NCBI RefSeq assembly: GCF_024178165.1
Contig: NZ_JAMZIE010000004.1
Coordinates: forward strand, 124,001-188,000
Origin: Halohasta salina
GTDB taxonomy: Archaea; Halobacteriota; Halobacteria; Halobacteriales; Haloferacaceae
Direction of reading: 5' to 3'
DNA length: 64,000 nucleotides
Part shown: one piece after another, positions 1-64,000 of the stretch
Layout of the letters: every line of letters begins with the position of its first letter
How positions within the stretch are numbered: the stretch's first letter is position 1
Position numbers and translations under genes: made by a program
Notes under the pieces: generated by a model
Databases searched by the model: none
Seen by the model: only the letters and a program-made list of their open reading frames with translations
Told to the model about the DNA's origin: nothing

Positions 1-66
1 CTAGTAGGTGCCGATTACTACGAAGTAAGCACCGGTTATCAGCCAGAGATCAACACGGAGTCGTAA
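1..66 (+). CDS. C-terminal end of an unknown gene (partial)
   Basis: Frame 1 is open from the first base to a TAA at 64-66 and gives 21 residues ending in PEINTES. Its codons (CTA, GTA, TAT, GGT) are less GC-rich than those of neighbouring genes, which would fit a mobile or recently acquired gene. There is too little sequence to assign a family. It could also be a chance open frame. Confidence 0.3.
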   Translation, partial: LVGADYYEVSTGYQPEINTES

Positions 67-342
67 CTCGACGAATCAGGCATCCAGCGAAAAAGGCTGG
101 CTCGCCCACACGAAAGGGAAAAAGTCTCGCGTAGGCGAGCCGACCTCAGATTGGTCCCCGCTGACGCTTCGGCCCTCCAAAGCGAAGCGTCACCTGAACG
201 GTTAGGCTGTGTTTACTTAATGATACCGGGTGCGGAACATGGTGCCGAAAGGTAGCGAAACGTCCACACGTTGCCCATCGGAACTAGGGGGTGGTGTTTC
301 CGAAGAGCGGCGTTTTTGAGGGTCGACCTCCTATCGGGAGCT
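67..342. other. Gene-free stretch with two strong hairpins
   Basis: There is no convincing gene here. Two inverted repeats follow the upstream stop codon: GGCTCGCC (99-106) with GGCGAGCC (134-141), and TGACGCTTCG (162-171) with CGAAGCGTCA (183-192; ten perfect pairs, 11-base loop). They could be a terminator, a structured RNA, or the end of a transposon-type element. The last 30 bases hold the TATA-like GTTTTTGAG (about 312-320) of the next gene. Confidence 0.5.
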
Positions 343-828
343 ATGAGTTCGCTCCCCGACCGAGTCCGACGGGCGTTTGCCGATCACAGGGCCTTCGAGC
401 AGACCGACGAGTCGACCTTCGAGTCGACCGCGACGGCCTTCGACGGGACGGTGACGGCCACGACGGTCGACGGCCGGATCCGGTTCGATATCGAGGCGAG
501 GGTTCCCTTACTGGACGCCGTGACCGAAGAGGATGTCGCTGCAGTCGTCGAGGACGGCTGGTACGAGACGTTCGAACTCCGCGTCACCGATATCGGCGGC
601 GTGTTCCGCACCGACCGGGACCTAGAGCCGACGGTCAGCCGCGGGTCGGAGGAAGCGATCACACAGGTCAGTTTCGAGGATATCAACGAACGCCGTGGCG
701 TCGACGACGCGGCGGCGGTGATCGACTACGTCGAAGGCACGTACGTCCAGGGGATCATCCCGGGCTACGAGTACACCGAGCCCGTAGACGGGCTCATCAG
801 CCGTGCGCGGGACGCCGGCGGCAATTAG
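343..828 (+). CDS. Haloarchaeal conserved protein, DUF5813-like
   Basis: This acidic soluble protein of 161 residues has no signal peptide or membrane segment. Its opening SLPDRVRRAF and its C-terminal part (YVEGTYVQGIIPGYEY) match my memory of the haloarchaeal DUF5813 family, whose function is unknown. I chose the ATG at 343 over an in-frame ATG at 271 because TTTTTGAG lies about 28 bases before it, the leaderless spacing. It converges on the small RAM-domain gene at 836-1069 with only a few bases between the stops. Confidence 0.7.
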   Translation: MSSLPDRVRRAFADHRAFEQTDESTFESTATAFDGTVTATTVDGRIRFDIEARVPLLDAVTEEDVAAVVEDGWYETFELRVTDIGGVFRTDRDLEPTVSRGSEEAITQVSFEDINERRGVDDAAAVIDYVEGTYVQGIIPGYEYTEPVDGLISRARDAGGN

Positions 829-835
829 GCACCAT

Positions 836-1069
836 CTACGCCATCGCGATGTAGGTCTGTGTGGTCTCGACGCCGTCGATCGGCTGGATCCCGCCGGCGA
901 CGATGTCCTTGACCGCCCCGGGAGAGTCGACCGACACCTTGGCGATAAAGTCGACGTCGCCAGCGACGATATCGGTCCCTGTGACGCCGTCGAGGGACTC
1001 GATCGTGCTTTTCACCCGGTCGGCCTCGCTGGTGTTGGATTTGACGAGAATGTATGCGGTGACCGCCAT
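836..1069 (-). CDS. Stand-alone Lrp/AsnC-type ligand-binding (RAM) protein
   Basis: The 77-residue protein carries the alpha-beta effector fold of Lrp/AsnC regulators (opening MAVTAYILVK, then GVTGTDIVAGDVDFIAKV) but no DNA-binding helix-turn-helix. Such stand-alone RAM proteins normally form oligomers that bind amino acids or other small ligands. It lies two bases downstream of the TrkA-like gene on the same strand and is probably co-transcribed with it. A second RAM protein of the same length lies on the other side of that gene (1855-2088). Together they suggest ligand control of a potassium-transport regulator, which is inference. Confidence 0.85.
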   Translation of the reverse strand: MAVTAYILVKSNTSEADRVKSTIESLDGVTGTDIVAGDVDFIAKVSVDSPGAVKDIVAGGIQPIDGVETTQTYIAMA

Positions 1070-1071
1070 CG

Positions 1072-1758
1072 TTACTCACCCCCGGCAACCGCCGTCGCCG
1101 GCTCGTCACCGACGAGCAGCTGTCTGACCTCCGCGAGCTCGGAGAACTCCGCGAGCACGGCTACCCGGTCGCCGGCTTCGAGCGAGTCGTCGGGAAGCGG
1201 GATCCCGAGCGGACTGTCGGCCTTGCCGAACGCGAGGATGCGGGCCTCCGAGGGGAGGGCGACCTCGCTCAGCGTGTATCCCCGCATCGGCGAGCCGTCG
1301 GTGATCGTGATCAGCAGGATCTGGAGGCTCTGGGCGACGTCGGCGATCGCCTGAATGGAGCCGCCGAGCAGCGCGTTCCGCGCGCCGATCGCCCCCAACC
1401 GCTCGGGGTAGACGATCTCGTCGACCTCGTCGGCGTACTGTTGGTAGATGCCCTCGCGGTAGTCCTCGTCGATCCGAAGGACGGTCCGACAGCCGTGGCC
1501 TTTGCCGATCAGACAGGCCGCGAAGTTAGCGTTGAGATCGCTCGTCAACGCGCCGACGGCGTCGGCCGTCTCGACGCCCGCCTCCCGGAGTACCTGCTCG
1601 CGGGAGCCGTCGCCCTCGATCACCTCGAAGGATCGTTCGCGGGCGCGGGCAGCCGTTTCGGCGTCGCGCTCGACGAGCGTCACCTCGTGGCCCTCCTCGC
1701 GGAGGACGCGGGCGGTACGGAGCCCGACTCGACCGGCACCGATGATAGTAAAGCGCAT
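1072..1758 (-). CDS. trkA: TrkA-family K+ uptake regulatory protein (RCK_N plus RCK_C)
   Basis: The 228-residue protein opens with MRFTIIGAGRVG, a Rossmann nucleotide-binding loop (GxGxxG at about residues 7-12) followed by an acidic residue at the end of strand 2 (LVERD), as in RCK/TrkA-N domains. A TrkA-C-like domain covers roughly residues 140-225 (PLPDDSLEAGDRVAVLAEF). Such proteins bind NAD(H) or ATP on the cytoplasmic face of Trk/Ktr potassium channels and gate them. No channel subunit is in the window. A longer reading frame upstream has non-haloarchaeal composition, so I took the ATG at 1758. It sits next to two RAM proteins. Confidence 0.85.
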   Translation of the reverse strand: MRFTIIGAGRVGLRTARVLREEGHEVTLVERDAETAARARERSFEVIEGDGSREQVLREAGVETADAVGALTSDLNANFAACLIGKGHGCRTVLRIDEDYREGIYQQYADEVDEIVYPERLGAIGARNALLGGSIQAIADVAQSLQILLITITDGSPMRGYTLSEVALPSEARILAFGKADSPLGIPLPDDSLEAGDRVAVLAEFSELAEVRQLLVGDEPATAVAGGE

Positions 1759-1854
1759 GAGAAGACATAACACGTTCCCGGCGGATAACTGTATCCCCGC
1801 CCCGGTACCGGCGGGTGTAGGAACGTTTTTGCTGTTGGTGTGCGTATTCGTCAC

Positions 1855-2088
1855 ATGGTTCGCGCGTTCGTCATGGTGAAAACGGGAGTGGCTGCCTCGG
1901 AATCGCTACTCGGAATGATACGGGACCTCGCTCCGGTGACCGAGGCCCACATCGTCGCCGGCGAGTACGACCTCATCGCCGAACTCTCGACCGACGAGGT
2001 CCACGACGCCCTCCGGACCCCCGCCAGCGAGATCCAGTCGTTCGACGGCGTCCTCGAAACGAAGACCTACGTCTCGTTGAGCGACTGA
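1855..2088 (+). CDS. Stand-alone Lrp/AsnC-type ligand-binding (RAM) protein, second copy
   Basis: The 77-residue protein opens with MVRAFVMVKTG and contains VTEAHIVAGEYDLIAEL, the RAM fold without a helix-turn-helix. It is divergently transcribed from the TrkA-like gene and clearly related to the protein at 836-1069, with the same length and the pattern hIVAGxxDhIA. The TATA-like CGTTTTTGC at about 1824-1832 lies 28 bases before the ATG, so the transcript is probably leaderless. It is likely a small-molecule-binding partner or regulator; the ligand cannot be told from sequence. Confidence 0.85.
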   Translation: MVRAFVMVKTGVAASESLLGMIRDLAPVTEAHIVAGEYDLIAELSTDEVHDALRTPASEIQSFDGVLETKTYVSLSD

Positions 2089-2134
2089 CGCGCGGAGTCG
2101 ATACGCCAAAGTCCCGTCGGCCACTACACCCAAT

Positions 2135-2449
2135 ATGGCTTCGATTATCGGGCTCGTACTGTTCGCCGGCGTGCTTGTCGGCCACACCCTGTTTGCGGCC
2201 GTGAGCACCCGGTTTCTCCGCCTCCGACTGGAGACGCAGTTCGGCTGGGTGCTGTATGCGCTGACGGGAATCCCCGTCGTTCTCTTCGTGTCGACGCTCG
2301 TGTTCACCGGGCTGCTGGGGATCGGCCCGAACCTCGGCTCGCCGACGGTCGTCTTCAGCGTCCTGATCGGGCTGCCGCTGGCGGTCGGGCTGACACTCGA
2401 CCTCCTGTATGTCGCCCAACCCGACGAGGTCGACCTGCCCGCGCGGTGA
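2135..2449 (+). CDS. Small membrane protein, three predicted helices
   Basis: This 104-residue hydrophobic protein has about three transmembrane segments, at residues 4-25, 38-62 and 73-94, separated by short polar turns, and an acidic tail (QPDEVDLPAR). I do not recognise a family or active-site motif. Its stop abuts the stop of the thymidylate kinase gene on the other strand with no gap. It is probably an independent haloarchaeal membrane protein; function unknown. Confidence 0.65.
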   Translation: MASIIGLVLFAGVLVGHTLFAAVSTRFLRLRLETQFGWVLYALTGIPVVLFVSTLVFTGLLGIGPNLGSPTVVFSVLIGLPLAVGLTLDLLYVAQPDEVDLPAR

Positions 2450-3028
2450 TCACAGTACGGCCGTTAAGCACTCCCTAACGTCGGCATACACGGCCGCCGG
2501 CGGCTGGCTGGCGTCGACCCGGACGAACCGTTCGGGGTCGGCGGCGATCAGTTGCTCGTAGTTGTCCCGGACATCCGCGAGGTAGGCGACCCGTTCGAAC
2601 TTGTTCGTCCCGCCGCTCCGCTCGGCGGCGGTTTCGGGGTCGACGTCGAGATAGATGGTCAGATCCGGCCGCCGAGTGAACGGCTCGTGGATCGACTGCA
2701 CGTAGGCGATCGGCTCCTCGACGACGCCGTCGAGGGTCGCCCCCTGATAGGCGTATCGGGAGTCGCTGTAGCGGTCCGAGACGACGAGTTGACCCTCGGC
2801 GAGCGCGGGCCGGATCACCCGCGAGAGATGGTCGGCGTGGTCGGCGGTGTAGAGGAACAGTTCCGCCAGCGGGTCGGCTTCGGAGTCGCCGATCGAGCGG
2901 TCGACTGCCTCGCCATACCACGAGTCGGTCGGTTCGCGGGTACGGACCGCCTCGGGGTAGTCGTCGCCTAACGCGTTCCAGACAGTGGTTTTGCCGCTCC
3001 CGTCCAGTCCTTCGAGGGTCACGAGCAT
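2450..3028 (-). CDS. tmk: Thymidylate kinase (dTMP kinase)
   Basis: The protein phosphorylates dTMP to dTDP with ATP in the cytoplasm. Its 192 residues hold the P-loop GLDGSGKTT near the N-terminus, the DR(Y/H) motif region ([13 protein letters not shown]), and the substrate-specificity stretch [17 protein letters not shown]. Length fits bacterial/archaeal Tmk (about 200). A GTG nine bases upstream (3037) would add three residues. The ATG at 3028 is preferred because a TATA-like CGTTCATAC lies about 28 bases upstream. Confidence 0.95.
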
Positions 3029-3118
3029 ACAACCCACTCCGAGCGGCGGCGTATGAACGGTTCGCTCTCGGCCGGCGGGTCGCGCTACCTTTAGGTCGGT
3101 TCAGTGAGACATTGTGGT

Positions 3119-4021
3119 ATGAACGTTGTAGTCGCAGGCGGGAACGGATTTATCGGGACGAACCTCGTCGGAGAACTGGTCGACCGCGGCCACGAGGTGA
3201 CGGTGCTGGCGCGCAACCCCGACGCCGCGGACATACCGGACGGCGTCGCAACCGAATCGGGGGATGTCACCGCCTACGACTCGATCGAGGCCGCCGTCGA
3301 CGGAGGGGACGTCGTCGTCAATCTGGTCGCACTCTCGCCGCTGTTCAAGCCGAAGGGGGGCGACGAGATGCACGACGAGGTCCACCGCCACGGCACCGAG
3401 AACCTCGTCGCTGCGGCCGAGGCGGGCGGCGTCGAGCGGTTCGTCCAGATGAGCGCCCTCGGTGCCGACCCGGAGGGGTCGACCGCCTACATCCGGGCGA
3501 AAGGGCAGGCCGAAGCCCACGTCCGGGAGTCGGATCTCGACTGGGTGATCGTCCGACCCTCGGTCGTCTTCGGCGAGGGCGGGGAGTTCGTCTCCTTTAC
3601 CAAGAAACTCAAGGGGATGTTCGCGCCGGGACTGCCGGTCTACCCGCTGCCCGGCGGCGGCAAGACGCGGTTCCAGCCGATCCACGTCGACGACCTCGTC
3701 GGGATGCTGGCCGAGATGGTCGACGACGACGCCCACGTCGGCGAAACGTACGAGCTCGGCGGCCCCGAACAGCTCACGCTCAGAGAGATCACGAACATGG
3801 TCTACGACGCGGCCGGGAAGTCCGTCTCTATCGTATCGGTACCGATGCCGCTGGCCGGGGTCGGCCTCAGCCTCGGCGGAAAGCTCCCCGGCTTCCCGAT
3901 GGGTGCCGACCAGTACCGCTCGCTGCAGTTCGACAACACCACCGACGACAACGATATCGAGGCCTTCGGGCTGACGACCGCCGATCTCACCTCGTTGGGC
4001 TCGTATCTCGGCATCGCCTGA
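3119..4021 (+). CDS. NAD(P)-binding epimerase, complex I NDUFA9-like atypical SDR
   Basis: The 300-residue protein opens with MNVVVAGGNGFIGTNLV, the GxxGxxG nucleotide-binding loop of extended and atypical short-chain dehydrogenases. It has LVALS, a QMSALGA strand and a YIRAK segment where SDRs place Tyr-x-x-x-Lys. It most resembles the NDUFA9-like/NmrA-like group that binds NADPH; true catalysis is uncertain. CTTTAGG about 28 bases before the ATG suggests its own leaderless promoter. It is the last gene before the 311-base cetZ upstream region. Confidence 0.85.
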   Translation: MNVVVAGGNGFIGTNLVGELVDRGHEVTVLARNPDAADIPDGVATESGDVTAYDSIEAAVDGGDVVVNLVALSPLFKPKGGDEMHDEVHRHGTENLVAAAEAGGVERFVQMSALGADPEGSTAYIRAKGQAEAHVRESDLDWVIVRPSVVFGEGGEFVSFTKKLKGMFAPGLPVYPLPGGGKTRFQPIHVDDLVGMLAEMVDDDAHVGETYELGGPEQLTLREITNMVYDAAGKSVSIVSVPMPLAGVGLSLGGKLPGFPMGADQYRSLQFDNTTDDNDIEAFGLTTADLTSLGSYLGIA

Positions 4022-4332
4022 GCCGCAAACAGTCGGTCGACTGGACCGTCCAGAGCAGCGACTAGTCCGCGCGCGAGTCGGTCGACCAGTGAGGGCGTCG
4101 GACGGAGAGCCGACAACTGATAGTTAGTAGCGTGCTACGCCGTCGAGGGACGTATTATAATCAGTTCCTACCGTCGGAATTGCCGGGATTCTTCGCGTGG
4201 GTTATTCGACAGTCTCGACGCCCGAAACCCCAAGAAAAAGGCGTTTCGGCGTTGGTACGAAAACTAACCTCATCACAAGTCTTATATTCATCTTCCAACT
4301 GTATACGTCCCAATGGCAAGGGGAGAAAACGT
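4022..4332. other. Long upstream region of cetZ
   Basis: This 311-base stretch holds two AT-rich promoter candidates, GTATTATAATC at about 4152-4162 and CTTATATTC at 4281-4289. Between them is an inverted repeat, CCGAAAC (4222-4228) with GTTTCGG (4243-4249). The last 20 bases hold the mini-ORF described separately. No ordinary gene is visible. Two start sites, or a small RNA between the promoters, are possible. Confidence 0.5.
4281..4289 (+). promoter_or_regulatory. TATA box of cetZ
   Basis: CTTATATTC is centred about 28 bases before the ATG of the mini-ORF at 4313, not before the cetZ ATG at 4333. Transcription should therefore start at or just before the mini-ORF. Confidence 0.6.
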
Positions 4333-4336
4333 ATGA
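4313..4336 (+). other. Seven-codon leader mini-ORF overlapping the cetZ start
   Basis: ATG at 4313 opens a frame encoding MARGENV. Its TGA (4334-4336) overlaps the cetZ ATG (4333-4335) as ATGA. A Shine-Dalgarno-like AGGGGAG (4319-4325) inside it is placed for cetZ. A ribosome starting on the leaderless mRNA end could terminate and restart on cetZ. It is too short for family evidence; the reading is inference from layout. Confidence 0.45.
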
Positions 4337-5511
4337 AACTCGCAATGATCGGCTTCGGCCAGGCCGGGGGTAAGATCGTCGATCGATTCCTCGAGTACGA
4401 CGCCGAAACCGGGTCCAACATCGTTCGGGCGGCCGTCGCGGTCAACTCCGCGAAGGCCGACCTCATGGGGTTACAGCATATCCCGGAAGAAAACCGTGTG
4501 CTCATCGGCCAGTCGCGGGTCAAAGGCCACGGTGTCGGGGCGGACAACGAGCTCGGCGCGGAGATCGCCGAGGAGGACATCGACGAGATCCAGGGTTCGA
4601 TCGACTCCATTCCGGTCCACGAAGTCGACGCCTTCCTCGTCGTCGCGGGTCTCGGTGGCGGCACCGGCTCCGGCGGCGCGCCCGTGATCGCCAAACACCT
4701 CAAGCGGATCTACACCGAGCCCGTCTACGGGCTGGGCGTCCTGCCGGGCAGCGACGAGGGTGGGATCTACACCCTCAACGCCGCCCGATCCTTCCAGACG
4801 TTCGTCCGCGAGGTCGACAACCTGCTCGTCTTCGATAACGACGCCTGGCGGAAGACCGGCGAGTCCGTCCAGGGCGGCTACGCGGAGATCAACGAGGAGA
4901 TCGTCCGCCGGTTCGGGATCCTCTTCGGGGCCGGCGAGGTCAGACAGGGCCAAGAAGTCGCCGAGTCGGTCGTCGACTCCTCGGAGATCATCAACACCCT
5001 GTCGGGTGGCGGGGTCTCGACGATCGGCTTCGCCGAAGAGGAGGTCGAGGAGGCCTCGACTGGCGGGCTGCTCTCGCGGTTCCGCGGCGACGAGGGCACC
5101 GACGACCTCGACAGCGCCAACACGACAAACCGGATCACGAGTCTGGTCCGGAAGGCGGCGCTCGGCCGACTGACGCTGCCGTGTGAGATCGACGGCAGCG
5201 AGCGGGCGCTGGTCGTGCTGGCCGGGCCGACGAACTACCTCAACCGGAAAGGTATCGAGCGCGGCCGGAAGTGGCTCGAAGAGGAAACCGGCAGCATGGA
5301 GGTCCGTGGCGGCGACTACCCGATCGACGGCTCCGGACGCGTTTCGAGTGTCGTCCTCCTGTCGGGCGTAACGAACGTCCCCCGGATCAAGGAACTCCAG
5401 CAGGTCGCCATCGAGGCACAGGAGAACATCGACGAGATCCGCAACGAGAGCGAGGACAACCTCGATTCGCTGGTCAACGAGGACAGCGACGAGCTCGAAT
5501 CGCTGTTCTGA
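4333..5511 (+). CDS. cetZ: CetZ tubulin-superfamily cell-shape protein
   Basis: CetZ proteins are GTP-dependent haloarchaeal tubulin homologues that polymerise under the membrane and control cell shape and motility. The 392-residue protein opens with MKLAMIGFGQAGGK, the first nucleotide loop, and has the tubulin signature GGGTGSG at residues 108-114, then the CetZ-typical GLGVLPGSDEGG. The acidic C-terminal tail (from about residue 360) suits a partner-binding region. The neighbouring F420 genes match the context I recall for a CetZ locus in other haloarchaea. A longer frame upstream is rejected because its residues are un-haloarchaeal; an in-phase Shine-Dalgarno and the ATGA overlap with a mini-ORF support this ATG. 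Confidence 0.93.
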   Translation: MKLAMIGFGQAGGKIVDRFLEYDAETGSNIVRAAVAVNSAKADLMGLQHIPEENRVLIGQSRVKGHGVGADNELGAEIAEEDIDEIQGSIDSIPVHEVDAFLVVAGLGGGTGSGGAPVIAKHLKRIYTEPVYGLGVLPGSDEGGIYTLNAARSFQTFVREVDNLLVFDNDAWRKTGESVQGGYAEINEEIVRRFGILFGAGEVRQGQEVAESVVDSSEIINTLSGGGVSTIGFAEEEVEEASTGGLLSRFRGDEGTDDLDSANTTNRITSLVRKAALGRLTLPCEIDGSERALVVLAGPTNYLNRKGIERGRKWLEEETGSMEVRGGDYPIDGSGRVSSVVLLSGVTNVPRIKELQQVAIEAQENIDEIRNESEDNLDSLVNEDSDELESLF

Positions 5512-5544
5512 TTCTTCCGGCGGCCCTCCAGTCGCCCCTTTCCG

Positions 5545-6171
5545 ATGCGCTGTCTCATCCCCTTCGCAGCCGACCAGCCGAAAACCCGCCTCGCATCAGT
5601 GCTCTCGACGGCCGAACGGCAGTCGTTTGCCACCGCCATGCTGATCGACGTCCTCGATGCGGTCGACGCCGCAGGCGTCGACCCGACGGTGCTCTCGACG
5701 GCCCTGATCGACGACGAGCGCGTGACCGGCCGTGCCGCCGTCACGGTCGACGACCGCGACCTAACGACGGCGGTCAACGCACGCCTCGCCGACGGCGAAC
5801 CGACGCTCGTCGTGATGGCCGACCTCCCGCTCGTAACGCCGACGGACATCCAGCGACTCCGTGAGAGCGATGCCGAGGTCACGATCGCCCCCGGATTGGG
5901 TGGCGGGACCAACGCCTTGGCCGTCCGCGAGCCACGGTTTCGGGTCGACTACCACGGGGCCTCCTACTGCGACCACCGCCGAGCGGCCGCCGATCTCGGA
6001 GCAAGCGTCAAAACCGTCGACTCCCGCCGGCTGGCGACCGACGTCGACGAGCCCGATGATCTGGCCGAGGTGTTGATCCACGGCTCGGGGACAGCCCACG
6101 AGTGGCTCCTCGAAGCCGGGTTCGAACTCGACACGGACGGGGGTCGTGTCGGGGTCCGGCGGGTGGAGTAG
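5545..6171 (+). CDS. cofC: 2-phospho-L-lactate guanylyltransferase
   Basis: CofC activates 2-phospholactate (or PEP) with GTP for the side chain of coenzyme F420. The 208-residue protein has the nucleotidyltransferase start MRCLIPFAADQPKTRLA and the conserved LVVMADLPLVTP and APGLGGGTNAL segments. It follows cetZ by 33 bases and precedes cofG on the same strand, so three of the F420 genes (cofC, cofG, cofH) lie within 3.3 kb. Confidence 0.93.
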   Translation: MRCLIPFAADQPKTRLASVLSTAERQSFATAMLIDVLDAVDAAGVDPTVLSTALIDDERVTGRAAVTVDDRDLTTAVNARLADGEPTLVVMADLPLVTPTDIQRLRESDAEVTIAPGLGGGTNALAVREPRFRVDYHGASYCDHRRAAADLGASVKTVDSRRLATDVDEPDDLAEVLIHGSGTAHEWLLEAGFELDTDGGRVGVRRVE

Positions 6172-6237
6172 ACACTGCCTACTCGGCGGGGACCGGGAGA
6201 CGAGCCGTTTTTGACGGTCCGACCCCGAGACGTGGCT

Positions 6238-7419
6238 ATGTTCCCGGCCGCCGAGGAGTACGACATCGAGCTGGCGATCGACGAGGCGGCCGTCGACGCC
6301 CTCCTCGCGGTCACATCCGGCGACGTCACGACGCCCGACGAACTCACCTTCTCGCGGAACGTCTTCCTGCCGCTGACGACTGCCTGCCGATACACATGTA
6401 GCTACTGCACCTACTACGACGTGCCGGGAGAAGCGACGCTGATGGAACCGGAGACGATCCGGAGCGTGCTTCGAACGGGTGCCGACGCCGGCTGTACGGA
6501 AGCCCTCTTCACGTTCGGCGACAAGCCCGACGACCGCTACACCGCCGTCCACGACCAGCTCGATGCGTGGGGATACGACTCGATCGTCGACTACCTGTAT
6601 GCAGCCTGTGAGATGGCCATCGAGGAGGGACTGCTTCCCCACTCGAACCCCGGCGATCTCACCCAGTCGGAATTTCGTCGGCTCCGGGAGGTCAACAGTT
6701 CAATGGGCGTCATGCTGGAGACGACCGCTGACGTCGACGCCCACGCGGGGTCGCGTCGCAAAACCCCCGGCCAGCGACTCAACACGATCCGAGCGGCGGG
6801 CCGCGAAGGGGTACCGTTCACCACCGGCCTGCTGGTCGGCATCGGCGAATCGTGGCGGGATCGCGCCGAGAGCCTGCTGGCGATCGCCGCGCTCCACGAG
6901 CGGTACGACCACATTCAGGAGGTGATCGTCCAGAACGTCGTCCCCAACGAGCGCTCGTCGTTCGACCAACCCGCCGTCGAGACGATGCGCCGCGTCGTGG
7001 CGATGGCACGGGTCGCACTCCCCGAGTCGGTATCGGTGCAGGTGCCACCGAACCTCTCGCCGACGCGGGAGTTGATCGACTGCGGCGTCGACGATCTGGG
7101 CGGCGTCTCCCCGGTGACCGAGGACTACATCAACCCCGACTACGCGTGGCCCGCACTCGACGAACTCCGGGCGATCGCTGCCGACGCGGGGTTGGATCTC
7201 TACGAACGGCTCCCAGTCTACGATCGGTATCTGCCGGAGTCGGTCCGGCGCGACGGAGTCGAGCCTGCGCATCCGCCGAAAACTGCCGGCGAAAGCGGCG
7301 ATAACTGGGTGTCGACGCGCATCGAGAACGCACTGACCGAAGCGTCGTCGGCCGGCCGGCGCTACCGGCGGGTCGCCAAACACGAGTCGCCGCTCACGAT
7401 CCCACAGGAGCCATCGTGA
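6238..7419 (+). CDS. cofG: FO synthase subunit 1 (7,8-didemethyl-8-hydroxy-5-deazariboflavin synthase, CofG)
   Basis: CofG is a radical SAM enzyme that, with CofH, builds the deazaflavin FO from tyrosine and 5-amino-6-ribitylaminouracil. The 393-residue protein has the cluster motif Cys50-x3-Cys54-x2-Cys57 (CRYTCSYC), and later FTTGLLVGIGE and VSPVTEDYINPD segments usual in this family. CGTTTTTGAC at about 6205-6214 places the leaderless start at 6238, so I did not use the in-frame ATG at 6211. It converges on cofH; 23 bases separate the two stops. Confidence 0.95.
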   Translation: MFPAAEEYDIELAIDEAAVDALLAVTSGDVTTPDELTFSRNVFLPLTTACRYTCSYCTYYDVPGEATLMEPETIRSVLRTGADAGCTEALFTFGDKPDDRYTAVHDQLDAWGYDSIVDYLYAACEMAIEEGLLPHSNPGDLTQSEFRRLREVNSSMGVMLETTADVDAHAGSRRKTPGQRLNTIRAAGREGVPFTTGLLVGIGESWRDRAESLLAIAALHERYDHIQEVIVQNVVPNERSSFDQPAVETMRRVVAMARVALPESVSVQVPPNLSPTRELIDCGVDDLGGVSPVTEDYINPDYAWPALDELRAIAADAGLDLYERLPVYDRYLPESVRRDGVEPAHPPKTAGESGDNWVSTRIENALTEASSAGRRYRRVAKHESPLTIPQEPS

Positions 7420-7420
7420 A

Positions 7421-7436
7421 AGTAGGCGTCGACTAC
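7421..7436. repeat. GTAGnCGTCGACTAC palindrome-like element between cofG and cofH
   Basis: GTAGGCGTCGACTAC, with outer arms GTAG/CTAC, lies directly after the cofG stop and just before the convergent cofH stop. It is one copy of an element seen at many gene ends in this window (see 18083, 20381, 38652, 38684, 50226, 58925). Confidence 0.6.
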
Positions 7437-7442
7437 CGGTGG

Positions 7443-8825
7443 TTAGTCGTCGGCTGACAGCGGTGTCTCGGTCGGCAGCATCGGCGTTCCGTCGGCTCGT
7501 GGGCCGAGCGTCGGGCCGTAGGGGCCGCCGTCGAGTTCGATCGGGTGTGTGGTTCGGTAGTCGGTCGACCGTTCGACCGGCCGGCGACCGATCGCGTCGA
7601 TCATCTCGACGTAGTCGCCGACGCTCCGGAACTCACCGTAGCTTCCGCCGGCGCGTTTGGTGATCTCCTCCGAGAGGATCGTCCCCATGAAGTCGTTGGC
7701 CCCGCAGTTGAGCAGTTTGAGTCCCTTGGCGTTGCCGTACTTGACCCACGAGCTCTGGATGTTGTCGATGTTGTCGAAGAAGAGCCGGGCGACGGCGATC
7801 ATTAGTTCGTCTTCGGCGTCGCTGGCCCCGCCGTCGACGACCCCGTGTCTGTACAGCGGGGTGTTCTCGTGGACAAAGGAGAGGGGAACGAACTCGGTGA
7901 TTCCGCCGGTTCGGTCCTGCAGGTCACGGACCCGCTTGAGGTGCATCGCCCGGTGCATCTCGTTTTCGACGTGACCGTACATGATCGTCGCCGTCGTCCC
8001 CAGTCCGGCCGCCATCGCGCCCTCCATCGCTTCGAGCCAGTCGTCGGTCGTGATCTTGCCGGGGCAGATCACCTCCCGTACTTCGTCGACGAGGATTTCG
8101 GCGGCCGTGCCGGGGGCGGTATCGAGGCCCGCCTCGCGGAGTCGGCCGTAGACGTGCTGGTAGGACCAGTCGGTCCCCCGGCGGGCGTGGTAGGCCTCTT
8201 CGGGAGTCATCGAGTGGACGTGGATCCCCTCAAGAGACATCGCACTGATCTGATCGGTGTAGGTGCCGGGATCGGTCGTGTATTGGGCGGGCGGTTTGTA
8301 GTTGACCTCGCGCGCGGGCTCGTCGTAGCCCGCGAGAATCTCGTGGTGTTCGTCATCCAGCGCGAACGCCGGATGGAGCCCCGACACCGAACAGACCTCC
8401 GAGATGCCGAGATCGAGGGCGTCGTCGACGATCTCGCGGGACTCGGCGGGCGTCTTGGTGAAGCCAGCGTGGTCGGCGTCGCTGTCGGCCTCGAAAGCGT
8501 GGGCGGAGTTCTTGAAATTACAGAACAGACAGCCCACGTTGCAGGCGGTGGTGACGTTGTTGTTGAGGTTGGCGACGAACGTCACGTCCTCACCGACCAT
8601 CTCGGCCCGTCTACGGTCGGCGGCTTCGAGGACCTGTTCCTTTCGGCGCGGGTCGATCCCCTCGCTGTCGGTGCCGGTCGTCAGGAGTTCGACCGCGTCG
8701 TCGACCGTTAGGCGCTCCCTACCGCGGGCGTTAGCGAGAGCGTTCTCGAAGGACTGATCGGTCTCGGGGGTGTGGTCGAACTCGATGTCCGTGGGCGAAA
8801 GCTCGGCGGCCGACCGGCGCGTCAT
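7443..8825 (-). CDS. cofH: FO synthase subunit 2 (5-amino-6-(D-ribitylamino)uracil--L-tyrosine 4-hydroxyphenyl transferase, CofH)
   Basis: CofH joins the tyrosine-derived hydroxybenzyl group to ribitylaminouracil before CofG closes the ring. The 460-residue protein carries Cys95-x3-Cys99-x2-Cys102 (CNVGCLFC) in the radical SAM barrel. It has an N-terminal extension of about 80 residues, longer than typical CofH proteins of about 350-380 residues. CTTTTTAC at about 8850 gives a leaderless start at 8825. It is convergent with cofG although the two products work together. Confidence 0.95.
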   Translation of the reverse strand: MTRRSAAELSPTDIEFDHTPETDQSFENALANARGRERLTVDDAVELLTTGTDSEGIDPRRKEQVLEAADRRRAEMVGEDVTFVANLNNNVTTACNVGCLFCNFKNSAHAFEADSDADHAGFTKTPAESREIVDDALDLGISEVCSVSGLHPAFALDDEHHEILAGYDEPAREVNYKPPAQYTTDPGTYTDQISAMSLEGIHVHSMTPEEAYHARRGTDWSYQHVYGRLREAGLDTAPGTAAEILVDEVREVICPGKITTDDWLEAMEGAMAAGLGTTATIMYGHVENEMHRAMHLKRVRDLQDRTGGITEFVPLSFVHENTPLYRHGVVDGGASDAEDELMIAVARLFFDNIDNIQSSWVKYGNAKGLKLLNCGANDFMGTILSEEITKRAGGSYGEFRSVGDYVEMIDAIGRRPVERSTDYRTTHPIELDGGPYGPTLGPRADGTPMLPTETPLSADD

Positions 8826-8917
8826 TACCGGGGGTAGCAGACGCCGAGTAAAAAGGAGTCGGTCACCGGAGGCGCGGAACTGAAAGATTCATACGGGCGG
8901 CCGTCGGCGATACGAGC

Positions 8918-9964
8918 ATGACGAGCGTCAAGGAGTTCCGCGTCGACAGCGAGCCGACCGCGACCGATCTCGGCGCGGGACGGTTCGTCTTCACCGACGC
9001 CTACTCCGTCTTCGACTGGGGGCAGATGCCCGACGCCATCCCACACAAAGGCGCGAGCCTCTGTACGATGGGCGCGTTCAACTTCGAACTGCTGGCGGAT
9101 CACGGCGTTGCGACCCACTACCGGGGGGTTGTCGACAGCGATGCCGATGGCATCGACGGCGACGGCGACGTCGTCGACCTCGCCAACTGTTCGGAACCGC
9201 CGACAGAGATGGCCATCGAACTCACACAAGTCCCGGATCTCCCCTACGACAGCGACGACGGCTACGATTACGACGCCTACCACGAGGCGGCGAGCGAGAA
9301 CTTTCTCATCCCGCTGGAAGTCGTCTTCCGCAACACGGTCCCAGTCGGCTCCAGCCTCCGCAAACGGGGCGAGCCAGCCGACTACGGGCTCGACCTCGGC
9401 GAGTGGCCCGACGAACCCGTCGACCTCCCCGAGCCGGTCGTCGAGTTCTCCACGAAGTACGAGGAACAGGATCGGTATCTCACACGCGAGGAGGCTGACC
9501 GGATCGCCGGAACCGCCTCAATCGACGAACTCGAATCGGTCGCGCTACGGGTCAACGAGATCGTCACCGACCACGCCGAATCGGTCGGCTTCAGCCACGA
9601 GGACGGCAAGATCGAGTGTCTCTACCACGACGGGACGATCGCGGTCGCCGACGTGGTCGGTACTTTCGACGAAAACCGGTTTTCCTACGGCGGCCGCCAA
9701 CTCTCCAAGGAGGTCATCCGGCAGTACTACAAGCGCGAACAGCCCGCGTGGGTCGAAGCCGTCTCGGCAGCGAAAGCTGACGTGGCCGAGGCCGACATCG
9801 CCGACTGGCGACAGCTCTGTGATGTCGACCCCATCGGCCTGCCGGACGACGTCGTAACGGCCGTCTCGGATATGTACGCCGCAGGCGCAAACGCCTACAC
9901 CGAGACAGAGTGGTTCGACGCGCCGCCGGTCGACGACGCCGTCGGCCAACTCTCTGATATTTGA
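8918..9964 (+). CDS. purC: Phosphoribosylaminoimidazole-succinocarboxamide (SAICAR) synthase
   Basis: PurC ligates aspartate to CAIR using ATP in de novo purine synthesis. The 348-residue protein has [25 protein letters not shown] (quoted as two parts: [14 protein letters not shown] and [11 protein letters not shown]), the conserved [14 protein letters not shown] and the [18 protein letters not shown] region. It is longer than bacterial PurC (about 240) and fits the haloarchaeal length. It converges on purU across a short region that holds a decayed duplication of the purU tail. Confidence 0.93.
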
Positions 9965-9967
9965 ACG

Positions 9968-10056
9968 GACGCGTCGTTACTCGTCGACTACCGTCGGCCG
10001 ATCCACTGAAAGTTGAAAAGACGCGTTGTTAGTCGTCGGCTACTGTCGGCGTATCC
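9968..10056. repeat. Imperfect 37-base direct repeat spanning the purU 3' end
   Basis: Copy A (9968-10004) and copy B (10020-10056) agree at 31 of 37 positions by hand alignment. Copy B includes the last codons and stop of purU; copy A lies in the gap between the two convergent stops. This looks like a decayed local duplication of the purU tail. Confidence 0.65.
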
Positions 10057-10997
10057 CGTTTTTCGATGCCACCGTCGACCGGTTCGTTCGGATTGGCTTC
10101 TTGGGCTGCCTCGGAGAGCCCGAGTTGGTAGTCGGTGGGGTCGGCCTCGTCCCGGAGGCTCGTCCGGCCGCGGTGGACTGAGACGGCGTCGTCGAGATGC
10201 ATTTCGACCGCCTCGATCAGCGCCTCGGCTTCGAGCGGCTGGCCGCGGGCCTTGATCTCGTCGATCAGGGCGTCGTCCGGCACGTCGAAGGCCCGCTGGG
10301 TGATGATGGGGCCCTGATCGAGGTCGGTCGTCACGTAGTGGGCGGTGACGCCCGCGATCCGGACGCCCTCCTCCTTGGCTTGGCGGTAGGCCGCCGCGCC
10401 GGGGAACGCCGGCAGGAGGCTCGGGTGGATGTTGATGATACGGTCCTCGTAGCGGAAGACGATCTTCGGGCCGAGGATCCGCATGTAGCGCGCAAGGACG
10501 ATGAGGTCGACGTCGTGTTCGGTCAGGATGTCGAGCATCCGGTCCTCGTCGGGCGACCCCTTGCCGTCGCCGACGTCGTAGAACGGAACGTCGTGGGCTT
10601 CGGCGAGTTCGCGGAGCGTCCCGCGGTTGCTGATGATCGCCGAGATCTCGACGTCGAGTTCGCCCGACGCTTGGGCCTCCAGAAGGGCCTCCAAACAGTG
10701 GGACTCCTTGGTGACACAGACGGCGATCCGCCGGGTCTCCCGATCGCTGGGGAACCGGACCTGAATCTCGACGCCGAGTTCGCGGCCCAGCTCGGAGAGG
10801 GCCTCCCGGAGTTCGTCCGGGTCGGTCTCCATCTCACTGGTGTCGACACGCATCGACATCCGGAACAGGCCGTCGCGGACCGCCTGATCGAGGTCTTCGA
10901 TGTTGATTCCGCGCTCGAACAACAGCGTCGTGACTCTCGCGATGAGTCCGGTCTTGTCGCCTCCGATAACCGTGATTTCGGTGAGTTCGGTCGTCAT
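10029..10997 (-). CDS. purU: Formyltetrahydrofolate deformylase
   Basis: PurU hydrolyses 10-formyl-THF to formate and THF, supplying formate for purine synthesis and balancing one-carbon pools. The 322-residue protein has an ACT-like N-terminal domain (residues about 5-80), then the formyltransferase fold with INIHPSLLPAFPGAAAY and VTTDLDQGPIITQ. It has a charged extension of about 40 residues at the C-terminus. A Shine-Dalgarno-like GGAGGTG lies 5 bases upstream of the ATG, inside a 12-codon mini-ORF whose stop overlaps the purU ATG. Confidence 0.9.
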   Translation of the reverse strand: MTTELTEITVIGGDKTGLIARVTTLLFERGINIEDLDQAVRDGLFRMSMRVDTSEMETDPDELREALSELGRELGVEIQVRFPSDRETRRIAVCVTKESHCLEALLEAQASGELDVEISAIISNRGTLRELAEAHDVPFYDVGDGKGSPDEDRMLDILTEHDVDLIVLARYMRILGPKIVFRYEDRIINIHPSLLPAFPGAAAYRQAKEEGVRIAGVTAHYVTTDLDQGPIITQRAFDVPDDALIDEIKARGQPLEAEALIEAVEMHLDDAVSVHRGRTSLRDEADPTDYQLGLSEAAQEANPNEPVDGGIEKRDTPTVADD

Positions 10998-11032
10998 ACC
11001 GACACCTCCGGGCCGCTGTCGAGTGCGGTCAT
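10994..11032 (-). other. Twelve-codon leader mini-ORF overlapping the purU start
   Basis: On the minus strand, ATG at 11032 opens a frame encoding MTALDSGPEVSV whose TGA overlaps the purU ATG (ATGA). The TATA-like ACGTTTTTGAC (11055-11065) is centred 28 bases before this ATG, so the mini-ORF sits at the expected leaderless start. The layout is the same as at cetZ (4313) and the METTL5-like gene (23830). Confidence 0.45.
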
Positions 11033-11166
11033 TACCGGGCGATAGCTACCCGCAGTCAAAAACGTGTCCATCCCGCGAGTGTCAGCCGGTCGTGAGAGAT
11101 GTCCACGAACGTGGCCAAACGAGCGGTTCCAAAAGAGCTTTTGACCACGCTCGCCCAGCCTCAGCT

Positions 11167-11430
11167 ATGACTGCCTACACCGCGACCGTCACCGTGCGGC
11201 TGAAACACGGCGTCCTCGACCCCGAAGCCGAGACCACGAAACGGGCGCTCGAACGACTCGGGTTCGATCTCTCGGCGCTCCGGTCGGCAGATCGTTACGA
11301 GGTCGACCTCGATGCCGAGAATGCCGACGAAGCCGCCGAGCGCGCCGAGTCGATGGCCGAACGCCTGCTGGCCAATCCCACGATTCACGACTACGAGGTT
11401 TCGGTTGTGGAGGCCGACGACGCCCAATGA
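11167..11430 (+). CDS. purS: Phosphoribosylformylglycinamidine synthase subunit PurS
   Basis: PurS is the small structural subunit of the three-part FGAM synthase (PurL-PurQ-PurS). The 87-residue protein opens with MTAYTATVTVRLKHGVLDPE and contains DLSALRSADRYEVDL, both usual in PurS. CTTTTGACC at about 11137-11145 fits a leaderless start at 11167. Its stop overlaps the purQ ATG by four bases (ATGA), so the two are translationally coupled. PurL is not in the window. Confidence 0.95.
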   Translation: MTAYTATVTVRLKHGVLDPEAETTKRALERLGFDLSALRSADRYEVDLDAENADEAAERAESMAERLLANPTIHDYEVSVVEADDAQ

Positions 11431-12104
11431 CGGTCGCCGTCATCCAGTTCGGCGGCTCGAACTGCGACCGGGATGCAGTACGGGCGCTGAACTATCTCGA
11501 TATCGAGGCCGAACGCGTCTGGCACGAGGACGGCCTCCCCGAAGAGACGACGGGCATCATGCTTCCCGGCGGCTTCTCCTACGGCGACTACCTCCGGGCC
11601 GGGGCGATGGCTGCCCGCTCGCCGATCATGGCCGAGGTTCGGGAGGCTGCCGACGACGGCATTCCCGTCCTCGGCGTCTGCAACGGTGCACAGGTGGGCT
11701 CGGAGTCGGGATTGACCGACGGCGCGTTTACGACCAACGAGAGCGCCCGTTTCCAGTGTGAACACGTCTTCCTGCGGGTCGAGAACGCCGACACGCCGTG
11801 GACTCAGGCGTTCGACGAGGGCGACGTCATCGAAATCCCCATCGCCCACGGCGAGGGCCGCTTCGAGATCACCGACGAACGCTACGACGAACTCGAAGCC
11901 AACGACCGGATCCTGTTTCGGTACTGCGATGCCGACGGGAACCTCACCGACGAGGCCAACCCCAACGGCTCGACCGGCAACGTTGCGGGCATCCTCGGCG
12001 ACAACGAGTCGGTGGCGGTGTTGATGCCACATCCCGAACGGTCGACGCTACCGGATGTCGGCGGCACCGACGGGGCCGACATTTTGACCGGGTTTCGTCC
12101 GTAG
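11427..12104 (+). CDS. purQ: Phosphoribosylformylglycinamidine synthase subunit PurQ (glutaminase)
   Basis: PurQ is the class I glutamine amidotransferase that delivers ammonia to PurL. The 225-residue protein has the nucleophile Cys85 in GVCNGAQ, the LPGGFSYGDYLR motif, and the catalytic His in VLMPHPERST. It follows purS with an ATGA overlap. Length is normal for archaeal/bacterial PurQ. Confidence 0.96.
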   Translation: MTVAVIQFGGSNCDRDAVRALNYLDIEAERVWHEDGLPEETTGIMLPGGFSYGDYLRAGAMAARSPIMAEVREAADDGIPVLGVCNGAQVGSESGLTDGAFTTNESARFQCEHVFLRVENADTPWTQAFDEGDVIEIPIAHGEGRFEITDERYDELEANDRILFRYCDADGNLTDEANPNGSTGNVAGILGDNESVAVLMPHPERSTLPDVGGTDGADILTGFRP

Positions 12105-12174
12105 AACGCCCGTGAGTCTACGTGGTGTATTGGCTCTTGGCCCGGTACCAATAATTAGATCTACGCGATCACAG

Positions 12175-13053
12175 TTACCTTTTCTCAGAGTGTAGTTCGG
12201 AAATCTCACTGCTGGTAAGCGCTCGTGAAAAGATGCGGAACTCGTCTTGTGCGCCATCAAGATCGTAATCGCTTGCCGCTGTTCCAGTTCCCATTCGTAG
12301 CTCCGATGATGGATTGATACTACCGGAAACGGAACTCACGTCTGCCGTCGTGAGTTTCTCTCCATCGACGTAAAGCGACACCGTTTGATCGCCTCGGTCG
12401 ACGACCGCGGCGACGTGTACCCATTGATTCATCGGCACAGATCCGGATCGCACATCCCTGGCGTCGGAGGTATCCCCGAATTTCAGACCAAGTTTATCGT
12501 TTGAGTCCATGAAAAAAATATAGCCATCTTCGTACGCGTCCCGTTTGGAAACGAACGACTGTATGTTACCTGTTGGGCTATCGATATTGACCCACCCAGT
12601 GATGGAGAAGCTCTCGTCGGCCTCAAAATTGAGCGATTCATCGTCCGGGACGGCAACGTATGAATCTCTGTCGTGTGAGAGTGCCGTGTTTCGGATACCT
12701 GTGATGTAAGTCGCTGGTCCAGTTATTGTCCCCTCGTTTGGGCCGATGCCGTCCGGAACTGTCGGTGACCGCTCCGACTCATCGAACGACCACAACGAGA
12801 TACCCAAACAACTGGCCTTGACATCGTCGGCATACTCGTCGACGTTCTCCGGATCAAATTCGATTCGCTCGTCACACCCGCCAGCCGTAGCCGAAGTTTC
12901 GCCGAGTTTGTCAGTGTAGCCGAGAGAAGTCGCACCGATTACCGCCGCAAGAATCACAACAATCGCTACTGCGAGAACCGTCCCGACCACGGGAGTGACG
13001 GCTTGAGCGTCGCCACGAAACGTGTTCGACCGTCGCCCGCTATCATTATTCAT
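12175..13053 (-). CDS. Archaeal type IV pilin-like protein with LamG/concanavalin-like domain
   Basis: The 292-residue protein has a charged N-terminus, then QAVTPVVGTVLAVAIVVILAAV-type sequence (residues about 17-40): the type III signal and hydrophobic helix of archaeal pilins (DUF1628 type). A jelly-roll domain from about residue 85 (SFSITGWVNIDSP, WVHVAAVVDRG, VSLYVDGEKL) matches LamG-like lectin folds. It is therefore probably a surface pilin-anchored adhesin, cleaved by PibD. Base and codon use are clearly more AT-rich than the flanks (ATA, AGT, TTT are common), which suggests transfer. TATA-like AAACTATATC lies about 25-30 bases before the ATG. Confidence 0.8.
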   Translation of the reverse strand: MNNDSGRRSNTFRGDAQAVTPVVGTVLAVAIVVILAAVIGATSLGYTDKLGETSATAGGCDERIEFDPENVDEYADDVKASCLGISLWSFDESERSPTVPDGIGPNEGTITGPATYITGIRNTALSHDRDSYVAVPDDESLNFEADESFSITGWVNIDSPTGNIQSFVSKRDAYEDGYIFFMDSNDKLGLKFGDTSDARDVRSGSVPMNQWVHVAAVVDRGDQTVSLYVDGEKLTTADVSSVSGSINPSSELRMGTGTAASDYDLDGAQDEFRIFSRALTSSEISELHSEKR

Positions 13054-13197
13054 ACGGAACGTACTGACCAGTAAAGTGATATAGTTTTTTCATACGATCA
13101 CCGTTGGTAGACTGTTTTATACAACAAACTACTGGCAAGTAGACAACCAACCGAGATTAGTAAGGCAAACACCACACCGTTCGTGTCAACGCCGTCG

Positions 13198-14274
13198 TCA
13201 CCGCGCCAGTGGCATCGCGTAGCTGGTCTCTTCGTGGATCACGAGGTCCCACGTCCGCTCGCAGTCGCAACTCACCTGTTCGAAGACGCTCTCGTCCTGT
13301 CGCAGATCGAAGTCCTTGATCGCCTTCTGGACTCGGTCGTCGCACTCCCCGCAGTTATGGGCCCCCCGGTCCGACCCGTGGCCCACCGGATCGGAGACAA
13401 CGATGGCTTCGACGTCGGCGGTCCGCTCTAAGACGTCGGCGACCGACCAGAGCCACGGCGGGCGATACCCACCCTCGCGGAAGAGTTCGTTGACCATCGT
13501 GTACTGCTGGACGTTACAGGGGTTCATCGACACCGTGTGACAGCCTTCGACAGCCGCACAGCGTCGGATCGACTCGATCATGTCGTCGCGAGCTTCGCGC
13601 TCCGAGAGGAACGGCGGCTTCATCAGCAGATAGGCCTTGACACCCGCGCCAGCCTCCTTGGCGGTCGCACAAGCGTCCTCGAAGTCCGCGAAGTCGAAGT
13701 ACTTGTTCACGCAGTCGTGGCGGATGCGGTCGGTCGCCGTCTCTAAGCCGACCGCGACGTCGACAGCGAGTCCGTGGTCGGTGAAATCCGTGAGTTTCTC
13801 GTGGTCGACGAAGTCAGGCAAGGATTCGAGGACGATCCGCTCGCGGTCGCCGAACGTCTCGGCGATGGCCCGCCGCGTCTCGGCCGGGACTTCACGCTCG
13901 TCGAGGAAGCTCCCGGAGGTGTAGATCTTGATGAGGTCGGCCGGCTCGTCGGTGTTGGCCGCCTCGTGGTCGAGACAGGCATCGATCTGGTCCATCAGCG
14001 CCTCGTGTTCGACGGTGCCGCCCTCGACGCTCTCGGCGACGTAGCCACACATCGTACAGCCACCGGCCCGTGCCCACCGACAGCCGCCGGTGTTGAGGAT
14101 GATCGTCAGCGACTCGTAGACGCCGTCGGGCGTGTTGTCCTCGTCGACCCAGACGCGCGTGGGCTCGTGTGGGTCGTACTGTTTCTCCTTGAGGCCGCGG
14201 ATCTCCCGCATCACCGTGTTGTGGGCGTCCATCCCACGGCCCTCCTCGTAGACTTCCGGGCTCGGCTTACTCAT
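13198..14274 (-). CDS. raSEA: Archaeosine biosynthesis radical SAM protein RaSEA
   Basis: RaSEA works with ArcS to convert the lysine adduct of preQ0 at tRNA position 15 into archaeosine. The 358-residue protein has an unusual radical SAM cysteine pattern (GGCRWARAGGCTMCGY, C-x7-C-x2-C), an LIKIYTSGSFLD segment, and a C-terminal cysteine-rich part (NCGECDDRV, VSCDCERTW). The window also holds arcS and tgtA, which supports the assignment. GGTTTTACC about 28 bases upstream fits a leaderless start at 14274. Confidence 0.9.
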   Translation of the reverse strand: MSKPSPEVYEEGRGMDAHNTVMREIRGLKEKQYDPHEPTRVWVDEDNTPDGVYESLTIILNTGGCRWARAGGCTMCGYVAESVEGGTVEHEALMDQIDACLDHEAANTDEPADLIKIYTSGSFLDEREVPAETRRAIAETFGDRERIVLESLPDFVDHEKLTDFTDHGLAVDVAVGLETATDRIRHDCVNKYFDFADFEDACATAKEAGAGVKAYLLMKPPFLSEREARDDMIESIRRCAAVEGCHTVSMNPCNVQQYTMVNELFREGGYRPPWLWSVADVLERTADVEAIVVSDPVGHGSDRGAHNCGECDDRVQKAIKDFDLRQDESVFEQVSCDCERTWDLVIHEETSYAMPLAR

Positions 14275-14385
14275 TGGCGGGCCTACTCGCCAGCGGGGTA
14301 AAACCGCATCGCACCCCGAAGGGGTCGACGACCGGGTCGACCGTTCCCCGAACAGGCATTTACCCCGCGAGCCGGTAGATCAACC

Positions 14386-15015
14386 ATGGGCGAACGCGGT
14401 ATCTCGCCGGTCGTCGGCGTCGTGCTGATGGTCGCGATCACGTTGCTGCTCGCGTCGGTGTTCACGGTGCTGGCTGGCGGGTTCGCCGGCTTCGGGAGCG
14501 AAAAAGAGCAGATCAACGACCTGTTGGGGACGAACCCGTGGGAGAACTCCTCGAACGAGGCGCTCGTGCCTGCCAATGCGCCGGGGGAGCCACCTCGCAC
14601 CAGCGGCGAGGACATCCTCGAGTTCCGTATCGAGAACACCGGCACCGAGCAGGTGACCGTCGACGCGTTCGCGGTCGACGCCAGCGGAATCGAGTCGGGG
14701 ATGACCGTCGACGACGCCAACGCCGACGAGTTCGAGATCCGCCGGACGAACCAACTCGGAGCCGCCAACCGGGCGGGAAGCCCCGACGCGTTCGACGCGA
14801 CGGGCGTCCGCTACGAGTTGGTCGACGACAGTACCGACGGCGGGCAGGTCGCCGAGATCAACGCCGGCACCGACGACGCCGAGGTCGACATCCGGCGGTT
14901 CAGCCACGACGTCGGCGATTTCGTGATTTCGGACGACCCGTCGAGTCCCGATCTCACGGTCACGCTGGAACTCGCGTCGGGAGCCGAAGAACGGTTTTAT
15001 TTCGAAACACGGTGA
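14386..15015 (+). CDS. Archaeal type IV pilin-like protein
   Basis: The 209-residue protein opens with MGERGISPVVGVVLMVAITL, a typical short archaeal prepilin signal followed by a hydrophobic helix (residues about 6-33). The rest is an acidic domain exported outside (EFRIENTGTEQVTVDAF), a fold common in the DUF1628/pilin_N group. GCATTTACC at about 14357-14365 fits a leaderless start. It is divergent from raSEA. The family is firm, the cellular role is not: it may be a minor pilin or envelope protein. Confidence 0.85.
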   Translation: MGERGISPVVGVVLMVAITLLLASVFTVLAGGFAGFGSEKEQINDLLGTNPWENSSNEALVPANAPGEPPRTSGEDILEFRIENTGTEQVTVDAFAVDASGIESGMTVDDANADEFEIRRTNQLGAANRAGSPDAFDATGVRYELVDDSTDGGQVAEINAGTDDAEVDIRRFSHDVGDFVISDDPSSPDLTVTLELASGAEERFYFETR

Positions 15016-15134
15016 GCGAGGCCGGTAACCTGATCGGGACACTGTCGCGTCGGAGGGGTGAAGTGTGGTGGGAGGAGGGAAGCGTCAGCGGCGGTAGTAC
15101 AGCTCATCGCCGACCACGCCGACCGTGGGCGTAA
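15016..15134. other. Intergenic tail holding a possible shifted-frame continuation of the small gene at 15135
   Basis: Minus strand 15085-15282 is open in another frame and ends PTVGVVGDELYYRR then TGA (15085-15087), which looks like a genuine C-terminus but has no start codon of its own. It would be reached by a -1 shift from the frame of the small gene at 15135-15308. Confidence 0.35.
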
Positions 15135-15308
15135 TCACGGTCGGCCGTCCGGTGTGGTCGGTCGATAGCTGCGTGGTTGTGGTGGGACTGTCTGTGCCGA
15201 TCGACCGTCCGAATCCGGTTCGACGCCGTCCGTCGAACGCCGGACCATCGATCGTAACACGTCTATCACCAACTGGGCCACCTCATTAACGATTATACCT
15301 TTGTCCAT
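15135..15308 (-). CDS. Small unknown protein, possibly frameshifted
   Basis: ATG at 15308 opens a 57-residue frame starting MDKGIIVNEVAQLVIDVLRS, an amphipathic helical start followed by a polar, proline-rich part ending TTPDGRP. It has a TATA-like GTATCTATAC (minus strand, 15336-15346) and a good Shine-Dalgarno GAGGTG (15314-15319) five bases before the ATG. The stop at 15135-15137 interrupts what looks like a longer protein. A -1 shift near the end would continue into a C-terminus ending DELYYRR at 15085. Either the gene is broken, the base call is wrong, or the shift is real. I recognise no family. Confidence 0.45.
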   Translation of the reverse strand: MDKGIIVNEVAQLVIDVLRSMVRRSTDGVEPDSDGRSAQTVPPQPRSYRPTTPDGRP

Positions 15309-15335
15309 AGGCACACCTCATCCACTATGCCTATG
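15306..15335 (-). promoter_or_regulatory. Inverted repeat spanning the start codon of the small gene
   Basis: CATAGGCA (15306-15313) pairs with TGCCTATG (15328-15335), 8 of 8 with a 14-base loop. In the mRNA the ATG lies in one arm and the GAGGTG Shine-Dalgarno in the loop, so the stem would hide the start codon. It might instead be a protein-binding palindrome. Confidence 0.4.
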
Positions 15336-15396
15336 TGTATAGATACCCGCGATGAGTGGCCTAATAGGCCGTGAGAACGGTCGGTCGTCGACCCAG

Positions 15397-17451
15397 TCAG
15401 TTGTAGACGGGGCGGTCCTGTTCGAAGAGGGCTTCGAGGAGTTTGCGCTCGCCGGCCCGGAGATGCTGGAGGAAGGTCGGGCCGGCGATCCCGAGCCGGT
15501 CGGCGATCGCCTCGCCGGTGTTGGTGCGGGGCCACGCGAAGAAGCCGGCGTGGTAGGCCGCCTGCAGCGTCTCGTGTTGGCGGTCGGTCAGCGCCTCTTC
15601 GAGCTGCTCGCGGAACCCCTGAGGGGTGTCGGCCGCCGTGTCGAGCTGGCGTTTCGCGCGGAGTTCGGCCCAGCCGAGCGCCGACTCGAAACGCTCGGCC
15701 AGCGCCCGGATGTCGGTCGACTTCGGGACGGTCATCGAGACGGTGCCGCGACCCTCGGTGGCGCTAAAGGCCGTCAGCGACACTCCCTGTTCGGCGATAC
15801 AGTCGACGACCGGGCTCCCGTCGGTGGTGAGCGTGGCGACGAAGCAGCCCTCGCGTTCGACCAGTACGGTGGGGTCGTCGATCCCGGTCCGGTCGGCGTA
15901 CGAGCGGAACGAGTCGGGGTCGGTCCCCTCGACGAGGACGAACTGTCGGAGGCGGCCGTCCGAGCGGGTGCTCAGACTCTCGATGGAGACGGTACAGTCG
16001 GCAGCCGCCGACAGCCGGATGAGGTGGTCGCTCTCACAGCCGATCTCGAAGACGACCTCGGTGTCGCTATCCCCGACCAGCGCGCGTCGCTGTTCGGCCG
16101 TCCGAAGCGCGTAGCCGATCGTCTCGCCAAGCTCGGCCAACACGTCCTGCTCGCGGTGGCCGACCGAGGTGTGGTCCGCCGAGTGGACGATCAACACGTC
16201 GTACAACACCTCGTTGTGGACGATCGGCACCAGCACCGAAGTGCCGGCGTCGACGGCCGAACCGGACGCGGAGCCGGGGATGGATTCGGGCCCAGTCGGT
16301 GCCTCGACGGCGACCTGCCGGTGATCGATGACCGTTTCGAGCGTCTCGGCGCTGTAGCGATCGGCCAGCGAAACCGCCGAGCCGACAGTCACCGCCGCCC
16401 CCAGCCCGGATTTGGCCCGCGGGGTTACCCGATCGGTCTCCAGATCGTACTCGCCGATCCACGCGTAGGTGTACCGATCGTCGCCGACCAGCCGCTCGCA
16501 GACCAGCCGCTCGATCTCCCGCTGGGACCGGACGCTTGTGATCGCACGGTTGACAGAACGGATCACCTCGTTGGTCTGTCGCAGCGAGGCCAACTCGGTG
16601 CGCTGGCGTTCGAGCTCGCGTTTCCGTTCGTCGAGCAGGGCGGCCTGTTCGAGCCGGGTCAAGGCGCTTTCGGCATTGGTCGCCACGATCAGAATCGCAT
16701 CCCGGAGATAGTCGACGTCGGTGTCGGCTTCGGCGGTCCGGCCGACCAACACGCCGTGGCTCCCCAGCGGGACCCAGCAGCTGGCGGTGTCGATGGCCTC
16801 GACGGCACCCGACTCGGCGACCACGGGCTCGTCGCTGTCGACCGCGGCCGCCAGCGGCTCGGCGGTCGGCAGCTCGCTCCGGAGGCTCGCATCCAGCCCG
16901 CTGTGAGCGACGACCGACCACCCCTCGGGGGTGTCCTCGACGACCGCGGCGTCCTCGAACCCCAGCGTCTCACAGGTCAGATCGACGGCGGCCTCGTAGA
17001 CCGCCGTCGGCGAAGTCGCCCGGATGAACCGGTTGGCGTCGGTCGCCAGCGCCCGGTTGGTCTTCTCGCGGCGCATCTGCTCGACGGCGTTCCGAACCCG
17101 GTTGGCCAGCAGGTCCGGCTGGGCGATCGCCGTCGACTTCTCCATATACTCGGTCGCGCCCTTCTGGAGGGCCTCGCTGGCGATCTCGCCGCCGCCGTGG
17201 CCCGTCAACAGCAGGATCGGGAGATCGGGCTGCTGGTTGGAGACCTCCGTCAGCAGCTCGATCCCGTCCATCGAGGGCATCCGGTAGTCGGTAATCAGAC
17301 AGTCGAGATCGTCGTGGAGCTGTTCTGTCACCGTGCGGGGCCGTGATTCGGTCTCGAACCGGAGCTCCGAGACCGCCTCACACCGGTTGGGGATCACGTC
17401 CAGTGACTGGGGGTCGTCGTCGACGTAGAGCACCCGGATAGACCGAGACAT
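15397..17451 (-). CDS. Response regulator of the bacterio-opsin activator (Bat) type: receiver, two GAF domains, HTH_10
   Basis: The 684-residue protein has a receiver domain (residues 5-120; phospho-acceptor Asp55 in LITDYRMP, acidic pair in YVDDD), two GAF-like sensor domains (about 135-280 and 300-460), a Bat-type beta domain (470-600) and a C-terminal HTH_10 helix-turn-helix (about 625-680; EEALTDRQHETLQAAYHAGF, GIAGPTFLQHLRAGERKLLEA). Such proteins sense light, redox or oxygen state and activate transcription. Its target and partner kinase are not evident. A strong TATA (TTTATAAAG, about 17494-17502) lies upstream, with room for a short leader. Confidence 0.9.
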   Translation of the reverse strand: MSRSIRVLYVDDDPQSLDVIPNRCEAVSELRFETESRPRTVTEQLHDDLDCLITDYRMPSMDGIELLTEVSNQQPDLPILLLTGHGGGEIASEALQKGATEYMEKSTAIAQPDLLANRVRNAVEQMRREKTNRALATDANRFIRATSPTAVYEAAVDLTCETLGFEDAAVVEDTPEGWSVVAHSGLDASLRSELPTAEPLAAAVDSDEPVVAESGAVEAIDTASCWVPLGSHGVLVGRTAEADTDVDYLRDAILIVATNAESALTRLEQAALLDERKRELERQRTELASLRQTNEVIRSVNRAITSVRSQREIERLVCERLVGDDRYTYAWIGEYDLETDRVTPRAKSGLGAAVTVGSAVSLADRYSAETLETVIDHRQVAVEAPTGPESIPGSASGSAVDAGTSVLVPIVHNEVLYDVLIVHSADHTSVGHREQDVLAELGETIGYALRTAEQRRALVGDSDTEVVFEIGCESDHLIRLSAAADCTVSIESLSTRSDGRLRQFVLVEGTDPDSFRSYADRTGIDDPTVLVEREGCFVATLTTDGSPVVDCIAEQGVSLTAFSATEGRGTVSMTVPKSTDIRALAERFESALGWAELRAKRQLDTAADTPQGFREQLEEALTDRQHETLQAAYHAGFFAWPRTNTGEAIADRLGIAGPTFLQHLRAGERKLLEALFEQDRPVYN

Positions 17452-17528
17452 GACCGCCCGTTCGACGCCGACGCTACTGAACGTTCTGTTTTATTTATAA
17501 AGCGCGTAACCGACAAGTTAGGTGTCGA

Positions 17529-17960
17529 CTACTGGAGAAACCGGTCACTAACGTCCGCGTCGGGGACCATACACTGGTCCTTCTTGCCGAACCAGTCGTA
17601 GCGGTGGTCGGCAACGAAGTCGTAGATCCGATCCCGAAGCGGCCGCGGAAGCAGCCGCCCCAGCGACAGCAGTCGGTAGATCCCGCCGAGCCGTTCGCCG
17701 ATCCGGATCGCCGCGTCGGATTTTATGTAGGCGTGGCCGTCGTCGACGAATACGACGGTTTCGAGCTCGTCGGTCGACAGCCCTGTGGCTTCCCGAACCG
17801 TCTTGCCGAGGTCGGACTGCAGCGGCGCAAACCGGAGCGTGCCCGCCGGATCTCGGGGGATGAGGAACTGAATCGACCCGTCACAGAGGTTACAGACCCC
17901 GTCGAACAGCAGGATCGGATGCTCGTCGCTCTCGGCGAGTGCGTCCTCAGTGGTCGTCAT
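17529..17960 (-). CDS. DCC-family thiol-disulfide oxidoreductase-like protein (DUF393)
   Basis: The 143-residue protein has FDGVCNLCDGSIQFL, the DxxCxxC motif that names the DCC family, and the later LSLGRLLPRPLRDRIYDFVADHRY segment. Redox chemistry is proposed for the family but substrates are unknown. The ATG at 17960 has a Shine-Dalgarno-like GGGAGGAG six bases upstream. An out-of-frame ATG lies just before that (17976), another case of an upstream ATG near the expected transcript start. The longer frame to 18329 is un-haloarchaeal and rejected. Confidence 0.85.
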   Translation of the reverse strand: MTTTEDALAESDEHPILLFDGVCNLCDGSIQFLIPRDPAGTLRFAPLQSDLGKTVREATGLSTDELETVVFVDDGHAYIKSDAAIRIGERLGGIYRLLSLGRLLPRPLRDRIYDFVADHRYDWFGKKDQCMVPDADVSDRFLQ

Positions 17961-18082
17961 CGGTAGCTCCTCCCATTGGCGGTCAGTGGTCCGTATTGGG
18001 GCGGCAGTTACAAATGTCTGTCCGGTCGGCGCGCTGCCCCGCCGTATCCGCGGCGATACTTCAGTAGAAGCCGTGTAACAAA

Positions 18083-18098
18083 GTAGTCGACCGGCTAC
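18083..18098. repeat. GTAGnCGTCGACTAC-type element at the arcS stop
   Basis: GTAGTCGACCGGCTAC includes the arcS stop codon (CTA on this strand). It is a variant copy of the gene-end element. Confidence 0.5.
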
Positions 18099-19852
18099 CG
18101 CTCCCTGACGTGTCGTACCGTACTGGCGACGCCGCGTGTCGACTCGGCCATCTCGGGACCGCTCATCTCGGCGCGCCCGATGCCGAAGGCCTTGGGCCCT
18201 CGGATCACGACCTCGTCGCCCGGTCGGATCGACTCGCTGGCGTCGACGACGCCCGGCGCGAGCACGCTGCCGTGGGGGACAAAGCCGTCGATTTCGACGA
18301 CCTTCGTGGGCGCATGGCTGTCGACCCACCGATCGGCCCCGTTCAGCGTCATCGCCAACATCCCGTACTGGGGGACCATCGTCGCCAACTGCTCGCCGTC
18401 GCCGTCCCGGACCTGCAGTTTTGGATACCGGCCGGTCGTCCGAATCTCGATGTCGCCGAACAGCGCGTCGCCCGCGTCGGGCCCGAACTGGTAGTCGGCG
18501 ATAGCTTTGACCGTGTTGTGCTGGCGCTCGCGTTTGCCGTATTTGAGTTCGCCCTCCAGCGCCGCCGCGAGGTTGCCCAGCGAGTCGGTGTCGGTCGGGT
18601 GGTCCTCAACCGTGTACTCGAAGTCGAGTGCGGAGTCCGCGTCGACGCGCTCAACGATGTCGCGGTAGCCATGCTCCGGCACGTGGGCGATCACCCGCGA
18701 GTAGTCGTTGCGGTCGAGGTAGCGCCGCAGGACGGCCGCGACGAACTCCTTTTCGTCCTCGGACCAGCGACCAGTGACGACCGAATCGTAGTGTTGGGCC
18801 GGGTAGGTCAACTCGAGTTCCTGCGGGACGACGCCGATCGGCGAGGTCATCGAGACGGTGTGGCCCCGGTAGGCGATCACGTCGTGGAACTGGCCGTGGC
18901 TCTGGGAGTCGCTGTAGGGTTTGCGGGCCGAACAGGGGACGAGCACCAGCGGGTTGTCGAACCGGTTGCGGTAGCGACTCGTGACGCGGTCGGCAAAGCG
19001 CTGGATCTCGACCCGTCGCAGCGAATCGCTGGTCGCGGCGGCGAGTTCGTTGTTCCGAACGACGGGGGTTCGGGTTTCGAGATAGCTGTACTGGCTGTCG
19101 AACTCACGAAACGCGGCGGTCAGCCAGTTGTCGTGGCGGGCCTGTCCCTCGATGTAGTCGCGGAGTCGACCGGCCCGGATGCGCTCGCGGACCCGCCGGA
19201 GTTCCGCCCGCAGGGCCGCGACGTTGTGATCGATACAGTCCTCACGAGTGAACTCCTCGCGGGGCTGCTGGCAGGCCGAACACGCACACGGCAGTTCGTC
19301 GAGGTCTTCCAGAAAGGCCTCGTCGTCGCTGGTCAGATACTTGCCCTGACTGCCTTTCACCTTGGCCAGTTTGGCGTCGACCCCGTCGACGCCGGCGTAC
19401 ACCAGTGTGGCGACGTTGAGCGGGGTGGCGACCCCCGAGAGGACGAGGGCGGTGTCGGCTGGGAGGGCCTGTTTAACGCGGATTACGGCGTATTTAAGCC
19501 CCTCGCCGTGGCCGACGAATCCCGACGCGTCACTGAGAATGTAGGCGTCGACGCCGAGATCGTCGGGGGACCGGGAGGAGACGACGGCCGCCGCGGGGAA
19601 CTCGGCATCGACGGCCTCGGTGGCGAAGGCCTCTCGGACCTCCTCGCGCGTGCCGGCGGGCAGCGAGCGGTGTGGGAGGACGGTAAGCTGGTCTGTATCA
19701 CCCTCGGGCAGTGGCTGGTCGGCGGTCCACAGACTCCCGCCGTCGACCAGCACGTCGTCGAGCAGCGCCGGGGTGACCAGCGGCTCGTCGAGCCGGAGTT
19801 CGCCGAGCCGGGCCGCACCGTCCCGGTTCAGCACCTCGAAATACTCTGTCAT
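18095..19852 (-). CDS. arcS: Archaeosine synthase ArcS (alpha subunit)
   Basis: ArcS attaches lysine to preQ0 in tRNA position 15; RaSEA then frees archaeosine. The 585-residue protein is TGT-like in its first half (CACSACQQPREEF zinc-type cysteines near residues 190-200), has the ArcS-specific PC-x3-KPY-x2-S-x2-H motif (PCSARKPYSDSQSH, about residues 306-319), and ends in a PUA-type RNA-binding domain (VDASESIRPGDEVVIRGPKAFGIG). It sits 540 bases from tgtA, with a flavin-binding-type gene between them on the other strand. Confidence 0.96.
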   Translation of the reverse strand: MTEYFEVLNRDGAARLGELRLDEPLVTPALLDDVLVDGGSLWTADQPLPEGDTDQLTVLPHRSLPAGTREEVREAFATEAVDAEFPAAAVVSSRSPDDLGVDAYILSDASGFVGHGEGLKYAVIRVKQALPADTALVLSGVATPLNVATLVYAGVDGVDAKLAKVKGSQGKYLTSDDEAFLEDLDELPCACSACQQPREEFTREDCIDHNVAALRAELRRVRERIRAGRLRDYIEGQARHDNWLTAAFREFDSQYSYLETRTPVVRNNELAAATSDSLRRVEIQRFADRVTSRYRNRFDNPLVLVPCSARKPYSDSQSHGQFHDVIAYRGHTVSMTSPIGVVPQELELTYPAQHYDSVVTGRWSEDEKEFVAAVLRRYLDRNDYSRVIAHVPEHGYRDIVERVDADSALDFEYTVEDHPTDTDSLGNLAAALEGELKYGKRERQHNTVKAIADYQFGPDAGDALFGDIEIRTTGRYPKLQVRDGDGEQLATMVPQYGMLAMTLNGADRWVDSHAPTKVVEIDGFVPHGSVLAPGVVDASESIRPGDEVVIRGPKAFGIGRAEMSGPEMAESTRGVASTVRHVRER

Positions 19853-19934
19853 ACCTGTGCTGGGCAGGCGAGGGTCAACTATCTTGCTTTTCGTCGACCC
19901 CGAGGTTTTTCGAGCTACCGCGCGAGACCAGCGT

Positions 19935-20384
19935 ATGGAACCGACTGGCGCGTGGGACCGCGAGCGAACCGAAGCGTTTCTCGAAGGCCGAACGATCCCC
20001 GTCCGGCTCGCCTGTCATACCCGAGCCGATACGCTGTGGATGCTCTCGCTGTGGTACCTGTATCGGGACGGCGCGCTGTGGTGTGCCACCAGCGCCAGCG
20101 CTGATGTCGTCGACTACCTCGCGGGCGACAACCGGGTAGCCTTCGAGATCTCGACCAACGAGCCACCGTACAAGGGCGTTCGCGGGAACGGCACCGCGAG
20201 CGTCGACGCCGACACCGACAAGGATCTGTTACGGGAGCTACTGGAGCGCTATCTCGGCGGCACCGACTCGCCGCTGGCCGAGCAGTTGCTCTCGCCGGAC
20301 CGCGAGGAGGTCCGGATCCGAATCGATCCCGCCCGCATTTACACATGGGATTTCAGCGAGCGGATGACCGGCGTCCGAAAGTAG
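19935..20384 (+). CDS. Pyridoxamine 5'-phosphate oxidase-like flavin/split-barrel protein
   Basis: The 149-residue protein has LWMLSLWYLYRDGALWCATSA and VAFEISTNEPPYKGVRG, typical of small PNPOx-like split-barrel proteins that bind FMN or F420. Given the F420 genes in the window, an F420-dependent role is possible but unproven. GTTTTTCG about 28 bases before the ATG suggests a leaderless start. It is divergent from arcS and converges on tgtA with a shared gene-end element. Confidence 0.8.
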   Translation: MEPTGAWDRERTEAFLEGRTIPVRLACHTRADTLWMLSLWYLYRDGALWCATSASADVVDYLAGDNRVAFEISTNEPPYKGVRGNGTASVDADTDKDLLRELLERYLGGTDSPLAEQLLSPDREEVRIRIDPARIYTWDFSERMTGVRK

Positions 20385-20395
20385 GCGGTGGCTAC
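20381..20395. repeat. GTAGnCG-type element joining two convergent stops
   Basis: GTAGGCGGTGGCTAC contains the TAG stop of the split-barrel gene (20382-20384) and the tgtA stop (20392-20394, CTA). The two genes therefore end inside one palindrome-like element. Confidence 0.5.
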
Positions 20396-21885
20396 TCCGG
20401 ACCGCGCTGCTGGATGGCACGCAGCGATTCGACGGTCACCCGATCCGGGACTCGCTTTCTGGCGTCGGCGTGCCACTCGTCGATAGCGAGGGTGAACTCG
20501 GTGTCGGGGTTCGCCTCGACGAGCGCGCGGACGCCATCGGCTGCGGCGAGCTGTCCGGCACGATCCGGCTGCTCGGGGACCGCCGCGGTAAAGGGGTAGC
20601 TGTCGGCGAGTTCCCGCGGGAACGGCCCGAACGGCGGCAACACCCGCCATGCGGCGTCGTACTCGTCGCCGTCGGGCGCGCCAGCCTCGGTGAGGAGCAG
20701 TGACTCGGGCGTCGACAGCCGGTCGAGCCGCTCGTGATGCCGCAGGACTTCGGGGCGGCGCGCGCTCTCCGGCGAGGTATAGAAGAAAGTGCCCTTCGAG
20801 ATCGGGTCCTCGCGTTCGAGTTGGGCGGCGTGATCCAAGAGGGCCCGATAGCCGTCGTACATCGCGGGATGGCCGCGGGCCCGACGGTCGACCAACTCGA
20901 GGAGGGTGCCGCTCCGGATCGCCTGCTTGATCCGGCGGAGTTCCTCGAAGGTGACATGCAGGTTGTGTTCGGCGAGCAGCCGCTCGCGGGGCTCGTCGGC
21001 CTCCTCGCGGATCTCGGCGGGCGTGTGGGCCGCACAGATCGGACACGAGCAGGGGAAATAATCGAGGTCGTCGAGATGTCGGGTCCCCGAGACGGTGAGA
21101 TAGCGGTCGTCGCGGGCATACAGTGCGTACGCGGCCGAATCGAACAGATCACAGCCGAGCGCGACGGCGAGCGCGAGCATCATCGGGTGGCCCGCGCCGA
21201 ACAGATGGACCGGACAGTCCGTCGACAGGCCGCGTTTGGCTGCCGCGACCGCCTCGACGAGGTCGGCATACCGGTAGTTGTTCATCATCGGCACCACGGC
21301 ACCGATGGGGAACACGTCGAGATCGGTGCCGGCGGCGTGTCGACCCGCCTGCTCGCGCAGGTCGGGGTAGGTCGCACCCTGGACCGGGGCGGAGACGAGC
21401 ATCTCGCCGACGTCGATTGCCTCGGCGTCGGCCAGCGCCTGCTCGGTGACCGCCAGATCGGACTCGGCCTGCTCGCGGCTCACGTCGGGCGGCGTCGGGA
21501 TGTCGACCGGCGTGCCGATGTCGGAGCCGATCTCGTGTTGGAACCGGAGGATCTCGTCGGTCGTCACGTCGATCTCGCCGTACTCGGCGAGCTGGAACGA
21601 TCCCGAATCGGTCATGATCGCCCCATCGAACCCCAACATGTCGTGGAGCCCCTCGTCGAGAGCCCGCTCGCGAAGCCCCTCGGTTCGGCGGATGATGTAG
21701 GAGTTCGTGATCAGGGCCTCGACGTCGAACTCGGATTCGAGCCGCGAGGGTTCGATCGTCAGGGTGTTGGGGTTGATCACCGGGAGCAACGCCGGAGTTT
21801 CGACGGTACGGCCCGCCCGTGGAACCTCCAGCCGGCCGATCCGGCCGGCGCCGTCGGCGTCCCGGATCTCGAAGTGGTCGCGCAT
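20392..21885 (-). CDS. tgtA: tRNA-guanine(15) transglycosylase
   Basis: TgtA swaps guanine-15 of tRNA for preQ0, the first tRNA step of archaeosine synthesis. The 497-residue protein has the TGT barrel with DSGSFQ (residues 93-98), the zinc site in [11 protein letters not shown] (about residues 277-287), and [21 protein letters not shown]. It lacks a clear C-terminal PUA domain: archaeal TgtA is often longer (about 580), and haloarchaeal forms of about 490-500 residues carry only part of the extension. The start at 21885 has CCTTACC about 27 bases upstream. Confidence 0.96.
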
Positions 21886-21926
21886 ACGCCGTCTTCCCGG
21901 AGTGGCGCGGTAAGGATTGCGTTCGG

Positions 21927-22472
21927 CTACCGCTGGGTGAGTTCGTAGTAGCTCACCGCCAGAGCCGCCCGACCGTCGTCCAACTCGTCGTCGACCACAC
22001 TGGCGAGGTAGTCGTCGTAGTCGGCAACGTCGACCCGAATAGATTCGTTGTCGTCGAGGTTCTGCTCGGCAGTAGGGGTGCAGTCGTGGGCGGCGAAGTG
22101 GTGGTGGACGGAGTTGGCGATCCCGTTGGAGGGTTCGGTCGACAGCAGGTGTTCGAGACTCCCGGCCTCGTAGCCGGTCTCCTCGTGGAGTTCCCGTCGG
22201 GCGGCATCGAAAAGATCCTCGCTTTCCTCGACCGAACCCGCCGGTAGGCCGCGGTTAACTCCGCCGACGGCCTGTCGCCACTCCTCGATGACGACCACGT
22301 CGCCGTCCGGTGTGAGGGGGAGAATAACCACCGCCGGCGACTCGTCGACGTGGTGGTAGTCGGTGACGGTGCCGTCGGGGAGTCGGACCGCATCGCGGCG
22401 AACATCGAAGCCCGGACAGCTGTAGTCGATCTCCGATGCCATCGTCTCCCACGCAAGGGGGTCGTCAGTCAT
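21927..22472 (-). CDS. Nudix hydrolase, ADP-ribose pyrophosphatase-like
   Basis: The 181-residue protein carries a full Nudix box, G-x5-E-x7-REL-x-EE-x-GY (residues about 77-99, [12 protein letters not shown]), with the GLPAGSVE lead-in seen in ADP-ribose/NDP-sugar pyrophosphatases. It probably hydrolyses ADP-ribose or a similar nucleoside diphosphate; the exact substrate is not visible. GATATTTAG (22495-22503) lies 27 bases before the ATG at 22472, which supports that start over the later Met at 22442. Confidence 0.9.
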
Positions 22473-22599
22473 ACCGACATCTCCAGTGGCGACGGCTAAA
22501 TATCACCGGTCCGTGATCGCGTGCGTCGACCGGTCGGTTCGGGGGCGACACACGGCTCACGACCGCGAAAACAGCGAACGGAGAACGGAGAACGCGCCG

Positions 22600-23553
22600 T
22601 TATCTAAACCCCATTGCCTCGATCTGCTCCTGATAGCGGTTGCGGATCGTCACCTCGGTCACCTGTGCGACGTCGGCGACCTCGCGTTGGGTCTTCTTCT
22701 CGTTGCAGAGCAGCGAGGCCGCGTAGATCGCCGCCGCGGCGAAGCCGGTCGGCGACTTCCCGGAGAGCAGTCCCTGTTCGGCCGAGACGTCGATGATCTC
22801 GGTGGCTTTGGCCTGTACCTCCTCGCTGAGGCCGAGCGACGAGGCGAACCGCGGCACGAACTGTTTGGGGTCGACCGGCCGAAGTTCGAGGCCGAGTTCC
22901 TGAGAGATGTACCGATACGTCCGGCCGATCTCCTTCTGTGGAACCCGCGATACCTCCGCGACCTCGTCGAGGCTCCGCGGGATGCCTTCCTGTCGACAGG
23001 CCGCATACAGCGCCGCCGTAGCGACGCCCTCGATCGAGCGCCCCCGGATCAGGTCCTCGTTGAGCGCCCGCCGATAAATGACTGAGGCGACCTCCCGGAC
23101 CGACCGGGGGACGCCCAGCGCCGAGGCCATCCGGTCGATCTCGCTGAGTGCGAACTGGAGGTTGCGCTCGCCGGCGTCCTTCGTGCGGATGCGCTCCTGC
23201 CACTTCCGAAGGCGATGCATTTGGCTCCGCTTTTCGGATGACAGCGACCGACCATAGGCGTCTTTGTCCTTCCAGTCGATAGTCGTCGTCAGCCCCCGGT
23301 CGTGCATCGTCTCGGTGATCGGTGCGCCGACACGGGACTTGTTCTGGCGTTCGGAGTGGTTGAACGCCCGCCACTCCGGACCGCGGTCGATCTGTCGCTC
23401 GTCGAGCACCAGCCCACAGTCGTCACACACCAACTCACCCTGATCGGCGTCGGTGACGATCTCGTCCGAACCGCACTCGGGACACTCTAGGGTCTCGTCC
23501 GACTGCTGTTCCGATTCTCGCTCCTGTTGGCGCTGCCTGCTCGGACGTTCCAT
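22600..23553 (-). CDS. tfb: Transcription initiation factor B (TFB)
   Basis: TFB binds the TBP-promoter complex and recruits archaeal RNA polymerase. The 317-residue protein has an N-terminal zinc ribbon ([18 protein letters not shown]), the B-finger ([13 protein letters not shown]), and two cyclin-like repeats ([46 protein letters not shown]). Haloarchaea carry several TFB copies with different promoter preferences. I chose ATG 23553 because CTTTTAAATG is about 30 bases upstream. The longer frame to 23616 would start before that box. Confidence 0.96.
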
Positions 23554-23829
23554 TATAAGGTTTGTGGTTCGGCCTTCATTTAAAAGTTTTTGAAACAAAA
23601 CAGACTTGTTACTCAATGTTAACTTTTGATGTTCGGCAAAAAACCGTGCTTAGAGCACCTTCTAACGCCGATTTCGGCACTTGATTGGTAGCAGTCGACC
23701 GGCGTCGGCGACCAGTATGGAGTCGAACGGCCGACAGGTCCGTCGGCACTGATACCGCGGTAGTATACGTGGGGAAACCCCCGGCGGAGTGGCTGCAACA
23801 CTTTTGACTCGGGGGCCGGTAGGAGGGGT
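23554..23829. other. Divergent promoter region of tfb and the METTL5-like gene
   Basis: On the minus strand, CTTTTAAATG near 23580-23590 serves tfb. On the plus strand, ACTTTTGAC at 23800-23808 serves the METTL5-like transcript. The sequence between is AT-rich near tfb and GC-rich later; I saw no gene in it. Confidence 0.5.
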
Positions 23830-23880
23830 ATGAACGCCGGACGCACGACCGGCCAGCGGTGGCCGGTCGGGGGGTGGTGA
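23830..23880 (+). other. Sixteen-codon leader mini-ORF with internal hairpin before the METTL5-like gene
   Basis: ATG at 23830 lies 26 bases from the centre of the TATA-like ACTTTTGAC, the leaderless position, and encodes MNAGRTTGQRWPVGGW. Its TGA (23878-23880) ends one base before the methylase ATG at 23882. Inside it, CGACCGGCCA (23846-23855) pairs with TGGCCGGTCG (23860-23869) around a 4-base loop. GGTGAG just before 23882 could act as a ribosome-binding site. Confidence 0.45.
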
Positions 23881-23881
23881 G

Positions 23882-24505
23882 ATGCCGAGCAAGCGTGAAC
23901 TCGAAGGCCAACTGGCGGTGGTCGCGGGGTTCGAGAACCCACGGGCATCGCTCGAACAGTACCCAACCCCGCCGGGGCTGGCGGCCCACGTGATCCATCT
24001 GGCCGACCTGCAGGGAGACATCGAGGGGCGGACGATCGTCGACCTCGGGGCCGGAACGGGGATGTTCGCTCTCGGGGCGGCCCTCCGGGGCCCCCAGCGG
24101 GTGGTCGGCGTCGAGATCGACGGCGAACCGCTCCGAACGGCCGTCGAGAACCGCCGCCGGGTGGGAACCACCACACCCGTTCACTGGATCCAAGCCGACG
24201 CCACCCGGCCACCGCTCTCGCTGACCGAACCGTCGACGGTCGTGATGAACCCCCCGTTTGGCGCCCAGAACGGGCAGTCCGGCGCCGACAAGAGGTTCCT
24301 GCGGACGGCCGCCGAGATCGCCGACGTCTCTTACTCGGTCCACAACGCCGGTAGCGAGGCGTTCATCGATGCCTTCGCCGCCGACAACGGCGGCGAGGTG
24401 ACACACGCCTTCGCCGCTGGCTTCGAGATGCCCCGGCAGTTCGACCACCACACCGACGACCGCCGCGACGTCGACACCGAGGTCTACCGGATCGAGTGGC
24501 AGTAA
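23882..24505 (+). CDS. METTL5-family RNA adenine methylase
   Basis: The 207-residue protein has LEQYPTPPGLA at the N-terminus, the SAM loop DLGAGTGMFALGAAL (residues about 54-68), and the N6-adenine catalytic motif NPPFGAQNG (about 123-131). Archaeal members are close to eukaryotic METTL5, which methylates small-subunit rRNA. The rRNA target is inference from the family. The C-terminus (TEVYRIEWQ) is compact; length fits the family. It is preceded by a mini-ORF with a strong hairpin. Confidence 0.88.
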   Translation: MPSKRELEGQLAVVAGFENPRASLEQYPTPPGLAAHVIHLADLQGDIEGRTIVDLGAGTGMFALGAALRGPQRVVGVEIDGEPLRTAVENRRRVGTTTPVHWIQADATRPPLSLTEPSTVVMNPPFGAQNGQSGADKRFLRTAAEIADVSYSVHNAGSEAFIDAFAADNGGEVTHAFAAGFEMPRQFDHHTDDRRDVDTEVYRIEWQ

Positions 24506-24663
24506 CCCGCCGAACTCCGGTCGACTCGTCGAGCCGATCGCCGAAGGATCGAGTTCCGAAATGGGTATCCGAACCGCCCAAACGTACGGATATTCTCCCA
24601 ACTAGTTCGTGGATTGGCAACCGTTTCACGAGTACCGATAGTGTTTTTGTAGTTTGTATTAGG

Positions 24664-24678
24664 ATGAAAACACGATGA
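24664..24678 (+). other. Four-codon ORF overlapping the histidine-kinase start
   Basis: ATG at 24664 encodes MKTR and its TGA overlaps the kinase ATG as ATGA. The TATA-like GTGTTTTTGT (24641-24650) is only about 19 bases away, short for a leaderless start, so this is weaker than the other mini-ORFs and may be chance. Confidence 0.2.
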
Positions 24679-25805
24679 GCGGACAGGACGCGACAGCCGA
24701 GCGGGATCGAGCAGCCCTCACCAGCCCACCGGCCGCACTCCCGGCAGCGCTGGAGACGGCCGACATGGGAATGTTTGTGCTCGATTCCACGTTCACCGTT
24801 CGGTGGATCAACGAGACGGCGGCGACCTACTTCGGGCTCGATCGGGAGGCAGTAGTCGGCCGGGACAAACGGGAGTTGATCGAGTCGACGATCCGGTCGA
24901 TCTTCGAGCGTCCCGAGCGGTTCGCCGAGACGGTTCTCGACACCTACACGGACAACACGTACGTCGAGGAGTTCGAATGCCACGTGCTACCCGGCGAGGA
25001 GCGGGCCGAACGCTGGCTGCTCCACCGGAGCAAACCGATCCGGTCGGGGGCACTCGCCGGCGGTCGGATCGAGCACTACACCGACATCACCGAACTCAAG
25101 ACCTCCCAGCGCCGGCTCGAAGCCCAGCGGGACGACCTCGAAGTGCTCAATCAGGTCGTCCGCCACGACATCCGCAACGACCTCCAGCTGGTGAGCGCCT
25201 ACGCCGACATGCTCGAATCCCACGTCGACGCGGCGGGGGAGGCCCACCGCGAGCGGATCGCCGACAGCGCCGCCAACGCGATCGAACTCACCGAGAGCGC
25301 CCGCGATCTGGCCGAAGTGATGCTCAGCCGGCAGGCCGAGACCACGCCGATCGCCGTCCGGGAAGTGCTCGACACCCAAATCGCGGAGGTCAGCGAGCTC
25401 AACCCCGCGGCGACGGTCCGAACCGAGGGACTGGTGCCCGAACGCGAGGTGCAAGCCAACGCGCTGTTGGGCTCGGTGATCCGGAACCTGCTTTCCAACG
25501 CGATCCAGCACAACCGGGACGGGGAGCCGACAGTCACCGTTTCGGTGACCGACGACGAGGAGACGGTCACGATCCGGGTCGCCGACGACGGTCCCGGGAT
25601 CCCCGACCGACGGAAACAACAGCTGTTCGGCAAGGGACAGAAAGGCCTCGACAGCACCGGCACCGGCATCGGGTTGTATCTGGTCGAGACGCTCGTCGAC
25701 GGCTACGGCGGCGAGGTCTGGATCGAAGACCAGGCGGACCAGGCCGGCTCGCCGGCCGAGGCCAGCGGAGCCGTCTTCGTCGTCGAGCTCCCGGTGGCCG
25801 GCTGA
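24675..25805 (+). CDS. PAS-domain sensor histidine kinase
   Basis: The 376-residue protein has one PAS domain (residues about 20-140; ALETADMGMFVLDSTF), the H-box VVRHDIRNDLQ with phospho-His164, and an HATPase_c domain with N-box NLLSNAIQHN, G1 DDGPGIP and G2 GTGIGLYL. No membrane segment is seen, so it is a cytoplasmic sensor. No response regulator is adjacent; the Bat-type regulator at 15397 is 7 kb away and pairing is only possible, not shown. Confidence 0.92.
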   Translation: MSGQDATAERDRAALTSPPAALPAALETADMGMFVLDSTFTVRWINETAATYFGLDREAVVGRDKRELIESTIRSIFERPERFAETVLDTYTDNTYVEEFECHVLPGEERAERWLLHRSKPIRSGALAGGRIEHYTDITELKTSQRRLEAQRDDLEVLNQVVRHDIRNDLQLVSAYADMLESHVDAAGEAHRERIADSAANAIELTESARDLAEVMLSRQAETTPIAVREVLDTQIAEVSELNPAATVRTEGLVPEREVQANALLGSVIRNLLSNAIQHNRDGEPTVTVSVTDDEETVTIRVADDGPGIPDRRKQQLFGKGQKGLDSTGTGIGLYLVETLVDGYGGEVWIEDQADQAGSPAEASGAVFVVELPVAG

Positions 25806-26019
25806 TCGACATCCGGCGGTCGACAGGCAAGTGGTCGACGCCAACTGCTTGGCAGACGGATGTGAACTTGTTTTATATCGTACACATAGAGATGCCAGTA
25901 CGGCCCCCTGTGAGAATATATCCCAATAGAAGATACAAAAATCAGACTCGCGAACCCCATCTTTCAATGTTTGTCTCCGAACATTTATTTGATATCACGA
26001 AAATCACGAAGACGTCAAT
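25806..26019. other. AT-rich upstream region of the tubulin-like locus
   Basis: Two candidate promoters are visible: GTTTTATATCG near 25869-25879, and ATTTATTTGATA (25983-25994), about 30 bases before the ATG at 26020. An inverted repeat AATGTT (25966-25971) with AACATT (25980-25985) touches the second TATA box and could be an operator. AT content is far above the coding flanks. Confidence 0.5.
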
Positions 26020-29000
26020 ATGAATTTGCCGGACAGGATCTTCGCAGTCGGTGGGGCTGGGAAGGCGATTACCTACGAGTTGCTGCGAGCAACGTGGGTA
26101 CAGGAGGCAGTGCTGCGCCCCCGGCCGAACCCGCGGACACTGACGGTGACGATCATCGATACGGCCGAAGAGGAGGAGAACCGTGATCTGGAACGGATCT
26201 CGGAGATCGAAGCCGAGATACAGGAGACGAAAAACCGGCTGCGAGAGGAACACTCCGGCCGGCCTGGCGAGATCGACATCACCTATCTTCCGCTGACAAA
26301 GAACATCCAGCTCCACGATCAGAACGACCTGATCGGCGAGTCGACGGTCCCCCGGATCGCCTCCGGCGTCGGGATGGAGGAGGAAAACTGGTGGCTCAAG
26401 CCGGAGTTCATCAACGAGAACCTGAACTTCGCTACGGGTGTCGTCCGCAAACGCGGGCTGGGAAAGGGGCTGTACTACAAGGCCTACGCCGAGGACGACG
26501 ACGTCCGGACCTCGATCGACCTTCCCCGACGTGGCAAAGTCGCGGTCATCGCCGGCCTCGGTGGAGGGACCGGTTCGGGCGTGTTCATCGATCTGGTGAA
26601 GGACCTCAAACAGACCCAGCGGACCGCCGAAATAACGCTGTTCGGGGTGCTCCCGAACGACGACGAGGGCGAGGCCGAGAACGCAAACGCGCACGCGACA
26701 CTCTCGGAGCTTGAGCATCTGAGCCTCAACGGCGAGGATCTGTTCAAAGACCGGGTGCTGATCCCGATCGATCCGACCGGCTTCGGCGGCAAGAAAGCCA
26801 ACATCCTCCAGAGTTCCGACGCGTTGATCGAGTTCGACCGGGCGGCGATCTACCTCATCGCCTCCTACTACAACATGATGGATATGGAGGACCCCTTCGC
26901 CGATACGCCGTCGTTCGCGCCGTTCATCATCGGCGTGCCGCAGGTCGTCCGGTACAACGTCGACGCGATACAGGAGGCCAAATCCGTCATCAGGGAACTG
27001 CTCACCGCCGAACAGGACGCCCTCGAAGCCGAGGAGAAGATCTACACCGAAGTCGACCGGTTCCTCACGAAGGCCTGGAGTCCCGACGGTCCCGAAGGCG
27101 AACTCCACGACTCGGATCTGAGCGACATCGAGAACCGCCTCAACGAGATCGAATCGCTGCTGAACTTCGATCTGTTCTCCGAACTCGACTACGAGTCAGT
27201 CTCGATCTACCGGGATATCATTTCGCAGGCCAAAGCCGAATCCGAGGAGATCGTCGAGCAGATCGAAGTGATCGGCGGCTCGATCCGTGCGGGCACCGCA
27301 CAGATCGGCGACGACGCCGAACAGTTCGTCGACAGCACGGACAAACAGCTCGCCAACGTCATCCAAGACGAACTCAGGCGGCTCACCCACCGGCACACCC
27401 TGCTCGTCCGGCTGCGCGGCATCGACAACACCCACATCGAGAGCACCGTCAGCTACCTGCTCGGATTAGAGGACGAGGGTGTCAGCGCGGGGGTCCGCCT
27501 CAACCAGATCGAGGCGCGGCTCGACGAGGCCGAAGAGCGGAAACAGCACCTCGAATCGGAGCTCGAAGAGGTTTCGGCGGAGCTCGAAGAGCGGCGGCGG
27601 GAGCAACAAGACGAGATCGATCGGCGCGTCGACGACTGGGAGCGGTCGGTGCGGACCGCCTACGAGGAGTACACCGAGTGTCAGTCGATCCCGGTCGACG
27701 GGATCAGCGGCGATCTGGAGGTGGCCCTCGAAACGTTCGCCCGGGAGGTCGAGAACGCAGAGACCCAACAGCAACTCGAAGCGGTAAACGAGGCACAGGT
27801 CCGGGAGGCACTCGGAGAGCTCACCGCGGAGTTCGACCGGATCGGGATCAGCGTCAGCGACATCGAGCGGGACATCAACTCGTCGCTGGCGAACCTCAAG
27901 GACGCCAAGGAATCGTTCCTCACGATGAACGAGGAGGGCGGCACGATCGAGCGGCTCACCCCGTGGGAGACCTCCGCCGAGGAGGACCGCGAAAAGGCCA
28001 AACAGAACTACCGGATGAAGCGGACCCAACTGGGCGATACGGGCGTCTTTTCGATCTCCCGGGCGGGAGACTCGCTGTCGGTTACCGTCGAGTTCGACAC
28101 CCAGACGCTCGGCCGAACGCTCGACAAGGAGGCCGAACAGCGGCGGCGAACGATCCTCAACGAGACACGGAACGAACTCGAAGATCCGCCGGCAGCGGTC
28201 GTCGACGACATCGAGCGGCGGCTGGACAGCACAAACAGCCTCGAAGAGATCACCCGCGACATCGAGGATCTGATCGAGGACGAGGTGCTCGAAACCGACG
28301 ACATCGAACAGCGGCGTGACGAACTGGAGGCGGATCTCAAAGGGACCGAACAGAAAGTCGACCGATTCGACCGGACGGTCGATCTCTTCGAGGAGGCAAA
28401 CGCGCTCCGGGAAGCGTTCGACGACGCGAAGGAAGCCTACCGCGAGTCCCGAGAGGCCTACCGGAAGGATCGGGATTCGACGGCGATGTCGACCGAAAAC
28501 GAGGAGTACAGCTACGTGAAGACGATGCAGCCGAACAACATCCTCCAGCTCCGCGCGGATTCGGATATCAGCGAGAGCAAGCTGTTCAACGACGAGGTCG
28601 AACGGCAGCGGCTCCGCGGCGCACTGGAGGAGCTCGCCAAGAACGCACAGAACCCCAAATATACGGGGATCCGCAAACGCCGGATCAGCAACGATCGGGC
28701 GCGCTACAACGACATGCAGATCGTCGTCGGCGTGATGAGCCGCGCGATGAGCCAGATCGGCGATGTCGCGGATCTGAAAGGCGTGTTTCAGGGAGCCTAC
28801 AACCTCGGACCGGGAAGCGAAAACTTCGCGTCGTTCCCGGTTGAGGCCGGCAACAACTGGGATGTCGGGCTCGGCATTTTCATCGACGGCGTGTTCCTCG
28901 ACAACCTGCGTGCGGAAGTCGAGGCCGACGGCTACCACGCCGGCTACAAGGCCCGCGAGCAGTCCGACGAGACGGAGATCCTCGTCCACCACACCTACGG

Positions 29001-29166
29001 GCTCGATCAGGGTCGGTACGTCCGTCGGAAGGACATCCTGAATATGGAGAATCCGAACGATGTCGAGTTCTATCTCCGCGACGAGATGACGATCAGGGAC
29101 GAACTCCTCGACGAATATCAAGAGACCGTCGAATTCACCGATACCGACACGGAGGGAGCCGAGTAG
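26020..29166 (+). CDS. FtsZ/tubulin-like protein with a very long coiled coil (Tubulin_2-like)
   Basis: The 1,048-residue protein opens with a nucleotide loop (FAVGGAGKAI, residues 8-17) and has the tubulin/FtsZ signature GGGTGSG at residues 181-187, followed by a GVLPNDDEGEAENANAHATL-type helix. From about 340 to 850 it is mostly charged heptads, a long coiled coil; the last 200 residues are a separate mixed domain. It therefore looks like a GTP-binding tubulin homologue fused to a rod, cytoplasmic. From memory, one family of FtsZ-like proteins found by Makarova and Koonin (2010) is linked with a distinct GTPase and membrane proteins. The gene downstream encodes exactly such a GTPase, one base away. 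Confidence 0.85.
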   Translation: MNLPDRIFAVGGAGKAITYELLRATWVQEAVLRPRPNPRTLTVTIIDTAEEEENRDLERISEIEAEIQETKNRLREEHSGRPGEIDITYLPLTKNIQLHDQNDLIGESTVPRIASGVGMEEENWWLKPEFINENLNFATGVVRKRGLGKGLYYKAYAEDDDVRTSIDLPRRGKVAVIAGLGGGTGSGVFIDLVKDLKQTQRTAEITLFGVLPNDDEGEAENANAHATLSELEHLSLNGEDLFKDRVLIPIDPTGFGGKKANILQSSDALIEFDRAAIYLIASYYNMMDMEDPFADTPSFAPFIIGVPQVVRYNVDAIQEAKSVIRELLTAEQDALEAEEKIYTEVDRFLTKAWSPDGPEGELHDSDLSDIENRLNEIESLLNFDLFSELDYESVSIYRDIISQAKAESEEIVEQIEVIGGSIRAGTAQIGDDAEQFVDSTDKQLANVIQDELRRLTHRHTLLVRLRGIDNTHIESTVSYLLGLEDEGVSAGVRLNQIEARLDEAEERKQHLESELEEVSAELEERRREQQDEIDRRVDDWERSVRTAYEEYTECQSIPVDGISGDLEVALETFAREVENAETQQQLEAVNEAQVREALGELTAEFDRIGISVSDIERDINSSLANLKDAKESFLTMNEEGGTIERLTPWETSAEEDREKAKQNYRMKRTQLGDTGVFSISRAGDSLSVTVEFDTQTLGRTLDKEAEQRRRTILNETRNELEDPPAAVVDDIERRLDSTNSLEEITRDIEDLIEDEVLETDDIEQRRDELEADLKGTEQKVDRFDRTVDLFEEANALREAFDDAKEAYRESREAYRKDRDSTAMSTENEEYSYVKTMQPNNILQLRADSDISESKLFNDEVERQRLRGALEELAKNAQNPKYTGIRKRRISNDRARYNDMQIVVGVMSRAMSQIGDVADLKGVFQGAYNLGPGSENFASFPVEAGNNWDVGLGIFIDGVFLDNLRAEVEADGYHAGYKAREQSDETEILVHHTYGLDQGRYVRRKDILNMENPNDVEFYLRDEMTIRDELLDEYQETVEFTDTDTEGAE

Positions 29167-29167
29167 T

Positions 29168-30607
29168 ATGGGGATCGGAGAGTTCCTCGAAGAAAACGGC
29201 GAGAAGGTCAAACTCGGCGTCTACTTCCTCGTCGTGATAGGCGTCGGCGGGATGCTGTTTTCGACACTCGGCGAAGCCTGGCGGCGAGCCGAGCTCGCCA
29301 AACCGCTGATCCTCTCGCTGGATCCGCTCGTCGGAGTGAGCCTCGAACAGTTTGCAGCCGGGATGTTCGGACTGTATCTCGGGCTGCTGGCGCTGATGAT
29401 CGCCGACCCGAAGAAACGCATACAGGGCGTGTTGCTCGGGTTCGGAACCGCAGCCGCACTGGTCGGTCTCCTGTCGGTCGGCCTGTTCATTCCGAACATC
29501 GACTTCGGCGCGAACATCGTCCTGATCGTCGGCGGGATCGTTGCGGGGACGATTCTCGGCGGGGGGCAGCAGCTGCTCGAAGTCAGAACCGCCGACGCAC
29601 TCGAGTTCCGTCGGGCGGCATCCAGACTGTATTTCGTACTGACGGGCATCATCGTCGTCGGGATGATCGAATACCATGTCACGTTCCCACAGTTGCTGGC
29701 CGTCAGTGACGCTGGCGTGTCGGTTCAGAACGTGGGTGGCTCGCTGTCGTTCACGCAGAGTGGGATGTTCGTCAACGGGCTCATGTCAGTCGTGTTCGTG
29801 CTGACTCTCCGCGAATTCGTCCAGTACGATTCCTCCGAAACCTTCTTTGTTCTCGGCCCGCGGGCATCGGGGAAATCGCTGCTGCTGGTGGGGAAGTATC
29901 TGGCCGCCCTCGACGATGCAACCGACCGCAAGGCCGACACGCCGATGAACCCGAGCGGTGACCTCATGGAACTCGTGAGCTCCCTCGATGCGGTCGGCCA
30001 AGACGCCGGCTGGGAGATCCGGTCGACCGCGTCAGCCGACGTCAAAGATCTCAGATTTAACTTCACGAAAGGCCGGGTGTTCCCGAAAAACGTCGAGATC
30101 GAAAGTCTCGATTACGCGGGCGAGTACCTCGACGAGCTGCCGAACGCGCTGATGAGCGCCGATGACGAGATCGACAACTCGACGTTGCGATTGCTCGCAC
30201 AGCGCGTTCGGGACGCCGAAACGCTGATACTCGTGATCGATATGGAACGCTACCATCGAAACGAGTCCCTCGGAATCGAACCGTACTTCGATATCCTCGA
30301 CGAGGCCTCGGGAACAGACGTACTGCTGGTCGCCACGAAGTGCGACATCCTCGCCGAACAATTCCGTGACGAACGGGCGCTCGAAGCCCACCAGTACTTC
30401 GACGAGTTTCAGGAGTACGTCAACAAGAAACTCGTCGCCAACGACCAAACGGTCCGAACGCTCGTCCAGAACACGGCCGGCAACGAGATCCATCCCGTCT
30501 ACTACCAGACGAAGGTCGACGACGCTGGCGATCGGGTGCCGATGCGGGACCCCAACGGGAACGTCATGACGATCGGCTTCGACGAACTACTCAAAAAAGT
30601 GGGGTAA
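29168..30607 (+). CDS. Membrane-anchored GTPase-like protein
   Basis: The 479-residue protein has about six hydrophobic segments in residues 15-215 (about 16-33, 60-79, 87-106, 112-130, 153-168, 198-214), then a cytoplasmic P-loop domain: GPRASGKS (residues 230-237), a G3-like DYAGE (315-319), hydrophobic strand ILVIDMERY, and G4-like TKCD (390-393). The pattern is that of a GTPase rather than a plain ATPase. It begins one base after the tubulin-like gene stop and surely shares its mRNA. Likely role (inference): tie the filament to the membrane and gate it by GTP. Confidence 0.8.
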   Translation: MGIGEFLEENGEKVKLGVYFLVVIGVGGMLFSTLGEAWRRAELAKPLILSLDPLVGVSLEQFAAGMFGLYLGLLALMIADPKKRIQGVLLGFGTAAALVGLLSVGLFIPNIDFGANIVLIVGGIVAGTILGGGQQLLEVRTADALEFRRAASRLYFVLTGIIVVGMIEYHVTFPQLLAVSDAGVSVQNVGGSLSFTQSGMFVNGLMSVVFVLTLREFVQYDSSETFFVLGPRASGKSLLLVGKYLAALDDATDRKADTPMNPSGDLMELVSSLDAVGQDAGWEIRSTASADVKDLRFNFTKGRVFPKNVEIESLDYAGEYLDELPNALMSADDEIDNSTLRLLAQRVRDAETLILVIDMERYHRNESLGIEPYFDILDEASGTDVLLVATKCDILAEQFRDERALEAHQYFDEFQEYVNKKLVANDQTVRTLVQNTAGNEIHPVYYQTKVDDAGDRVPMRDPNGNVMTIGFDELLKKVG

Positions 30608-30613
30608 CCACGT

Positions 30614-32260
30614 ATGTCAATACTCACAGTATACGATTCCGAAGGAAACGAATACTCACCAATTGCTGAGACGGCCGGACGGAGCGAGCGAATCAAGGAC
30701 CTGAACCTCGCCAGCGTGCGGTTCGCTATCGAGCCACAGGAGCGGCGTGTAATCGGCTACTTCAGGGCCAAAGCGACCCAGACGGCACGCTCCGAGCAGT
30801 ATTACGCCGAGTTTACTGCGCGAAACGGGAACGATTCGATCGGCGAGTTTACCGACGCACTCAGGACCAGACTCGACGAGTGGGGCTACATCCTCGACGA
30901 GTCGGCCGACGAGATGGCCGTGTTTCAGCGGCTGGAGGACCCGGGTCGAGCGTCGACGCCGGGAGCGAAAAACGACCTGACGATTCTGCAGGATCTCGCC
31001 ACCAACAGACAACTCACGAACGTCGGCGTCGGCGGTCCGGACGCCGCAGTGGGGTTACTGTCGGAGCTGGCAGACAGTCACTCGGTGGCGATCACGAGCG
31101 CCGAGGCCACCAGCCTTTCGACGTTCGATGTGGCGGTCACCGTCGGACGGTACTCGGGTATCGAACCGCTCGGCGAGACCGAACGTCGGTGGGAACAAGC
31201 CAAACAGTCGCTCCGCGACCAACTGATCAGCGAGGAGATCGACAGCATCAAACAGTCGGTCCAGACGCTCAAACGCGACCACGGACTGTCGGCCGACGAG
31301 ATTAAACGGAAGGTTCCTAGTCTCTCGTCGACCGGGTCGACGGGGCCATCTTCACGCGGGGCGCCCGCCTCAAAGGGCGAGCGTATTAAACGGACGCTGC
31401 TCTCGCCGAAGGTCGGGAAGTACATGTTTATCGGCGCGGTGGTGTTGCTCGTGTTGCTCGGCGGGTTCTACGGGGCGACAACGTTCGGACTGTTGGGTTC
31501 GGGCGGCGATGGCGCGACGATCGGCGGAACCGTGTATGCTGATGGAGAGCCGGCTGAGGGGGTGACTGTCGAACTCACCGGCGACCAACTTGAGAGTCCC
31601 GACGAAACGACCACGAGTGGACGCCTGTTCGGAGTTATCGGCAGCCCCGGCAAGTACGAGTTTACCGGCGTACCGCCGAACGGGACATACGACGTGACAG
31701 CGACCGTCGACGGCGACGAGTACGAAGAGACGGGGGTCGAACCCGGCGAACAACAGGTCAGCTTGGGGACGCCAAGCGAGTCCGATGAGTCAGGCGGAAT
31801 GTTCTCCTTCCTACCATTTGTGGGAGGTTCGGATTCGGGAACCAACGAGACAGAAACGGGCGGTGACACCGCGTCGGGAAATGAAACCGGGGGTGAAGAA
31901 GGATCGGAGGCTGAATCCGATTCGCAAGCCCCCTCAGGAGATAATTCGACCGACGAGTCGGGCAGCGAGTTCACCGCACAGACGTTCAGCTTGCGCGGAA
32001 CGGTCACCGACGCGAGTGGGTTGGAAGAAGATGGAGTAAACATACGTATCGAAAACGAATCACTGCTAGCCGATGAAGACGATGGACGAATACGGGTTAC
32101 CTCCGGTGAACGAGGTGAATACCAAACGGAGCCGGTACTCCAGAACGGAACATATAAATTGGAAGCATCAGTTCCAGTGAGCGAATCGAATTCAGATCAA
32201 GATTACTCCGGGACCGTCGAAATCGCCGGAAATACCACTGAAGACATCCAGCTCGGGTAG
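30614..32260 (+). CDS. Single-pass membrane protein with cytoplasmic head and two outer beta domains
   Basis: The 548-residue protein has a soluble N-terminal part (residues 1-265, ending in a basic linker KGERIKRTLLSPKVGK), one membrane helix (about 269-293), then outside a carboxypeptidase-regulatory-like beta domain (301-380; GTVYADGEPAEGVTVELTGD), a Ser/Glu/Gly-rich low-complexity stretch with Asn-x-Thr sites, and a second beta domain (about 455-548). It would transmit between surface and cytoplasm. It follows the GTPase gene by 6 bases. The 3' third is more AT-rich than the rest. I know no named family for the full protein. Confidence 0.75.
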   Translation: MSILTVYDSEGNEYSPIAETAGRSERIKDLNLASVRFAIEPQERRVIGYFRAKATQTARSEQYYAEFTARNGNDSIGEFTDALRTRLDEWGYILDESADEMAVFQRLEDPGRASTPGAKNDLTILQDLATNRQLTNVGVGGPDAAVGLLSELADSHSVAITSAEATSLSTFDVAVTVGRYSGIEPLGETERRWEQAKQSLRDQLISEEIDSIKQSVQTLKRDHGLSADEIKRKVPSLSSTGSTGPSSRGAPASKGERIKRTLLSPKVGKYMFIGAVVLLVLLGGFYGATTFGLLGSGGDGATIGGTVYADGEPAEGVTVELTGDQLESPDETTTSGRLFGVIGSPGKYEFTGVPPNGTYDVTATVDGDEYEETGVEPGEQQVSLGTPSESDESGGMFSFLPFVGGSDSGTNETETGGDTASGNETGGEEGSEAESDSQAPSGDNSTDESGSEFTAQTFSLRGTVTDASGLEEDGVNIRIENESLLADEDDGRIRVTSGERGEYQTEPVLQNGTYKLEASVPVSESNSDQDYSGTVEIAGNTTEDIQLG

Positions 32261-33249
32261 TGCCGAAAACAACCATGGCAAAGTCGACCACGATCTACCG
32301 GTTCGCCCTCTATTCGATGGGCCTGCTGTCGGTGCTGACGTTACTAACGGTGCTACATCTATCCGGGTTTGTCTCGCTGTCGACACAAACCCTACGAGTC
32401 GTGCAGTTGGGTATGGCGTTCATGCTGTTCGTGTGGCTCCCGAGTATCGTGATTGCTGGTGGGACCCGACTGTACGAGTCGGCGGACTCGACAGCAGACG
32501 ACGAGTCGGCGGTCGACAAACCGGACGCGACGGCCGAGGAGTTACGTGCCGACGCCGACGAGGCGGTCGACGCGGCCGTCGGGGCGAGACGCGACGGCAG
32601 AACCGAAACCGCGATCGAAGGGTACGCCGAGGCGCTGGAGCTGTACCACGCCGCAGCGGCCCAGTCGACCGGCGACACACGTGAGTCGATCGAGGAGACG
32701 ATCGAGCAACTCCAGACCGACCGGGCAGCGCTCCAGTCGATGCAGGCAGCCCAGTCGTCGTTTCGGGAGGCACTGTCGACCGCCGAGAGGAGTTTTCAGC
32801 GGGCGGTCGCTGCCCACGCCGACGACGAGCGGACGCTCGCACGGATCCGCTACCGGCAGGCACGCACTCAGTTCGAGACCGCCCTTGAGGCGCTCGACGA
32901 CAGCGAGACGCCACTGCTGGAGACGCCGGTCGACGTGCCGGTCGAGATCGAAACCACGCTGACAACAAGACGACTCGGTGCGGTGTCGGGACTCGACGCA
33001 GCGGCGGTACAGGCACTCGAAGCCGATGGGATCACGACCGTGGGTGATCTTGATGCTCGAACGGGCGCGGAGACGACACGACCGAAGGCGGTCGACCGGC
33101 TCGAAGCGGCGGGCACGGTCGACCCCGAAACCGCGACGAAGCTGACAGCACTCTCGTGGAGTCACGATGAAGACAGCTATGCGTTCACCGAGCGGGCCGA
33201 GATAACCGACCGACACCAGCGGTCGACGATCGGATTCGAAGCCAGCTAA
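32260..33249 (+). CDS. Two-helix membrane protein with cytoplasmic TPR-like/helix-hairpin module
   Basis: A GTG at 32260 overlaps the previous stop by one base (TAGTG); an ATG at 32275 is an alternative start 15 bases on. The protein (329 or 324 residues) has two membrane helices (about 13-35 and 47-67), then a cytoplasmic part: a helical repeat region (DAAVGARRDGRTETAIEGYA), a coiled region with RIRYRQART, a helix-hairpin-helix-like GLDAAAVQALEADGITTVGDL, and a terminal KLTALSWSHDEDSY. The same module forms the tail of the next protein, so they are paralogous in this part. Function unknown; probably a scaffold in this locus. Confidence 0.75.
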   Translation: MPKTTMAKSTTIYRFALYSMGLLSVLTLLTVLHLSGFVSLSTQTLRVVQLGMAFMLFVWLPSIVIAGGTRLYESADSTADDESAVDKPDATAEELRADADEAVDAAVGARRDGRTETAIEGYAEALELYHAAAAQSTGDTRESIEETIEQLQTDRAALQSMQAAQSSFREALSTAERSFQRAVAAHADDERTLARIRYRQARTQFETALEALDDSETPLLETPVDVPVEIETTLTTRRLGAVSGLDAAAVQALEADGITTVGDLDARTGAETTRPKAVDRLEAAGTVDPETATKLTALSWSHDEDSYAFTERAEITDRHQRSTIGFEAS

Positions 33250-33310
33250 CGGTGAATAAATACACAAATAAATAATAAATATAGAATCTTTTTAAATCGC
33301 ATACGAAATT

Positions 33311-33320
33311 ATTTATAATA
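33311..33320 (+). promoter_or_regulatory. TATA box and ribosome-binding site of the beta-propeller gene
   Basis: ATTTATAATA is centred about 25 bases before the ATG at 33339. GAGGAG (about 33329-33334) lies 4-5 bases before that ATG. The gap 33250-33338 is extremely AT-rich, so this gene can be transcribed separately from the four upstream. Confidence 0.5.
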
Positions 33321-33338
33321 AACGTGCGAGGAGCTGAT

Positions 33339-35609
33339 ATGGATCGCAGTCGGAGGAAGACAGTCACTCGTCGGCAGGCCGTGCGCACGGCCATCGGAGT
33401 CGGGGCCGTCGCCACGGGGATCGCCGGTGGGAGCGAGACGGTCGCGGCCGCGCCCGGCGAGGAGCTATGGGAGTTCGAGACCCGCGGGACCGTCCAATCG
33501 TCACCGACCGTAGTCGGGAATTTCGTTTACGTTGGCAGCGACGATGGCAGCGTCTACGCCGTGAATACGGCGTCGGCAGGCCTCCGCTGGCGGTTCAGTA
33601 CCCGTGGAACCGTCCGCTCGTCGCCGACGGTTGTCGACGGGCTGCTGTTCGTCGGCAGTGACGACAACGCGGTGTACGCCGTCGATACGGAATCGGGCGA
33701 CGAACAGTGGAGCTTCGAGACCGACGGTGCGGTCGGCTCCTCGCCGACTGTCGTCGGCGGAACCGTGTTCGTCGGCAGCGACGACGGCAACCTGTATGCG
33801 ATCGACGCGAGTTCGGGCACCGAACAGTGGAGCGTCGAGACCGACGGCGCGGTCGAGGGATCGCCGGTCGTCCACGACGGTACCGTGTTCGTCGGGAGTA
33901 CCGATGGGAGCCTGTACGCCGTCGAGACGGAGTCGGGCGACGAACAGTGGAGCTTCGAGACCGAGGGAGCGATCCGGGCGTCGCCGACGGCAACCAACGG
34001 GCTCGTCTATTTCGGCAGCGATGACCGGAACGTCTACGCAGTCGACGCCAACTCGGGCAAAGAGGAGTGGAACTACGAGACGGTCGGCGGTCTATCGGCA
34101 CCGACAGTTGGCGACGGTGGGTTCGTCAGGGAGACGCTGTTTATCGGCGACCGAACGGGGACGATCTACGCGTTGAACGCAGAACTGGGTGGGCTGCGGT
34201 GGTCGAAAGACGTGGGAGATGACATCCGAGCGGCCCCGACGCTCGTCTCCGGACGACTGTTTATCGGGAACAGTTCCCTCTACAGTCTGGACGCTAAAAC
34301 CGGCGAAGAAAACTGGAGTACCGATCTGGATCCGACCTCGGCACCGACCGTCTGGAAGGGGACGCTTTTCGTCGGCGGCGGCCGGGAAAGCCTCTATGCG
34401 GTCGACGGGGGGACCACACAGTCGAGTCAGGGGTCACGAGTACTGACCGGCACATTGGGACATCACGGCGAGTGGGCCCACGCCGACCAGAGTATCGAGA
34501 TCGATACCAGCGCGACGAACCAGATGGAACCCGAATCGGAGTCCGAGACGACGTCGAACGACGAGACAGATCCGGAACCAGTCGAGACAGAGACCGGCGA
34601 CGAGCCGCCGTCGACTGACAGTAGTGACAGCGGGGAGGAACTCATCCAGATCGCCACACTCAGCAGTATTGGCCTGTTGGCAACGTTAGTGATCGGCGGC
34701 GGGGCCTATTGGAGGATGCGTGGCTCGGGGACGAACGACTACACCGAACCGGGGACCGATGTCGACTCCGAATCGAAGACGGATGAGTACCCCGAACCGG
34801 AGCCGGGCGATACCGACCAGTCGACCGAGACGGCGGCCGACGACACGCCGGTCGAGTCGGCCGACACGGACGATCCCGAGGCGTTGCGTGCGGATGCCGA
34901 CGACCGGCTCGCCGAGGCGGTCGACGAACGCAACGCGGGCAATCTCGAAGGGGCCATCGAACAGTATACAGCGGCGATCGAACTGTACACCACCGCCGCG
35001 GAGACTGCCGACGAGGAGGCGACCGAAGAGATCGAGGAGACGGTCGCCCAAGCTCGCGAGGACCGGGCGGCCGCTGAGACGGCACTGGAAGCACAGGAAT
35101 CGATCCGTGAATCGCTCCAGCTTGGCGAAGAGAGCCTCCAAAACGCGATCGTCGCACACGCACAGGGAGAGTACACCCTCTCGAAGATCCGCTACCGACA
35201 GGCCCGCGAGGAGTTCGACGCCGCGATCGAGGATGCGGAAGCCAGCGACGTCGACCCCTTCAGCGAGGCGATCGAGGTGCCGGTCGGCAGCGACAACAGC
35301 CTGCCGTCCGAGCGGCTCGCCGAACTGCTCGGCCTGTCGGACGGGACGGCCGAGGCACTGAGCGAGGCTGGCCTCGAAACTGTCGACGATCTCACGACAG
35401 AGGCGACCGGGTCCGACGACGAAACGGGTCGACTGGAAGTCACTGTCGTCACGGAACTACTCGAGGAGGGCACGATCGACGACGAACTGGCGGCCAAACT
35501 GACGGCGCTGTACTGGTGGCACAACGAGGAGACACACACCGTCACCGATCGGACGGCGGTCGAAGCGCGGTACGAACAGGCCGTGGCGGGCTACGAGGCG
35601 AGCCGATAG
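33339..35609 (+). CDS. Tat-exported PQQ-like beta-propeller with membrane helix and cytoplasmic module
   Basis: The 756-residue protein begins with a Tat signal (TVTRRQAVRTAIGVGAVATG; RR at residues 11-12). Residues 45-390 are repeats of the type VFVGSDDGxLYAxDxxSGxExW, a PQQ-like beta-propeller that would face outside. An acidic linker leads to one membrane helix (about 436-461), then a cytoplasmic tail (about 510-756) with TPR-like helices, KIRYRQAREEF, and KLTALYWWHNEET. The tail matches that of the preceding protein. It may be a surface sensor or adhesion part of the tubulin-like locus. Propeller repeats contain no obvious quinone site. Confidence 0.8.
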   Translation: MDRSRRKTVTRRQAVRTAIGVGAVATGIAGGSETVAAAPGEELWEFETRGTVQSSPTVVGNFVYVGSDDGSVYAVNTASAGLRWRFSTRGTVRSSPTVVDGLLFVGSDDNAVYAVDTESGDEQWSFETDGAVGSSPTVVGGTVFVGSDDGNLYAIDASSGTEQWSVETDGAVEGSPVVHDGTVFVGSTDGSLYAVETESGDEQWSFETEGAIRASPTATNGLVYFGSDDRNVYAVDANSGKEEWNYETVGGLSAPTVGDGGFVRETLFIGDRTGTIYALNAELGGLRWSKDVGDDIRAAPTLVSGRLFIGNSSLYSLDAKTGEENWSTDLDPTSAPTVWKGTLFVGGGRESLYAVDGGTTQSSQGSRVLTGTLGHHGEWAHADQSIEIDTSATNQMEPESESETTSNDETDPEPVETETGDEPPSTDSSDSGEELIQIATLSSIGLLATLVIGGGAYWRMRGSGTNDYTEPGTDVDSESKTDEYPEPEPGDTDQSTETAADDTPVESADTDDPEALRADADDRLAEAVDERNAGNLEGAIEQYTAAIELYTTAAETADEEATEEIEETVAQAREDRAAAETALEAQESIRESLQLGEESLQNAIVAHAQGEYTLSKIRYRQAREEFDAAIEDAEASDVDPFSEAIEVPVGSDNSLPSERLAELLGLSDGTAEALSEAGLETVDDLTTEATGSDDETGRLEVTVVTELLEEGTIDDELAAKLTALYWWHNEETHTVTDRTAVEARYEQAVAGYEASR

Positions 35610-35658
35610 CAAAGCGGCTGATCACACGCCGGAACGCGACTGCCGCACGAACGGACCG

Positions 35659-35997
35659 TCAATCCGAGTCGTCGACCGCCAACTCCTCGGCCACCACGTC
35701 GGCGGCCAACAGCGCAGGGTCGACGGCCAGATCGGCCTGCCCCTTGGCGAACTCCGGCAGCGACTCGCGGCTGTAGACGACCGCCCGCACGTCGGGGTTG
35801 CGGTCCTTGGCGACCGAGATCCCCGTGGCTTCGGCCACGTCGGTCAGTACCAGCAGGTCGGCGTCGTCGATCCCGGCGTCGTCGAGCGTTGAGGCCGACA
35901 CAGTGTCGGTGATCCGAGTGACAGAGAGCCCCTCGGCTTCGAGTGCGTCGACGAGCCCCTCGGGGTCGGAGCCGGCGACGATTGCGGTCTGGGCCAT
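35659..35997 (-). CDS. Small conserved haloarchaeal protein next to GMP synthase (DUF7126-like)
   Basis: The 112-residue acidic protein opens with [22 protein letters not shown] and has a Rossmann-like pattern (AIVAGSD, DLLVLTDVAEATG). It overlaps the upstream guaA-type gene by one base (TAATG), and that gene overlaps pyrG in the same way, so three genes form one tightly coupled operon. Haloarchaeal copies are sometimes labelled CTP-synthetase-like because of this position, but no enzyme motif is visible. Function unknown. Confidence 0.75.
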   Translation of the reverse strand: MAQTAIVAGSDPEGLVDALEAEGLSVTRITDTVSASTLDDAGIDDADLLVLTDVAEATGISVAKDRNPDVRAVVYSRESLPEFAKGQADLAVDPALLAADVVAEELAVDDSD

Positions 35998-36914
35998 TAC
36001 TCGTACTCGATGGTCGCCGGGGGTTTGTGCGTGACGTCGTAGACGACGCGGGCGACGGTCTCGTTTTCGCCGGTGATCCGGCTCTGGATACGCTGGAGGG
36101 TCTGCCAGTCGATCTCCTGGGCGCGGGCGGTCATTCCGTCGCGGCTCTCGACGGAGCGCACTGCGACGACCCAGCCGTGCACCCGGTTGTCACCCTTGAC
36201 GCCGGTGGCCTTGCCGATCACGGCGGCGAAGGCCTGCCACGGCTCGTACTCCTCTAACTCCTCTTCGACGACGTGGCAGGACTCGCGGGCCACGTCGACC
36301 TTCTCGGGAGTGACTTCGCCGATGACGCGGACCGCGAGGCCGGGGCCGGGGAACGGCATGCGCTCGGAGATGATCTCCTCTAATTCGAGTTCGCGGGCGA
36401 CCTCCCGGACCTCGTCCTTGTAGAGATCCCGGACGGGTTCGACGATTCCCTCGAAGTCGACCACGTCCGGCAGCCCGCCGACGTTGTGGTGGGATTTGAT
36501 GTTGCCCTCCGACTCGATGCGGTCGGGGTAGATCGTTCCCTGGACCAGCTGTTTGGCGTCGGTTTCCTTCGCTTCGCGTTCGAACTCGCGGATGAACTGC
36601 TCGCCGATGACCTTGCGCTTTTCCTCAGGGTCGGTGACGCCGGCGAGCGCGTCGAAGAAGCGGTCGCGGGCGTCGACGATTTCGAGACTGTCCATGAACG
36701 CGAACGTCTCGCGGATCTGGTCGGTCTCACCCTTGCGCATCAGGCCGGTGTCGACGTAGACCGGGGTCAGTTGGTCGCCGACTGCGCGGTACGCGAGGGT
36801 GGCGGCGACAGAAGAGTCGACGCCACCGGAGAGCGCGATGATCGCGTTGTCGTTGCCGATCTGTTCGGAAATCGATTCGACTGCCTCGTCGATGAATTCG
36901 GTAGGATTGACCAT
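35997..36914 (-). CDS. guaAb: GMP synthase, ATP-pyrophosphatase subunit B
   Basis: This subunit adenylylates XMP and aminates it to GMP with ammonia from a separate glutaminase subunit. The 305-residue protein has the PP-loop SGGVDSS near residue 30, [15 protein letters not shown], and the C-terminal dimerisation part ending [13 protein letters not shown]. The glutaminase subunit is not in the window, the usual archaeal split. It overlaps pyrG and the small downstream gene by one base each. Confidence 0.96.
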
Positions 36915-38578
36915 TAGATCGTCACCTCGTCTTCGGAGGGAGTTTCGGTGTCGGATTCGTCTCGCGTGAGAATCGCTTCGAGGAAACCGACGAACGGAGG
37001 GCTCGCGCGGTCGGGGCGGGACCGGAACTCAGGATGGAACTGCGTGCCGAGGAAGAAGGGATGATCTTCCAGTTCGAGGATCTCCATGCGTCGACCCGCC
37101 GTTCCGGAGAACACCATGTTTTCGGATTCGAGTTGGTCGATGTACTCGGGGTTGACCTCGTAGCGGTGGCGGTGGCGCTCGGTACACGAGTCGGCCTCGT
37201 AGATCGCTTCGGCCAGCGTGTCGGCTTCGATCTGGGTTTCGTGTGCGCCGAGCCGCATCGTCCCGCCCATGTCGTCGATCTCCTTCTGCTCTGGAAGGAT
37301 GTCGATGACGGGATGGGGCGTCTCCTCGTCGATCTCGGCGGAGTGTGCGCCCTCCAGTCCGAGGACGTTGCGGGCCTGCTCGATCACGGCCATCTGGAAG
37401 CCGAGACAGAGCCCGAGGAAGGGAACGTCGTTCTCGCGGGCATACCGGACGGCCTCGATCTTGCCGTCCGTTCCACGGGAGCCGAAGCCGCCGGGGACGA
37501 TGATCCCGTCGGCGGCTTCGAGCCGGTCGCGGTGGTCGTCGTGCATCGCTTCGGAGTCGACCCAGAGAACGTCGACGTCGACTTCCTGTTCGATCCCGGC
37601 GTGTTTCAGTGCCTCGTGGATCGACATGTAGGCGTCTTCGAGGCCGTATTTGCCGACGAGTGCGATCTCGACGGTGCCACTCCGCTCGCGGGTGACCAGT
37701 TCGCGCCAGCGCTGGGAGCGGTCGGCTTTGGGGAGTGCGCCGTCGGCGATCCCGAGTCGCTCCATCACGTACTCGTCTAACCCCTCGTCTTCGACCATCA
37801 GCGGGACCTTGTAGATGTCGTCGACATCGGGGTTCGAGAAGACAGCCTCGGTCGAGACGTCACAGAAGCGGGCGATCTTCGTCTTGGTTCCCTCTTCAAG
37901 GCGCTCTGCGTTCCGACCGACCAGAATATCCGGCTGGAGGCCGATCGACCGGAGTTCCTTGACGCTGTGTTGGGTGGGTTTGGTCTTCTGCTCGCCGTTC
38001 ATCGAGTCGGGGACCAGAGTGACGTGCATGAAGAGCAGGTCCTCGTCGTCCTCCTCGGAGGCGAACTGCCGGAGGGATTCGAGGAACGGCATCGACTCGA
38101 TGTCGCCGACGGTGCCACCGATCTCGACGATACAGACGTCCGTTCCTTCGGCGGCCTCGCGGATGCGCCGTTTGATATCATCCGTCACGTGGGGGATGAT
38201 CTGAACGGTCTTGCCGAGATAGTCGCCGGCGCGCTCGGCTTCGATCACGCTCTGGTAGGTCTTGCCCGTGGTGACGTTGTGATCGGAGGTCATGTCGATC
38301 CCGAGGAACCGTTCGTAGTTCCCCAGATCGAGGTCGACCTCGCCGCCGTCCTTGAGGACGTAGACCTCGCCGTGTTCGTAGGGATTCATCGTCCCGGCGT
38401 CGACGTTGAGATAGGGGTCGACCTTGACCGCGGTCACGTCGAAACCGGCGTTGGCAAGCAGGCGGCCCGTACTCGCCGCAGTAATTCCTTTTCCGAGACC
38501 GGACATCACACCTCCCGTTACAAAAATGAACTTCCGCCCCAGTGTGGGGTCGTATCCCGTGTCGGGTTCGGTCGGCAT
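36914..38578 (-). CDS. pyrG: CTP synthase
   Basis: PyrG converts UTP to CTP with ATP and glutamine. The 554-residue protein has the synthetase start [16 protein letters not shown], the GTVGDIES region, and a glutaminase domain with nucleophile Cys in FLGLCLGFQ and His in [12 protein letters not shown]. Length is normal. It is the first gene of the pyrG-guaAb-small gene operon. TATA-like GTTTTGACG about 27 bases before the ATG indicates a leaderless start. Confidence 0.97.
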
Positions 38579-38651
38579 ACTGACTGTGTGTAAGGTTTCG
38601 TCAAAACCGTTTCGATGGGGTTGCTGGCTGTCTCGTGTTCACACGGGGAGA

Positions 38652-38698
38652 GTAGTCGACGGCTACTGAGCGGGCGGGCGGTCGTAGGCGTCGACTAC
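38652..38698. repeat. Two gene-end elements around the DUF389 gene stop
   Basis: GTAGTCGACGGCTAC (38652-38666) contains the DUF389 gene stop. GTAGGCGTCGACTAC (38684-38698) lies in its last codons. The two are near-reverse complements, so together they can form a longer stem. Confidence 0.5.
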
Positions 38699-40045
38699 TG
38701 GACTGTTCGGTGCTCGTTGCGGCAACGGCTCGGCGAGTCGGGCGGTCGTGGTCGACTCGGTGAACGAACGCGTCCGGTTGTAGTCGGTAAATCGGGTCCG
38801 GACCGTCACCGGCTCGCCGGTCGCAGTACTGATTCGGGCTTCGAGTTCCGCGGCGATGGCCGGCGGATCACCACTGCCGGTGTAGGCGAAATGGACCGTC
38901 ACGGTTTCCGGCTGGCCGAGGAGCGTGTCGTCGCTGTACTCGGTTCGAACGGCAACCGGGTCGACCGATCGGTAGTCGGATTGCTGGGCGAGCCCGTCGA
39001 CTTCGGTGGCGACCTGTCGATCGAACGCCATCTGCTGGGCGGTCCCGACGCCGACGGTGCCGACGACCACGCCGATGGCGACCGCAGTCGAGACGACAGC
39101 GACTGTTTCGCGTCGTGAGGCCGAACCGAGGAGCCAGCCGGATGCGTCGGGGCGATACCCCATCGCCACCAACACGAGGAACGCTCCGAGATTGATCAGT
39201 ACCATCGTCACCACCAAGAGCAGAAGCGAGCCGACCGCGAGCCGCGATTCGCGCCAGACGACCGCGATCCCGGTGGTTGCGGCCGCCGGGATGAGTGCGG
39301 CCGCGATCATGACGCCGATCAGTGAGGTCGGCCCCTTCGTCGTGAGTCCGAACGCGCCCGCGGCTCCCGCAGCGAGTCCGACAGTGACCGAAAGCAGCCC
39401 CGGCGAGAGACGGACACCGATCAGTTCGATCGAGGTGATAGCGAGCTGCTGCGGCATGAACCCCGTGAAATAAACGACGCCGGAGAACAGTGCAGCCCCG
39501 GCGACTGCCACGGCGAGGCCGCCCGCCTGAAGCCAGATGCTATCGAGCAACATTCGTCGATCGCCGGTGACAGCACCGACGGTCGCGGTCAACACTGGGC
39601 CGACGATCGGCGCGATCACCATCGAGCCGACGACGATCGCCGGCGAATCCATGAGGAGCCCTACGACGGCGATGACCGCGCTCAGAAAGATCATCGACAG
39701 AAACGAAGTCGGATCCGAGCTCATGTCTTTGGCCTTCGACCGAAGCTCCGGCTGTGTGAGCGGGTCAAAATCGCTGGCGAACCGGTTTTGAAGCGCCTCG
39801 TCGTGGGGCGTGATCGCGCTTTCGAGGCTCCCGATGACGGTGTACTGTTCGTTGTCGACGCCCGCCTCGTCGAGCCGACCCAGCAGGTAGCCGATCGCGT
39901 CGCTGGGAACGGGAGCCGAAAACAGCCACTGCCGGCGACCGTCGATCCATGCCTCCTGTCGGACGTAGTCGACGCCCTCCGCGTCGAAGAGCCCAGCGAC
40001 CGCCTCGCGGGTGTCGTCGTCGACGAGCACCTGCAACTGACGCAC
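38663..40045 (-). CDS. DUF389-family (TIGR00341-like) membrane protein
   Basis: The 460-residue protein has an N-terminal ferredoxin-like domain (RQLQVLVDDDTREAVAGLF), then a membrane region (about residues 120-340) of some six to seven helices with FLSMIFLSAVIAVVGLLMDS and GSMVIAPIVGPVL, the hallmark of the family. The outer C-terminal part is acidic. Transport is presumed; the substrate is unknown. I chose the GTG at 40045 because TTTTGAGG lies about 28 bases upstream. The 185 extra residues upstream in the same frame are unlike haloarchaeal protein. Confidence 0.85.
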   Translation of the reverse strand: MRQLQVLVDDDTREAVAGLFDAEGVDYVRQEAWIDGRRQWLFSAPVPSDAIGYLLGRLDEAGVDNEQYTVIGSLESAITPHDEALQNRFASDFDPLTQPELRSKAKDMSSDPTSFLSMIFLSAVIAVVGLLMDSPAIVVGSMVIAPIVGPVLTATVGAVTGDRRMLLDSIWLQAGGLAVAVAGAALFSGVVYFTGFMPQQLAITSIELIGVRLSPGLLSVTVGLAAGAAGAFGLTTKGPTSLIGVMIAAALIPAAATTGIAVVWRESRLAVGSLLLLVVTMVLINLGAFLVLVAMGYRPDASGWLLGSASRRETVAVVSTAVAIGVVVGTVGVGTAQQMAFDRQVATEVDGLAQQSDYRSVDPVAVRTEYSDDTLLGQPETVTVHFAYTGSGDPPAIAAELEARISTATGEPVTVRTRFTDYNRTRSFTESTTTARLAEPLPQRAPNSPVVDAYDRPPAQ

Positions 40046-40173
40046 ACCGTGAGCACCACGCCACTCCTCAAAAGGCTCGTGGCCGGGTGGCCAAGTCGTG
40101 ATTGCGGCACTAATCCTGATCGGTGTCGCCGCGGCCACACAGCGCACGCAGGTACCGCGATCCACCGGGAACG

Positions 40174-41220
40174 CTATCGATCTTGCCTGCTCACACCCGG
40201 CAGTTCGAGTACGAGATCGGGACCGAACGCGCCGGCAGGCGTCGCAAACCCATCGGGGGCTTCGCCGTCGAGGACGCCCTCCGCACAGGCGAGGGCGGCC
40301 GCGACCGTCAACTCGTAAGTATCGGGCGTCCGGAGGATCGATTGAACCGTTTCGCCGCTCGATTCGCTCCACGCCTCCCCCCAGATGGTAGTCTCGTTTT
40401 CGGCGCGGGCAGCCCAGCTCGGCCCCTCGACGAACCGGTCGACCAGCCCTTTCAACAGTCGCTGGACCGGTTCGGTCGCCAGCACGCCCCCGAACGGTCG
40501 GGTGAGCATGAGTGTATGACGAACTGCGTCCGGGACCGCAACGTAGACCGCGATATTGGGGATGCCGGTCGTCCGGTAAGCCGTCGACAGATCGCCCCAC
40601 GGGATCGTCATCACCGTTTCGGTGCCCGTCCCGAAGTCGACGACCCGGGTTTTGGAGGCCGTAGGGATCGCCCGGAGGTGGCCGTCCTCGCGGATCGCGC
40701 TGCCGGAGCCGACCCCGTTGAGCAACGTCTTGAGCGTCCCACCCGACAGCGAGCCGGAGGCCGACAGCGCCAACGCGAGATGCGTCGCCTCCGGGAGCCG
40801 CGCCTGCAGGTGGGCCGCAAGCGAGTCGGTCGGTACCACATCGTAGCCGACGCCGGGCATGAGCGTGATGCCAGCCGCAGTGGCTTCGCCATCACGGCGG
40901 GCCAGTCGTTCGAAGACCGGGAGTTCGCCCGTGATGTCGAGATAGTCGACACCGCGGTTCAGACAGGCCTCGACCAGTGGCTCGGCGGTCGCGTCGAACG
41001 GACCCGCACAGTTGAGTACCGCGTCGACCCCCGAGAGGTGGGCTTCGATGTCGTCAGTCAGGCCGAACGCACGGCTTCGACAGTCGAGGTCGGTGCCGAG
41101 AGGGTGGAGGCGGTCGGGATCACGCCCGGCCAACACGGGATCAAACTCGCGGGCGGCGGCTGTACGGGAGATCAGTTCGCCCGTATAGCCGTACGCGCCG
41201 TAGATCATGAGGGCGTCCAT
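40174..41220 (-). CDS. Saccharopine dehydrogenase-like / trans-acting enoyl reductase-like protein
   Basis: The 348-residue protein opens with MIYGAYGYTGELISR, a dinucleotide loop of the saccharopine dehydrogenase/enoyl reductase group, and continues with VLNCAGPFDATAEPLVEACL and DYLDITGE, all usual in that family. The family includes membrane-lipid reductases, so a role in reducing isoprenoid or acyl chains is possible but not shown. TAATTTTCC about 27 bases upstream supports the start at 41220. Confidence 0.85.
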   Translation of the reverse strand: MDALMIYGAYGYTGELISRTAAAREFDPVLAGRDPDRLHPLGTDLDCRSRAFGLTDDIEAHLSGVDAVLNCAGPFDATAEPLVEACLNRGVDYLDITGELPVFERLARRDGEATAAGITLMPGVGYDVVPTDSLAAHLQARLPEATHLALALSASGSLSGGTLKTLLNGVGSGSAIREDGHLRAIPTASKTRVVDFGTGTETVMTIPWGDLSTAYRTTGIPNIAVYVAVPDAVRHTLMLTRPFGGVLATEPVQRLLKGLVDRFVEGPSWAARAENETTIWGEAWSESSGETVQSILRTPDTYELTVAAALACAEGVLDGEAPDGFATPAGAFGPDLVLELPGVSRQDR

Positions 41221-41251
41221 ACGGATCGATTGTCCCGTCGACAGGAAAATT

Positions 41252-41292
41252 AGGCGGCGACTACTGGGGCCCCGAATCGCAGTAGTCGACGC
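41252..41292. repeat. Inverted repeat between two divergent genes
   Basis: CGACTACTG (41258-41266) pairs perfectly with CAGTAGTCG (41280-41288). Both arms are copies of the gene-end element, here placed in a promoter region between the enoyl-reductase-like and GHMP genes. Confidence 0.5.
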
Positions 41293-41380
41293 CAAACGGG
41301 GGCCGATCGCCGGTCGAGGAGACGCCGCCGACGGTTGCCACCGTCGAAACCCGAATACCGGCGCGGTCCAAACGGGGGGT

Positions 41381-42358
41381 ATGACGACGGTCGACGTTGG
41401 ATCGCGGCTACATTTCGGCTTCGGGAACCTCTCGTTGGCCCACGAACGGCTGTACGGAGCCCTCGGCGTCGCCCTCGACCAGCCGCGGCTCTCATTGCAA
41501 GCCAGCCGAGCCGAGGCGATCGATGCTCCCGAGCGCTGTGTGCCGGCGGTCGAAACCGTCTGTGAGCTGTTCGATCTGCCGGGCGCGGCAGTTACCGTCA
41601 CCGACCCGCTCCCGCAACACGTCGGCCTCGGCAGCGGTACCCAACTGGCGCTCGCGGTTGCGGTCGCCGTCGGCGGTGCCTACGAGCGAACGGTCGACGT
41701 GCGCGCGCTCGCGCCCGATCTCGGGCGGGGCGGGCGGTCGGGAATCGGCGTAGCGACCTTCGAACGGGGTGGGTTCGTCGTCGACGGCGGCCACCCCACG
41801 GCGCGGTTCACCACCGACCGCCCGGCAGACGGCGACTGGACGGTGCCGCCGATCGCGGCGCGCCACCCGATCCCCGACGACTGGCGGTTTCTGGTCGTCC
41901 TGCCGGCCGCCGACCCCGGCCGCAGCGGCGCGGCCGAAGACGAGAGCATCCGCGGCGTGGTCGAGCGGGCCGATCCCGCCCCCGCCGACCGGATCGCCGG
42001 CACGATCACTCGAAAGGTGTTGCCGGCGATCGCCACCGGCAGTGCCGACCGGTTCGGGAGCGCGGTCGCCGAGATCGGCCGACTCAACGGGACGTGGTAC
42101 GCCGACGAGCAGGGTGGGGTCTACCGCCCGCCGGTCGGCGAGTTGGTGGATGCCCTCAGTGCCGAACCGGCGGTCTACGGGGCCGGCCAGTCGTCGTGGG
42201 GGCCCGCCGTCTACGGCGTGACCGACGTCGACCATGCCGAGGCGGCCCACGAGGCCGCCGAACGAGCGCTCGCAGCCGCCGGCCTCGACGGCGAGGTGGT
42301 GGTCGCCGCCGGGCGGAACGAAGGAGCCCGCACCGTAGGCAGTGACTACTCGGCGTAA
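41381..42358 (+). CDS. Beta-ribofuranosylaminobenzene 5'-phosphate synthase-like GHMP protein
   Basis: In methanogens this enzyme (MptG) condenses PRPP with a para-hydroxy- or aminobenzoate for methanopterin. The 325-residue protein has the GHMP motif PLPQHVGLGSGTQLA (residues about 70-84), RSGIGVATFERGGFVVDGG and a C-terminal YGAGQSSWGPAVYG. Haloarchaea are not known for methanopterin, so the product here is unknown; a folate-like or other arylamine riboside is possible. The start at 41381 follows GGGGGGT directly. Confidence 0.85.
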   Translation: MTTVDVGSRLHFGFGNLSLAHERLYGALGVALDQPRLSLQASRAEAIDAPERCVPAVETVCELFDLPGAAVTVTDPLPQHVGLGSGTQLALAVAVAVGGAYERTVDVRALAPDLGRGGRSGIGVATFERGGFVVDGGHPTARFTTDRPADGDWTVPPIAARHPIPDDWRFLVVLPAADPGRSGAAEDESIRGVVERADPAPADRIAGTITRKVLPAIATGSADRFGSAVAEIGRLNGTWYADEQGGVYRPPVGELVDALSAEPAVYGAGQSSWGPAVYGVTDVDHAEAAHEAAERALAAAGLDGEVVVAAGRNEGARTVGSDYSA

Positions 42359-42400
42359 GATCGGCGTAACGGATAAAAAGCGGCCCGAATAGTGGTAGCC

Positions 42401-43237
42401 ATGGAAGATATTCCGTTCGGCATCTCCCGGCTCGACTCGCTGCTCGAGGGCGGTGCACCGCCCGGCAGCGTCGTGTTGCTCTCCGGCGAAGCGGGGGCGG
42501 GAGCCCGGGAGTTCGTCTACACGAGCGCGGCGATGAACGCGCTGGCCAAGACGGACAGCGAGCTGTTCGATCTCCACTACGGCGAGGTCCCCGAAGGCTC
42601 CCGACTGCCGCCGGAGGTCCACTACATCTCCTTTACGTCGGCGAAGTCGACGCTCGAACAGGAGCTACGCTACACGCTGTCGGACGACATCGTCGACGCC
42701 GCAATCGACAACATCCGGTATCAGGACCTCTCGGTGGAATACTTCCAGTCGAGCCGGATCCCACAGGACTGGTATCTGGGCCGGACGACCGACCTCTCGG
42801 ATCTCAGCGGTGGAGGGAACCGCCAGAAGGTCCTCAGCGCGCTCGGCGACTATCTGACCGAACACGCTTCGGGGAACCTGATCGTCTTCGACGCCATTAC
42901 CGACCTCCTGAGTGCGATCGGCGACGACCTCGAATGGCAGGACATCCCGATGTTGATCCGCGGGCTCAAACGCGCCGCTGCACAGTGGGGCGGGCTCATC
43001 CTCGTGTTGGCCAGCGAGGAGACGCTGACGCCGACCCGACGCGGACAGCTCTCGGATGCCGCCAGCGGGACGATCGACTTCTCCTGGGAGACCGGCGGCT
43101 CTAAGCGCGCACGGGTGATGGTCGTCAAACAGTTCCGCGGGGTGTTGTCGCGGCTCGAACAGGAAGACATCGTGCAGTTCGAAAGCGAAATCCACGAGGG
43201 CGGCTACGACCTCAGTAACGTCCGCAAGATCAGATAA
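42401..43237 (+). CDS. HTR-like RecA-fold protein lacking the Walker A lysine
   Basis: The 278-residue protein is KaiC/RAD55-like: FGISRLDSLLEGGAPPGSVVLLSGEAGAGAREF at the N-terminus (residues 6-38 read as two halves), GNLIVFDAITDLL as Walker B, and the conserved end GYDLSNVRKIR. Where Walker A should read GxGKT it reads GAGAR, so ATP hydrolysis is doubtful. My memory is that haloarchaeal HTR-like proteins share this loss. A GGATAAAAAG box 30 bases upstream gives a leaderless start. Role unknown, perhaps in signalling. Confidence 0.8.
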   Translation: MEDIPFGISRLDSLLEGGAPPGSVVLLSGEAGAGAREFVYTSAAMNALAKTDSELFDLHYGEVPEGSRLPPEVHYISFTSAKSTLEQELRYTLSDDIVDAAIDNIRYQDLSVEYFQSSRIPQDWYLGRTTDLSDLSGGGNRQKVLSALGDYLTEHASGNLIVFDAITDLLSAIGDDLEWQDIPMLIRGLKRAAAQWGGLILVLASEETLTPTRRGQLSDAASGTIDFSWETGGSKRARVMVVKQFRGVLSRLEQEDIVQFESEIHEGGYDLSNVRKIR

Positions 43238-43263
43238 TCCGGTAAGCAGAACATAACTATATG

Positions 43264-43289
43264 TGGACACGATTCCGGGATCGTGTCCA
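43264..43289. terminator. Perfect 10-base stem after the HTR-like gene
   Basis: TGGACACGAT (43264-43273) pairs with ATCGTGTCCA (43280-43289) with a 6-base loop, 26 bases after the stop. It could end the upstream transcript or be an operator for the next gene, whose TATA-like TTTTTAAG is at 43304-43311. Confidence 0.45.
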
Positions 43290-43337
43290 TTCATTTATCA
43301 TGGATTTTTAAGTTTAGGGCTTGTTAGGTAGATATCA

Positions 43338-44264
43338 ATGGCGAGTGAGCAGGAAGAACCGGGGCCACTTCCGTCGGAACTCGAGGAGTGGGTCGCGGCA
43401 TACACGGAAGAAACCGGAAAGAACCGGGAGACGGTGCTCGCTCGTGCGGTCGCATCCTATCAGCTGCTTGCCGACGGTGTCGACGCCGACGAGGCGGCCG
43501 ACGAATTCCTTTCGGAGCTGGAGTCGCGGATCGACGAGTTGGAGGCCAACGCCGGAGCCGAGCGGATCGACGAACTGGAGGCCAACGCCGGAGCCGAGCG
43601 GATCGACGAACTGGAGGCCGACCTCGAGGCCCACGTCGAGGACCTCCGGTCGCGGATCGTCGACGTGATGAAAGAGGCGCGGGCGCGTGCGCCGGCCGAT
43701 CACAGTCACGACGCCATCGACGAGCGGCTCGACGAACTCGAAACCGGCATCGAGACCGTCGAAGACGAACTGGGGGCACACGCCGGGAGCGTCGACGAGC
43801 TATCGGAGTCGGTCGAGGCCCTCGAGGCGGAGCTGTCGGCACTCGAAGCCGACTTCGAGGATCGGTTCGAGGCGGCCGAGGGAGAGGTCGGCTCGCTGTC
43901 TGAGTCGGTCGGAACGGTCGAGTCGAAGGCCGACCGGCTCGCGGAGGTAGTCGTCGACCTGCGGCGGCGGGTCCAGCGGATCGAGAGCCACGTCACCCAC
44001 CAGACCGCGCTGGCGGAACTGCTCGAAACCGCCGCCCGGGAGGATATCGAATCGGCCCGGTGTGACAACTGCAGCGAGATGGTCTCGCTGCCGCTGTTGG
44101 CCGAGCCCGCCTGTCCGCACTGCCGGAGCGTCTTCGACGGCCTCGAACCGGGATCGATGTTCTTCAAATCCGCGTGGTTGACGATCGCCGACCGACCGGC
44201 CCTCGAAGCCGGCTCGACTACCGAACAGGCCTTCGAGCCCGACGACACCCAGAGACAACAATGA
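43338..44264 (+). CDS. Coiled-coil protein with N-terminal ribbon-helix-helix-like part and C-terminal zinc ribbon
   Basis: The 308-residue protein starts with PLPSELEEWVAAYTEETGKNRETVLARAVASYQLL, reminiscent of a ribbon-helix-helix DNA-binding unit (residues 9-43; given as family resemblance only). Residues 55-240 are heptads (coiled coil), including a 12-residue tandem repeat RIDELEANAGAE. A zinc ribbon follows (CDNC at about 249-252 and CPHC at about 267-270). Its stop overlaps the next start as ATGA. The three genes to 45391 all carry zinc-type cysteines and may share regulation. Function unknown. Confidence 0.75.
   Translation: MASEQEEPGPLPSELEEWVAAYTEETGKNRETVLARAVASYQLLADGVDADEAADEFLSELESRIDELEANAGAERIDELEANAGAERIDELEADLEAHVEDLRSRIVDVMKEARARAPADHSHDAIDERLDELETGIETVEDELGAHAGSVDELSESVEALEAELSALEADFEDRFEAAEGEVGSLSESVGTVESKADRLAEVVVDLRRRVQRIESHVTHQTALAELLETAAREDIESARCDNCSEMVSLPLLAEPACPHCRSVFDGLEPGSMFFKSAWLTIADRPALEAGSTTEQAFEPDDTQRQQ
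43527..43619 (+). repeat. 36-base tandem repeat inside the coiled-coil gene
   Basis: Two near-identical 36-base units (43527-43562 and 43563-43598) and a partial third (to about 43619) encode RIDELEANAGAE twice. They differ by one base (GAGTTG versus GAACTG forms), so a recent slippage event is likely. Confidence 0.8.
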
Positions 44265-45037
44265 GCGACGAGAACCCCGACGATGAGCCGTCGGTCTGGG
44301 ACGAAATCGAGGATTTCACCAGCGCCGACCCCGCCGACGAGGAACAGGTCGTCGACGCCACAATCGTCGACAGCGACGAGCCGAGCGCATCCGACAGTCG
44401 GAGATCCGCTGGCGACGCCGAGCCGGTGACACCCGAGGAGACACACCCTGCGGGCGAATCCCACGCGGAGACGCCCGAGCCCGACCAGGAACCGTTCGGC
44501 GAGACAGCCCAAGCGACACGCACCGACCACGAACCGCTCGACGAAACAACCCGAGCGCCGGATGCCGACCGAGATACCGAGACGCAGACCGCCGAGTCGT
44601 CGATCGACGACATCCCGGCCGACGACGAGGAGCCGCCGGACGCCGACGAAGCGTTCGACGAGATGGATGTCTCGGACATCGACGGCGAGGCGCTGTGGGA
44701 CGAACTGCCCGGCGGCGGGACCGCGGCCGACGCTACTACGGCCGGCGCCGCCACAGCCGCGGAGTCGGCGGCGGCCGAACCGAGTGCGACGTCGGAGACC
44801 GGCTCCGTGGACGGCCAGCCGGCGGCCGGCCCGGGAGCAGACGGCGACGAGACGCTGGTCGACAAACGTCAGTACTGCCAGCAGTGTCCCTACTTCACCG
44901 ATCCCCCCGAGGTGGGGTGTACCCACTCCGGGACCACGATCGTCGAGGTCGTCGAAGACGGCCGGTTCCGGGTGCGTGACTGCCCGGTGGTCACCGAGAC
45001 GGGGCCGGATCGGACGATCCTCGACGGCGGGGATTAA
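44261..45037 (+). CDS. Acidic disordered protein with a C-terminal cysteine motif
   Basis: The 258-residue protein is mostly Asp/Glu/Ala/Thr-rich and probably disordered (residues 1-200). The last 50 residues form a compact cysteine part: YCQQCPYFTDPPEVGCTHSG and RVRDCPVV, likely a metal site. It is translationally coupled to the preceding coiled-coil gene (ATGA) and followed 24 bases later by tfs. I do not know the family; the cysteine tail looks conserved in other haloarchaea from memory. Confidence 0.7.
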   Translation: MSDENPDDEPSVWDEIEDFTSADPADEEQVVDATIVDSDEPSASDSRRSAGDAEPVTPEETHPAGESHAETPEPDQEPFGETAQATRTDHEPLDETTRAPDADRDTETQTAESSIDDIPADDEEPPDADEAFDEMDVSDIDGEALWDELPGGGTAADATTAGAATAAESAAAEPSATSETGSVDGQPAAGPGADGDETLVDKRQYCQQCPYFTDPPEVGCTHSGTTIVEVVEDGRFRVRDCPVVTETGPDRTILDGGD

Positions 45038-45061
45038 CTGTCCGGAGCCCCAACCGCGGGC

Positions 45062-45391
45062 ATGCAATTTTGCGACGACTGCGGCTCGATGATGCGCTCT
45101 GAGGACGGCCAAATGGTCTGTACGAACGACGACTGCGGGTCGACGGCCGAACAGGACACCGAGCTGGCCGCCCAGTTCACGTCGACGGAGTCCCAGAGCG
45201 GCGACGAACTGATCGAAACCGAGGAGGGCGACCAGTTCGAGGGGAAACCGACCGCCGACGACGTGACCTGCGAGGAGTGCGGCCACGGCGAGGCGTGGTA
45301 CACGATCAAACAGACCGGCGCGGCCGACGAGCCACCGACCCGGTTTTTCAAATGTAAAGAGTGCGGCTACCGCTGGCGGGACTACAGTTAA
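45062..45391 (+). CDS. tfs: Transcription factor S (TFIIS/RPA12-like cleavage factor)
   Basis: TFS helps archaeal RNA polymerase cleave back-tracked RNA. The 109-residue protein has an N-terminal zinc ribbon (CDDCGSMM, CTNDDCGS) and a C-terminal ribbon (CEECGHGEAWYT, CKECGYRW) with the catalytic Asp-Glu pair in the loop (AADEPPT). Length is normal for archaeal TFS. It is the third gene in a row with cysteine ribbons on this strand and ends 7 bases before the stop of the convergent acyltransferase gene. Confidence 0.95.
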   Translation: MQFCDDCGSMMRSEDGQMVCTNDDCGSTAEQDTELAAQFTSTESQSGDELIETEEGDQFEGKPTADDVTCEECGHGEAWYTIKQTGAADEPPTRFFKCKECGYRWRDYS

Positions 45392-45398
45392 CCACGGC

Positions 45399-46511
45399 CT
45401 ACCCGGACCGAATCGCCCGTAGCCACGGCCCGCCGGGCCAGTGGGTGCCGCCGATCTCGATAACGCGGAGCCGATCGGCCGCCAGATAGCCCAGCCACGA
45501 GACGACGAACAGCGTCGGCGTCAACAGCAGGTGCCAGATGATCGTCTCGGAGATCGGGTAGCCCATCGTCTCCACGACGTCGCGGCCGGCCCGGATCAGC
45601 GCGAACACCGCCGGGTGGACGACGTAGATGCCGACCGCGTAGATCCCCCACGACGGGAGCGGCGTGTCGACGCCCAGCCGGGGGCGCGACAGCAGGAACA
45701 GGAACAACGACGCCGTCAGCAGCGCGGTCGCGATCCCGTAGCTCGGCGCGTAGACGGACGCGCCGAAGGCCTCGCCCGCAAGCAGGTAGCCAAGCACGTA
45801 AAATTCGACCAGTTGGAGGACCGCGAACACGACGACGAGCCCCGCGAGCAGCCGCCCGTGGTCGGCGCTCGGCTCCCACCTCCGGGTACGGATCGTGTAC
45901 CCCAGACTCGTATAGAAGAAGCCGAAAAACAACGCGTCCCGGATCTCGAAGGGAACGTCGACGACCATCGTGTAGGTAGAGCCCAGCAGCCCGACGACGT
46001 GGAACGTCGCCGCGACCGGGAGCACGTAGCTCGCCGCATCAAGGCGGATAAACAGGGCGACCAAGAGGAGCGAAAACAGCAGCGCGGGGAGGAACCAGAG
46101 GATCTCCGAGACGGAGGTGCCGTAGTACAACAGGTCGAGGGGATCGACGAACTCGGCGAGGCTCTCGGTGGTCGTCGCGGTGAGCGAGCGTCCCTCGACA
46201 GTAGCGCGGGCGAGTCGCCCGGCGAGGAACGTCGGCGCACAGAGGAGGAGTCCGAACACGTAGATAGAGCCCAACGAGGCGACCCGGGCGGAGACGTAGG
46301 CGGCCGGATCGCCGTCGGCGGCCTTCAGGGCGAAGAAGTAGCCCGAGGTGACGAAGAAAAACGGTACCGCAAACCGGCCGGTGGTCTTGATCACGAACGT
46401 CACCGCGTTCCCGGCGCGTGAGAGCCCCGCAAACGGGTCAGTGTGGATCATGACGATAAACACCATAGCGACGATCCGCAGCGCGTCGATACTGTAGATC
46501 CGATCGCCCAT
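45399..46511 (-). CDS. Acyltransferase-3-like integral membrane protein
   Basis: The 370-residue protein starts with IYSIDALRIVAMVFIVMIHTDPF, the catalytic-His region of the acyltransferase_3 family, followed by about ten hydrophobic segments (for example PFFFVTSGYFFALKA, ILWFLPALLFSLLLVALF). Members move acyl groups onto sugars or other carriers across the membrane. No partner genes show the substrate. GAAAATACCC about 30 bases upstream fits the start at 46511. Confidence 0.85.
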   Translation of the reverse strand: MGDRIYSIDALRIVAMVFIVMIHTDPFAGLSRAGNAVTFVIKTTGRFAVPFFFVTSGYFFALKAADGDPAAYVSARVASLGSIYVFGLLLCAPTFLAGRLARATVEGRSLTATTTESLAEFVDPLDLLYYGTSVSEILWFLPALLFSLLLVALFIRLDAASYVLPVAATFHVVGLLGSTYTMVVDVPFEIRDALFFGFFYTSLGYTIRTRRWEPSADHGRLLAGLVVVFAVLQLVEFYVLGYLLAGEAFGASVYAPSYGIATALLTASLFLFLLSRPRLGVDTPLPSWGIYAVGIYVVHPAVFALIRAGRDVVETMGYPISETIIWHLLLTPTLFVVSWLGYLAADRLRVIEIGGTHWPGGPWLRAIRSG

Positions 46512-46641
46512 GCCTCGACTAAGCAGCCTGTCGGCTATGGGTATTTTCGCCCCGAACCGATCCGATGTAGGCTACCCGTCTCGAAAACGAGAGTTCCGGC
46601 CGACGGCGAGCAGTGGCCGCGCCGCTTCGTCGGTCCGTGCG

Positions 46642-47124
46642 CTACGCCTCGTCGGTCCCGTCGACGGCGTCTTGGGTACCGTACGCTGCGTTCGACTTCG
46701 CGTTGTCGTCGGTATCCGGTTCCGAGACGATCCCCTCGCTACCGTAAGGTGCGTTCGACTTCGCGTTGTCGTCGGTGTCGGGCGCCGAGACGATCCCCTC
46801 GCTACCGTAGGGCGCGTTCGATTTCGCGTTGTCGTCGGTGTCGGGCGCCGAGACGATCCCCTCGCTACCGTAGGGCGCGTTCGATTTCGCGTTGTCGTCG
46901 GTATCGGGCGCCGAGACGATCCCCTCGCTACCGTAGGGCGCGTTCGATTTCGCGTTGTCGTCGGTATCCGGTTCCGAGACGATCCCCTCGCTACCGTAGG
47001 GTGTGTTCGGTTTCGCGTTGTCGTCGGTGTCGGATTCGGAGACGATACCGGGTTCGGCAGGGACGGTCGACGTCGGCTCCGGCTTGTGGGTGTGGTCCTC
47101 GATGGACTCGCGGTGGGTGGACAT
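46642..47124 (-). CDS. Protein made of six 21-residue tandem repeats
   Basis: The 160-residue protein has a 25-residue head (MSTHRESIEDHTHKPEP, and so on), six units of the type GIVSxPDTDDNAKSNAPYGSE at residues 26-151, and a 9-residue tail. It is hydrophilic, acidic and predicted to be disordered, with no membrane segment. The open frame through the exact array and its own promoter argue it is a real gene. Some opposite-strand frames are also open through the array; I chose this one because its residues are acidic and haloarchaeal. No family is recognised. Confidence 0.65.
   Translation of the reverse strand: MSTHRESIEDHTHKPEPTSTVPAEPGIVSESDTDDNAKPNTPYGSEGIVSEPDTDDNAKSNAPYGSEGIVSAPDTDDNAKSNAPYGSEGIVSAPDTDDNAKSNAPYGSEGIVSAPDTDDNAKSNAPYGSEGIVSEPDTDDNAKSNAAYGTQDAVDGTDEA
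46672..47049 (-). repeat. Six 63-base tandem repeats
   Basis: Six units of 63 bases fill the gene above. The three central units are nearly identical at DNA level, which suggests recent copy-number change; copy number may differ between strains. Confidence 0.85.
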
Positions 47125-47136
47125 AAGTATTTACTC

Positions 47137-47164
47137 GGTACTGAGTACCCAATCGACATATATC
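47137..47164 (-). promoter_or_regulatory. TATA box and palindrome before the repeat-protein gene
   Basis: On the minus strand, AGATATATG (about 47157-47165) is a TATA box. GGTACT-c-AGTACC (47137-47149), a perfect 6-base palindrome, lies between it and the expected transcript start near 47134. Outer arms TACTC/GAGTA extend it. This is a repressor-type position. Confidence 0.45.
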
Positions 47165-47302
47165 TTTACCCTGAGATGATCACGAACGTTGTATCGGGTC
47201 GACGGCCGTCGGAGCCGATCGGGACCGGCGAGGTGGTCGGGTACGGGACGCCACGAGACACACTGTATCAGGTTTTATGCCGTCGGTGTCCCTAAGGCGG
47301 CT

Positions 47303-48151
47303 ATGGGAATCCTTTCGCGTGCGTCCTACGTTATCCGGTCGAAGATCAACGCGATCCTCAACCGGACCGAGGACCCCGGCGAGTCGCTCGACTACTCCTA
47401 CGAGAAGATGCGTGACGAACTCCAAGACGTCAAACAGGGGATCGCCGACCTCACGACCCAAAAGAAGCGACTCGAAATCCAGAAGCGCCGGCTCGAAGAG
47501 AACGTCGAGAAACACAACAGCCAAGCACGGGAGGCCGTCCAGCAGGACCGGGACGATCTGGCCCGGAAGGCCCTCGAAAAGAAGAAGTCGAAGATGAGCC
47601 AGATCGAGGAGTTGGAGACGCAGATCGCCGACCTCGAAAACACCCAGGAGAACCTCGTCGACAAGAAGAACGAACTGCAGGGCCGGATCGAGGAGTTCAA
47701 AACGAAAAAGGAGACGATGAAGGCGCGCTACGAGGCCGCCGAGGCCTCGACGCGTGTCTCGGAGGCGATGACCGGCGTCGGCGACGAGATGGATGACGTC
47801 GCCCGGTCGATCGAGCGCGCCGAGGAGCGGACCGACGAGATGGAGGCCCGCTCGGCGGCGATGGACGAACTCGAAGACACCGGCGCGTTCGACGACGCCC
47901 TGTCTGACAAGGACAGCATCGACCGCGAGCTCGACGAGCTCTCGTCGAGTCGGGAGGTCGACTCCGAACTCGACACGCTGAAAGCCGAGATGGGGAAGGC
48001 CCCCGCCGAAGAGGAGTCCACCACCGACACCGAGGCGTCGACCGATCTCGACGAGGAGCTGAACGCCGACGGCGACGTCGACGTCGATGCCGAACTCAAG
48101 GACAGCGAGGTCGAAGCCGAGCTGGACGAACTCAAAGACGACGAGTCGTAG
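47303..48151 (+). CDS. pspA: PspA/IM30-family membrane-maintenance protein
   Basis: PspA-like proteins coat stressed membranes and assemble ESCRT-III-like rods. The 282-residue protein begins MGILSRASYVIRSKINAILN, the amphipathic membrane-binding start, and then has long helices (residues 20-190) with LDYSYEKMRDELQDVKQGIAD. The last 90 residues are very acidic and disordered, a haloarchaeal extension. GGTTTTATG about 28 bases before 47303 gives a leaderless start. The longer frame upstream is rejected. Confidence 0.93.
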   Translation: MGILSRASYVIRSKINAILNRTEDPGESLDYSYEKMRDELQDVKQGIADLTTQKKRLEIQKRRLEENVEKHNSQAREAVQQDRDDLARKALEKKKSKMSQIEELETQIADLENTQENLVDKKNELQGRIEEFKTKKETMKARYEAAEASTRVSEAMTGVGDEMDDVARSIERAEERTDEMEARSAAMDELEDTGAFDDALSDKDSIDRELDELSSSREVDSELDTLKAEMGKAPAEEESTTDTEASTDLDEELNADGDVDVDAELKDSEVEAELDELKDDES

Positions 48152-48235
48152 GCCACAGTCGACTGCGGACGACAGTCCGGGCGTTCGGTAGCTCCGGACT
48201 GTTTTGGGTGTCTCGCCCGTCGGACAGGACACCTG

Positions 48236-49258
48236 ATGAGCGACTCAACCCCGAGTGATCGTCTCGAAGCACGAACCGAGGGGAGTCGGTACTGGATGCG
48301 CCTGTTGATCGCGGTCGACCGGTGGCTGCTCGTCGCGGTCATTCTCGCTGTCGTGTTCTGTCTTCTCGTCGTCACGAGTCGGCTCGGATTGGCTCCCCTC
48401 CGAGAGATCGCGGCGAGCCAAAACGGGATCAGATACCTGTTTTCACCGTTCATCGGGGCGATCATCACCGGCACCTCGATCGTCGTCACTATCAACCAAC
48501 TCGTACTCTCACAGGAACTCGGCGCTGTCGGCGACCAGCGGAGCCGGATGCAGGAGGCGATGGGGTTCCAGACGGACGTCGAATCGACACTCGGGATCGG
48601 GGTCAGCAACCCGGAGCCTGCGGCGTTTCTCGACCAACTCGTCGGTGGAATCGAAGACCGGGCCGGCCGACTCGGTGAGACGGTGACGGCCGACGACCCG
48701 GAGGGTGCCGAACCAGTAACCGACTTCGTCGACGATGTCACCCGGAACGCCGAAACGGTCAGAGACGATCTCGACGGCGCGCAGTTCGGAACGTTCGAGG
48801 TGATGCTGGCCGCACTCGACTTCAACTACTCCTGGAAGATCTACGCCGCCCGTCGGATACGTCACCACCACGGCGAATCGCTGTCGACCGAGGCCGAGGC
48901 GGCGCTCGACGAACTGCTCTCGCTGCTGAAATTCTTCGGCGAGGCGCGGGAACACTTCAAGACGCTGTACTTCCAGTGGGAGCTGATCAACCTCTCGCGG
49001 GCGCTGCTCTACATCGCGCTACCAGCGCTGGCCGTGGTTGGGGTGTTTCTCATGTACGTCGACGCGACCACACTGTACGGAACGACACTGGGGGTCGACA
49101 ACCTCGTCTGGCTGGCCAGCGCGGGGTTCGCACTCGGGATCGCACCGTTCGTCGTCTTTATCGTCTTCATCCTGCGGATCGCGACCGTCGCCAAACATAC
49201 CCTCGCGATGGGGCCGTTCATCCTGCGAGAGACCGAACGGGAGACGGATGTCGAATGA
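48236..49258 (+). CDS. Conserved membrane protein of unknown function
   Basis: The 340-residue protein has two membrane segments near residues 27-49 and 67-88, a long cytoplasmic or outer middle part with helical character, and two more (about 257-277 and 290-313). The paired arrangement resembles several haloarchaeal conserved membrane proteins of unknown role. Its stop overlaps the next gene as ATGA, so the two are co-translated. It is divergent in theme from PspA upstream but could also belong to a membrane-stress set (inference). Confidence 0.7.
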   Translation: MSDSTPSDRLEARTEGSRYWMRLLIAVDRWLLVAVILAVVFCLLVVTSRLGLAPLREIAASQNGIRYLFSPFIGAIITGTSIVVTINQLVLSQELGAVGDQRSRMQEAMGFQTDVESTLGIGVSNPEPAAFLDQLVGGIEDRAGRLGETVTADDPEGAEPVTDFVDDVTRNAETVRDDLDGAQFGTFEVMLAALDFNYSWKIYAARRIRHHHGESLSTEAEAALDELLSLLKFFGEAREHFKTLYFQWELINLSRALLYIALPALAVVGVFLMYVDATTLYGTTLGVDNLVWLASAGFALGIAPFVVFIVFILRIATVAKHTLAMGPFILRETERETDVE

Positions 49259-49755
49259 GGGACCTGATGGATCGCAAACCGAGCCGTCGACGACTGTTGG
49301 GCGGGGTCGGGGGCGTCCTCACGGTCGGCCTCGCTGGCTGTACCGACGATTCCGGCGGGCGGGACTACGAGCGTGGGACCGTCGAACTCCCGGCGGATGC
49401 CGAGCCACGAACGCCCGCCGAGCTGTCGGTGGCGACCCAACAGGCGACGACCGACCCCAGCGACGCGGTGGCACCGACGAGCGCCGTCGACCTCGTCGAC
49501 CACGCGTTCGTCTTCGAGTCGGGGTATCTCGGCGCGACCGTTCAGGGAACGGTGGTCAACCGAGCCGGTAGCCGGATCGATCGCTGCGAGGTCCGTGTGC
49601 GTGTCTACAACGGCGACGAGCAGCTGCTCGGCCGGTATCTCGACCGCGTCGGTGGCCTCGACGGTGGCCGGTCGTGGCGGTTCACCGTGATCGTGCTCGA
49701 AGCGCCGGGCGACATCGCAGCCTACGATATTACGGTCCTCGGGACGCCAGCGTGA
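49255..49755 (+). CDS. Tat-exported lipoprotein with FxLYD-like domain
   Basis: The 166-residue protein starts with a Tat signal plus lipobox: PSRRRLLGGVGGVLTVGLAGC, where the final Cys (residue about 29) would be lipidated. The mature part ends in a beta domain (YLGATVQGTVVNRAG, RVRVYNGDEQLLGRYLDRVG) like the FxLYD fold of haloarchaeal lipoproteins. It overlaps the upstream membrane-protein gene (ATGA), so they are probably linked in function. Binding partner unknown. Confidence 0.85.
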   Translation: MRDLMDRKPSRRRLLGGVGGVLTVGLAGCTDDSGGRDYERGTVELPADAEPRTPAELSVATQQATTDPSDAVAPTSAVDLVDHAFVFESGYLGATVQGTVVNRAGSRIDRCEVRVRVYNGDEQLLGRYLDRVGGLDGGRSWRFTVIVLEAPGDIAAYDITVLGTPA

Positions 49756-49799
49756 GCAGCCGCGATGATTTTAGTAGCTGCCATGGGAACACCGGGACA

Positions 49800-50222
49800 A
49801 TGCCACGAACACTACTCGTGCCGCTCGATGGCTCGCCACAGTCGAAGGAGGCACTGCGGTACGCAGTCGAGACGTTTCCCGACGCCGACCTCGTCGTCGT
49901 CCACGTCCTGAATCCCGCCGCTGGGGCCGGAGATATCGACGGGATGGTCGCCGATACGGCCGGAATGGTAAACGAACAACAGGAGTTCGCCGAGCAACTG
50001 TTCGACGAGGCCCGCGAGATCGTCGGTGCCGACCGCATCGTCGACACCGACCTGCTGGTAGGGCGGGCAGCCACTGAAGTCGTCGGCTACGCCGAGGACA
50101 ACGCGATCGACGAGATCGTCATGGGGAGCCACGGCCGGGATGGCGCGGCCCGGCTCCTCTTGGGGAGCGTCTCCGAGACCGTCGTCCGGCGGTCGCCCGT
50201 TCCGGTCACCGTCGTTCGATAG
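49800..50222 (+). CDS. Universal stress protein (UspA family)
   Basis: The 140-residue protein has TLLVPLDGSPQSKEAL at the start and the ATP-binding G-x2-G-x9-G(S) motif (GSHGRDGAARLLLGS) near residues 109-124. Length and order fit single-domain UspA. It likely binds ATP and acts in stress responses; no specific role is visible. ATTTTAG 27-33 bases upstream suggests a leaderless start at 49800, not the out-of-frame ATG at 49783. Confidence 0.93.
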   Translation: MPRTLLVPLDGSPQSKEALRYAVETFPDADLVVVHVLNPAAGAGDIDGMVADTAGMVNEQQEFAEQLFDEAREIVGADRIVDTDLLVGRAATEVVGYAEDNAIDEIVMGSHGRDGAARLLLGSVSETVVRRSPVPVTVVR

Positions 50223-50225
50223 CTG

Positions 50226-50240
50226 GTAGTCGACGGCTAC
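50226..50240. repeat. GTAGTCGACGGCTAC gene-end element
   Basis: This copy is identical to the one at 38652-38666. It lies right after the UspA stop, between two convergent genes. Confidence 0.5.
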
Positions 50241-50256
50241 TGGCTGCCAACCGACG

Positions 50257-51168
50257 TTAGAGACGGACTAACCGGGTCGTCCAGAAGTCACGAAACGCGT
50301 GGTCGAGTGCCGCCTCGGGGTTCCCACCGGCGTCGGTGCTGGCGGTGTGGTCGGCGAAGTCGGCGAGATCCGGGAGGACCGACCGCTCGCCGGTCAAGAT
50401 CACGCGGTCGGGGTCGGCCTGCTCGATGTGATCGGTCAGTTGCTCGCGGGCCGCGTCGAGATGGTCGTCGATCTGTTCGTTCCGGATGCGCTCGAAACGA
50501 CCCTGTGAGAACCCGCCTTTCGAGTGGTCGGATTTGATGTTACTTTCGAACCCGTCGAACGCGACGCGCTCGCCCGCGTCGTAGACGCCAACGGCGAACA
50601 CGTCGGCCCGAACCACGCCGAAGACCAGCGTGCCGGTCGGTCGGAACCACGACGCCTCGACACGAAAGGCGTCGGCCCAGTCGACGAAGCCCTCGGGCAT
50701 CAGCGGTGGCCGGAGCGCCGCCGAGACGAGTCCCGCGTCGTCGGTGTAGTAGATCGTCGGTGCCGCCCGACGAAGCGGGGCGGCGCAATCGCCGGCGACC
50801 TCACTGACCGTTTCGGGGAGGCCACCCTCGGCGTCGACGAGGGCGGCCGTCAGCGCGCCCTCGGGCCCCGTTTCGAACGACTGGAGCCGATCGAGCACTG
50901 CGGCGAGTCGCTCGCCACGGAGCGATTCAGTCCCGCGCGGCGAGCGGTCGACGTCGGCGTCCGGTTCGGTACGGTCGAGGCGGTCTTCGAGTTCGGTGAT
51001 CTTGTCTTCGAGCCGGTTGACCCGCTGTTCGGCCCGCTGGCGGTCGGCGACGGCATCGGCCCGCCGCTCGGATTCGGCCTCTAGCTGCCGCTCTAAGTGG
51101 TGTTTCTCCTCCTCCAACTCCTCGATACGGTCTTTGAGTTCGGCCCGCCCGAGCAGTTCGTCAAGCAT
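50257..51168 (-). CDS. Vms1/Ankzf1-like peptidyl-tRNA hydrolase (eRF1-related)
   Basis: The 303-residue protein has an N-terminal coiled coil (residues 8-68) and an eRF1-like domain with FGVVRADVFAVGVYDAGER, then SDHSKGGFSQGRFERIR, the place where Vms1-type VLRF1 domains carry a conserved Gln loop. Eukaryotic Vms1 releases stalled nascent chains from 60S ribosomes; archaeal relatives are presumed to act the same way. It converges on uspA. A role in ribosome rescue is inference from the fold. Confidence 0.82.
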   Translation of the reverse strand: MLDELLGRAELKDRIEELEEEKHHLERQLEAESERRADAVADRQRAEQRVNRLEDKITELEDRLDRTEPDADVDRSPRGTESLRGERLAAVLDRLQSFETGPEGALTAALVDAEGGLPETVSEVAGDCAAPLRRAAPTIYYTDDAGLVSAALRPPLMPEGFVDWADAFRVEASWFRPTGTLVFGVVRADVFAVGVYDAGERVAFDGFESNIKSDHSKGGFSQGRFERIRNEQIDDHLDAAREQLTDHIEQADPDRVILTGERSVLPDLADFADHTASTDAGGNPEAALDHAFRDFWTTRLVRL

Positions 51169-51210
51169 ACCCCAAGGGGGCAGTCAGCGAACTTGAAACG
51201 TTGGGTCGGC

Positions 51211-51555
51211 TTACGTCCCGGCCGCCGGCTGCCACCCCGAGTAGCGAAGCAGTTCCATCGCCCGGTTGGCCTTCGCTAACAGCACCTCGCGCTGGCTCGG
51301 TGCGGCCTCGTCGAGCAGTTCGGCCGGTACCGCGAGGGTTCCCGACGGCACCCCCTCGTCGCCGTGGACGGGGAAGTGTGTGTTATCGACTTTCATCACG
51401 AGCGGCGCGTCGAGCCGCTCGATGCCGTCGCCGTCGGCATACAACTGCTCGTTGACCGCTTCGTGGTCGTCCCGATGGATTACTGCCTGTTCGCCGTCGT
51501 GCGGCTCGACGTACAGTTTGCCGAGGTAGTAGCCGCCCGAGAATTGCTCGAACAT
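51211..51555 (-). CDS. Haloarchaeal conserved protein, DUF5802-like
   Basis: The 114-residue protein opens with MFEQFSGGYYLGKLYVEPHDG and contains LVMKVDNTHFPVHGDEGVPSGTLA, which I recall as the DUF5802 family; function unknown. No signal or membrane helix. An upstream extension of eight residues is possible but starts before the promoter elements. A perfect 14-base palindrome sits in its promoter. Confidence 0.8.
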   Translation of the reverse strand: MFEQFSGGYYLGKLYVEPHDGEQAVIHRDDHEAVNEQLYADGDGIERLDAPLVMKVDNTHFPVHGDEGVPSGTLAVPAELLDEAAPSQREVLLAKANRAMELLRYSGWQPAAGT

Positions 51556-51566
51556 ACTATTCGTGG

Positions 51567-51615
51567 CATGGTATACCATGACGACTGATAAGCGTTGTCG
51601 AGGTGTTTTATATAG
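51567..51615 (-). promoter_or_regulatory. Palindrome and TATA boxes before the DUF5802-like gene
   Basis: CATGGTATACCATG (51567-51580) is a perfect 14-base palindrome. It lies between the TATA-like CGCTTATCA (about 51586-51594, minus strand) and the ATG at 51555. A second TATA-like CCTATATAAAA (51607-51615) lies further upstream. The placement suits a repressor site. Confidence 0.45.
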
Positions 51616-51732
51616 GACCGCAATCAGATGATTCGCCAGTCGGTCAAGTGGGAGTACAGCCCGTCGACGGGGAACCGAGAGTAGTCGGCGAGTAGTTGTA
51701 TGTGAGGAGTCGGCCGGGGGGTGAACCCGAAG

Positions 51733-52251
51733 TTAGTGCCACTCGACGTCGACCGACTGGAGCACCACGTCGTCATAGGGTTTGTCGTTGCCGTCGGTGC
51801 GGACCGAGCCGATCTCCTCGACGACGTCCATCCCCTCTGTAACCTCGCCGAAGACGGAGTGTTTGCCGTCGAGGTGCGGCGTCGCGTCGAGGGTGATGAA
51901 GAACTGCGAGCCGTTGGTGTTCGGCCCGGAGTTGGCCATACTCAGGATCCCTGCGCTGTCGTGGGTGAGGTCGTCGTGGAACTCGTCGTCGAACTGGTAG
52001 CCGGGGCCACCGCGGCCGGTGCCGGTGGGGTCGCCGCCCTGAATCATGAACCCCTCGATGACGCGGTGGAACAACACGTCGTCGTACAGGGGTTCGTTTT
52101 CGACCGTCTCGCCGGTCTCGGGGTCAGTCCACTCCTTGGAACCGGTCGCGAGGCCGATGAAATTGCCGACCGTGTTGGGAGCGCGCTCTTCGAACAGTTC
52201 GACGGTGATGTCGCCGTGGTTCGTGTGTAGGGTCGCGGTTGGGTTTGCCAT
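51733..52251 (-). CDS. Cyclophilin-type peptidyl-prolyl isomerase
   Basis: The 172-residue protein has the cyclophilin core: [25 protein letters not shown] (catalytic Arg in FHRVI), [17 protein letters not shown] and [14 protein letters not shown]. It starts [21 protein letters not shown], a compact cytoplasmic form. It assists protein folding. CTGTTTTCACC about 28 bases upstream fits the ATG at 52251. Confidence 0.96.
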
Positions 52252-52422
52252 ACGGGTCGACTGGCTGGCACGGTGAAAACAGTGCTGTCTCGGGGCGCAC
52301 GGGCCGGTCGGCGGGACCAGTCGACCGGACCGTCAGCCGGGGCCGTCGACCGAACCGTGTGTCGGGCTCCCAGCCGTCAACGAAGTTTATGTAGGCGGCC
52401 GTCATAGGGGCGTTCCAACGCG

Positions 52423-53130
52423 ATGGAAGAGAGTATCTCCGGCTTCAAAGTACGCGGTGAGTGGAGCGACGTCGTCGAACACGGCGAGCGCATCACCCAA
52501 GCACTCCGGGAGACGGGCACGGCGGAGGGCGACCCGTTCGCGGCCGCGTTCAAGGAGTGGAACGAGTGGCGACCCAAGGCTCACGAGCGGCTCAACGAGG
52601 ACGTCAACGAGAAGACGGCCGACCAAGCCAGCGTCAGCGAGGGCGAAGGCGAGAAAGCGGGGAAAGCAGCCACCGAGGACGTCCGGACGGCCGGCGAAAA
52701 GCTCTCGGAGTCCTACGAGAAGATCGGCAACGGCGACGACGAGGGCGCGGTCGAACGCTGGCAGGACTCGATCGACTACGTCACCCGCGCGGCCGACTCG
52801 GTGAGCCGGAAGGCCTTGCGGACGGTCGAGACCACAGTGTATGAAAAGGTGATGACACAGCTCGCGCCCTACTACTTCGATAACGACCTGATCAGCGCCA
52901 ACATCCAAAAAACCACACAGGGCAACGGCGAGGAGGAGTTCATCTTCGAGGTCAACGTCAACGACGACGAACTCAAGGAGGCGGTCTCCCAGCAACTCGG
53001 CGAGTACGAGGACACGATCGATCGCTGGCACGTGACGACCGAAAAGGAGACCGAAAGCGTCGAAGCCGCCGAGGGCGTCGAGCCGCCCGAACCACAGGAC
53101 GACGACGATACCCGGTCGACGACCAACTGA
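52423..53130 (+). CDS. Haloarchaeal conserved protein, DUF5828-like
   Basis: The 235-residue protein starts MEESISGFKVRGEWSDVVEHG and is helical and acidic, with an RxxxTxxYE-type middle (RTVETTVYEKVMTQLAPYYFD) and an acidic tail. I recall this as the DUF5828 family, unknown function. No membrane segment. It is followed two bases after its stop by a 77-residue gene, so they form a pair. Confidence 0.7.
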   Translation: MEESISGFKVRGEWSDVVEHGERITQALRETGTAEGDPFAAAFKEWNEWRPKAHERLNEDVNEKTADQASVSEGEGEKAGKAATEDVRTAGEKLSESYEKIGNGDDEGAVERWQDSIDYVTRAADSVSRKALRTVETTVYEKVMTQLAPYYFDNDLISANIQKTTQGNGEEEFIFEVNVNDDELKEAVSQQLGEYEDTIDRWHVTTEKETESVEAAEGVEPPEPQDDDDTRSTTN

Positions 53131-53132
53131 CG

Positions 53133-53366
53133 ATGGCCGAGCCGCTTCGCATCGAGCCCGGCGATCGGACGGCCGCCGAGATCGTCGACGCACTCGAAGC
53201 CGGCCGACGGATCTTGGTGACCGTCGAACTGCTTGGGGAGCCACGGGAGATCAGCCTCCGGTACGACGGCGAGTGGTTCTACTGCGATACGCCGACCCGG
53301 CTCCACAAACACAGCGACGCCGCCGAGATGCGGGAGTGTGTCCGAAAGATGGGGTACGGCGAGTAG
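53133..53366 (+). CDS. Small conserved haloarchaeal protein
   Basis: The 77-residue protein has RIEPGDRTAAEIVDALEAGRR and a beta-rich middle ISLRYDGEWFYCDTPTRLH with one cysteine, then a helical end. It resembles a small domain that could bind a partner, but I know no name for it. It starts two bases after the previous gene's stop and is surely co-transcribed. Real by composition and coupling. Confidence 0.65.
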   Translation: MAEPLRIEPGDRTAAEIVDALEAGRRILVTVELLGEPREISLRYDGEWFYCDTPTRLHKHSDAAEMRECVRKMGYGE

Positions 53367-53403
53367 CGCGTAGTTTTACCCCGAACCGGTCCGAAAGCCA
53401 TCC

Positions 53404-53772
53404 ATGAGCGACCCATCCGACATCGAATCCCTCGTGGGCACCACCGAGCCGGAGTTCGCCCACATCCTCTCGTGTGTGTTCGGCATCCGGGACCACGAGA
53501 GCCGGACCTATCTCGTCTTGCTCGATCACCCCGGCAGTACCGTCGAGGAACTCGCCGGCACCCTCGACCGGGACCGGAGCAACGTCAACCGCTCGCTGTC
53601 GACGCTCCGGGAGAAGGGGCTGGTCGAACGACAGCGCCGCCTGCTGGATCCCGGCGGCTACGTCTACCAGTACACCGCGGTCGACCTGCCGACGGCCAAG
53701 GGGATGCTCCACGAGTCGCTCGACGAGTGGGCCGACTCGGTCCACGACGCCATCGACGAGTTCGGCGGCTGA
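53404..53772 (+). CDS. TrmB-like winged-helix transcription regulator
   Basis: The 122-residue protein has a winged helix at residues about 25-85 (RTYLVLLDHPGSTVEELAGTLDRDRSNVNRSLSTL) of the TrmB/helix-turn-helix type with a wing QRRLLDPGGYVYQYT. There is no sugar-binding domain, so it is a short single-domain regulator. GTTTTACC about 28 bases before the ATG gives a leaderless start. Its targets are not visible. It lies beside thrC on the same strand. Confidence 0.85.
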   Translation: MSDPSDIESLVGTTEPEFAHILSCVFGIRDHESRTYLVLLDHPGSTVEELAGTLDRDRSNVNRSLSTLREKGLVERQRRLLDPGGYVYQYTAVDLPTAKGMLHESLDEWADSVHDAIDEFGG

Positions 53773-53830
53773 CCGACAGGGCAGTCGACAACCGACCGTC
53801 TTTTTACGCCAGCCACATCAGAAGTAGATA

Positions 53831-55219
53831 ATGAGTCTCGACCTGTCGGCCCCGGCCCAGCCGGCCCCGGGCTGTGCGAACGACGACGGCGTCTGGCTGG
53901 AGTGTATCGAGTGTGGCGAACAGTTCGCCCCCTTCGAGGACATCCGGTACACCTGTGACGACTGCGACGGGCTGCTGGAAGTCCGGTACGCCGACCCGCC
54001 GACGTTCGAGGAGTTCGAGGGCCGGGGCGTCTGGCGGTACAACGCCGGCCTGCCGTTCGAGGTCGGGGTCACCCTCCCGGAGGGCGACACCCCGCTCCAC
54101 GAGGCCCCACGGCTCGAAGAGTCGATCGGCGTCGACAGCCTCCGGATCAAACACGAGGGGATGAACCCCACCGGCTCGTTCAAGGACCGCGGGATGACCG
54201 TGGGCGTCCGCGTCGCCAAGGAACTCGGCGTCGGTCGACTCGCCTGCGCCTCGACCGGCAACACCAGCGCGGCGCTGGCGGCCTACGGGGCCCGCGGCGG
54301 GATGGAAACGCTCGTCCTGTTGCCCTCGGGCAAGGTCGCCGCCGGGAAGATCGCCCAAGCGAGCCTGCACAACGCGAGGATCTTGGAGGTCGACGGCAAC
54401 TTCGATAGCTGTCTGGACATCGTCCAGGACCTCGCCGCCATGGGTGAGGTCTACCTGCTCAATTCCCTCAATCCGTTCCGCCTCGAAGGCCAGAAGACGA
54501 TCGGCTTCGAGATCCTCGAAGAACACTACGCCGATTACGGCGAGTACCCCGACCGGATCGTCCTCCCGGTGGGCAACGCGGGCAACACCTCGGCGCTCTA
54601 CAAGGCGTCCCGCGAACTCGTCCAGAGCGGCGCCCTCGACGAGGATCAAGTGCCGAAACTCACCGGCGTCCAAGCGGAGGGCGCTGCGCCGATGGTCGAA
54701 GCCGTCCGCGAGGGTAACGACGAGGTCCGCCGGTGGGACGACGTCGAAACCATCGCCACGGCGATCCGGATCGGTAACCCGGTCAACGCACCGAAGGCGC
54801 TGCCGGGGATCCGCAACACCGGCGGCACTGCCGTCTCGGTCTCCGACGAGGAGATCACCGACGCCCAGCGCTCGCTCGCGGGCGAAGGGATCGGCGTCGA
54901 GCCGGCCTCGGCGGCCTCCGTCGCCGGGCTCCGCAAGCTCCGCAAACAGGGTGAGATCGGTGCCGACGAGTCGGTCGTCTGCCTGACGACCGGCCACCTG
55001 CTGAAGGATCCCGACGCCGCCTTCGAGGCCGGCGGCGACCCCGAGCCGGTGCCGAACGACACCGAGGCCGTCCTCGAACACATCAACGCCCCGGAGTCGA
55101 CGGTCGGGCGCGTCGCCGAACGGGTGTCGAACGCCGTCGGCTCGCCGCTGGTGGCGGCCCTCGGTGGCCTCGGGCTCGCGTATCTCGGCTACCGGAAGCT
55201 CCGCGAGCAAACCGAGTAG
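53831..55219 (+). CDS. thrC: Threonine synthase with hydrophobic C-terminal tail
   Basis: ThrC converts O-phosphohomoserine to threonine with PLP. The 462-residue protein has an N-terminal zinc-type part (CIECGEQF, CDDCDGLL), the PLP lysine in PTGSFKDRGM (about residue 118) and STGNTSAALAAYGA. It ends in NAVGSPLVAALGGLGLAYLGYRKLREQTE (read as two parts), a hydrophobic helix of about 18 residues that looks like a membrane anchor or interface. Most ThrC proteins lack this. CTTTTTACG about 28 bases upstream fits the start. Confidence 0.93.
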   Translation: MSLDLSAPAQPAPGCANDDGVWLECIECGEQFAPFEDIRYTCDDCDGLLEVRYADPPTFEEFEGRGVWRYNAGLPFEVGVTLPEGDTPLHEAPRLEESIGVDSLRIKHEGMNPTGSFKDRGMTVGVRVAKELGVGRLACASTGNTSAALAAYGARGGMETLVLLPSGKVAAGKIAQASLHNARILEVDGNFDSCLDIVQDLAAMGEVYLLNSLNPFRLEGQKTIGFEILEEHYADYGEYPDRIVLPVGNAGNTSALYKASRELVQSGALDEDQVPKLTGVQAEGAAPMVEAVREGNDEVRRWDDVETIATAIRIGNPVNAPKALPGIRNTGGTAVSVSDEEITDAQRSLAGEGIGVEPASAASVAGLRKLRKQGEIGADESVVCLTTGHLLKDPDAAFEAGGDPEPVPNDTEAVLEHINAPESTVGRVAERVSNAVGSPLVAALGGLGLAYLGYRKLREQTE

Positions 55220-55272
55220 CCCCCAAACGGGGGCCAGCGACGGCCACCGGGACTGTCATGCGACTGTCTGAC

Positions 55273-55311
55273 ATACTATTTTGTATGTGCCCGACATGTT
55301 ACGGAACATGT
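55273..55311 (+). promoter_or_regulatory. TATA box and palindrome at the start of the coiled-coil gene
   Basis: ATACTATTTTG (55273-55283) is followed by ACATGTT-acgg-AACATGT (55294-55311), perfect 7-base arms. The palindrome covers the expected transcript start near 55303, an operator-like place. Confidence 0.45.
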
Positions 55312-55688
55312 GGTCGTCGACACTCCCGACGGGGACGGTGCGCGATGAGGGGCGTGGGAGTCGGACCTACCCACAGCCGGCCCAACAGTCGGGACGACGG
55401 CGTCGGTCGGACCGCCAGCCGCGGGCCGAGTTGGAAGCCGAAGTCGACCGGCTCCGGCAGGAGAAACGGCAGGCCGACGCGGAGATCCAGCGACTGGAGT
55501 CGCAGGTCGAGTTGCTCCGGAACCAGTTGGAACGCCACCACGAGTCCAAGCGGGCGATGGTCGACCGCTACGAGCGGGTGATCGCCGAGTTGGAGACGGC
55601 CGCAGCGACCGCGCCGACCGCCGAAACCACGAGCGCCGAGACCAGCAAGCGGGGGCTGCTGGATCGGCTCACGGGCGGACTGTTCTGA
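55296..55688 (+). CDS. Coiled-coil protein of unknown function
   Basis: From the ATG at 55296 the protein has 130 residues; a later in-frame ATG at 55308 fits the TATA distance even better. It is basic near the start (QQSGRRRRSDRQPR), then heptads from about residue 45 to 100 (ELEAEVDRLRQEKRQADAEIQRL), and ends in a hydrophobic GLLDRLTGGLF. It may bind DNA or a membrane surface; I know no family. Its promoter has a palindrome at the start site. Confidence 0.6.
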   Translation: MLRNMWSSTLPTGTVRDEGRGSRTYPQPAQQSGRRRRSDRQPRAELEAEVDRLRQEKRQADAEIQRLESQVELLRNQLERHHESKRAMVDRYERVIAELETAAATAPTAETTSAETSKRGLLDRLTGGLF

Positions 55689-55693
55689 GGGGG

Positions 55694-56734
55694 TCAGTCG
55701 TCAGTCCGCTGTGGGGTCGACAGCGGCGCGGTCGGCGAGGGGGTTGACGGCGGCGGTGTCGGATGCCAGTCTTCGACCAGCGGGAACTGAGCGGTACGAG
55801 TCGCGCCGACGGCCGCCTGTGCGCGGTCGATATCGGTGCCGTCGAGGCGGGCGCTGTAGGCGGCCATCGACTCGCTCGGCGAGGCCGTCGACACGTAGCG
55901 CACGGTCGTCCCGCGGCTGTCGATGTCGACGACGAGATACGCCTGCGGGAACGTACAGATCGACGGCGCGGTAACCTCGGTCACGGTGTGAGTGGAGGTC
56001 TCGCGGGCGGCAACACCGGGGAGGTGGATGTGGCCGGTGAGCGCCAGCGGGACGCCGGCCCCGGCCAGCGTCTCCATGGCCGCCTCGCCGTTACGCATGA
56101 TCGGCACGGCCGACATGTCGACGCCGGTCGCAGCACCGGAGTTCGCGGCCTGTCGTGCCGTCGGCGGCAGCGTGTGGTGGGTGAAGACGACCGGACAGTC
56201 GGCGGTCTCGGCGCGGTCGGCCAGCCAGTCCAACTGCCTCGGCGTCACCCGCCCGTCGTGGCTCTCGCGCAGGTCGCCGTCGGGTGTCCACGCGCTGTCG
56301 AGGCCGAGGAGGTCGACGCCGCCGACTCCCACCTGATACGGGAGTTTCCCGGGCGTGTAGCGGTCGATGAAGCGACCGCGGGAGGCCGACCGATGGGCGT
56401 CGAACGTTTTGGGGACGTCGTGGTTACCGGGGACCGCGAAAAACGGGGCGTCGAGGTCGGACAGCAGGTCGTCAACACGAGCAAAGTCCCACGGCGCGCC
56501 GTCCTTGGTGAGGTCGCCGACCGAGACGACCGCGTCGACGTCGCGGCTGTTGATGTCGGTAATCGCTGTTTCCAGAAAGCCTTCGGTTCGCTCGAACTGC
56601 TTCGGCGAGCCGTCGGCCCGCGTCGAGACGTGGGGATCGGCGAGCACCGCGAGCCGCGTGGGACGGCTGGTGGTAGGGGCAGCGAGTCGCGCCATGACGG
56701 TGCTTCCGGCGTTCCGAAGCGGTCGACCACTCAT
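55694..56734 (-). CDS. Calcineurin-like metallophosphoesterase
   Basis: The 346-residue protein has the metal-binding order D-x-H (LADPHV), GDxxxxG (VSVGDLTKDG), GNHD (VPGNHDVPK), VFTHH and GHIHLPG, all of the calcineurin-like phosphoesterase core. The substrate (nucleotide, phosphoester or lipid) is unknown. CTTTAGGTT about 30 bases upstream fits ATG 56734; the later Met at 56695 is an alternative. It converges on the coiled-coil gene. Confidence 0.9.
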   Translation of the reverse strand: MSGRPLRNAGSTVMARLAAPTTSRPTRLAVLADPHVSTRADGSPKQFERTEGFLETAITDINSRDVDAVVSVGDLTKDGAPWDFARVDDLLSDLDAPFFAVPGNHDVPKTFDAHRSASRGRFIDRYTPGKLPYQVGVGGVDLLGLDSAWTPDGDLRESHDGRVTPRQLDWLADRAETADCPVVFTHHTLPPTARQAANSGAATGVDMSAVPIMRNGEAAMETLAGAGVPLALTGHIHLPGVAARETSTHTVTEVTAPSICTFPQAYLVVDIDSRGTTVRYVSTASPSESMAAYSARLDGTDIDRAQAAVGATRTAQFPLVEDWHPTPPPSTPSPTAPLSTPQRTDD

Positions 56735-56958
56735 TAGATACAGGTCGGATCCGGGAACCTAAAGCCGTATCTAGGAGCCATACACCTGCCTGTAGAGACC
56801 TATATAGCCGTTGGGGCGCTGTAGCTGCCGTTTGGCCCGGAGTCAGCAACTGGGACGAACGGGAACGCACTGGGGTGCTATCGGTTACCACCGGTTCCAC
56901 AGCGGGGGTCATCCGTCGACTACGGCTATTTCGGTAGCGAGCCACTGGGACAGTGATC
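56735..56958. other. Divergent region between the phosphoesterase and HdeD-like genes
   Basis: It holds the phosphoesterase promoter at the left end, a TATA-like CCTATATAGCC near 56799-56809, and CGGCTATTTCGG before the plus-strand gene. I see no further gene. Confidence 0.4.
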
Positions 56959-57564
56959 ATGGCAACCGAATCCCCCACCCAACCGACGACGATGACCACG
57001 CCCGGAAGCTGGCGACCGGTCATCATCGGCGGTCTCGCTATCGCGATCGTCGGCCTCGTGGCGATAGTCGCCCCGTTCCTGACGGGCGTTTCGCTGTCGC
57101 TGCTGCTCGGCGGGCTGCTCGTCGTCGGCGGGGTGGTCCACCTCGTCGGCGCCTTCGGCGTCCGCGGCTGGAGCGCGTTCATCTGGCAGGTCCTGTTGGC
57201 TGGCGTCTACGGCATCGCTGGCGTCGCTCTGCTCACGAATCCTATCGTCGGCCTCGCCACGCTGACGACGCTGGTCATCGCCTTCTTCGTCTTCGAGGGC
57301 ATCGCCGAGATCGGCATGGGCCTGCGGTCACGGGCCCACACTGGCTGGACGTCGCTGATCGCCAGCGGCCTGCTGTCGCTGGTGCTGGCCGGACTGCTCG
57401 TCGCCGGCCTCCCGGGGAGCCTGCTGTGGGCCGTTGGCCTGCTGTTCGGGGTCAACGTCTTCATGACCGGGGCGACGATGGCCTACGTCGGCTACGCGAA
57501 CCGTCGACGAATGGCTGCGACGGCCGAGGAGCCGGTCGACGAAGGCGTGAAGCCGAGCGTCTAG
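56959..57564 (+). CDS. HdeD-like (DUF308) membrane protein
   Basis: The 201-residue protein has six hydrophobic segments (for example GGLAIAIVGLVAIVAPFLTG, LLLGGLLVVGGVVHLVGAFG, LASGLLSLVLAGLLVAGLPG-like), the HdeD/DUF308 layout. HdeD is an acid-stress membrane protein in enteric bacteria; the archaeal role is unknown. I used ATG 56959, two codons after an in-frame ATG at 56953. An AT-rich tract TTTTAAATAG follows the stop. Confidence 0.88.
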   Translation: MATESPTQPTTMTTPGSWRPVIIGGLAIAIVGLVAIVAPFLTGVSLSLLLGGLLVVGGVVHLVGAFGVRGWSAFIWQVLLAGVYGIAGVALLTNPIVGLATLTTLVIAFFVFEGIAEIGMGLRSRAHTGWTSLIASGLLSLVLAGLLVAGLPGSLLWAVGLLFGVNVFMTGATMAYVGYANRRRMAATAEEPVDEGVKPSV

Positions 57565-57625
57565 TCCCGACCAACCTTTTAAATAGTCGGGGAATAACGA
57601 AACCGGCAGTTCGACACGAGTGCCG

Positions 57626-58459
57626 TCAGTGGTCGCCAGCAGCGTGCTCTGTGGCCGCGGCGTGTGAAACGACGAACTCCCGAAGGAGTTTGCCGGCCAG
57701 CGCGGCGGCCTGCCCGTCGTCGCGGTCGTTGACCTCAACGACGTCGACCCCCTCGCAGTGGGGCGCGACCGTCCGCACCACATCGCGCATCTGGCGAGGA
57801 CTCAGCCCGAACGGCTCCATCGTCCCCGTGCCGGGCGCGACGCCCGGATCGGCGGCGTCGATGTCGACGCTCAGATACGTCGACCGGTCGCCGAACGCGG
57901 GTGGATCGGCCAGCCAGTCGTCGACGTCGTCGGGCGCAACGATGGTCACGTCGTCGTTTTCGGCCCGTTCCCACTCGGCTTCCGAGCCGGTTCGTGCGCC
58001 GAGGATGATCGCCTCCTCTGCAGTCTCCAGTACGCGCCGCGTCACGCAGGCATGGCTCCACGCGTTGCCGTCGTACTCTTCCCGGAGGTCGAGATGGGCG
58101 TCCAGACAGACGAACACGTCGGGGTCGACCGCCTCGACCGCCGGAGCCGTCACGGTATGCTCGCCGCCGAGCAGGAGGGGAACGGCGTCGTCCCAGACGA
58201 TATCACGGAGTTGGCCGCCGAGGTAGTCACAGTATTCGGCCACGTCGTCCCACGCGCGGACGTCGCCGGCGTCGTGGACCTCACAGTCGGTGAAATGCCG
58301 GTCCGTCCGGTGGTCGTAGTCGTCGTAACTTTCCGAAAAGCGGCGGATGCGGTCGGGACCGAACCGGGTCCCGGGTTGAAAGGTGGTCGTGACGTCGAGC
58401 GGCGCGCCGACGACCACGTAGGAAGCAGCTTCGCGGTCGACAGTCGCGCCGGGAAACAT
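57626..58459 (-). CDS. speB: Agmatinase-like ureohydrolase
   Basis: The 277-residue protein has the arginase-fold metal motifs GGEHTVTAPAV, CLDAHLDLREEYDG and LSVDIDAADPGVAPGTG. It overlaps the aIF5A gene by one base and follows it. From memory, work in Haloferax volcanii (Prunetti and colleagues, 2016) tied an agmatinase-like gene next to aIF5A to forming deoxyhypusine through an agmatine-based route. That is the likely role here, in the cytoplasm. Confidence 0.9.
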   Translation of the reverse strand: MFPGATVDREAASYVVVGAPLDVTTTFQPGTRFGPDRIRRFSESYDDYDHRTDRHFTDCEVHDAGDVRAWDDVAEYCDYLGGQLRDIVWDDAVPLLLGGEHTVTAPAVEAVDPDVFVCLDAHLDLREEYDGNAWSHACVTRRVLETAEEAIILGARTGSEAEWERAENDDVTIVAPDDVDDWLADPPAFGDRSTYLSVDIDAADPGVAPGTGTMEPFGLSPRQMRDVVRTVAPHCEGVDVVEVNDRDDGQAAALAGKLLREFVVSHAAATEHAAGDH

Positions 58460-58833
58460 TACACGACCTTTCGCTGGCCCTCGTACTCGAGGTATTCGAT
58501 GTTCATGTCGCTCTCGAACTCCTCGTCTTCGGGGATGCGCATGGTGAACGTCTCGTAGGTATCGAGATCCATCACTTGGGCGTCGTCACCGGTCACGGAG
58601 ACGACCTGCCCCTGTTTTCGCTCGATGATCGGCACCCAGATCTTGGCGTCGACGGGCTGGCTGAGGCTCCGCTTTTTGTCGTCGAAGACGCCCTTCCCCT
58701 CGACACGGGCCTTCGCACTGCCGTGTTTGCCCGGTTTGGCCGTGCTGTAGTGGTTGATCTTACACGGGGAGTCGTCCATCATGACGTAGCTGCCTTCCTG
58801 AAGGTCGCGAACCTGCTTCTGTTCTCGCGGCAT
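58459..58833 (-). CDS. eif5A: Translation factor aIF5A
   Basis: aIF5A helps the ribosome through difficult peptide bonds and is modified on one lysine to (deoxy)hypusine. The 124-residue protein has [12 protein letters not shown], with the modified Lys36, and an OB-fold second half. Its start overlaps no upstream gene; GTTTATACT about 28 bases upstream gives a leaderless start. Its stop overlaps the agmatinase-like gene by one base, so translation is coupled. Confidence 0.97.
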
Positions 58834-58924
58834 GCCCGTCTCTTCTTGAGGGGCCAGTATAAACCGTTTGGAACGCGCCGACGCGAGAGTGATTGTCGGA
58901 TCGTCGCCGGCGACTACTCACATA

Positions 58925-58939
58925 GTAGTCACTGACTAC
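58925..58939. repeat. Perfect gene-end palindrome
   Basis: GTAGTC-act-GACTAC is a perfect 6-base palindrome. It contains the stop of the phosphoglycolate phosphatase gene (58929-58931). A further half-site CGACTAC lies about 15 bases to the left. Confidence 0.55.
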
Positions 58940-59597
58940 GCGCGTCGAGCACCGACAGCGTCCCGTCGAAGTACGAGTCGTCGGTCACGTGGTCGGCCGC
59001 CGCCAGCGCCCGGTCGTCGGCGTTGGCCACCGCATACGACTCCCCGGCGGTCTCGAACAGCGAGACATCGTTTTCGCTGTCGCCAACGGCAACGAACGCA
59101 CTCGGGTCGAGGCCGAGCAGGTCGGCGACCGCAACGAGGCCCTCACCCTTCTCGACGCCCGGCGTCTTCAGGTGGTAGGCGTAGCCCGTGTCGACGACTT
59201 CGAGGTCGAACTCGGCGGCGACCTCCCGCAGTAGCGCCTCGTCGGCCTCGGTCGAGGCGGCGATCTCGCTTTCCCGCCAGCGGTTGGTGGTGTCGACCGT
59301 CCCCCAGCCGAGATCGCCGCCCCGCTCGCGGAACAGTTCGATTGCGGCCTCGGCAGCCGACCGGTCGCCCTGAAACGCCAGATGATCGTCCGCACAGACG
59401 ACGCCGCCGTTTTCGGCGATCACGCGCTCGGGGATGCCGGCGAAATGACAGAGCGCGACCGGGTAGGGAAAGGATTTGCCCGTGGCGATGACGACCGGCG
59501 CAGGCCACTCGGGGAGCCGCTCGAACACCCGCGGGTCGACCCGGTGGTCCGGCGTCGTCAGCGTGCCGTCGATATCAAGCGCAAGCGGTGGTACCAT
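58929..59597 (-). CDS. Phosphoglycolate phosphatase (HAD superfamily)
   Basis: The 222-residue protein has the HAD motif ALDIDGTLTTPDH at the start, CHFAGIPERVIAENGGVVC in the cap and VAVGDSENDVSLFE near the end. These fit the archaeal phosphoglycolate phosphatase group (SPP-like). It would remove phosphoglycolate made in DNA repair or oxygenation. CGTTTTTGC about 28 bases upstream supports ATG 59597. Confidence 0.9.
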   Translation of the reverse strand: MVPPLALDIDGTLTTPDHRVDPRVFERLPEWPAPVVIATGKSFPYPVALCHFAGIPERVIAENGGVVCADDHLAFQGDRSAAEAAIELFRERGGDLGWGTVDTTNRWRESEIAASTEADEALLREVAAEFDLEVVDTGYAYHLKTPGVEKGEGLVAVADLLGLDPSAFVAVGDSENDVSLFETAGESYAVANADDRALAAADHVTDDSYFDGTLSVLDARSQ

Positions 59598-59700
59598 GGA
59601 CAATCTTGGTGGGCAGACGCAAAAACGGCTCGACGGGCGGTACTGTCAGTGCGGAAGAACTCATCTTTTTCATAATAGATGGTGTAGTATCTGGCGTCGT

Positions 59701-60696
59701 ATGAAGAAACTGATCAACGATCCAGAGACAGTCGTCGACGAAATGCTCGAAGGAATGCTCGCGGCCTATCCGGGAGAGCTTCGACGGCTCGATGATACGG
59801 AGGTGATGGTACGGGCAGACGCTCCCGTCTCGGGCAAAGTCGGGATCGTCTCGGGCGGTGGCAGCGGCCACGAGCCCACACACGCCGGGTTTATCGGCGA
59901 CGGAATGTTGGACGGTGCGGCCGCGGGTGAGGTATTTACCTCGCCGACGGCCGACCAGCTCAACGAGATGATCGAGGCCTGTGATTCGGGCGAGGGCGTC
60001 CTCTGTGTGGTCAAAAACTACGAGGGCGACGTGATGAACTTCGAGACCGCCGGCGAGATGGCCGAAATGGAGGACGTCGACGTCAGACAGGTCGTCGTCA
60101 ACGACGACGTCGCCGTCGAGGACTCGCTGTACACCAGCGGTCGACGGGGCGTCGCGGGCACGATCTTCGTCCACAAGGTCGCGGGGGCAAAGGCCGCCGA
60201 GGGCGCGGACCTCGAAGAGGTCGAGCGCGTCGCCAACAAGATGATCGACAACGTGGCGACGATGGGGGTCGCACTCACCTCCTGTGTCACCCCCGACAAG
60301 GGTGAACCGACCTTCGATCTCCCCGACGACGAGATCGAACTCGGGATCGGGATCCACGGTGAGCCGGGCACCGAGCGCACCGATATGATGAGCGCCGACG
60401 AGATCACCGACCACCTCACGGAGAACGTTCTGGAGGACCTCGATCTCGACGAGGGCCAAGAAATCATCACGATGGTCAACGGGATGGGAGGCACCCCACA
60501 GTCCGAACTATTCATCCTCAACCGTAGGCTCCAGGAGATCGTCGACGATCACGGCCTCGACACGTGGGACGCGTGGGTCGGTGACTACATGACCTCGCTG
60601 GACATGATGGGGGCGTCGATCACCGTCGCGGCAGTCGACGACGAACTCAAAGACCTGCTCGAAGCGCCGGCCGACACGCCCGCGCTCACCGTCTGA
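59701..60696 (+). CDS. dhaK: Dihydroxyacetone kinase subunit DhaK
   Basis: DhaK holds dihydroxyacetone by a hemiaminal bond to a histidine and passes phosphate from DhaL. The 331-residue protein has SGGGSGHEPTHAGFIGDGML (residues about 52-71) and the substrate His in GIGIHGEPG (about 217). Its own TATA-like CATAATAGAT (59670-59679) gives a leaderless start. dhaL follows after 134 bases with its own promoter, so dhaK and dhaL need not be one transcript. Confidence 0.95.
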   Translation: MKKLINDPETVVDEMLEGMLAAYPGELRRLDDTEVMVRADAPVSGKVGIVSGGGSGHEPTHAGFIGDGMLDGAAAGEVFTSPTADQLNEMIEACDSGEGVLCVVKNYEGDVMNFETAGEMAEMEDVDVRQVVVNDDVAVEDSLYTSGRRGVAGTIFVHKVAGAKAAEGADLEEVERVANKMIDNVATMGVALTSCVTPDKGEPTFDLPDDEIELGIGIHGEPGTERTDMMSADEITDHLTENVLEDLDLDEGQEIITMVNGMGGTPQSELFILNRRLQEIVDDHGLDTWDAWVGDYMTSLDMMGASITVAAVDDELKDLLEAPADTPALTV

Positions 60697-60830
60697 GCCG
60701 ATCAGCACACCCTGTTTTTCGACGATCACCGCTGACACGCCGAACCTGACACCGGTACAGACAGGTAATCCGACATTTTTCACTGTTTTTCAACATAAAT
60801 ACTTTGACCTTCGGGGGACTCTCCGTACGT

Positions 60831-61544
60831 ATGGTAGATGAAGCAACGCAGCGGGAGGCGATCCGGGCAGCCGCCGAGGCAGTCGCCGACCGGCTCGAGG
60901 ACGAAAAGACGCATCTCACCGATCTGGATTCGGCGATCGGCGACGCCGACCACGGGTCGAACCTCGCACGCGGCTTCCGGGCAGCCGCGGATGCGGTGGT
61001 CGACGACGACGAGTCGACGCCACAGGAACTGGTCAAGACGATCGGTGTCACGCTGATCTCGGAGGTCGGCGGAGCCTCCGGGCCGCTGTACGGCGGCTCG
61101 ATCATGAGCGCGAGTGCGACCCTCGACGATGGACTGACCGCCGAGAGTTCGGTGGCGTTCGCCGAGGCCTACCTCGAGAAGGTCAAAGACCGCGGCGACG
61201 CCCAACTCGGCGCGAAGACGATGGTCGACGCGCTGACGCCGGCGGTCCACACGTTCAAGAAGTCGATCGAGGTCGACGAGCTCCCGCCGCTGACGGCGCT
61301 GGCGAAGGCAACGGCTGCGGCCGAGCGGGGCGTCGAGTACACGGTCCCGCTCCGGGCACAGAAGGGCCGGGCCTCCTTCCTCGGCTGGCGGTCGGTCGGC
61401 CATCAGGACCCCGGGGCGACCTCGACGTGGTTCATCATGCAGGAACTCCTCGACGTCGCCGACGACTACCTCGACGGCGAGGTCGACGTCGACGCCAGTT
61501 CGCCGACGATCCCCGAGGAAACGCCCGACGAGGAGGAGTCGTGA
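60831..61544 (+). CDS. dhaL: Dihydroxyacetone kinase subunit DhaL
   Basis: DhaL binds ADP permanently and hands phosphate to DhaK. The 237-residue protein has the magnesium-binding IGDADHGSNLARG and VGGASGPLYGGS, both family marks. Its TATA-like CATAAATACT (about 60793-60802) is 34 bases before the ATG. It overlaps dhaM by four bases as GTGA. Its acidic 25-residue tail is a haloarchaeal addition. Confidence 0.95.
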   Translation: MVDEATQREAIRAAAEAVADRLEDEKTHLTDLDSAIGDADHGSNLARGFRAAADAVVDDDESTPQELVKTIGVTLISEVGGASGPLYGGSIMSASATLDDGLTAESSVAFAEAYLEKVKDRGDAQLGAKTMVDALTPAVHTFKKSIEVDELPPLTALAKATAAAERGVEYTVPLRAQKGRASFLGWRSVGHQDPGATSTWFIMQELLDVADDYLDGEVDVDASSPTIPEETPDEEES

Positions 61545-61924
61545 TCGGCCTCGTCGTGGTCTCCCATAGCCATGCGGCCGCCGAGGGCATCTGCGAGCTC
61601 GCCGCCCAGATGGGCGGGGACGCCCCGCTGGAGCCCGCCGGCGGCGACGGCGACGGCGGCATCGGCACCGACGCCGACCGGATCGGCGAGGCCATCGCGG
61701 CCGCCGACCAAGGCGAGGGCGTCGTCGTGCTGGTCGACCTCGGCAGCGCGGTGATGAACGCCGAACTCGCCATCGAAATGACCGAGGCCAACGCCACGAT
61801 TGCCGACGCACCGATCCTCGAGGGCGCGCTCAACGCGGCTGTCGAGGCAACGAACAAGAAGGCAACCGTCGACTCGGTACTCGAAAAGGCCGAAGAAGCC
61901 CGCACCTACCGAAAGGTAAGCTAA
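61541..61924 (+). CDS. dhaM: DhaM, PTS EIIA-type phosphotransfer subunit
   Basis: DhaM takes phosphate from HPr and rephosphorylates DhaL-ADP. The 127-residue protein has the active His9 in VVSHSHAAAEG, the mannose-type EIIA start. It is a single domain, unlike E. coli DhaM, which fuses EIIA, HPr and EI-like parts. The GTG start overlaps the dhaL stop (GTGA). ptsI and ptsH, facing it, supply the missing parts. Confidence 0.93.
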   Translation: MIGLVVVSHSHAAAEGICELAAQMGGDAPLEPAGGDGDGGIGTDADRIGEAIAAADQGEGVVVLVDLGSAVMNAELAIEMTEANATIADAPILEGALNAAVEATNKKATVDSVLEKAEEARTYRKVS

Positions 61925-61984
61925 GGCTACCGCCGGCGAGGGGATGTTTTCGTAGTCGTTCGACCAACCGAGGCGACGGTAGCC
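61925..61984. terminator. Stem between dhaM and ptsI
   Basis: GGCTACCG (61925-61932) pairs with CGGTAGCC (61977-61984) across 44 bases, exactly between two convergent stops. It may end transcripts from both sides. Confidence 0.4.
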
Positions 61985-62012
61985 AGCGCCTAATTATCGA
62001 CCGAAAATCGAG

Positions 62013-63722
62013 CTACAGCCGCTGGCGGACCTCGGCGAGCGTATCGGCCGCAAGCATGGCGTCGGCGAGTTCGGCAGCGGCCTCGGTGTCGACCTCGCGG
62101 ATCGCCGTCTTCACATCGGGGATCGTGACGGCGCTCATGCTGAGTTCGTCGAGACCCAGTCCGACCAGCAGTTCCGTGAGGTCGGGATCGCCGGCCATCT
62201 CGCCGCACATCCCGACCCACGCGTCGCCCGCGTGGCCCGCGGTGACGGTGCGGTCGATCGCCCGGAGGACCGCCGGGGCCAGCGGGTCCTGATACTCGCT
62301 CATCCGATCGAGGTCGCGCTGGGCGCTCTGGATGTACTGGGTAAGGTCGTTGGTGCCGATCGAGAGGAAATCCACGCGCTCGGCGAAGGCGTCGGCCAGA
62401 TACGTCGACGCTGGCGTCTCGACCATCACGCCGAGTTCGGGGATGGCGTAGTCGACACCCTCGTCGTCGAGATCGTCGGCGACACTCTCGACCTGTTCGA
62501 GGGCGGCCTCCAGTTCCTCGACCGTCGAGACCAGCGGGAACATCACCGCGAGTCCGGCCCCGGCGTCGGTCGCGGCGACACGCAGGAGCGCCCGGAGTTG
62601 GGTCTCGAAGAGGTCGGCATGCTCGTCCAGCGAGAGGCGAATGCCGCGTGCGCCGAGGAAGCCGTTTTCGTCGGGATCGAGCCCCAGATAGTCGATGGGC
62701 TTGTCGCCACCGACATCCAGCGTGCGGACGACGATCCGCGGCTCGCCGTCGCCCGCGACGCCCGCCGCGAAGGCCTCACAGACCTCGTGGTAGGCCGCGT
62801 ACTGCTCGTCCTCGTCGGGCGCGGCGGCGCGGTCCTGAAAGAGGAACTCGGTCCGGAAGAGACCGACACCATCGGCCCCGCGGTCGACCGCCGGGCCGGC
62901 CTCGGCGGGTGTCCCGAGGTTGGCCGCGATCTCGACCGACCGGCCGTCGGCGGTTGCGACCGACTCCTCGACGACGGCGGTCTGGGTCGACTCGGCGGCC
63001 CGCTCGCGGGTCGCCGCGTCGGGATCGGCGATCACGACGCCGTCCTCGCCGTCGACGACGACGTCGGTGCCGTCGTCGACCGCGTCGAGTTCGTCACCGA
63101 CACCGACGACCGCCGGAATCCCCAGCGAGCGGGCGATGATCGCGGCGTGAGCGGTCCGGCCGCCCTCCATCGTGGCGATCCCCGTAATCGAGTCGGGATC
63201 GAGTTGGGCGGTGTCGCTCGGGGTGAGCAGTTCGGCCAACACGACCGACCCATCGGGCAGCGAGCCGAGGTCGGTGCGTTCGGTGCCGGTCAGCAGCCGG
63301 AGCAGGCGGTCCCGGATGTCCCGGAGGTCGTCGGCCCGCTCGGCCATCATCCCGTCCATCCCCGCGAACTGCTCGATGGGCCCCGCGAAGGCCTCTTTCA
63401 CCGCGTGGGGAGCCGGCAGTCCCTCCTCGAGGGCTTCCTCGACCCCGCTTTCGATCTGTGGATCTTCGAGGAACTTGAGGTGGGCGTCGAACACTGCTGC
63501 TTCATCCTCGCCCACGCGCTCGCGCGTCGACTCGCGTTCGGCCTCCAGTTCGGCGCGGGCGTCGGCCTGCGCGGCGTCGAACCGCTCGCGCTCGGCGACG
63601 GGGTCGACGCCGTCGACCGGCGGCTCCTCGAGGTCGGTCACGTCGGTCGGGCGGTACCACACCGCCGTGCCGACGCCGAGCGTCGGCGTGGCACCGATCC
63701 CCTCGAAGCGGCGCTCTGTCAC
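62013..63722 (-). CDS. ptsI: PTS enzyme I (PEP-protein phosphotransferase)
   Basis: EI takes phosphate from phosphoenolpyruvate onto a His and gives it to HPr. The 569-residue protein has the active His in GGRTAHAAIIARS (about residue 191), GADGVGLFRTEFLFQDR and the PEP site IGTNDLTQY. Its GTG start at 63722 overlaps the ptsH stop (GTGA), so they are co-translated. No sugar-specific EIIC is seen in the window; the visible target is DhaM. Confidence 0.96.
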   Translation of the reverse strand: MTERRFEGIGATPTLGVGTAVWYRPTDVTDLEEPPVDGVDPVAERERFDAAQADARAELEAERESTRERVGEDEAAVFDAHLKFLEDPQIESGVEEALEEGLPAPHAVKEAFAGPIEQFAGMDGMMAERADDLRDIRDRLLRLLTGTERTDLGSLPDGSVVLAELLTPSDTAQLDPDSITGIATMEGGRTAHAAIIARSLGIPAVVGVGDELDAVDDGTDVVVDGEDGVVIADPDAATRERAAESTQTAVVEESVATADGRSVEIAANLGTPAEAGPAVDRGADGVGLFRTEFLFQDRAAAPDEDEQYAAYHEVCEAFAAGVAGDGEPRIVVRTLDVGGDKPIDYLGLDPDENGFLGARGIRLSLDEHADLFETQLRALLRVAATDAGAGLAVMFPLVSTVEELEAALEQVESVADDLDDEGVDYAIPELGVMVETPASTYLADAFAERVDFLSIGTNDLTQYIQSAQRDLDRMSEYQDPLAPAVLRAIDRTVTAGHAGDAWVGMCGEMAGDPDLTELLVGLGLDELSMSAVTIPDVKTAIREVDTEAAAELADAMLAADTLAEVRQRL

Positions 63723-64000
63723 GGCAACTCCATCTCGTCGAGTTCGTCTTCCGGCGTCGAGAGGATCACCTCGAGGGCGTCGAGGGCGGCCTCGGCGTCG
63801 GGGCCCTCGGCGACCAGCCGGACCTCGTCGCCGCCGCGGACGCCGAGCCCGGTGACCCCGAGCATGCTGTCGGCCGATACGGCCGGCCGGTTGCCGTCGA
63901 CGGCCGCGACGGTGACCTCGGCGTCGAACTCGCCGGCGGTCTCGACGAAGGTGGCTGCTGGGCGGGCGTGAAGTCCGTCGTCAGGGACGACTGTCAGGAT
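63719..64000 (-). CDS. ptsH: Phosphocarrier protein HPr (5' end cut by the window)
   Basis: The visible 93 residues begin ILTVVPDDGLHARPAATFVE, with the active His in GLHARPA, and include SADSMLGVTGLGVRGGDEV and an acidic end DELDEMELP. Only a few residues are probably missing at the N-terminus. It is the phosphate carrier between EI and DhaM. Its stop overlaps the ptsI start. Confidence 0.93.
   Translation of the reverse strand: MLTVVPDDGLHARPAATFVETAGEFDAEVTVAAVDGNRPAVSADSMLGVTGLGVRGGDEVRLVAEGPDAEAALDALEVILSTPEDELDEMELP

What the first reader, a model, noticed from the sequence alone, without database searches (positions are those of the whole stretch)
23800..23882. Mini-ORF with a ten-pair hairpin just before the METTL5-like gene
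Seen: ACTTTTGAC, then 26 bases later an ATG opening 16 codons, a perfect 10-base stem with a 4-base loop inside the frame (23846-23869), a TGA, and the methylase ATG one base further. A translating ribosome would melt the stem; a stalled one would leave it, so it could act like an attenuator or a feedback site for an RNA-modifying enzyme (inference).
Basis: partly seen in the sequence, partly recalled or inferred. Interest (0 to 1): 0.58.

Follow-up and report, generated by a model that had tools for sequence, protein, structure and literature searches.

The report
Leaderless mini-ORF that feeds METTL5 translation
A tiny reading frame at the very start of a salt-loving archaeon's message seems to exist only to hand ribosomes to the rRNA-methylase gene behind it, and related species that lost a real gene from this spot have repeatedly kept such a stub, whereas the hairpin that was first noticed is not conserved.

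Summary
The hairpin is not conserved: 10, 4, 7 and 4 bp in the four species of the genus, no covariation, mean folding z 0.06 over 51 mini-ORFs. The mini-ORF is conserved. Most Haloferacaceae carry a ~133-aa gene whose stop abuts the METTL5 start; 56 of 170 genomes, this one included, lack that gene. In 45 of 54 assessable ones a leaderless-type ATG opens a short ORF that stops within -11..+5 nt of METTL5 (0.46 expected from shuffles; controls 1 of 97 and 0 of 99). Peptides diverge equally at all codon positions, while the start, the stop-start junction and, except in young stubs, a strong Shine-Dalgarno motif persist. The METTL5 tree needs at least 10 changes of this state; two Halorubrum stubs are internal deletions of the lost gene. 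Best reading: a leaderless ribosome-delivery ORF that keeps METTL5 translated by termination-reinitiation, like mycobacterial coupled small ORFs; my searches found no archaeal example. No transcript or translation data were available. Attenuation or feedback is not supported.

The parts
23800..23808 (+). TATA-like promoter element ACTTTTGAC; TTTT begins 28 nt before the mini-ORF ATG, the leaderless distance
   Evidence: sequence; TTTT begins 28 nt before the mini-ORF ATG in G000, G001 and G003 (in G002 28 nt before its first ATG) and 29 in g13
23830..23880 (+). 16-codon mini-ORF with TGA stop; inferred leaderless ribosome-delivery ORF
   Evidence: same architecture in 45 of 54 gene-less genomes, 0.46 expected; no peptide-level selection
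23869..23878 (+). Shine-Dalgarno-like GGGGGGTGGT inside the last codons of the mini-ORF, serving the METTL5 start
   Evidence: -15.4 kcal/mol with the anti-SD tail (anti-SD letters recalled); mini class mean -9.9 against -3.1 where the intact gene is upstream
23878..23884 (+). junction TGA-G-ATG, stop to start distance +1 nt
   Evidence: sequence; relatives have +1, -1, -4, +2 and others
23846..23869 (+). 10-bp perfect hairpin inside the mini-ORF; species-specific, probably without selected function
23882..24505 (+). METTL5-type rRNA adenine-N6 methyltransferase gene, 207 aa
   Evidence: human METTL5 6h2u E 1.1e-27, archaeal PH1948 1wy7 E 5.9e-34, nearly full length; ORF
10994..11032 (-). second example in the window: 12-codon leaderless-type mini-ORF with ATGA overlap before a formyltransferase/ACT gene (10029-10997)
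   Evidence: survey hit; kept in 4 of 4 genomes of the genus with GGAGGTG before the start

Best explanation
The mini-ORF is a leaderless ribosome-delivery ORF. Transcription from the box at 23800-23808 starts at or within a few bases of 23830, so the mRNA begins with the mini-ORF's AUG and ribosomes load there as on other haloarchaeal leaderless messages (inferred). They translate 16 codons whose sequence does not matter (shown by comparison), terminate at the TGA one base before the METTL5 AUG, and reinitiate there, helped by the Shine-Dalgarno motif in the last mini-ORF codons (inferred from geometry, conservation and published Haloferax reporter work). Ancestrally, most likely, the delivering ORF was a real ~133-aa gene in front of METTL5; it was lost in this lineage and in several others, and what remains or re-forms is a stub just long enough to bring ribosomes to METTL5. 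The hairpin is incidental; an elongating ribosome would open it.
For: Gene loss: the ~133-aa upstream protein matches in 114 of 170 family genomes and in none of the other 56, G000 included. Of those 56, one has no METTL5 match and one has an assembly gap at the start; 45 of the remaining 54 have a TATA word 24-33 nt before an ATG whose ORF (8 codons or more) stops at -11..+5 of METTL5; 0.46 expected from dinucleotide shuffles; 1 of 97 at starts of the intact gene; 0 of 99 at METTL5 starts behind the intact gene. Chosen only by TATA distance, 50 of 55 such ATGs end at the junction. Recurrence: at least 10 changes of the mini state on a 111-row METTL5 tree, 5 forced by starred branches. Peptide neutral: mini-ORF differences at codon positions 1/2/3 are .65/.67/.65 (g1) and .37/.32/.25 (g17), METTL5 .05/.05/.41 and .04/.00/.25. 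SD: mini -9.9, intact -3.1, leaderless -4.3 kcal/mol, Mann-Whitney 9e-11 mini against intact (rows are related, so the p-value is too small). Stubs: L154 and L220 align to the last ~100 nt of the intact gene (72 and 79 against shuffle maxima 41 and 45) and keep its promoter. Literature passages: in H. volcanii 72% of protein-coding transcripts are leaderless (PMC4983044); overlapping pairs are strictly coupled and the SD is not used for de novo initiation (PMC6728339); a native +1 pair is coupled and +22 nt abolishes it (PMC10666635).
Against: No transcript start, ribosome profile or reporter exists for this locus. For the window itself neither the body nor the promoter of the mini-ORF resembles the lost gene above shuffles (32 against a shuffle maximum of 33; 20 against 20), so descent from the lost gene is inferred from other lineages. 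Nine of 54 genomes fail the strict test: three g2 genomes (in two of them METTL5 itself looks leaderless), four low-GC g19 genomes whose candidate mini-ORFs overlap more deeply or lack the box, and two g22 genomes (L178 keeps a 138-codon ORF ending at -4). The four Halorubrum stubs lack a strong SD (-0.7 to -5.2), and two of the g2 genomes have one (-10.4) without a mini-ORF. The tree rests on one 207-aa protein; 47 of its 108 inner branches are open. SD-led initiation on a 52-nt leader is not excluded by sequence alone.
Confidence: 0.8

Rival explanations
1. SD-led de novo initiation: METTL5 is translated from an ordinary 52-nt 5' leader with a strong Shine-Dalgarno motif, and the mini-ORF is a by-product of a G-rich leader and a chance AUG at the mRNA start.
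For: Very strong SD in the window (-15.4 kcal/mol) and in most mini lineages.
Against: Frame, stop placement and leaderless ATG are kept far beyond shuffles (45 of 54 against 0.46). Halorubrum stubs have the ORF but no strong SD. In H. volcanii the SD does not work in 5' UTRs (PMC6728339 passage).
Confidence: 0.12
2. Attenuator or feedback element as first proposed: ribosome progress on the mini-ORF decides whether the hairpin forms and so regulates the RNA-modifying enzyme.
For: A 10-bp stem next to the SD, z -2.54; G001 has a 7-bp stem with the same GACCGGC/GCCGGTC arms.
Against: Longest stem only 4 bp in two of four species, no covariation, no structure excess over 51 mini-ORFs, no conserved codons, no Rfam match.
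Confidence: 0.04
3. The mini-ORF encodes a functional small protein.
For: Haloplanus (g17) mini-ORFs mostly share a start MTPT and a W near the end.
Against: Equal divergence at the three codon positions in g17, g1, g13, g4 and g19; lengths from 14 to 31 codons outside the Halorubrum stubs (strict-test hits); the shared end is the SD (GTGGG, GGCGGTG) read as codons.
Confidence: 0.02
4. Sequencing error or programmed frameshift joins the mini-ORF to METTL5 as an N-terminal extension.
For: The two frames are directly adjacent.
Against: The stop-start distance differs between lineages (+1, -1, -4, +2) while a stop codon stands at the junction; METTL5 aligns to relatives from residue 1 to 3.
Confidence: 0.01

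Closest known systems
Coupled leaderless small ORFs of mycobacteria (Shell et al. 2015, PMC4633059; passages read)
   Same: Leaderless start, 5-50 codons, stop overlapping the start of an annotated gene, peptide not conserved in an example while the linkage is, proposed ribosome delivery
   Different: Archaeal ribosome and promoter; stop-start distances of +1, -1, -4, +2 rather than RTGA only; here the ORF stands where a gene was lost in several lineages and mostly carries a strong SD
Termination-reinitiation at overlapping gene pairs in Haloferax volcanii (Huber et al. 2019 PMC6728339; 2023 PMC10666635; passages and one section read)
   Same: Stop-start distance -4 to +1, SD inside the 3' end of the upstream ORF, haloarchaeon
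   Different: There both ORFs encode proteins; here the upstream ORF is a 16-codon stub with neutral peptide
uORFs in long 5' UTRs of H. volcanii (PMC4983044; passages read)
   Same: 15-31 residue ORFs upstream of genes in a haloarchaeon
   Different: Those were sought in 150-250-nt leaders; the passages read describe no coupling to the downstream start
METTL5 (human 6h2u/6h2v; archaeal PH1948 1wy7)
   Same: Downstream gene is a nearly full-length homologue
   Different: No enzyme activity tested here

Membership tests
Coupled leaderless small ORF (ribosome-delivery ORF) | mRNA starts at the small ORF's AUG | tested here: inconclusive
   TATA word at the leaderless distance in G000 and in 45 of 54 gene-less genomes; no mapped 5' end
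Coupled leaderless small ORF (ribosome-delivery ORF) | stop codon overlaps or abuts the start of the next gene | tested here: met
   TGA-G-ATG, +1 nt; kept in relatives
Coupled leaderless small ORF (ribosome-delivery ORF) | linkage conserved, peptide not | tested here: met
   codon-position divergence
Coupled leaderless small ORF (ribosome-delivery ORF) | small ORF is translated | not testable with these tools
   needs ribosome profiling or a reporter
Termination-reinitiation (translational coupling) | stop-start distance short enough (about -8 to +6 in H. volcanii) | tested here: met
   +1 nt; published range in PMC10666635
Termination-reinitiation (translational coupling) | downstream translation depends on upstream translation | not testable with these tools
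   needs a stop-codon reporter
Ribosome-mediated attenuator / leader peptide | conserved alternative RNA hairpins | tested here: not met
Ribosome-mediated attenuator / leader peptide | conserved regulatory codons or stalling peptide | tested here: not met
METTL5 methyltransferase | sequence homology over the full length | tested here: met
METTL5 methyltransferase | methylates the small-subunit rRNA | not testable with these tools
   no assay

The most novel reading that the evidence does not exclude
Haloarchaea use a general class of leaderless ribosome-delivery stubs: when the first gene of a coupled pair is lost, selection keeps or rebuilds a tiny ORF with neutral peptide because the second gene can only be reached by a terminating ribosome, and an SD is then added in its last codons. 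METTL5 would be the first worked example, with several independent losses; a formyltransferase/ACT gene (4 of 4 species) and a helix-turn-helix gene (4 of 4) in the same genus would be further members.
Probability: 0.5. Interest if true: 0.7.

Novelty: new variant of a known kind. Interest (0 to 1): 0.55.

Why it matters
It is a natural experiment: a real gene is lost, yet the act of translating something in its place is kept, in several lineages. That suggests haloarchaeal ribosomes reach this gene in two ways only, at the very 5' end of the message or by reinitiation, and it makes the question of how archaea start non-leaderless genes directly testable with a small reporter. It also means that a class of tiny archaeal ORFs should be read as delivery devices, not as small proteins.

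Tried and rejected
Hairpin as RNA element: rejected. Functional peptide: rejected. Frameshift or sequencing error: rejected. Promoter directly in front of METTL5 in this genome: no box at the right distance (labels L008 as not leaderless). Origin of this genome's mini-ORF from the lost gene: not shown directly. Name for the lost 133-aa gene: only a weak AP_endonuc_2 match in Pfam, E 0.012, nothing in NCBIfam.

The conditional test (46 of 47 observed, 4.31 expected), like its forerunner (50 of 51, 12.8 expected), is not used as evidence, because its mini-ORFs had been chosen partly by where they end; searches are the fair tests. The promoter weight matrix was poorly aligned and served only as a guide. 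Genome survey (864 kb, 560 first genes of a home-made gene call): 23 mini-ORF hits in 20 genes against 4.2 hits from shuffles, but with the TATA word required at seven other offsets 4 to 11 genes still hit, so roughly half of the 20 may be background; of six hits checked in the genus, the formyltransferase gene and the helix-turn-helix gene were kept in 4 of 4 genomes and four were not kept. The MAFFT alignment A1 misplaces the 5' arms; stem lengths do not depend on it.

Full report
WHAT IS THERE. The window lies in contig C20 of a 3.04-Mb haloarchaeal genome, G000; the nearest named relatives are Haloferacaceae. The downstream gene (23882-24505) is METTL5-like: human METTL5 6h2u E 1.1e-27 and PH1948 (1wy7) 5.9e-34 over nearly the whole length. 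Upstream, divergent, is a TFB gene (22600-23541, minus strand). The mini-ORF runs 23830-23880, and GGGGGGTGGT (23869-23878) in its last codons pairs with the anti-SD tail at -15.4 kcal/mol (anti-SD letters recalled).

RELATIVES. METTL5 was found in 169 of 170 family genomes. I extracted the upstream DNA of 168 of these 169 with G handles (G136 was left out) and of 80 loci with organism names; some are the same contigs. In most of the family METTL5 follows a ~133-aa gene of unknown function whose stop lies at -8..+5 nt of the METTL5 start. A search for that protein matched 114 of 170 genomes and not the other 56 (36 of the 56 are not printed there and were taken as the complement of the 114). 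The 56 are all genomes of g1 (ours, 4), g2 (3), g4 (2), g13 (5), g17 (12), g19 (17), g22 (2), g25 (1), g26 (4) and g27 (1), plus 5 of g21. By equal contig length, g13 includes Halonotius pteroides, g17 Haloplanus ruber, g19 Halobellus rufus, and g21 many Halorubrum.

TEST. Of the 56, G163 has no METTL5 match and L241 (G133) has N at the start; 54 remain. An ATG with TTTT, TTTA or TATA starting 24-33 nt upstream, an ORF of 8 codons or more, and a stop at -11..+5 of METTL5 occur in 45 of 54; dinucleotide shuffles of the upstream 200 nt give 0.46; the same test hits 1 of 97 starts of the intact 133-aa gene and 0 of 99 METTL5 starts behind it. Taking ATGs by TATA distance only, 50 of 55 end at the junction, in 45 of the 47 genomes that have such an ATG. 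Misses: L249, L252, L253 (g2; METTL5 of L252 and L253 looks leaderless itself), L196, L197, L247, L251 (g19, low GC), L178 and L179 (g22). L178 still holds a 138-codon ORF ending at -4 whose N-terminus resembles the lost protein by eye.

WHAT IS UNDER SELECTION. Within genera the three codon positions of the mini-ORF differ about equally (g17 .37/.32/.25; g1 .65/.67/.65; g13 .29/.23/.33; g19 .47/.47/.41; ORFs of equal length only), while METTL5 in the same genera shows strong third-position bias (g17 .04/.00/.25; g1 .05/.05/.41). So the peptide looks neutral. Kept are the leaderless ATG, the reading frame, the junction and, in all genomes of g1, g4, g13, g17, g26, g27 and 12 of 17 g19 genomes, an SD of -8.7 kcal/mol or stronger. 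On the deduplicated set the mini class averages -9.9 (n 32), intact -3.1 (n 44) and METTL5-leaderless -4.3 (n 25). The four assessable Halorubrum stubs have -0.7 to -5.2, so the SD seems to come after the loss (inference from few cases). Against a strict link, two g2 genomes have -10.4 without a mini-ORF.

HISTORY. On a METTL5 tree of 111 rows the mini state needs at least 10 changes, 5 forced by starred branches (one gene, 47 of 108 inner branches open; the count cannot tell gain from loss; I relabelled L116 and L256 as intact by hand before the count). Outside the family, Halorientalis (L077, L088) and L100 have mini-ORFs too. Promoters in front of the mini-ORFs of g17, g4, g27, the four g21 stubs and three of four g26 genomes match promoters of the intact gene above all shuffles (for example 56 against a maximum of 24); bodies of L154 and L220 match the last ~100 nt of the intact gene. 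For g1, and so for the window, neither promoter nor body of G000 matches above shuffles, so its stub is either old and worn or new.

HAIRPIN. In the genus the longest perfect stems are 10, 4, 7 and 4 bp and the z-scores -2.54, 0.68, -0.54, 0.46 (G000, G002, G001, G003). Over 51 mini-ORFs the mean z is 0.06 and the mean longest stem 4.63 against 4.60 in shuffles. Pair counts on the four-species alignment show nothing above shuffles (the alignment is poor in the 5' arm). Rfam at gathering thresholds: no match in the window. The stem is species-specific.

MECHANISM. Shown by comparison: position, frame, stop and mostly SD are kept and the peptide is not. Inferred: transcription start at 23830, leaderless loading, termination-reinitiation. 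Published support, from passages I read: 72% of H. volcanii protein-coding transcripts are leaderless (PMC4983044); at overlapping pairs translation of the second gene depended on the first, and the SD did not support de novo initiation (PMC6728339); a native +1-nt pair is coupled, 13 nt cuts reinitiation by 60% and 22 nt abolishes it (PMC10666635); the last 15 nt of an upstream gene suffice in E. coli (PMC10666635, section read). Delivery by a short ORF is described for mycobacteria (PMC4633059) and reviewed (PMC12548453).

NOVELTY. Searches listed no paper on leaderless delivery ORFs in archaea, as judged from listings and the passages read; most subscription papers are not held. I rate it a new variant of a known kind: the mycobacterial architecture, in an archaeon, standing repeatedly where a gene was lost.

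GENERALITY. In 864 kb (800 kb of the genome plus the window; 560 first genes of a home-made gene call) 20 genes have a leaderless-type mini-ORF ending at -11..+5; the 23 mini-ORF hits compare with 4.2 in shuffles, 14 against 2.2 at -4. With the box at seven other offsets 4 to 11 genes still hit, so about half may be background. Of six hits checked in the genus, a formyltransferase/ACT gene (window 10029-10997) and a helix-turn-helix gene (C11:258383-259087) keep the arrangement in 4 of 4 genomes; four others do not.

Noticed in passing
window 10994-11032 (-) before gene 10029-10997 (-): A 12-codon leaderless-type mini-ORF (MTALDSGPEVSV) overlaps the start of a formyltransferase/ACT-domain gene by ATGA and is kept in 4 of 4 genomes of the genus, with GGAGGTG before the start.
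   Followed up: yes
G000 C11:258383-259087 (-), L328-L331: A helix-turn-helix gene is preceded in 4 of 4 genomes by a mini-ORF of 5 to 9 codons with NTGA overlap and a TTTTG box just under 30 nt upstream.
   Followed up: partly
L023-L043 and others, directly upstream of METTL5: A conserved ~133-aa haloarchaeal protein of unknown function precedes METTL5 and is found in 114 of 170 family genomes, with no match in the other 56; only a weak AP_endonuc_2 match. Its link to METTL5 is unexplained.
   Followed up: partly
L178 (G156) upstream of METTL5: The 133-aa gene looks frameshifted, yet a 138-codon ORF still runs from a leaderless-type start to -4 nt of METTL5.
   Followed up: no
window 56734-56781 (-) before gene 55694-56734 (-): A 15-codon mini-ORF before a metallophosphatase gene is not kept in the two relatives checked, a likely background hit.
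   Followed up: yes

Follow-up and report, generated by a model that had tools for sequence, protein, structure and literature searches.

FtsZl1 is a widespread branch of the tubulin superfamily, on which the literature we searched holds no experimental work. Makarova and Koonin founded it in 2010 on the haloarchaeal protein Huta_2051 (1051 aa; PMC2875224), which has an N-terminal FtsZ-like domain, an extended coiled coil and a C-terminal domain. In that paper, a vWA gene lies in the operon of the majority of the family and is not required for a protein's membership; OmpA and kinase genes are further partners, and a diverged membrane GTPase is listed as the archaeal one. The closest later literature, which an earlier interpretation of our locus lacked, is Kaur et al. 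2020 (PMC7159879). It deals with GTPase-centric conflict systems of the DO-GTPase and GAP1-N2 kind, with tubulin or HSP70. Their TRAFAC GTPases conserve a glutamate in Walker B, some have N-terminal TM helices, and the partners are tubulin-coiled-coil, vWA, HSP70/DnaJ and beta-sandwich repeat proteins. Their neighbourhoods are called mobile, archaea enter as "a few archaea" only, and the tubulin theme is limited to firmicutes and actinobacteria.

The locus studied here, from Halohasta salina, resembles the FtsZl1 description of PMC2875224 in the domain order, lineage and size of gene 1 (1048 vs 1051 aa), in the membrane GTPase encoded by gene 2 and in the kinases found near related loci. It lacks the vWA, OmpA and kinase partners; in their place stand a gene 3 family and putative receptors that carry an MIT/TPR-HhH module, a difference drawn against the main text of that paper. 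By Pfam, there is no vWA-domain gene in the operon; one is present at a single diverged haloarchaeal locus. Halo_adaptin ESCRT systems (PMC10936438) likewise have a haloarchaeal tubulin-family protein and PQQ-type propellers, with Ig-like domains in Halo_adaptin, but their Vps4-like ATPase, PspA/ESCRT-III relative and CetZ-type tubulin are all missing from the Halohasta operon.

Layout of the Halohasta locus

Within the window, the 64,000-nucleotide stretch of DNA that was analysed, five + strand ORFs lie at 26020–29166, 29168–30607, 30614–32260, 32260–33249 and 33324–35609. In that order they encode 1048, 479, 548, 329 and 761 aa, with 0, 6, 1, 2 and 1 membrane segments predicted from hydropathy. 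Genes 1 to 4 are spaced by 1, 6 and −1 bases. The preliminary description had listed five same-strand genes with these gaps and a set of motifs, and ORF, motif, Pfam and hydropathy checks bear it out. Homologues with intact frames and the same gene order occur in dozens of genomes; the five frames therefore did not arise by chance in the sequence.

The likelier start of gene 5 is probably the ATG at 33339, which gives 756 aa and lies 89 bases past gene 4; gene 4 itself has an alternative start at ATG 32275. Because the intervening gap (33250–33338) is AT-rich (G+C 0.26) and holds a TATA-like stretch, gene 5 may have its own promoter, a suggestion based on a consensus match. The G+C content of the operon is 0.59–0.65 against 0.65 for the window, and third-position G+C is clearly low in gene 3 alone. 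A horizontal origin was not accepted on base composition, which was not decisive.

Gene 1 belongs to the FtsZl1 family

Gene 1 (26020–29166) encodes a soluble protein that scores 38.7 bits against Pfam Tubulin_2 (cut-off 27) and matches TubZ/FtsZ in a PDB profile search (E 3e-6). Its AlphaFold2 model (pLDDT 84.9, ~85) matches the CetZ2/tubulin/FtsZ fold, with CetZ2 of Haloferax volcanii as the best Foldseek hit; the Tubulin_2 profile, in a control search, gave no hit for Haloferax volcanii. CetZ is also a haloarchaeal tubulin-superfamily protein, but it belongs to another family, has about 350–400 aa and lacks both the coiled coil and a membrane GTPase partner. The expected coiled coil and C-terminal domain follow the tubulin-like part, so the assignment to the family of Makarova and Koonin made from sequence holds; the half needed for polymerisation could not be confirmed in the model. 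Gene 1 is thus a member of the FtsZl1/Tubulin_2 family, and the tubulin part of the locus was already known.

The GTP-binding half comprises residues 1–312 (26020–26955). Column counts over 45 homologues show conservation of T1 GGAGK, T2/3 DTA and T4 GGGTGSG (residues 181–187; 26560–26580), and gene 1 keeps both GTP-binding loops, T1 and T4, in intact form. Residues 169–229 align with haloarchaeal CetZ/FtsZ at 96% probability (hhalign). The helical, coiled-coil part (residues 314–820; 26959–28479) contains two long helices at residues 490–555 and 760–820 (DSSP of the model). It is missing from two short paralogues, L104 and L105, which align to residues 1–321 and 816–1048 only. The C-terminal domain (residues 831–1040; 28510–29139) carries five residues invariant in the alignment of 45: D961, Y976, H991, G998 and R1003.

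Neither hhalign nor Foldseek, the latter run on a low-confidence model, recognised the tubulin polymerisation half in gene 1. The C-terminal domain alone gave no significant PDB match in Foldseek, its isolated model being of low confidence (pLDDT 67.6). Its identification as the tubulin activation domain was not adopted: from that poor model came only hits at E 4–7, tubulin chains among them, which prove nothing. The strand and helix order predicted for residues 833–958 is compatible with a tubulin C-terminal domain, though it is no proof of one. No acidic T7 residue is invariant across the 45 homologues. DSDLSD (residues 364–369) was considered as an FtsZ NxDxxD-like T7 motif and is lost in diverged members; EDPFAD (residues 290–295) was likewise dropped. 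A viral fold library returned phage tubulins and coiled-coil noise only, phage records gave no match to gene 1, and NCBIfam none to genes 1 and 3.

A conserved core of three genes

Gene 2 (29168–30607) encodes six membrane helices followed by a cytoplasmic P-loop GTPase domain, as identified from its motifs and its position after gene 1. GPRASGKS (29855–29878), DYAGE and TKCD are conserved across 34 homologues. Among 45 full-length loci, 33 have gene 2 directly downstream of gene 1, and the pair is present in 27/27 named haloarchaeal loci, which supports the proposal that gene 2 is the membrane GTPase partner of gene 1.

Gene 3 (30614–32260) is joined to this pair at 25 of the 27 named loci. 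The three genes stand in the same order, with gaps mostly of −4 to +11 bases, in 28–33 loci, and the triad is also found on plasmid pMETEV01 of the methanogen Methanohalobium evestigatum. Pairwise distances of the core genes correlate (r 0.95–0.99; 0/999 permutations, as a figure uncontrolled for the species tree). Alignment divides gene 3 into a conserved cytoplasmic N-terminal domain (residues 1–261), a membrane helix (262–296) and a variable outer part, which here consists of two CarboxypepD_reg beta domains (Pfam). A conserved inner domain with a variable outer part is as expected of a sensor. Genes 1-2-3 are a conserved core, of which gene 3, new here, is the third part; it may be among the associated families left unnamed in the text of Makarova and Koonin 2010 (PMC2875224). 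Co-occurrence across archaeal genomes, suggested earlier for all five genes, is thus seen for genes 1–3, adjacent in dozens of loci, while genes 4 and 5 fall outside the constant core. The preliminary interpretation thereby survives the condition it had set for its own refutation, that gene 1 has no conserved neighbours in any other genome.

Genes 4 and 5 share a cytoplasmic module

Gene 4 (32260–33249) is a two-helix membrane anchor with a cytoplasmic module (32500–33246). Gene 5 (33339–35609 from the likelier start) has a Tat-type signal with an RR pair, an outer PQQ/beta-propeller (Pfam), a membrane helix and a second copy of the module (34878–35606). Many other haloarchaeal proteins contain a propeller of this kind. 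The shared module noticed in the preliminary description is real: the two copies are 41% identical and occur nowhere else in the genome. Genes 3–5 also have the outside-to-inside layout proposed for them. The surface proteins that it assigned to a haloarchaeal form of the family are present; the form itself is not new, since the family was founded on Huta_2051.

The module is made up of an MIT/TPR-like part and a helix-hairpin-helix (HhH). The MIT Pfam profile matches 5/7 members (best E 1.9e-7), and TPR profiles match too; the window copies reach about 19 bits against MIT, below the gathering score of 30. Strong matches were found in 11/392 genomes of the host order, and each of these 11 is one of the 29 genomes that carry close FtsZl1 relatives (Fisher 5e-14; 5e-7 for 5 genomes outside model building; both uncorrected for relatedness). 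Over the host family, 12/13 module genomes carry the core, and within its genera g1, g4, g5 and g24 the module is present in species with close FtsZl1 and absent from the others listed. One possible exception is G020 (82% complete), where a module-like protein is present in part (E 9e-21) and FtsZl1 was not detected. Since 18/29 genomes with close FtsZl1 lack the module, the core can do without it. Copies are often encoded at a distance from gene 1, as in Halonotius roseus, and joined to propellers, CARDB domains, membrane hairpins or soluble domains; at related loci kinase-type proteins take the accessory position of genes 4 and 5. Genes 4 and 5 belong to an exchangeable set of putative receptors and not to the constant core. 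The near confinement of the module to FtsZl1 genomes suggests that outside signals may control a tubulin-type scaffold.

Proposed mechanism and alternatives

From the findings above on family, motifs, membrane layout, conserved core and module distribution, we propose that the receptors, through the inner module they share, pass signals to the membrane GTPase, which in turn controls FtsZl1 assembly. We judge the chances of this reading to be about even. A surface or envelope cue would be bound by the outer domains (propeller, beta sandwiches), and the resulting change would travel across the membrane to the shared module. This module would dock on the constant core of FtsZl1, membrane GTPase and single-pass gene 3 protein. 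The gene 2 GTPase would then act as the switch, and FtsZl1 would assemble or disassemble beneath the membrane and reach other parts with its coiled-coil arm. Assembly of the tubulin type would need the T7 loop and the C-terminal half, neither of which was identified in gene 1. We hold only tentatively to a fuller version, a receptor-controlled prokaryotic tubulin. Each cell would then have one FtsZl1–GTPase–gene 3 core, and several transmembrane receptors with genes scattered over the genome would all connect to it by the MIT/TPR-HhH module, in the way that chemoreceptors have one signalling domain in common.

It is possible, if rather unlikely, that the locus is instead a GTPase-centric conflict (immune-like) system, in which an invader or damage to the envelope is sensed by the outer or variable parts, the GTPase works as a threshold switch, and the tubulin and its partners form a multimeric effector. 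Like the systems of PMC7159879, the Halohasta locus has a tubulin with a coiled coil, beta-sandwich outer domains and a membrane GTPase whose Walker B motif has the glutamate (DYAGE), as in 32/34 homologues of gene 2. The HSP70, DnaJ and vWA of those systems appear at diverged haloarchaeal loci only: HSP70 and DnaJ-CarboxypepD_reg at some, and vWA with HSP70 beside FtsZl1–GTPase on a Halorubrum plasmid. Some haloarchaeal loci combine tubulin and HSP70, which in the bacteria covered there form separate themes. Kinase domains at the accessory position, a patchy distribution (42/392 genomes) and the fact that three congeners have this chromosomal flank without the operon fit as well, although a clean empty site could not be claimed, just one flank (pyrG-guaA-DUF7126) being conserved. 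Unlike those systems, however, the loci yielded no GAP1 domain in genes 1–5, 21 gene 3 homologues or diverged-locus partners, and gene 2 has no significant DO-GTPase match. Pfam DO-GTPase2 matches 6/34 and DO-GTPase1 1/34 of its homologues, weakly (best E 4e-4). The DO-GTPase2 profile gave noise across 20 haloarchaeal genomes, none over cut-off, and we did not assign gene 2 to DO-GTPase2. The operon contains no recognisable toxin or nuclease effector and no PADLOC match.

We consider it unlikely that the locus is a membrane-remodelling or cell-shape machine without signalling, in which FtsZl1 filaments bend or tether the membrane and surface proteins anchor them to the S-layer. This was the original proposal for the family, made by Makarova and Koonin in 2010 (PMC2875224); every partner is a membrane protein, and in Halo_adaptin ESCRT systems (PMC10936438), too, a CetZ relative occurs together with PQQ-propeller proteins. 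However, neither ESCRT-III nor Vps4 nor any further remodelling protein was seen at the loci examined, and the patchy distribution and turnover of accessory parts are less expected of a basic shape machine than of an optional response system. Also improbable is that gene 1 is a non-polymerising, GTP-regulated coiled-coil tether or adaptor with the nucleotide-binding half of tubulin only, working as a monomer or dimer alongside the gene 2 GTPase: its tubulin/FtsZ sequence match is confined to the N-terminal part, its C-terminal domain is unmatched, no conserved acidic T7 residue was found, and PMC2875224 raises the idea, but the same text states that every characterised FtsZ/tubulin superfamily protein polymerises, and the order predicted for residues 833–958 may point the same way.

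Significance

New here are the 1-2-3 core, the module of genes 4 and 5 that tracks FtsZl1, and the diverged loci whose HSP70, DnaJ and vWA point to the Kaur systems. A compact three-gene haloarchaeal core, with several of its carriers, among them Halorubrum coriense, in culture, and a receptor module that tracks it turn an old prediction into specific tests, and raise the questions of whether the module binds the core and whether the GTPase state controls FtsZl1 assembly. The haloarchaeal loci are tied to the bacterial GTPase–tubulin–HSP70 systems and offer a common test bed for two opposed published functions, remodelling and conflict. If receptor control of FtsZl1 is true, archaea would have a signalling route from outside the cell to a tubulin-family cytoskeleton, and the module would be a new adaptor domain dedicated to FtsZl1.

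Operon Layout

All open frames, gaps and motifs ascribed to the five same-strand genes at 26020-35609 in the preliminary description are present. The start of gene 5, the beta-propeller receptor candidate, was corrected: the likely start is the ATG at 33339, giving 756 aa. Since the gap before it is poor in G+C (0.26) and contains a TATA-like stretch, gene 5 may be transcribed separately. Downstream, the opposite strand carries genes for DUF7126, a GMP synthase subunit and CTP synthase; upstream is a histidine-kinase-like gene, in surroundings that the other loci do not share. Another CetZ/FtsZ-family gene lies ~20 kb upstream at 4333-5511 (+), with a GTP-loop match at ~4570-4788.

Gene 1 Is a Member of the FtsZl1 Family

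The N-terminal part of gene 1 scored over the Pfam Tubulin_2 threshold and matched TubZ and FtsZ chains of known structure (E 3e-6); in a profile comparison it also matched haloarchaeal CetZ/FtsZ (96%). The AlphaFold2 model (45 homologues) had a mean pLDDT of 84.9, and its top Foldseek match in the PDB was Haloferax volcanii CetZ2 (E 6e-6), with gamma-tubulins, Odinarchaeota tubulin and FtsZ ranking next. The C-terminal domain has five invariant residues, but its fold could not be recognised. Loops T1 (GGAGK) and T4 (GGGTGSG) are conserved across the family; a search for a conserved acidic T7 residue gave none. Gene 1 belongs to FtsZl1, defined by Makarova and Koonin from haloarchaeal Huta_2051 (1051 aa; PMC2875224), with which it shares its layout.

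Two Halorubrum genomes holding an intact full-length FtsZl1 copy also encode short paralogues of 560 aa (L104:3931-5613 (-) and L105:13216-14904 (-)), in which the GTP loop is damaged (GGATSG). Because these paralogues lack the entire coiled coil and keep both ends of gene 1, the coiled coil may be an arm that extends from a single body and comes back to it.

Genes 1, 2 and 3 Form a Conserved Core

Relatives of gene 1 occur in 42 of 392 genomes of the order Halobacteriales, 29 of them close. We extracted 45 full-length loci with their surroundings for gene-order counts. Gene 2, the membrane GTPase, lies immediately downstream of gene 1 in 33/45, and a gene in the slot of gene 3, the single-pass protein, comes next with tight gaps in 28/45. 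The preliminary expectation of conservation beside gene 1 elsewhere was borne out for both: named haloarchaeal records keep genes 1-2 in 27/27 and 1-2-3 in 25/27. Pairwise distances of the three genes correlate at 0.95-0.99 (host relatedness not removed). Among the 170 Haloferacaceae genomes, gene 1 is present in 35 of the 37 with a gene 2 match and in all 20 with a gene 3 match. The inner domain of gene 3 is conserved and matched no Pfam family; its outer part differs between loci. A halophilic methanogen, Methanohalobium evestigatum, carries the triad too, on its plasmid pMETEV01 (L184:10001-16381), with genes for an S-layer protein and TnpB nearby.

A Putative Receptor Module Tracks FtsZl1

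Genes 4 and 5 end in one cytoplasmic module of ~240 residues, comprising an MIT/TPR-like helical part, a middle with conserved RIRYRQAR, a helix-hairpin-helix-like part and a C-terminal tail. MIT matched 5/7 members (best E 2e-7), with the window copies below the cut-off. The Halohasta salina genome has two copies, both at this locus.

Strong matches (E < 1e-30) were found in 11 genomes of the order, every one with a close FtsZl1; in five more the matches were weak and partial (E 3e-7 to 4e-6). Six of the 11 supplied the module model, so the remaining five are a fair test: 5/5 carry a close FtsZl1 (chance 5e-7 before allowing for relatedness). In four genera of the family (g1, g4, g5, g24), module carriers are the close-FtsZl1 genomes, and the listed sister species have neither. 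One genome breaks the pairing: it is 82% complete, and its copy is partial and soluble. A phylum-wide sample gave no copy beyond the known carriers. Many copies are far from gene 1 or on different contigs, which makes the link more than neighbourhood.

Partner halves are mostly Tat-type PQQ propellers with a membrane helix; others are CARDB domains, membrane hairpins and soluble domains (several assigned by eye). In soluble proteins at L140, L142 and L143 the module is joined to domains of non-surface type (by eye, one HEAT-repeat-like and two PH-like), which suggests that it may receive inputs from within the cell as well. Elsewhere, the accessory slot is taken by proteins that join a kinase domain to CarboxypepD_reg, solute-binding or propeller parts. 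Some genomes have both kinase and module at separate loci; the two were together at no locus examined, a weak trend given relatedness.

Diverged Loci and Conflict Systems

A second, distant haloarchaeal FtsZl1 group has a different polytopic protein after gene 1. At many diverged loci the place directly after gene 1 is taken, instead of by gene 2, by a five-helix membrane protein of ~475 aa (cluster c3; L116:10091-11524 and similar), without a Pfam match. Some combine tubulin and HSP70 themes, with HSP70 genes and DnaJ-CarboxypepD_reg fusions (L110:9843-15243, L113, L112/L186). vWA is present on the Halorubrum plasmid p117, where it is grouped with HSP70, FtsZl1, the GTPase and a third gene. 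On a Haloplanus rubicundus plasmid, FtsZl1 (L185:8102-13441) is followed by two metallophosphoesterase genes; a restriction-endonuclease-like gene precedes it. One class of GTPase conflict systems commonly uses phosphoesterases as effectors.

HSP70, DnaJ, vWA and the tubulin-GTPase pairing are among the components that Kaur et al. 2020 (PMC7159879) describe for GTPase-centric conflict systems. We do not file the haloarchaeal system there because GAP1, their signature, was not found and the gene 2 GTPase had no significant match to DO-GTPase. It may nevertheless operate in a similar way.

Proposed Mechanism

Earlier publications already cover FtsZl1, its association with a GTPase and the general concept. 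The papers searched mention neither a third core component (gene 3) in haloarchaea nor a receptor module tracking FtsZl1, although both may have been listed before. Most likely, the outer domains of genes 3-5 would encounter something at the cell surface, the common module of genes 4 and 5 would dock onto the core, the gene 2 GTPase would then switch, and FtsZl1 would assemble or be released beneath the membrane. The analysis shows the layout, the motifs, the conservation of the core and the restriction of the module, from which the docking, the order of steps and the assembly are inferred. Judged from sequence, such a system may serve defence, envelope stress or membrane shaping.
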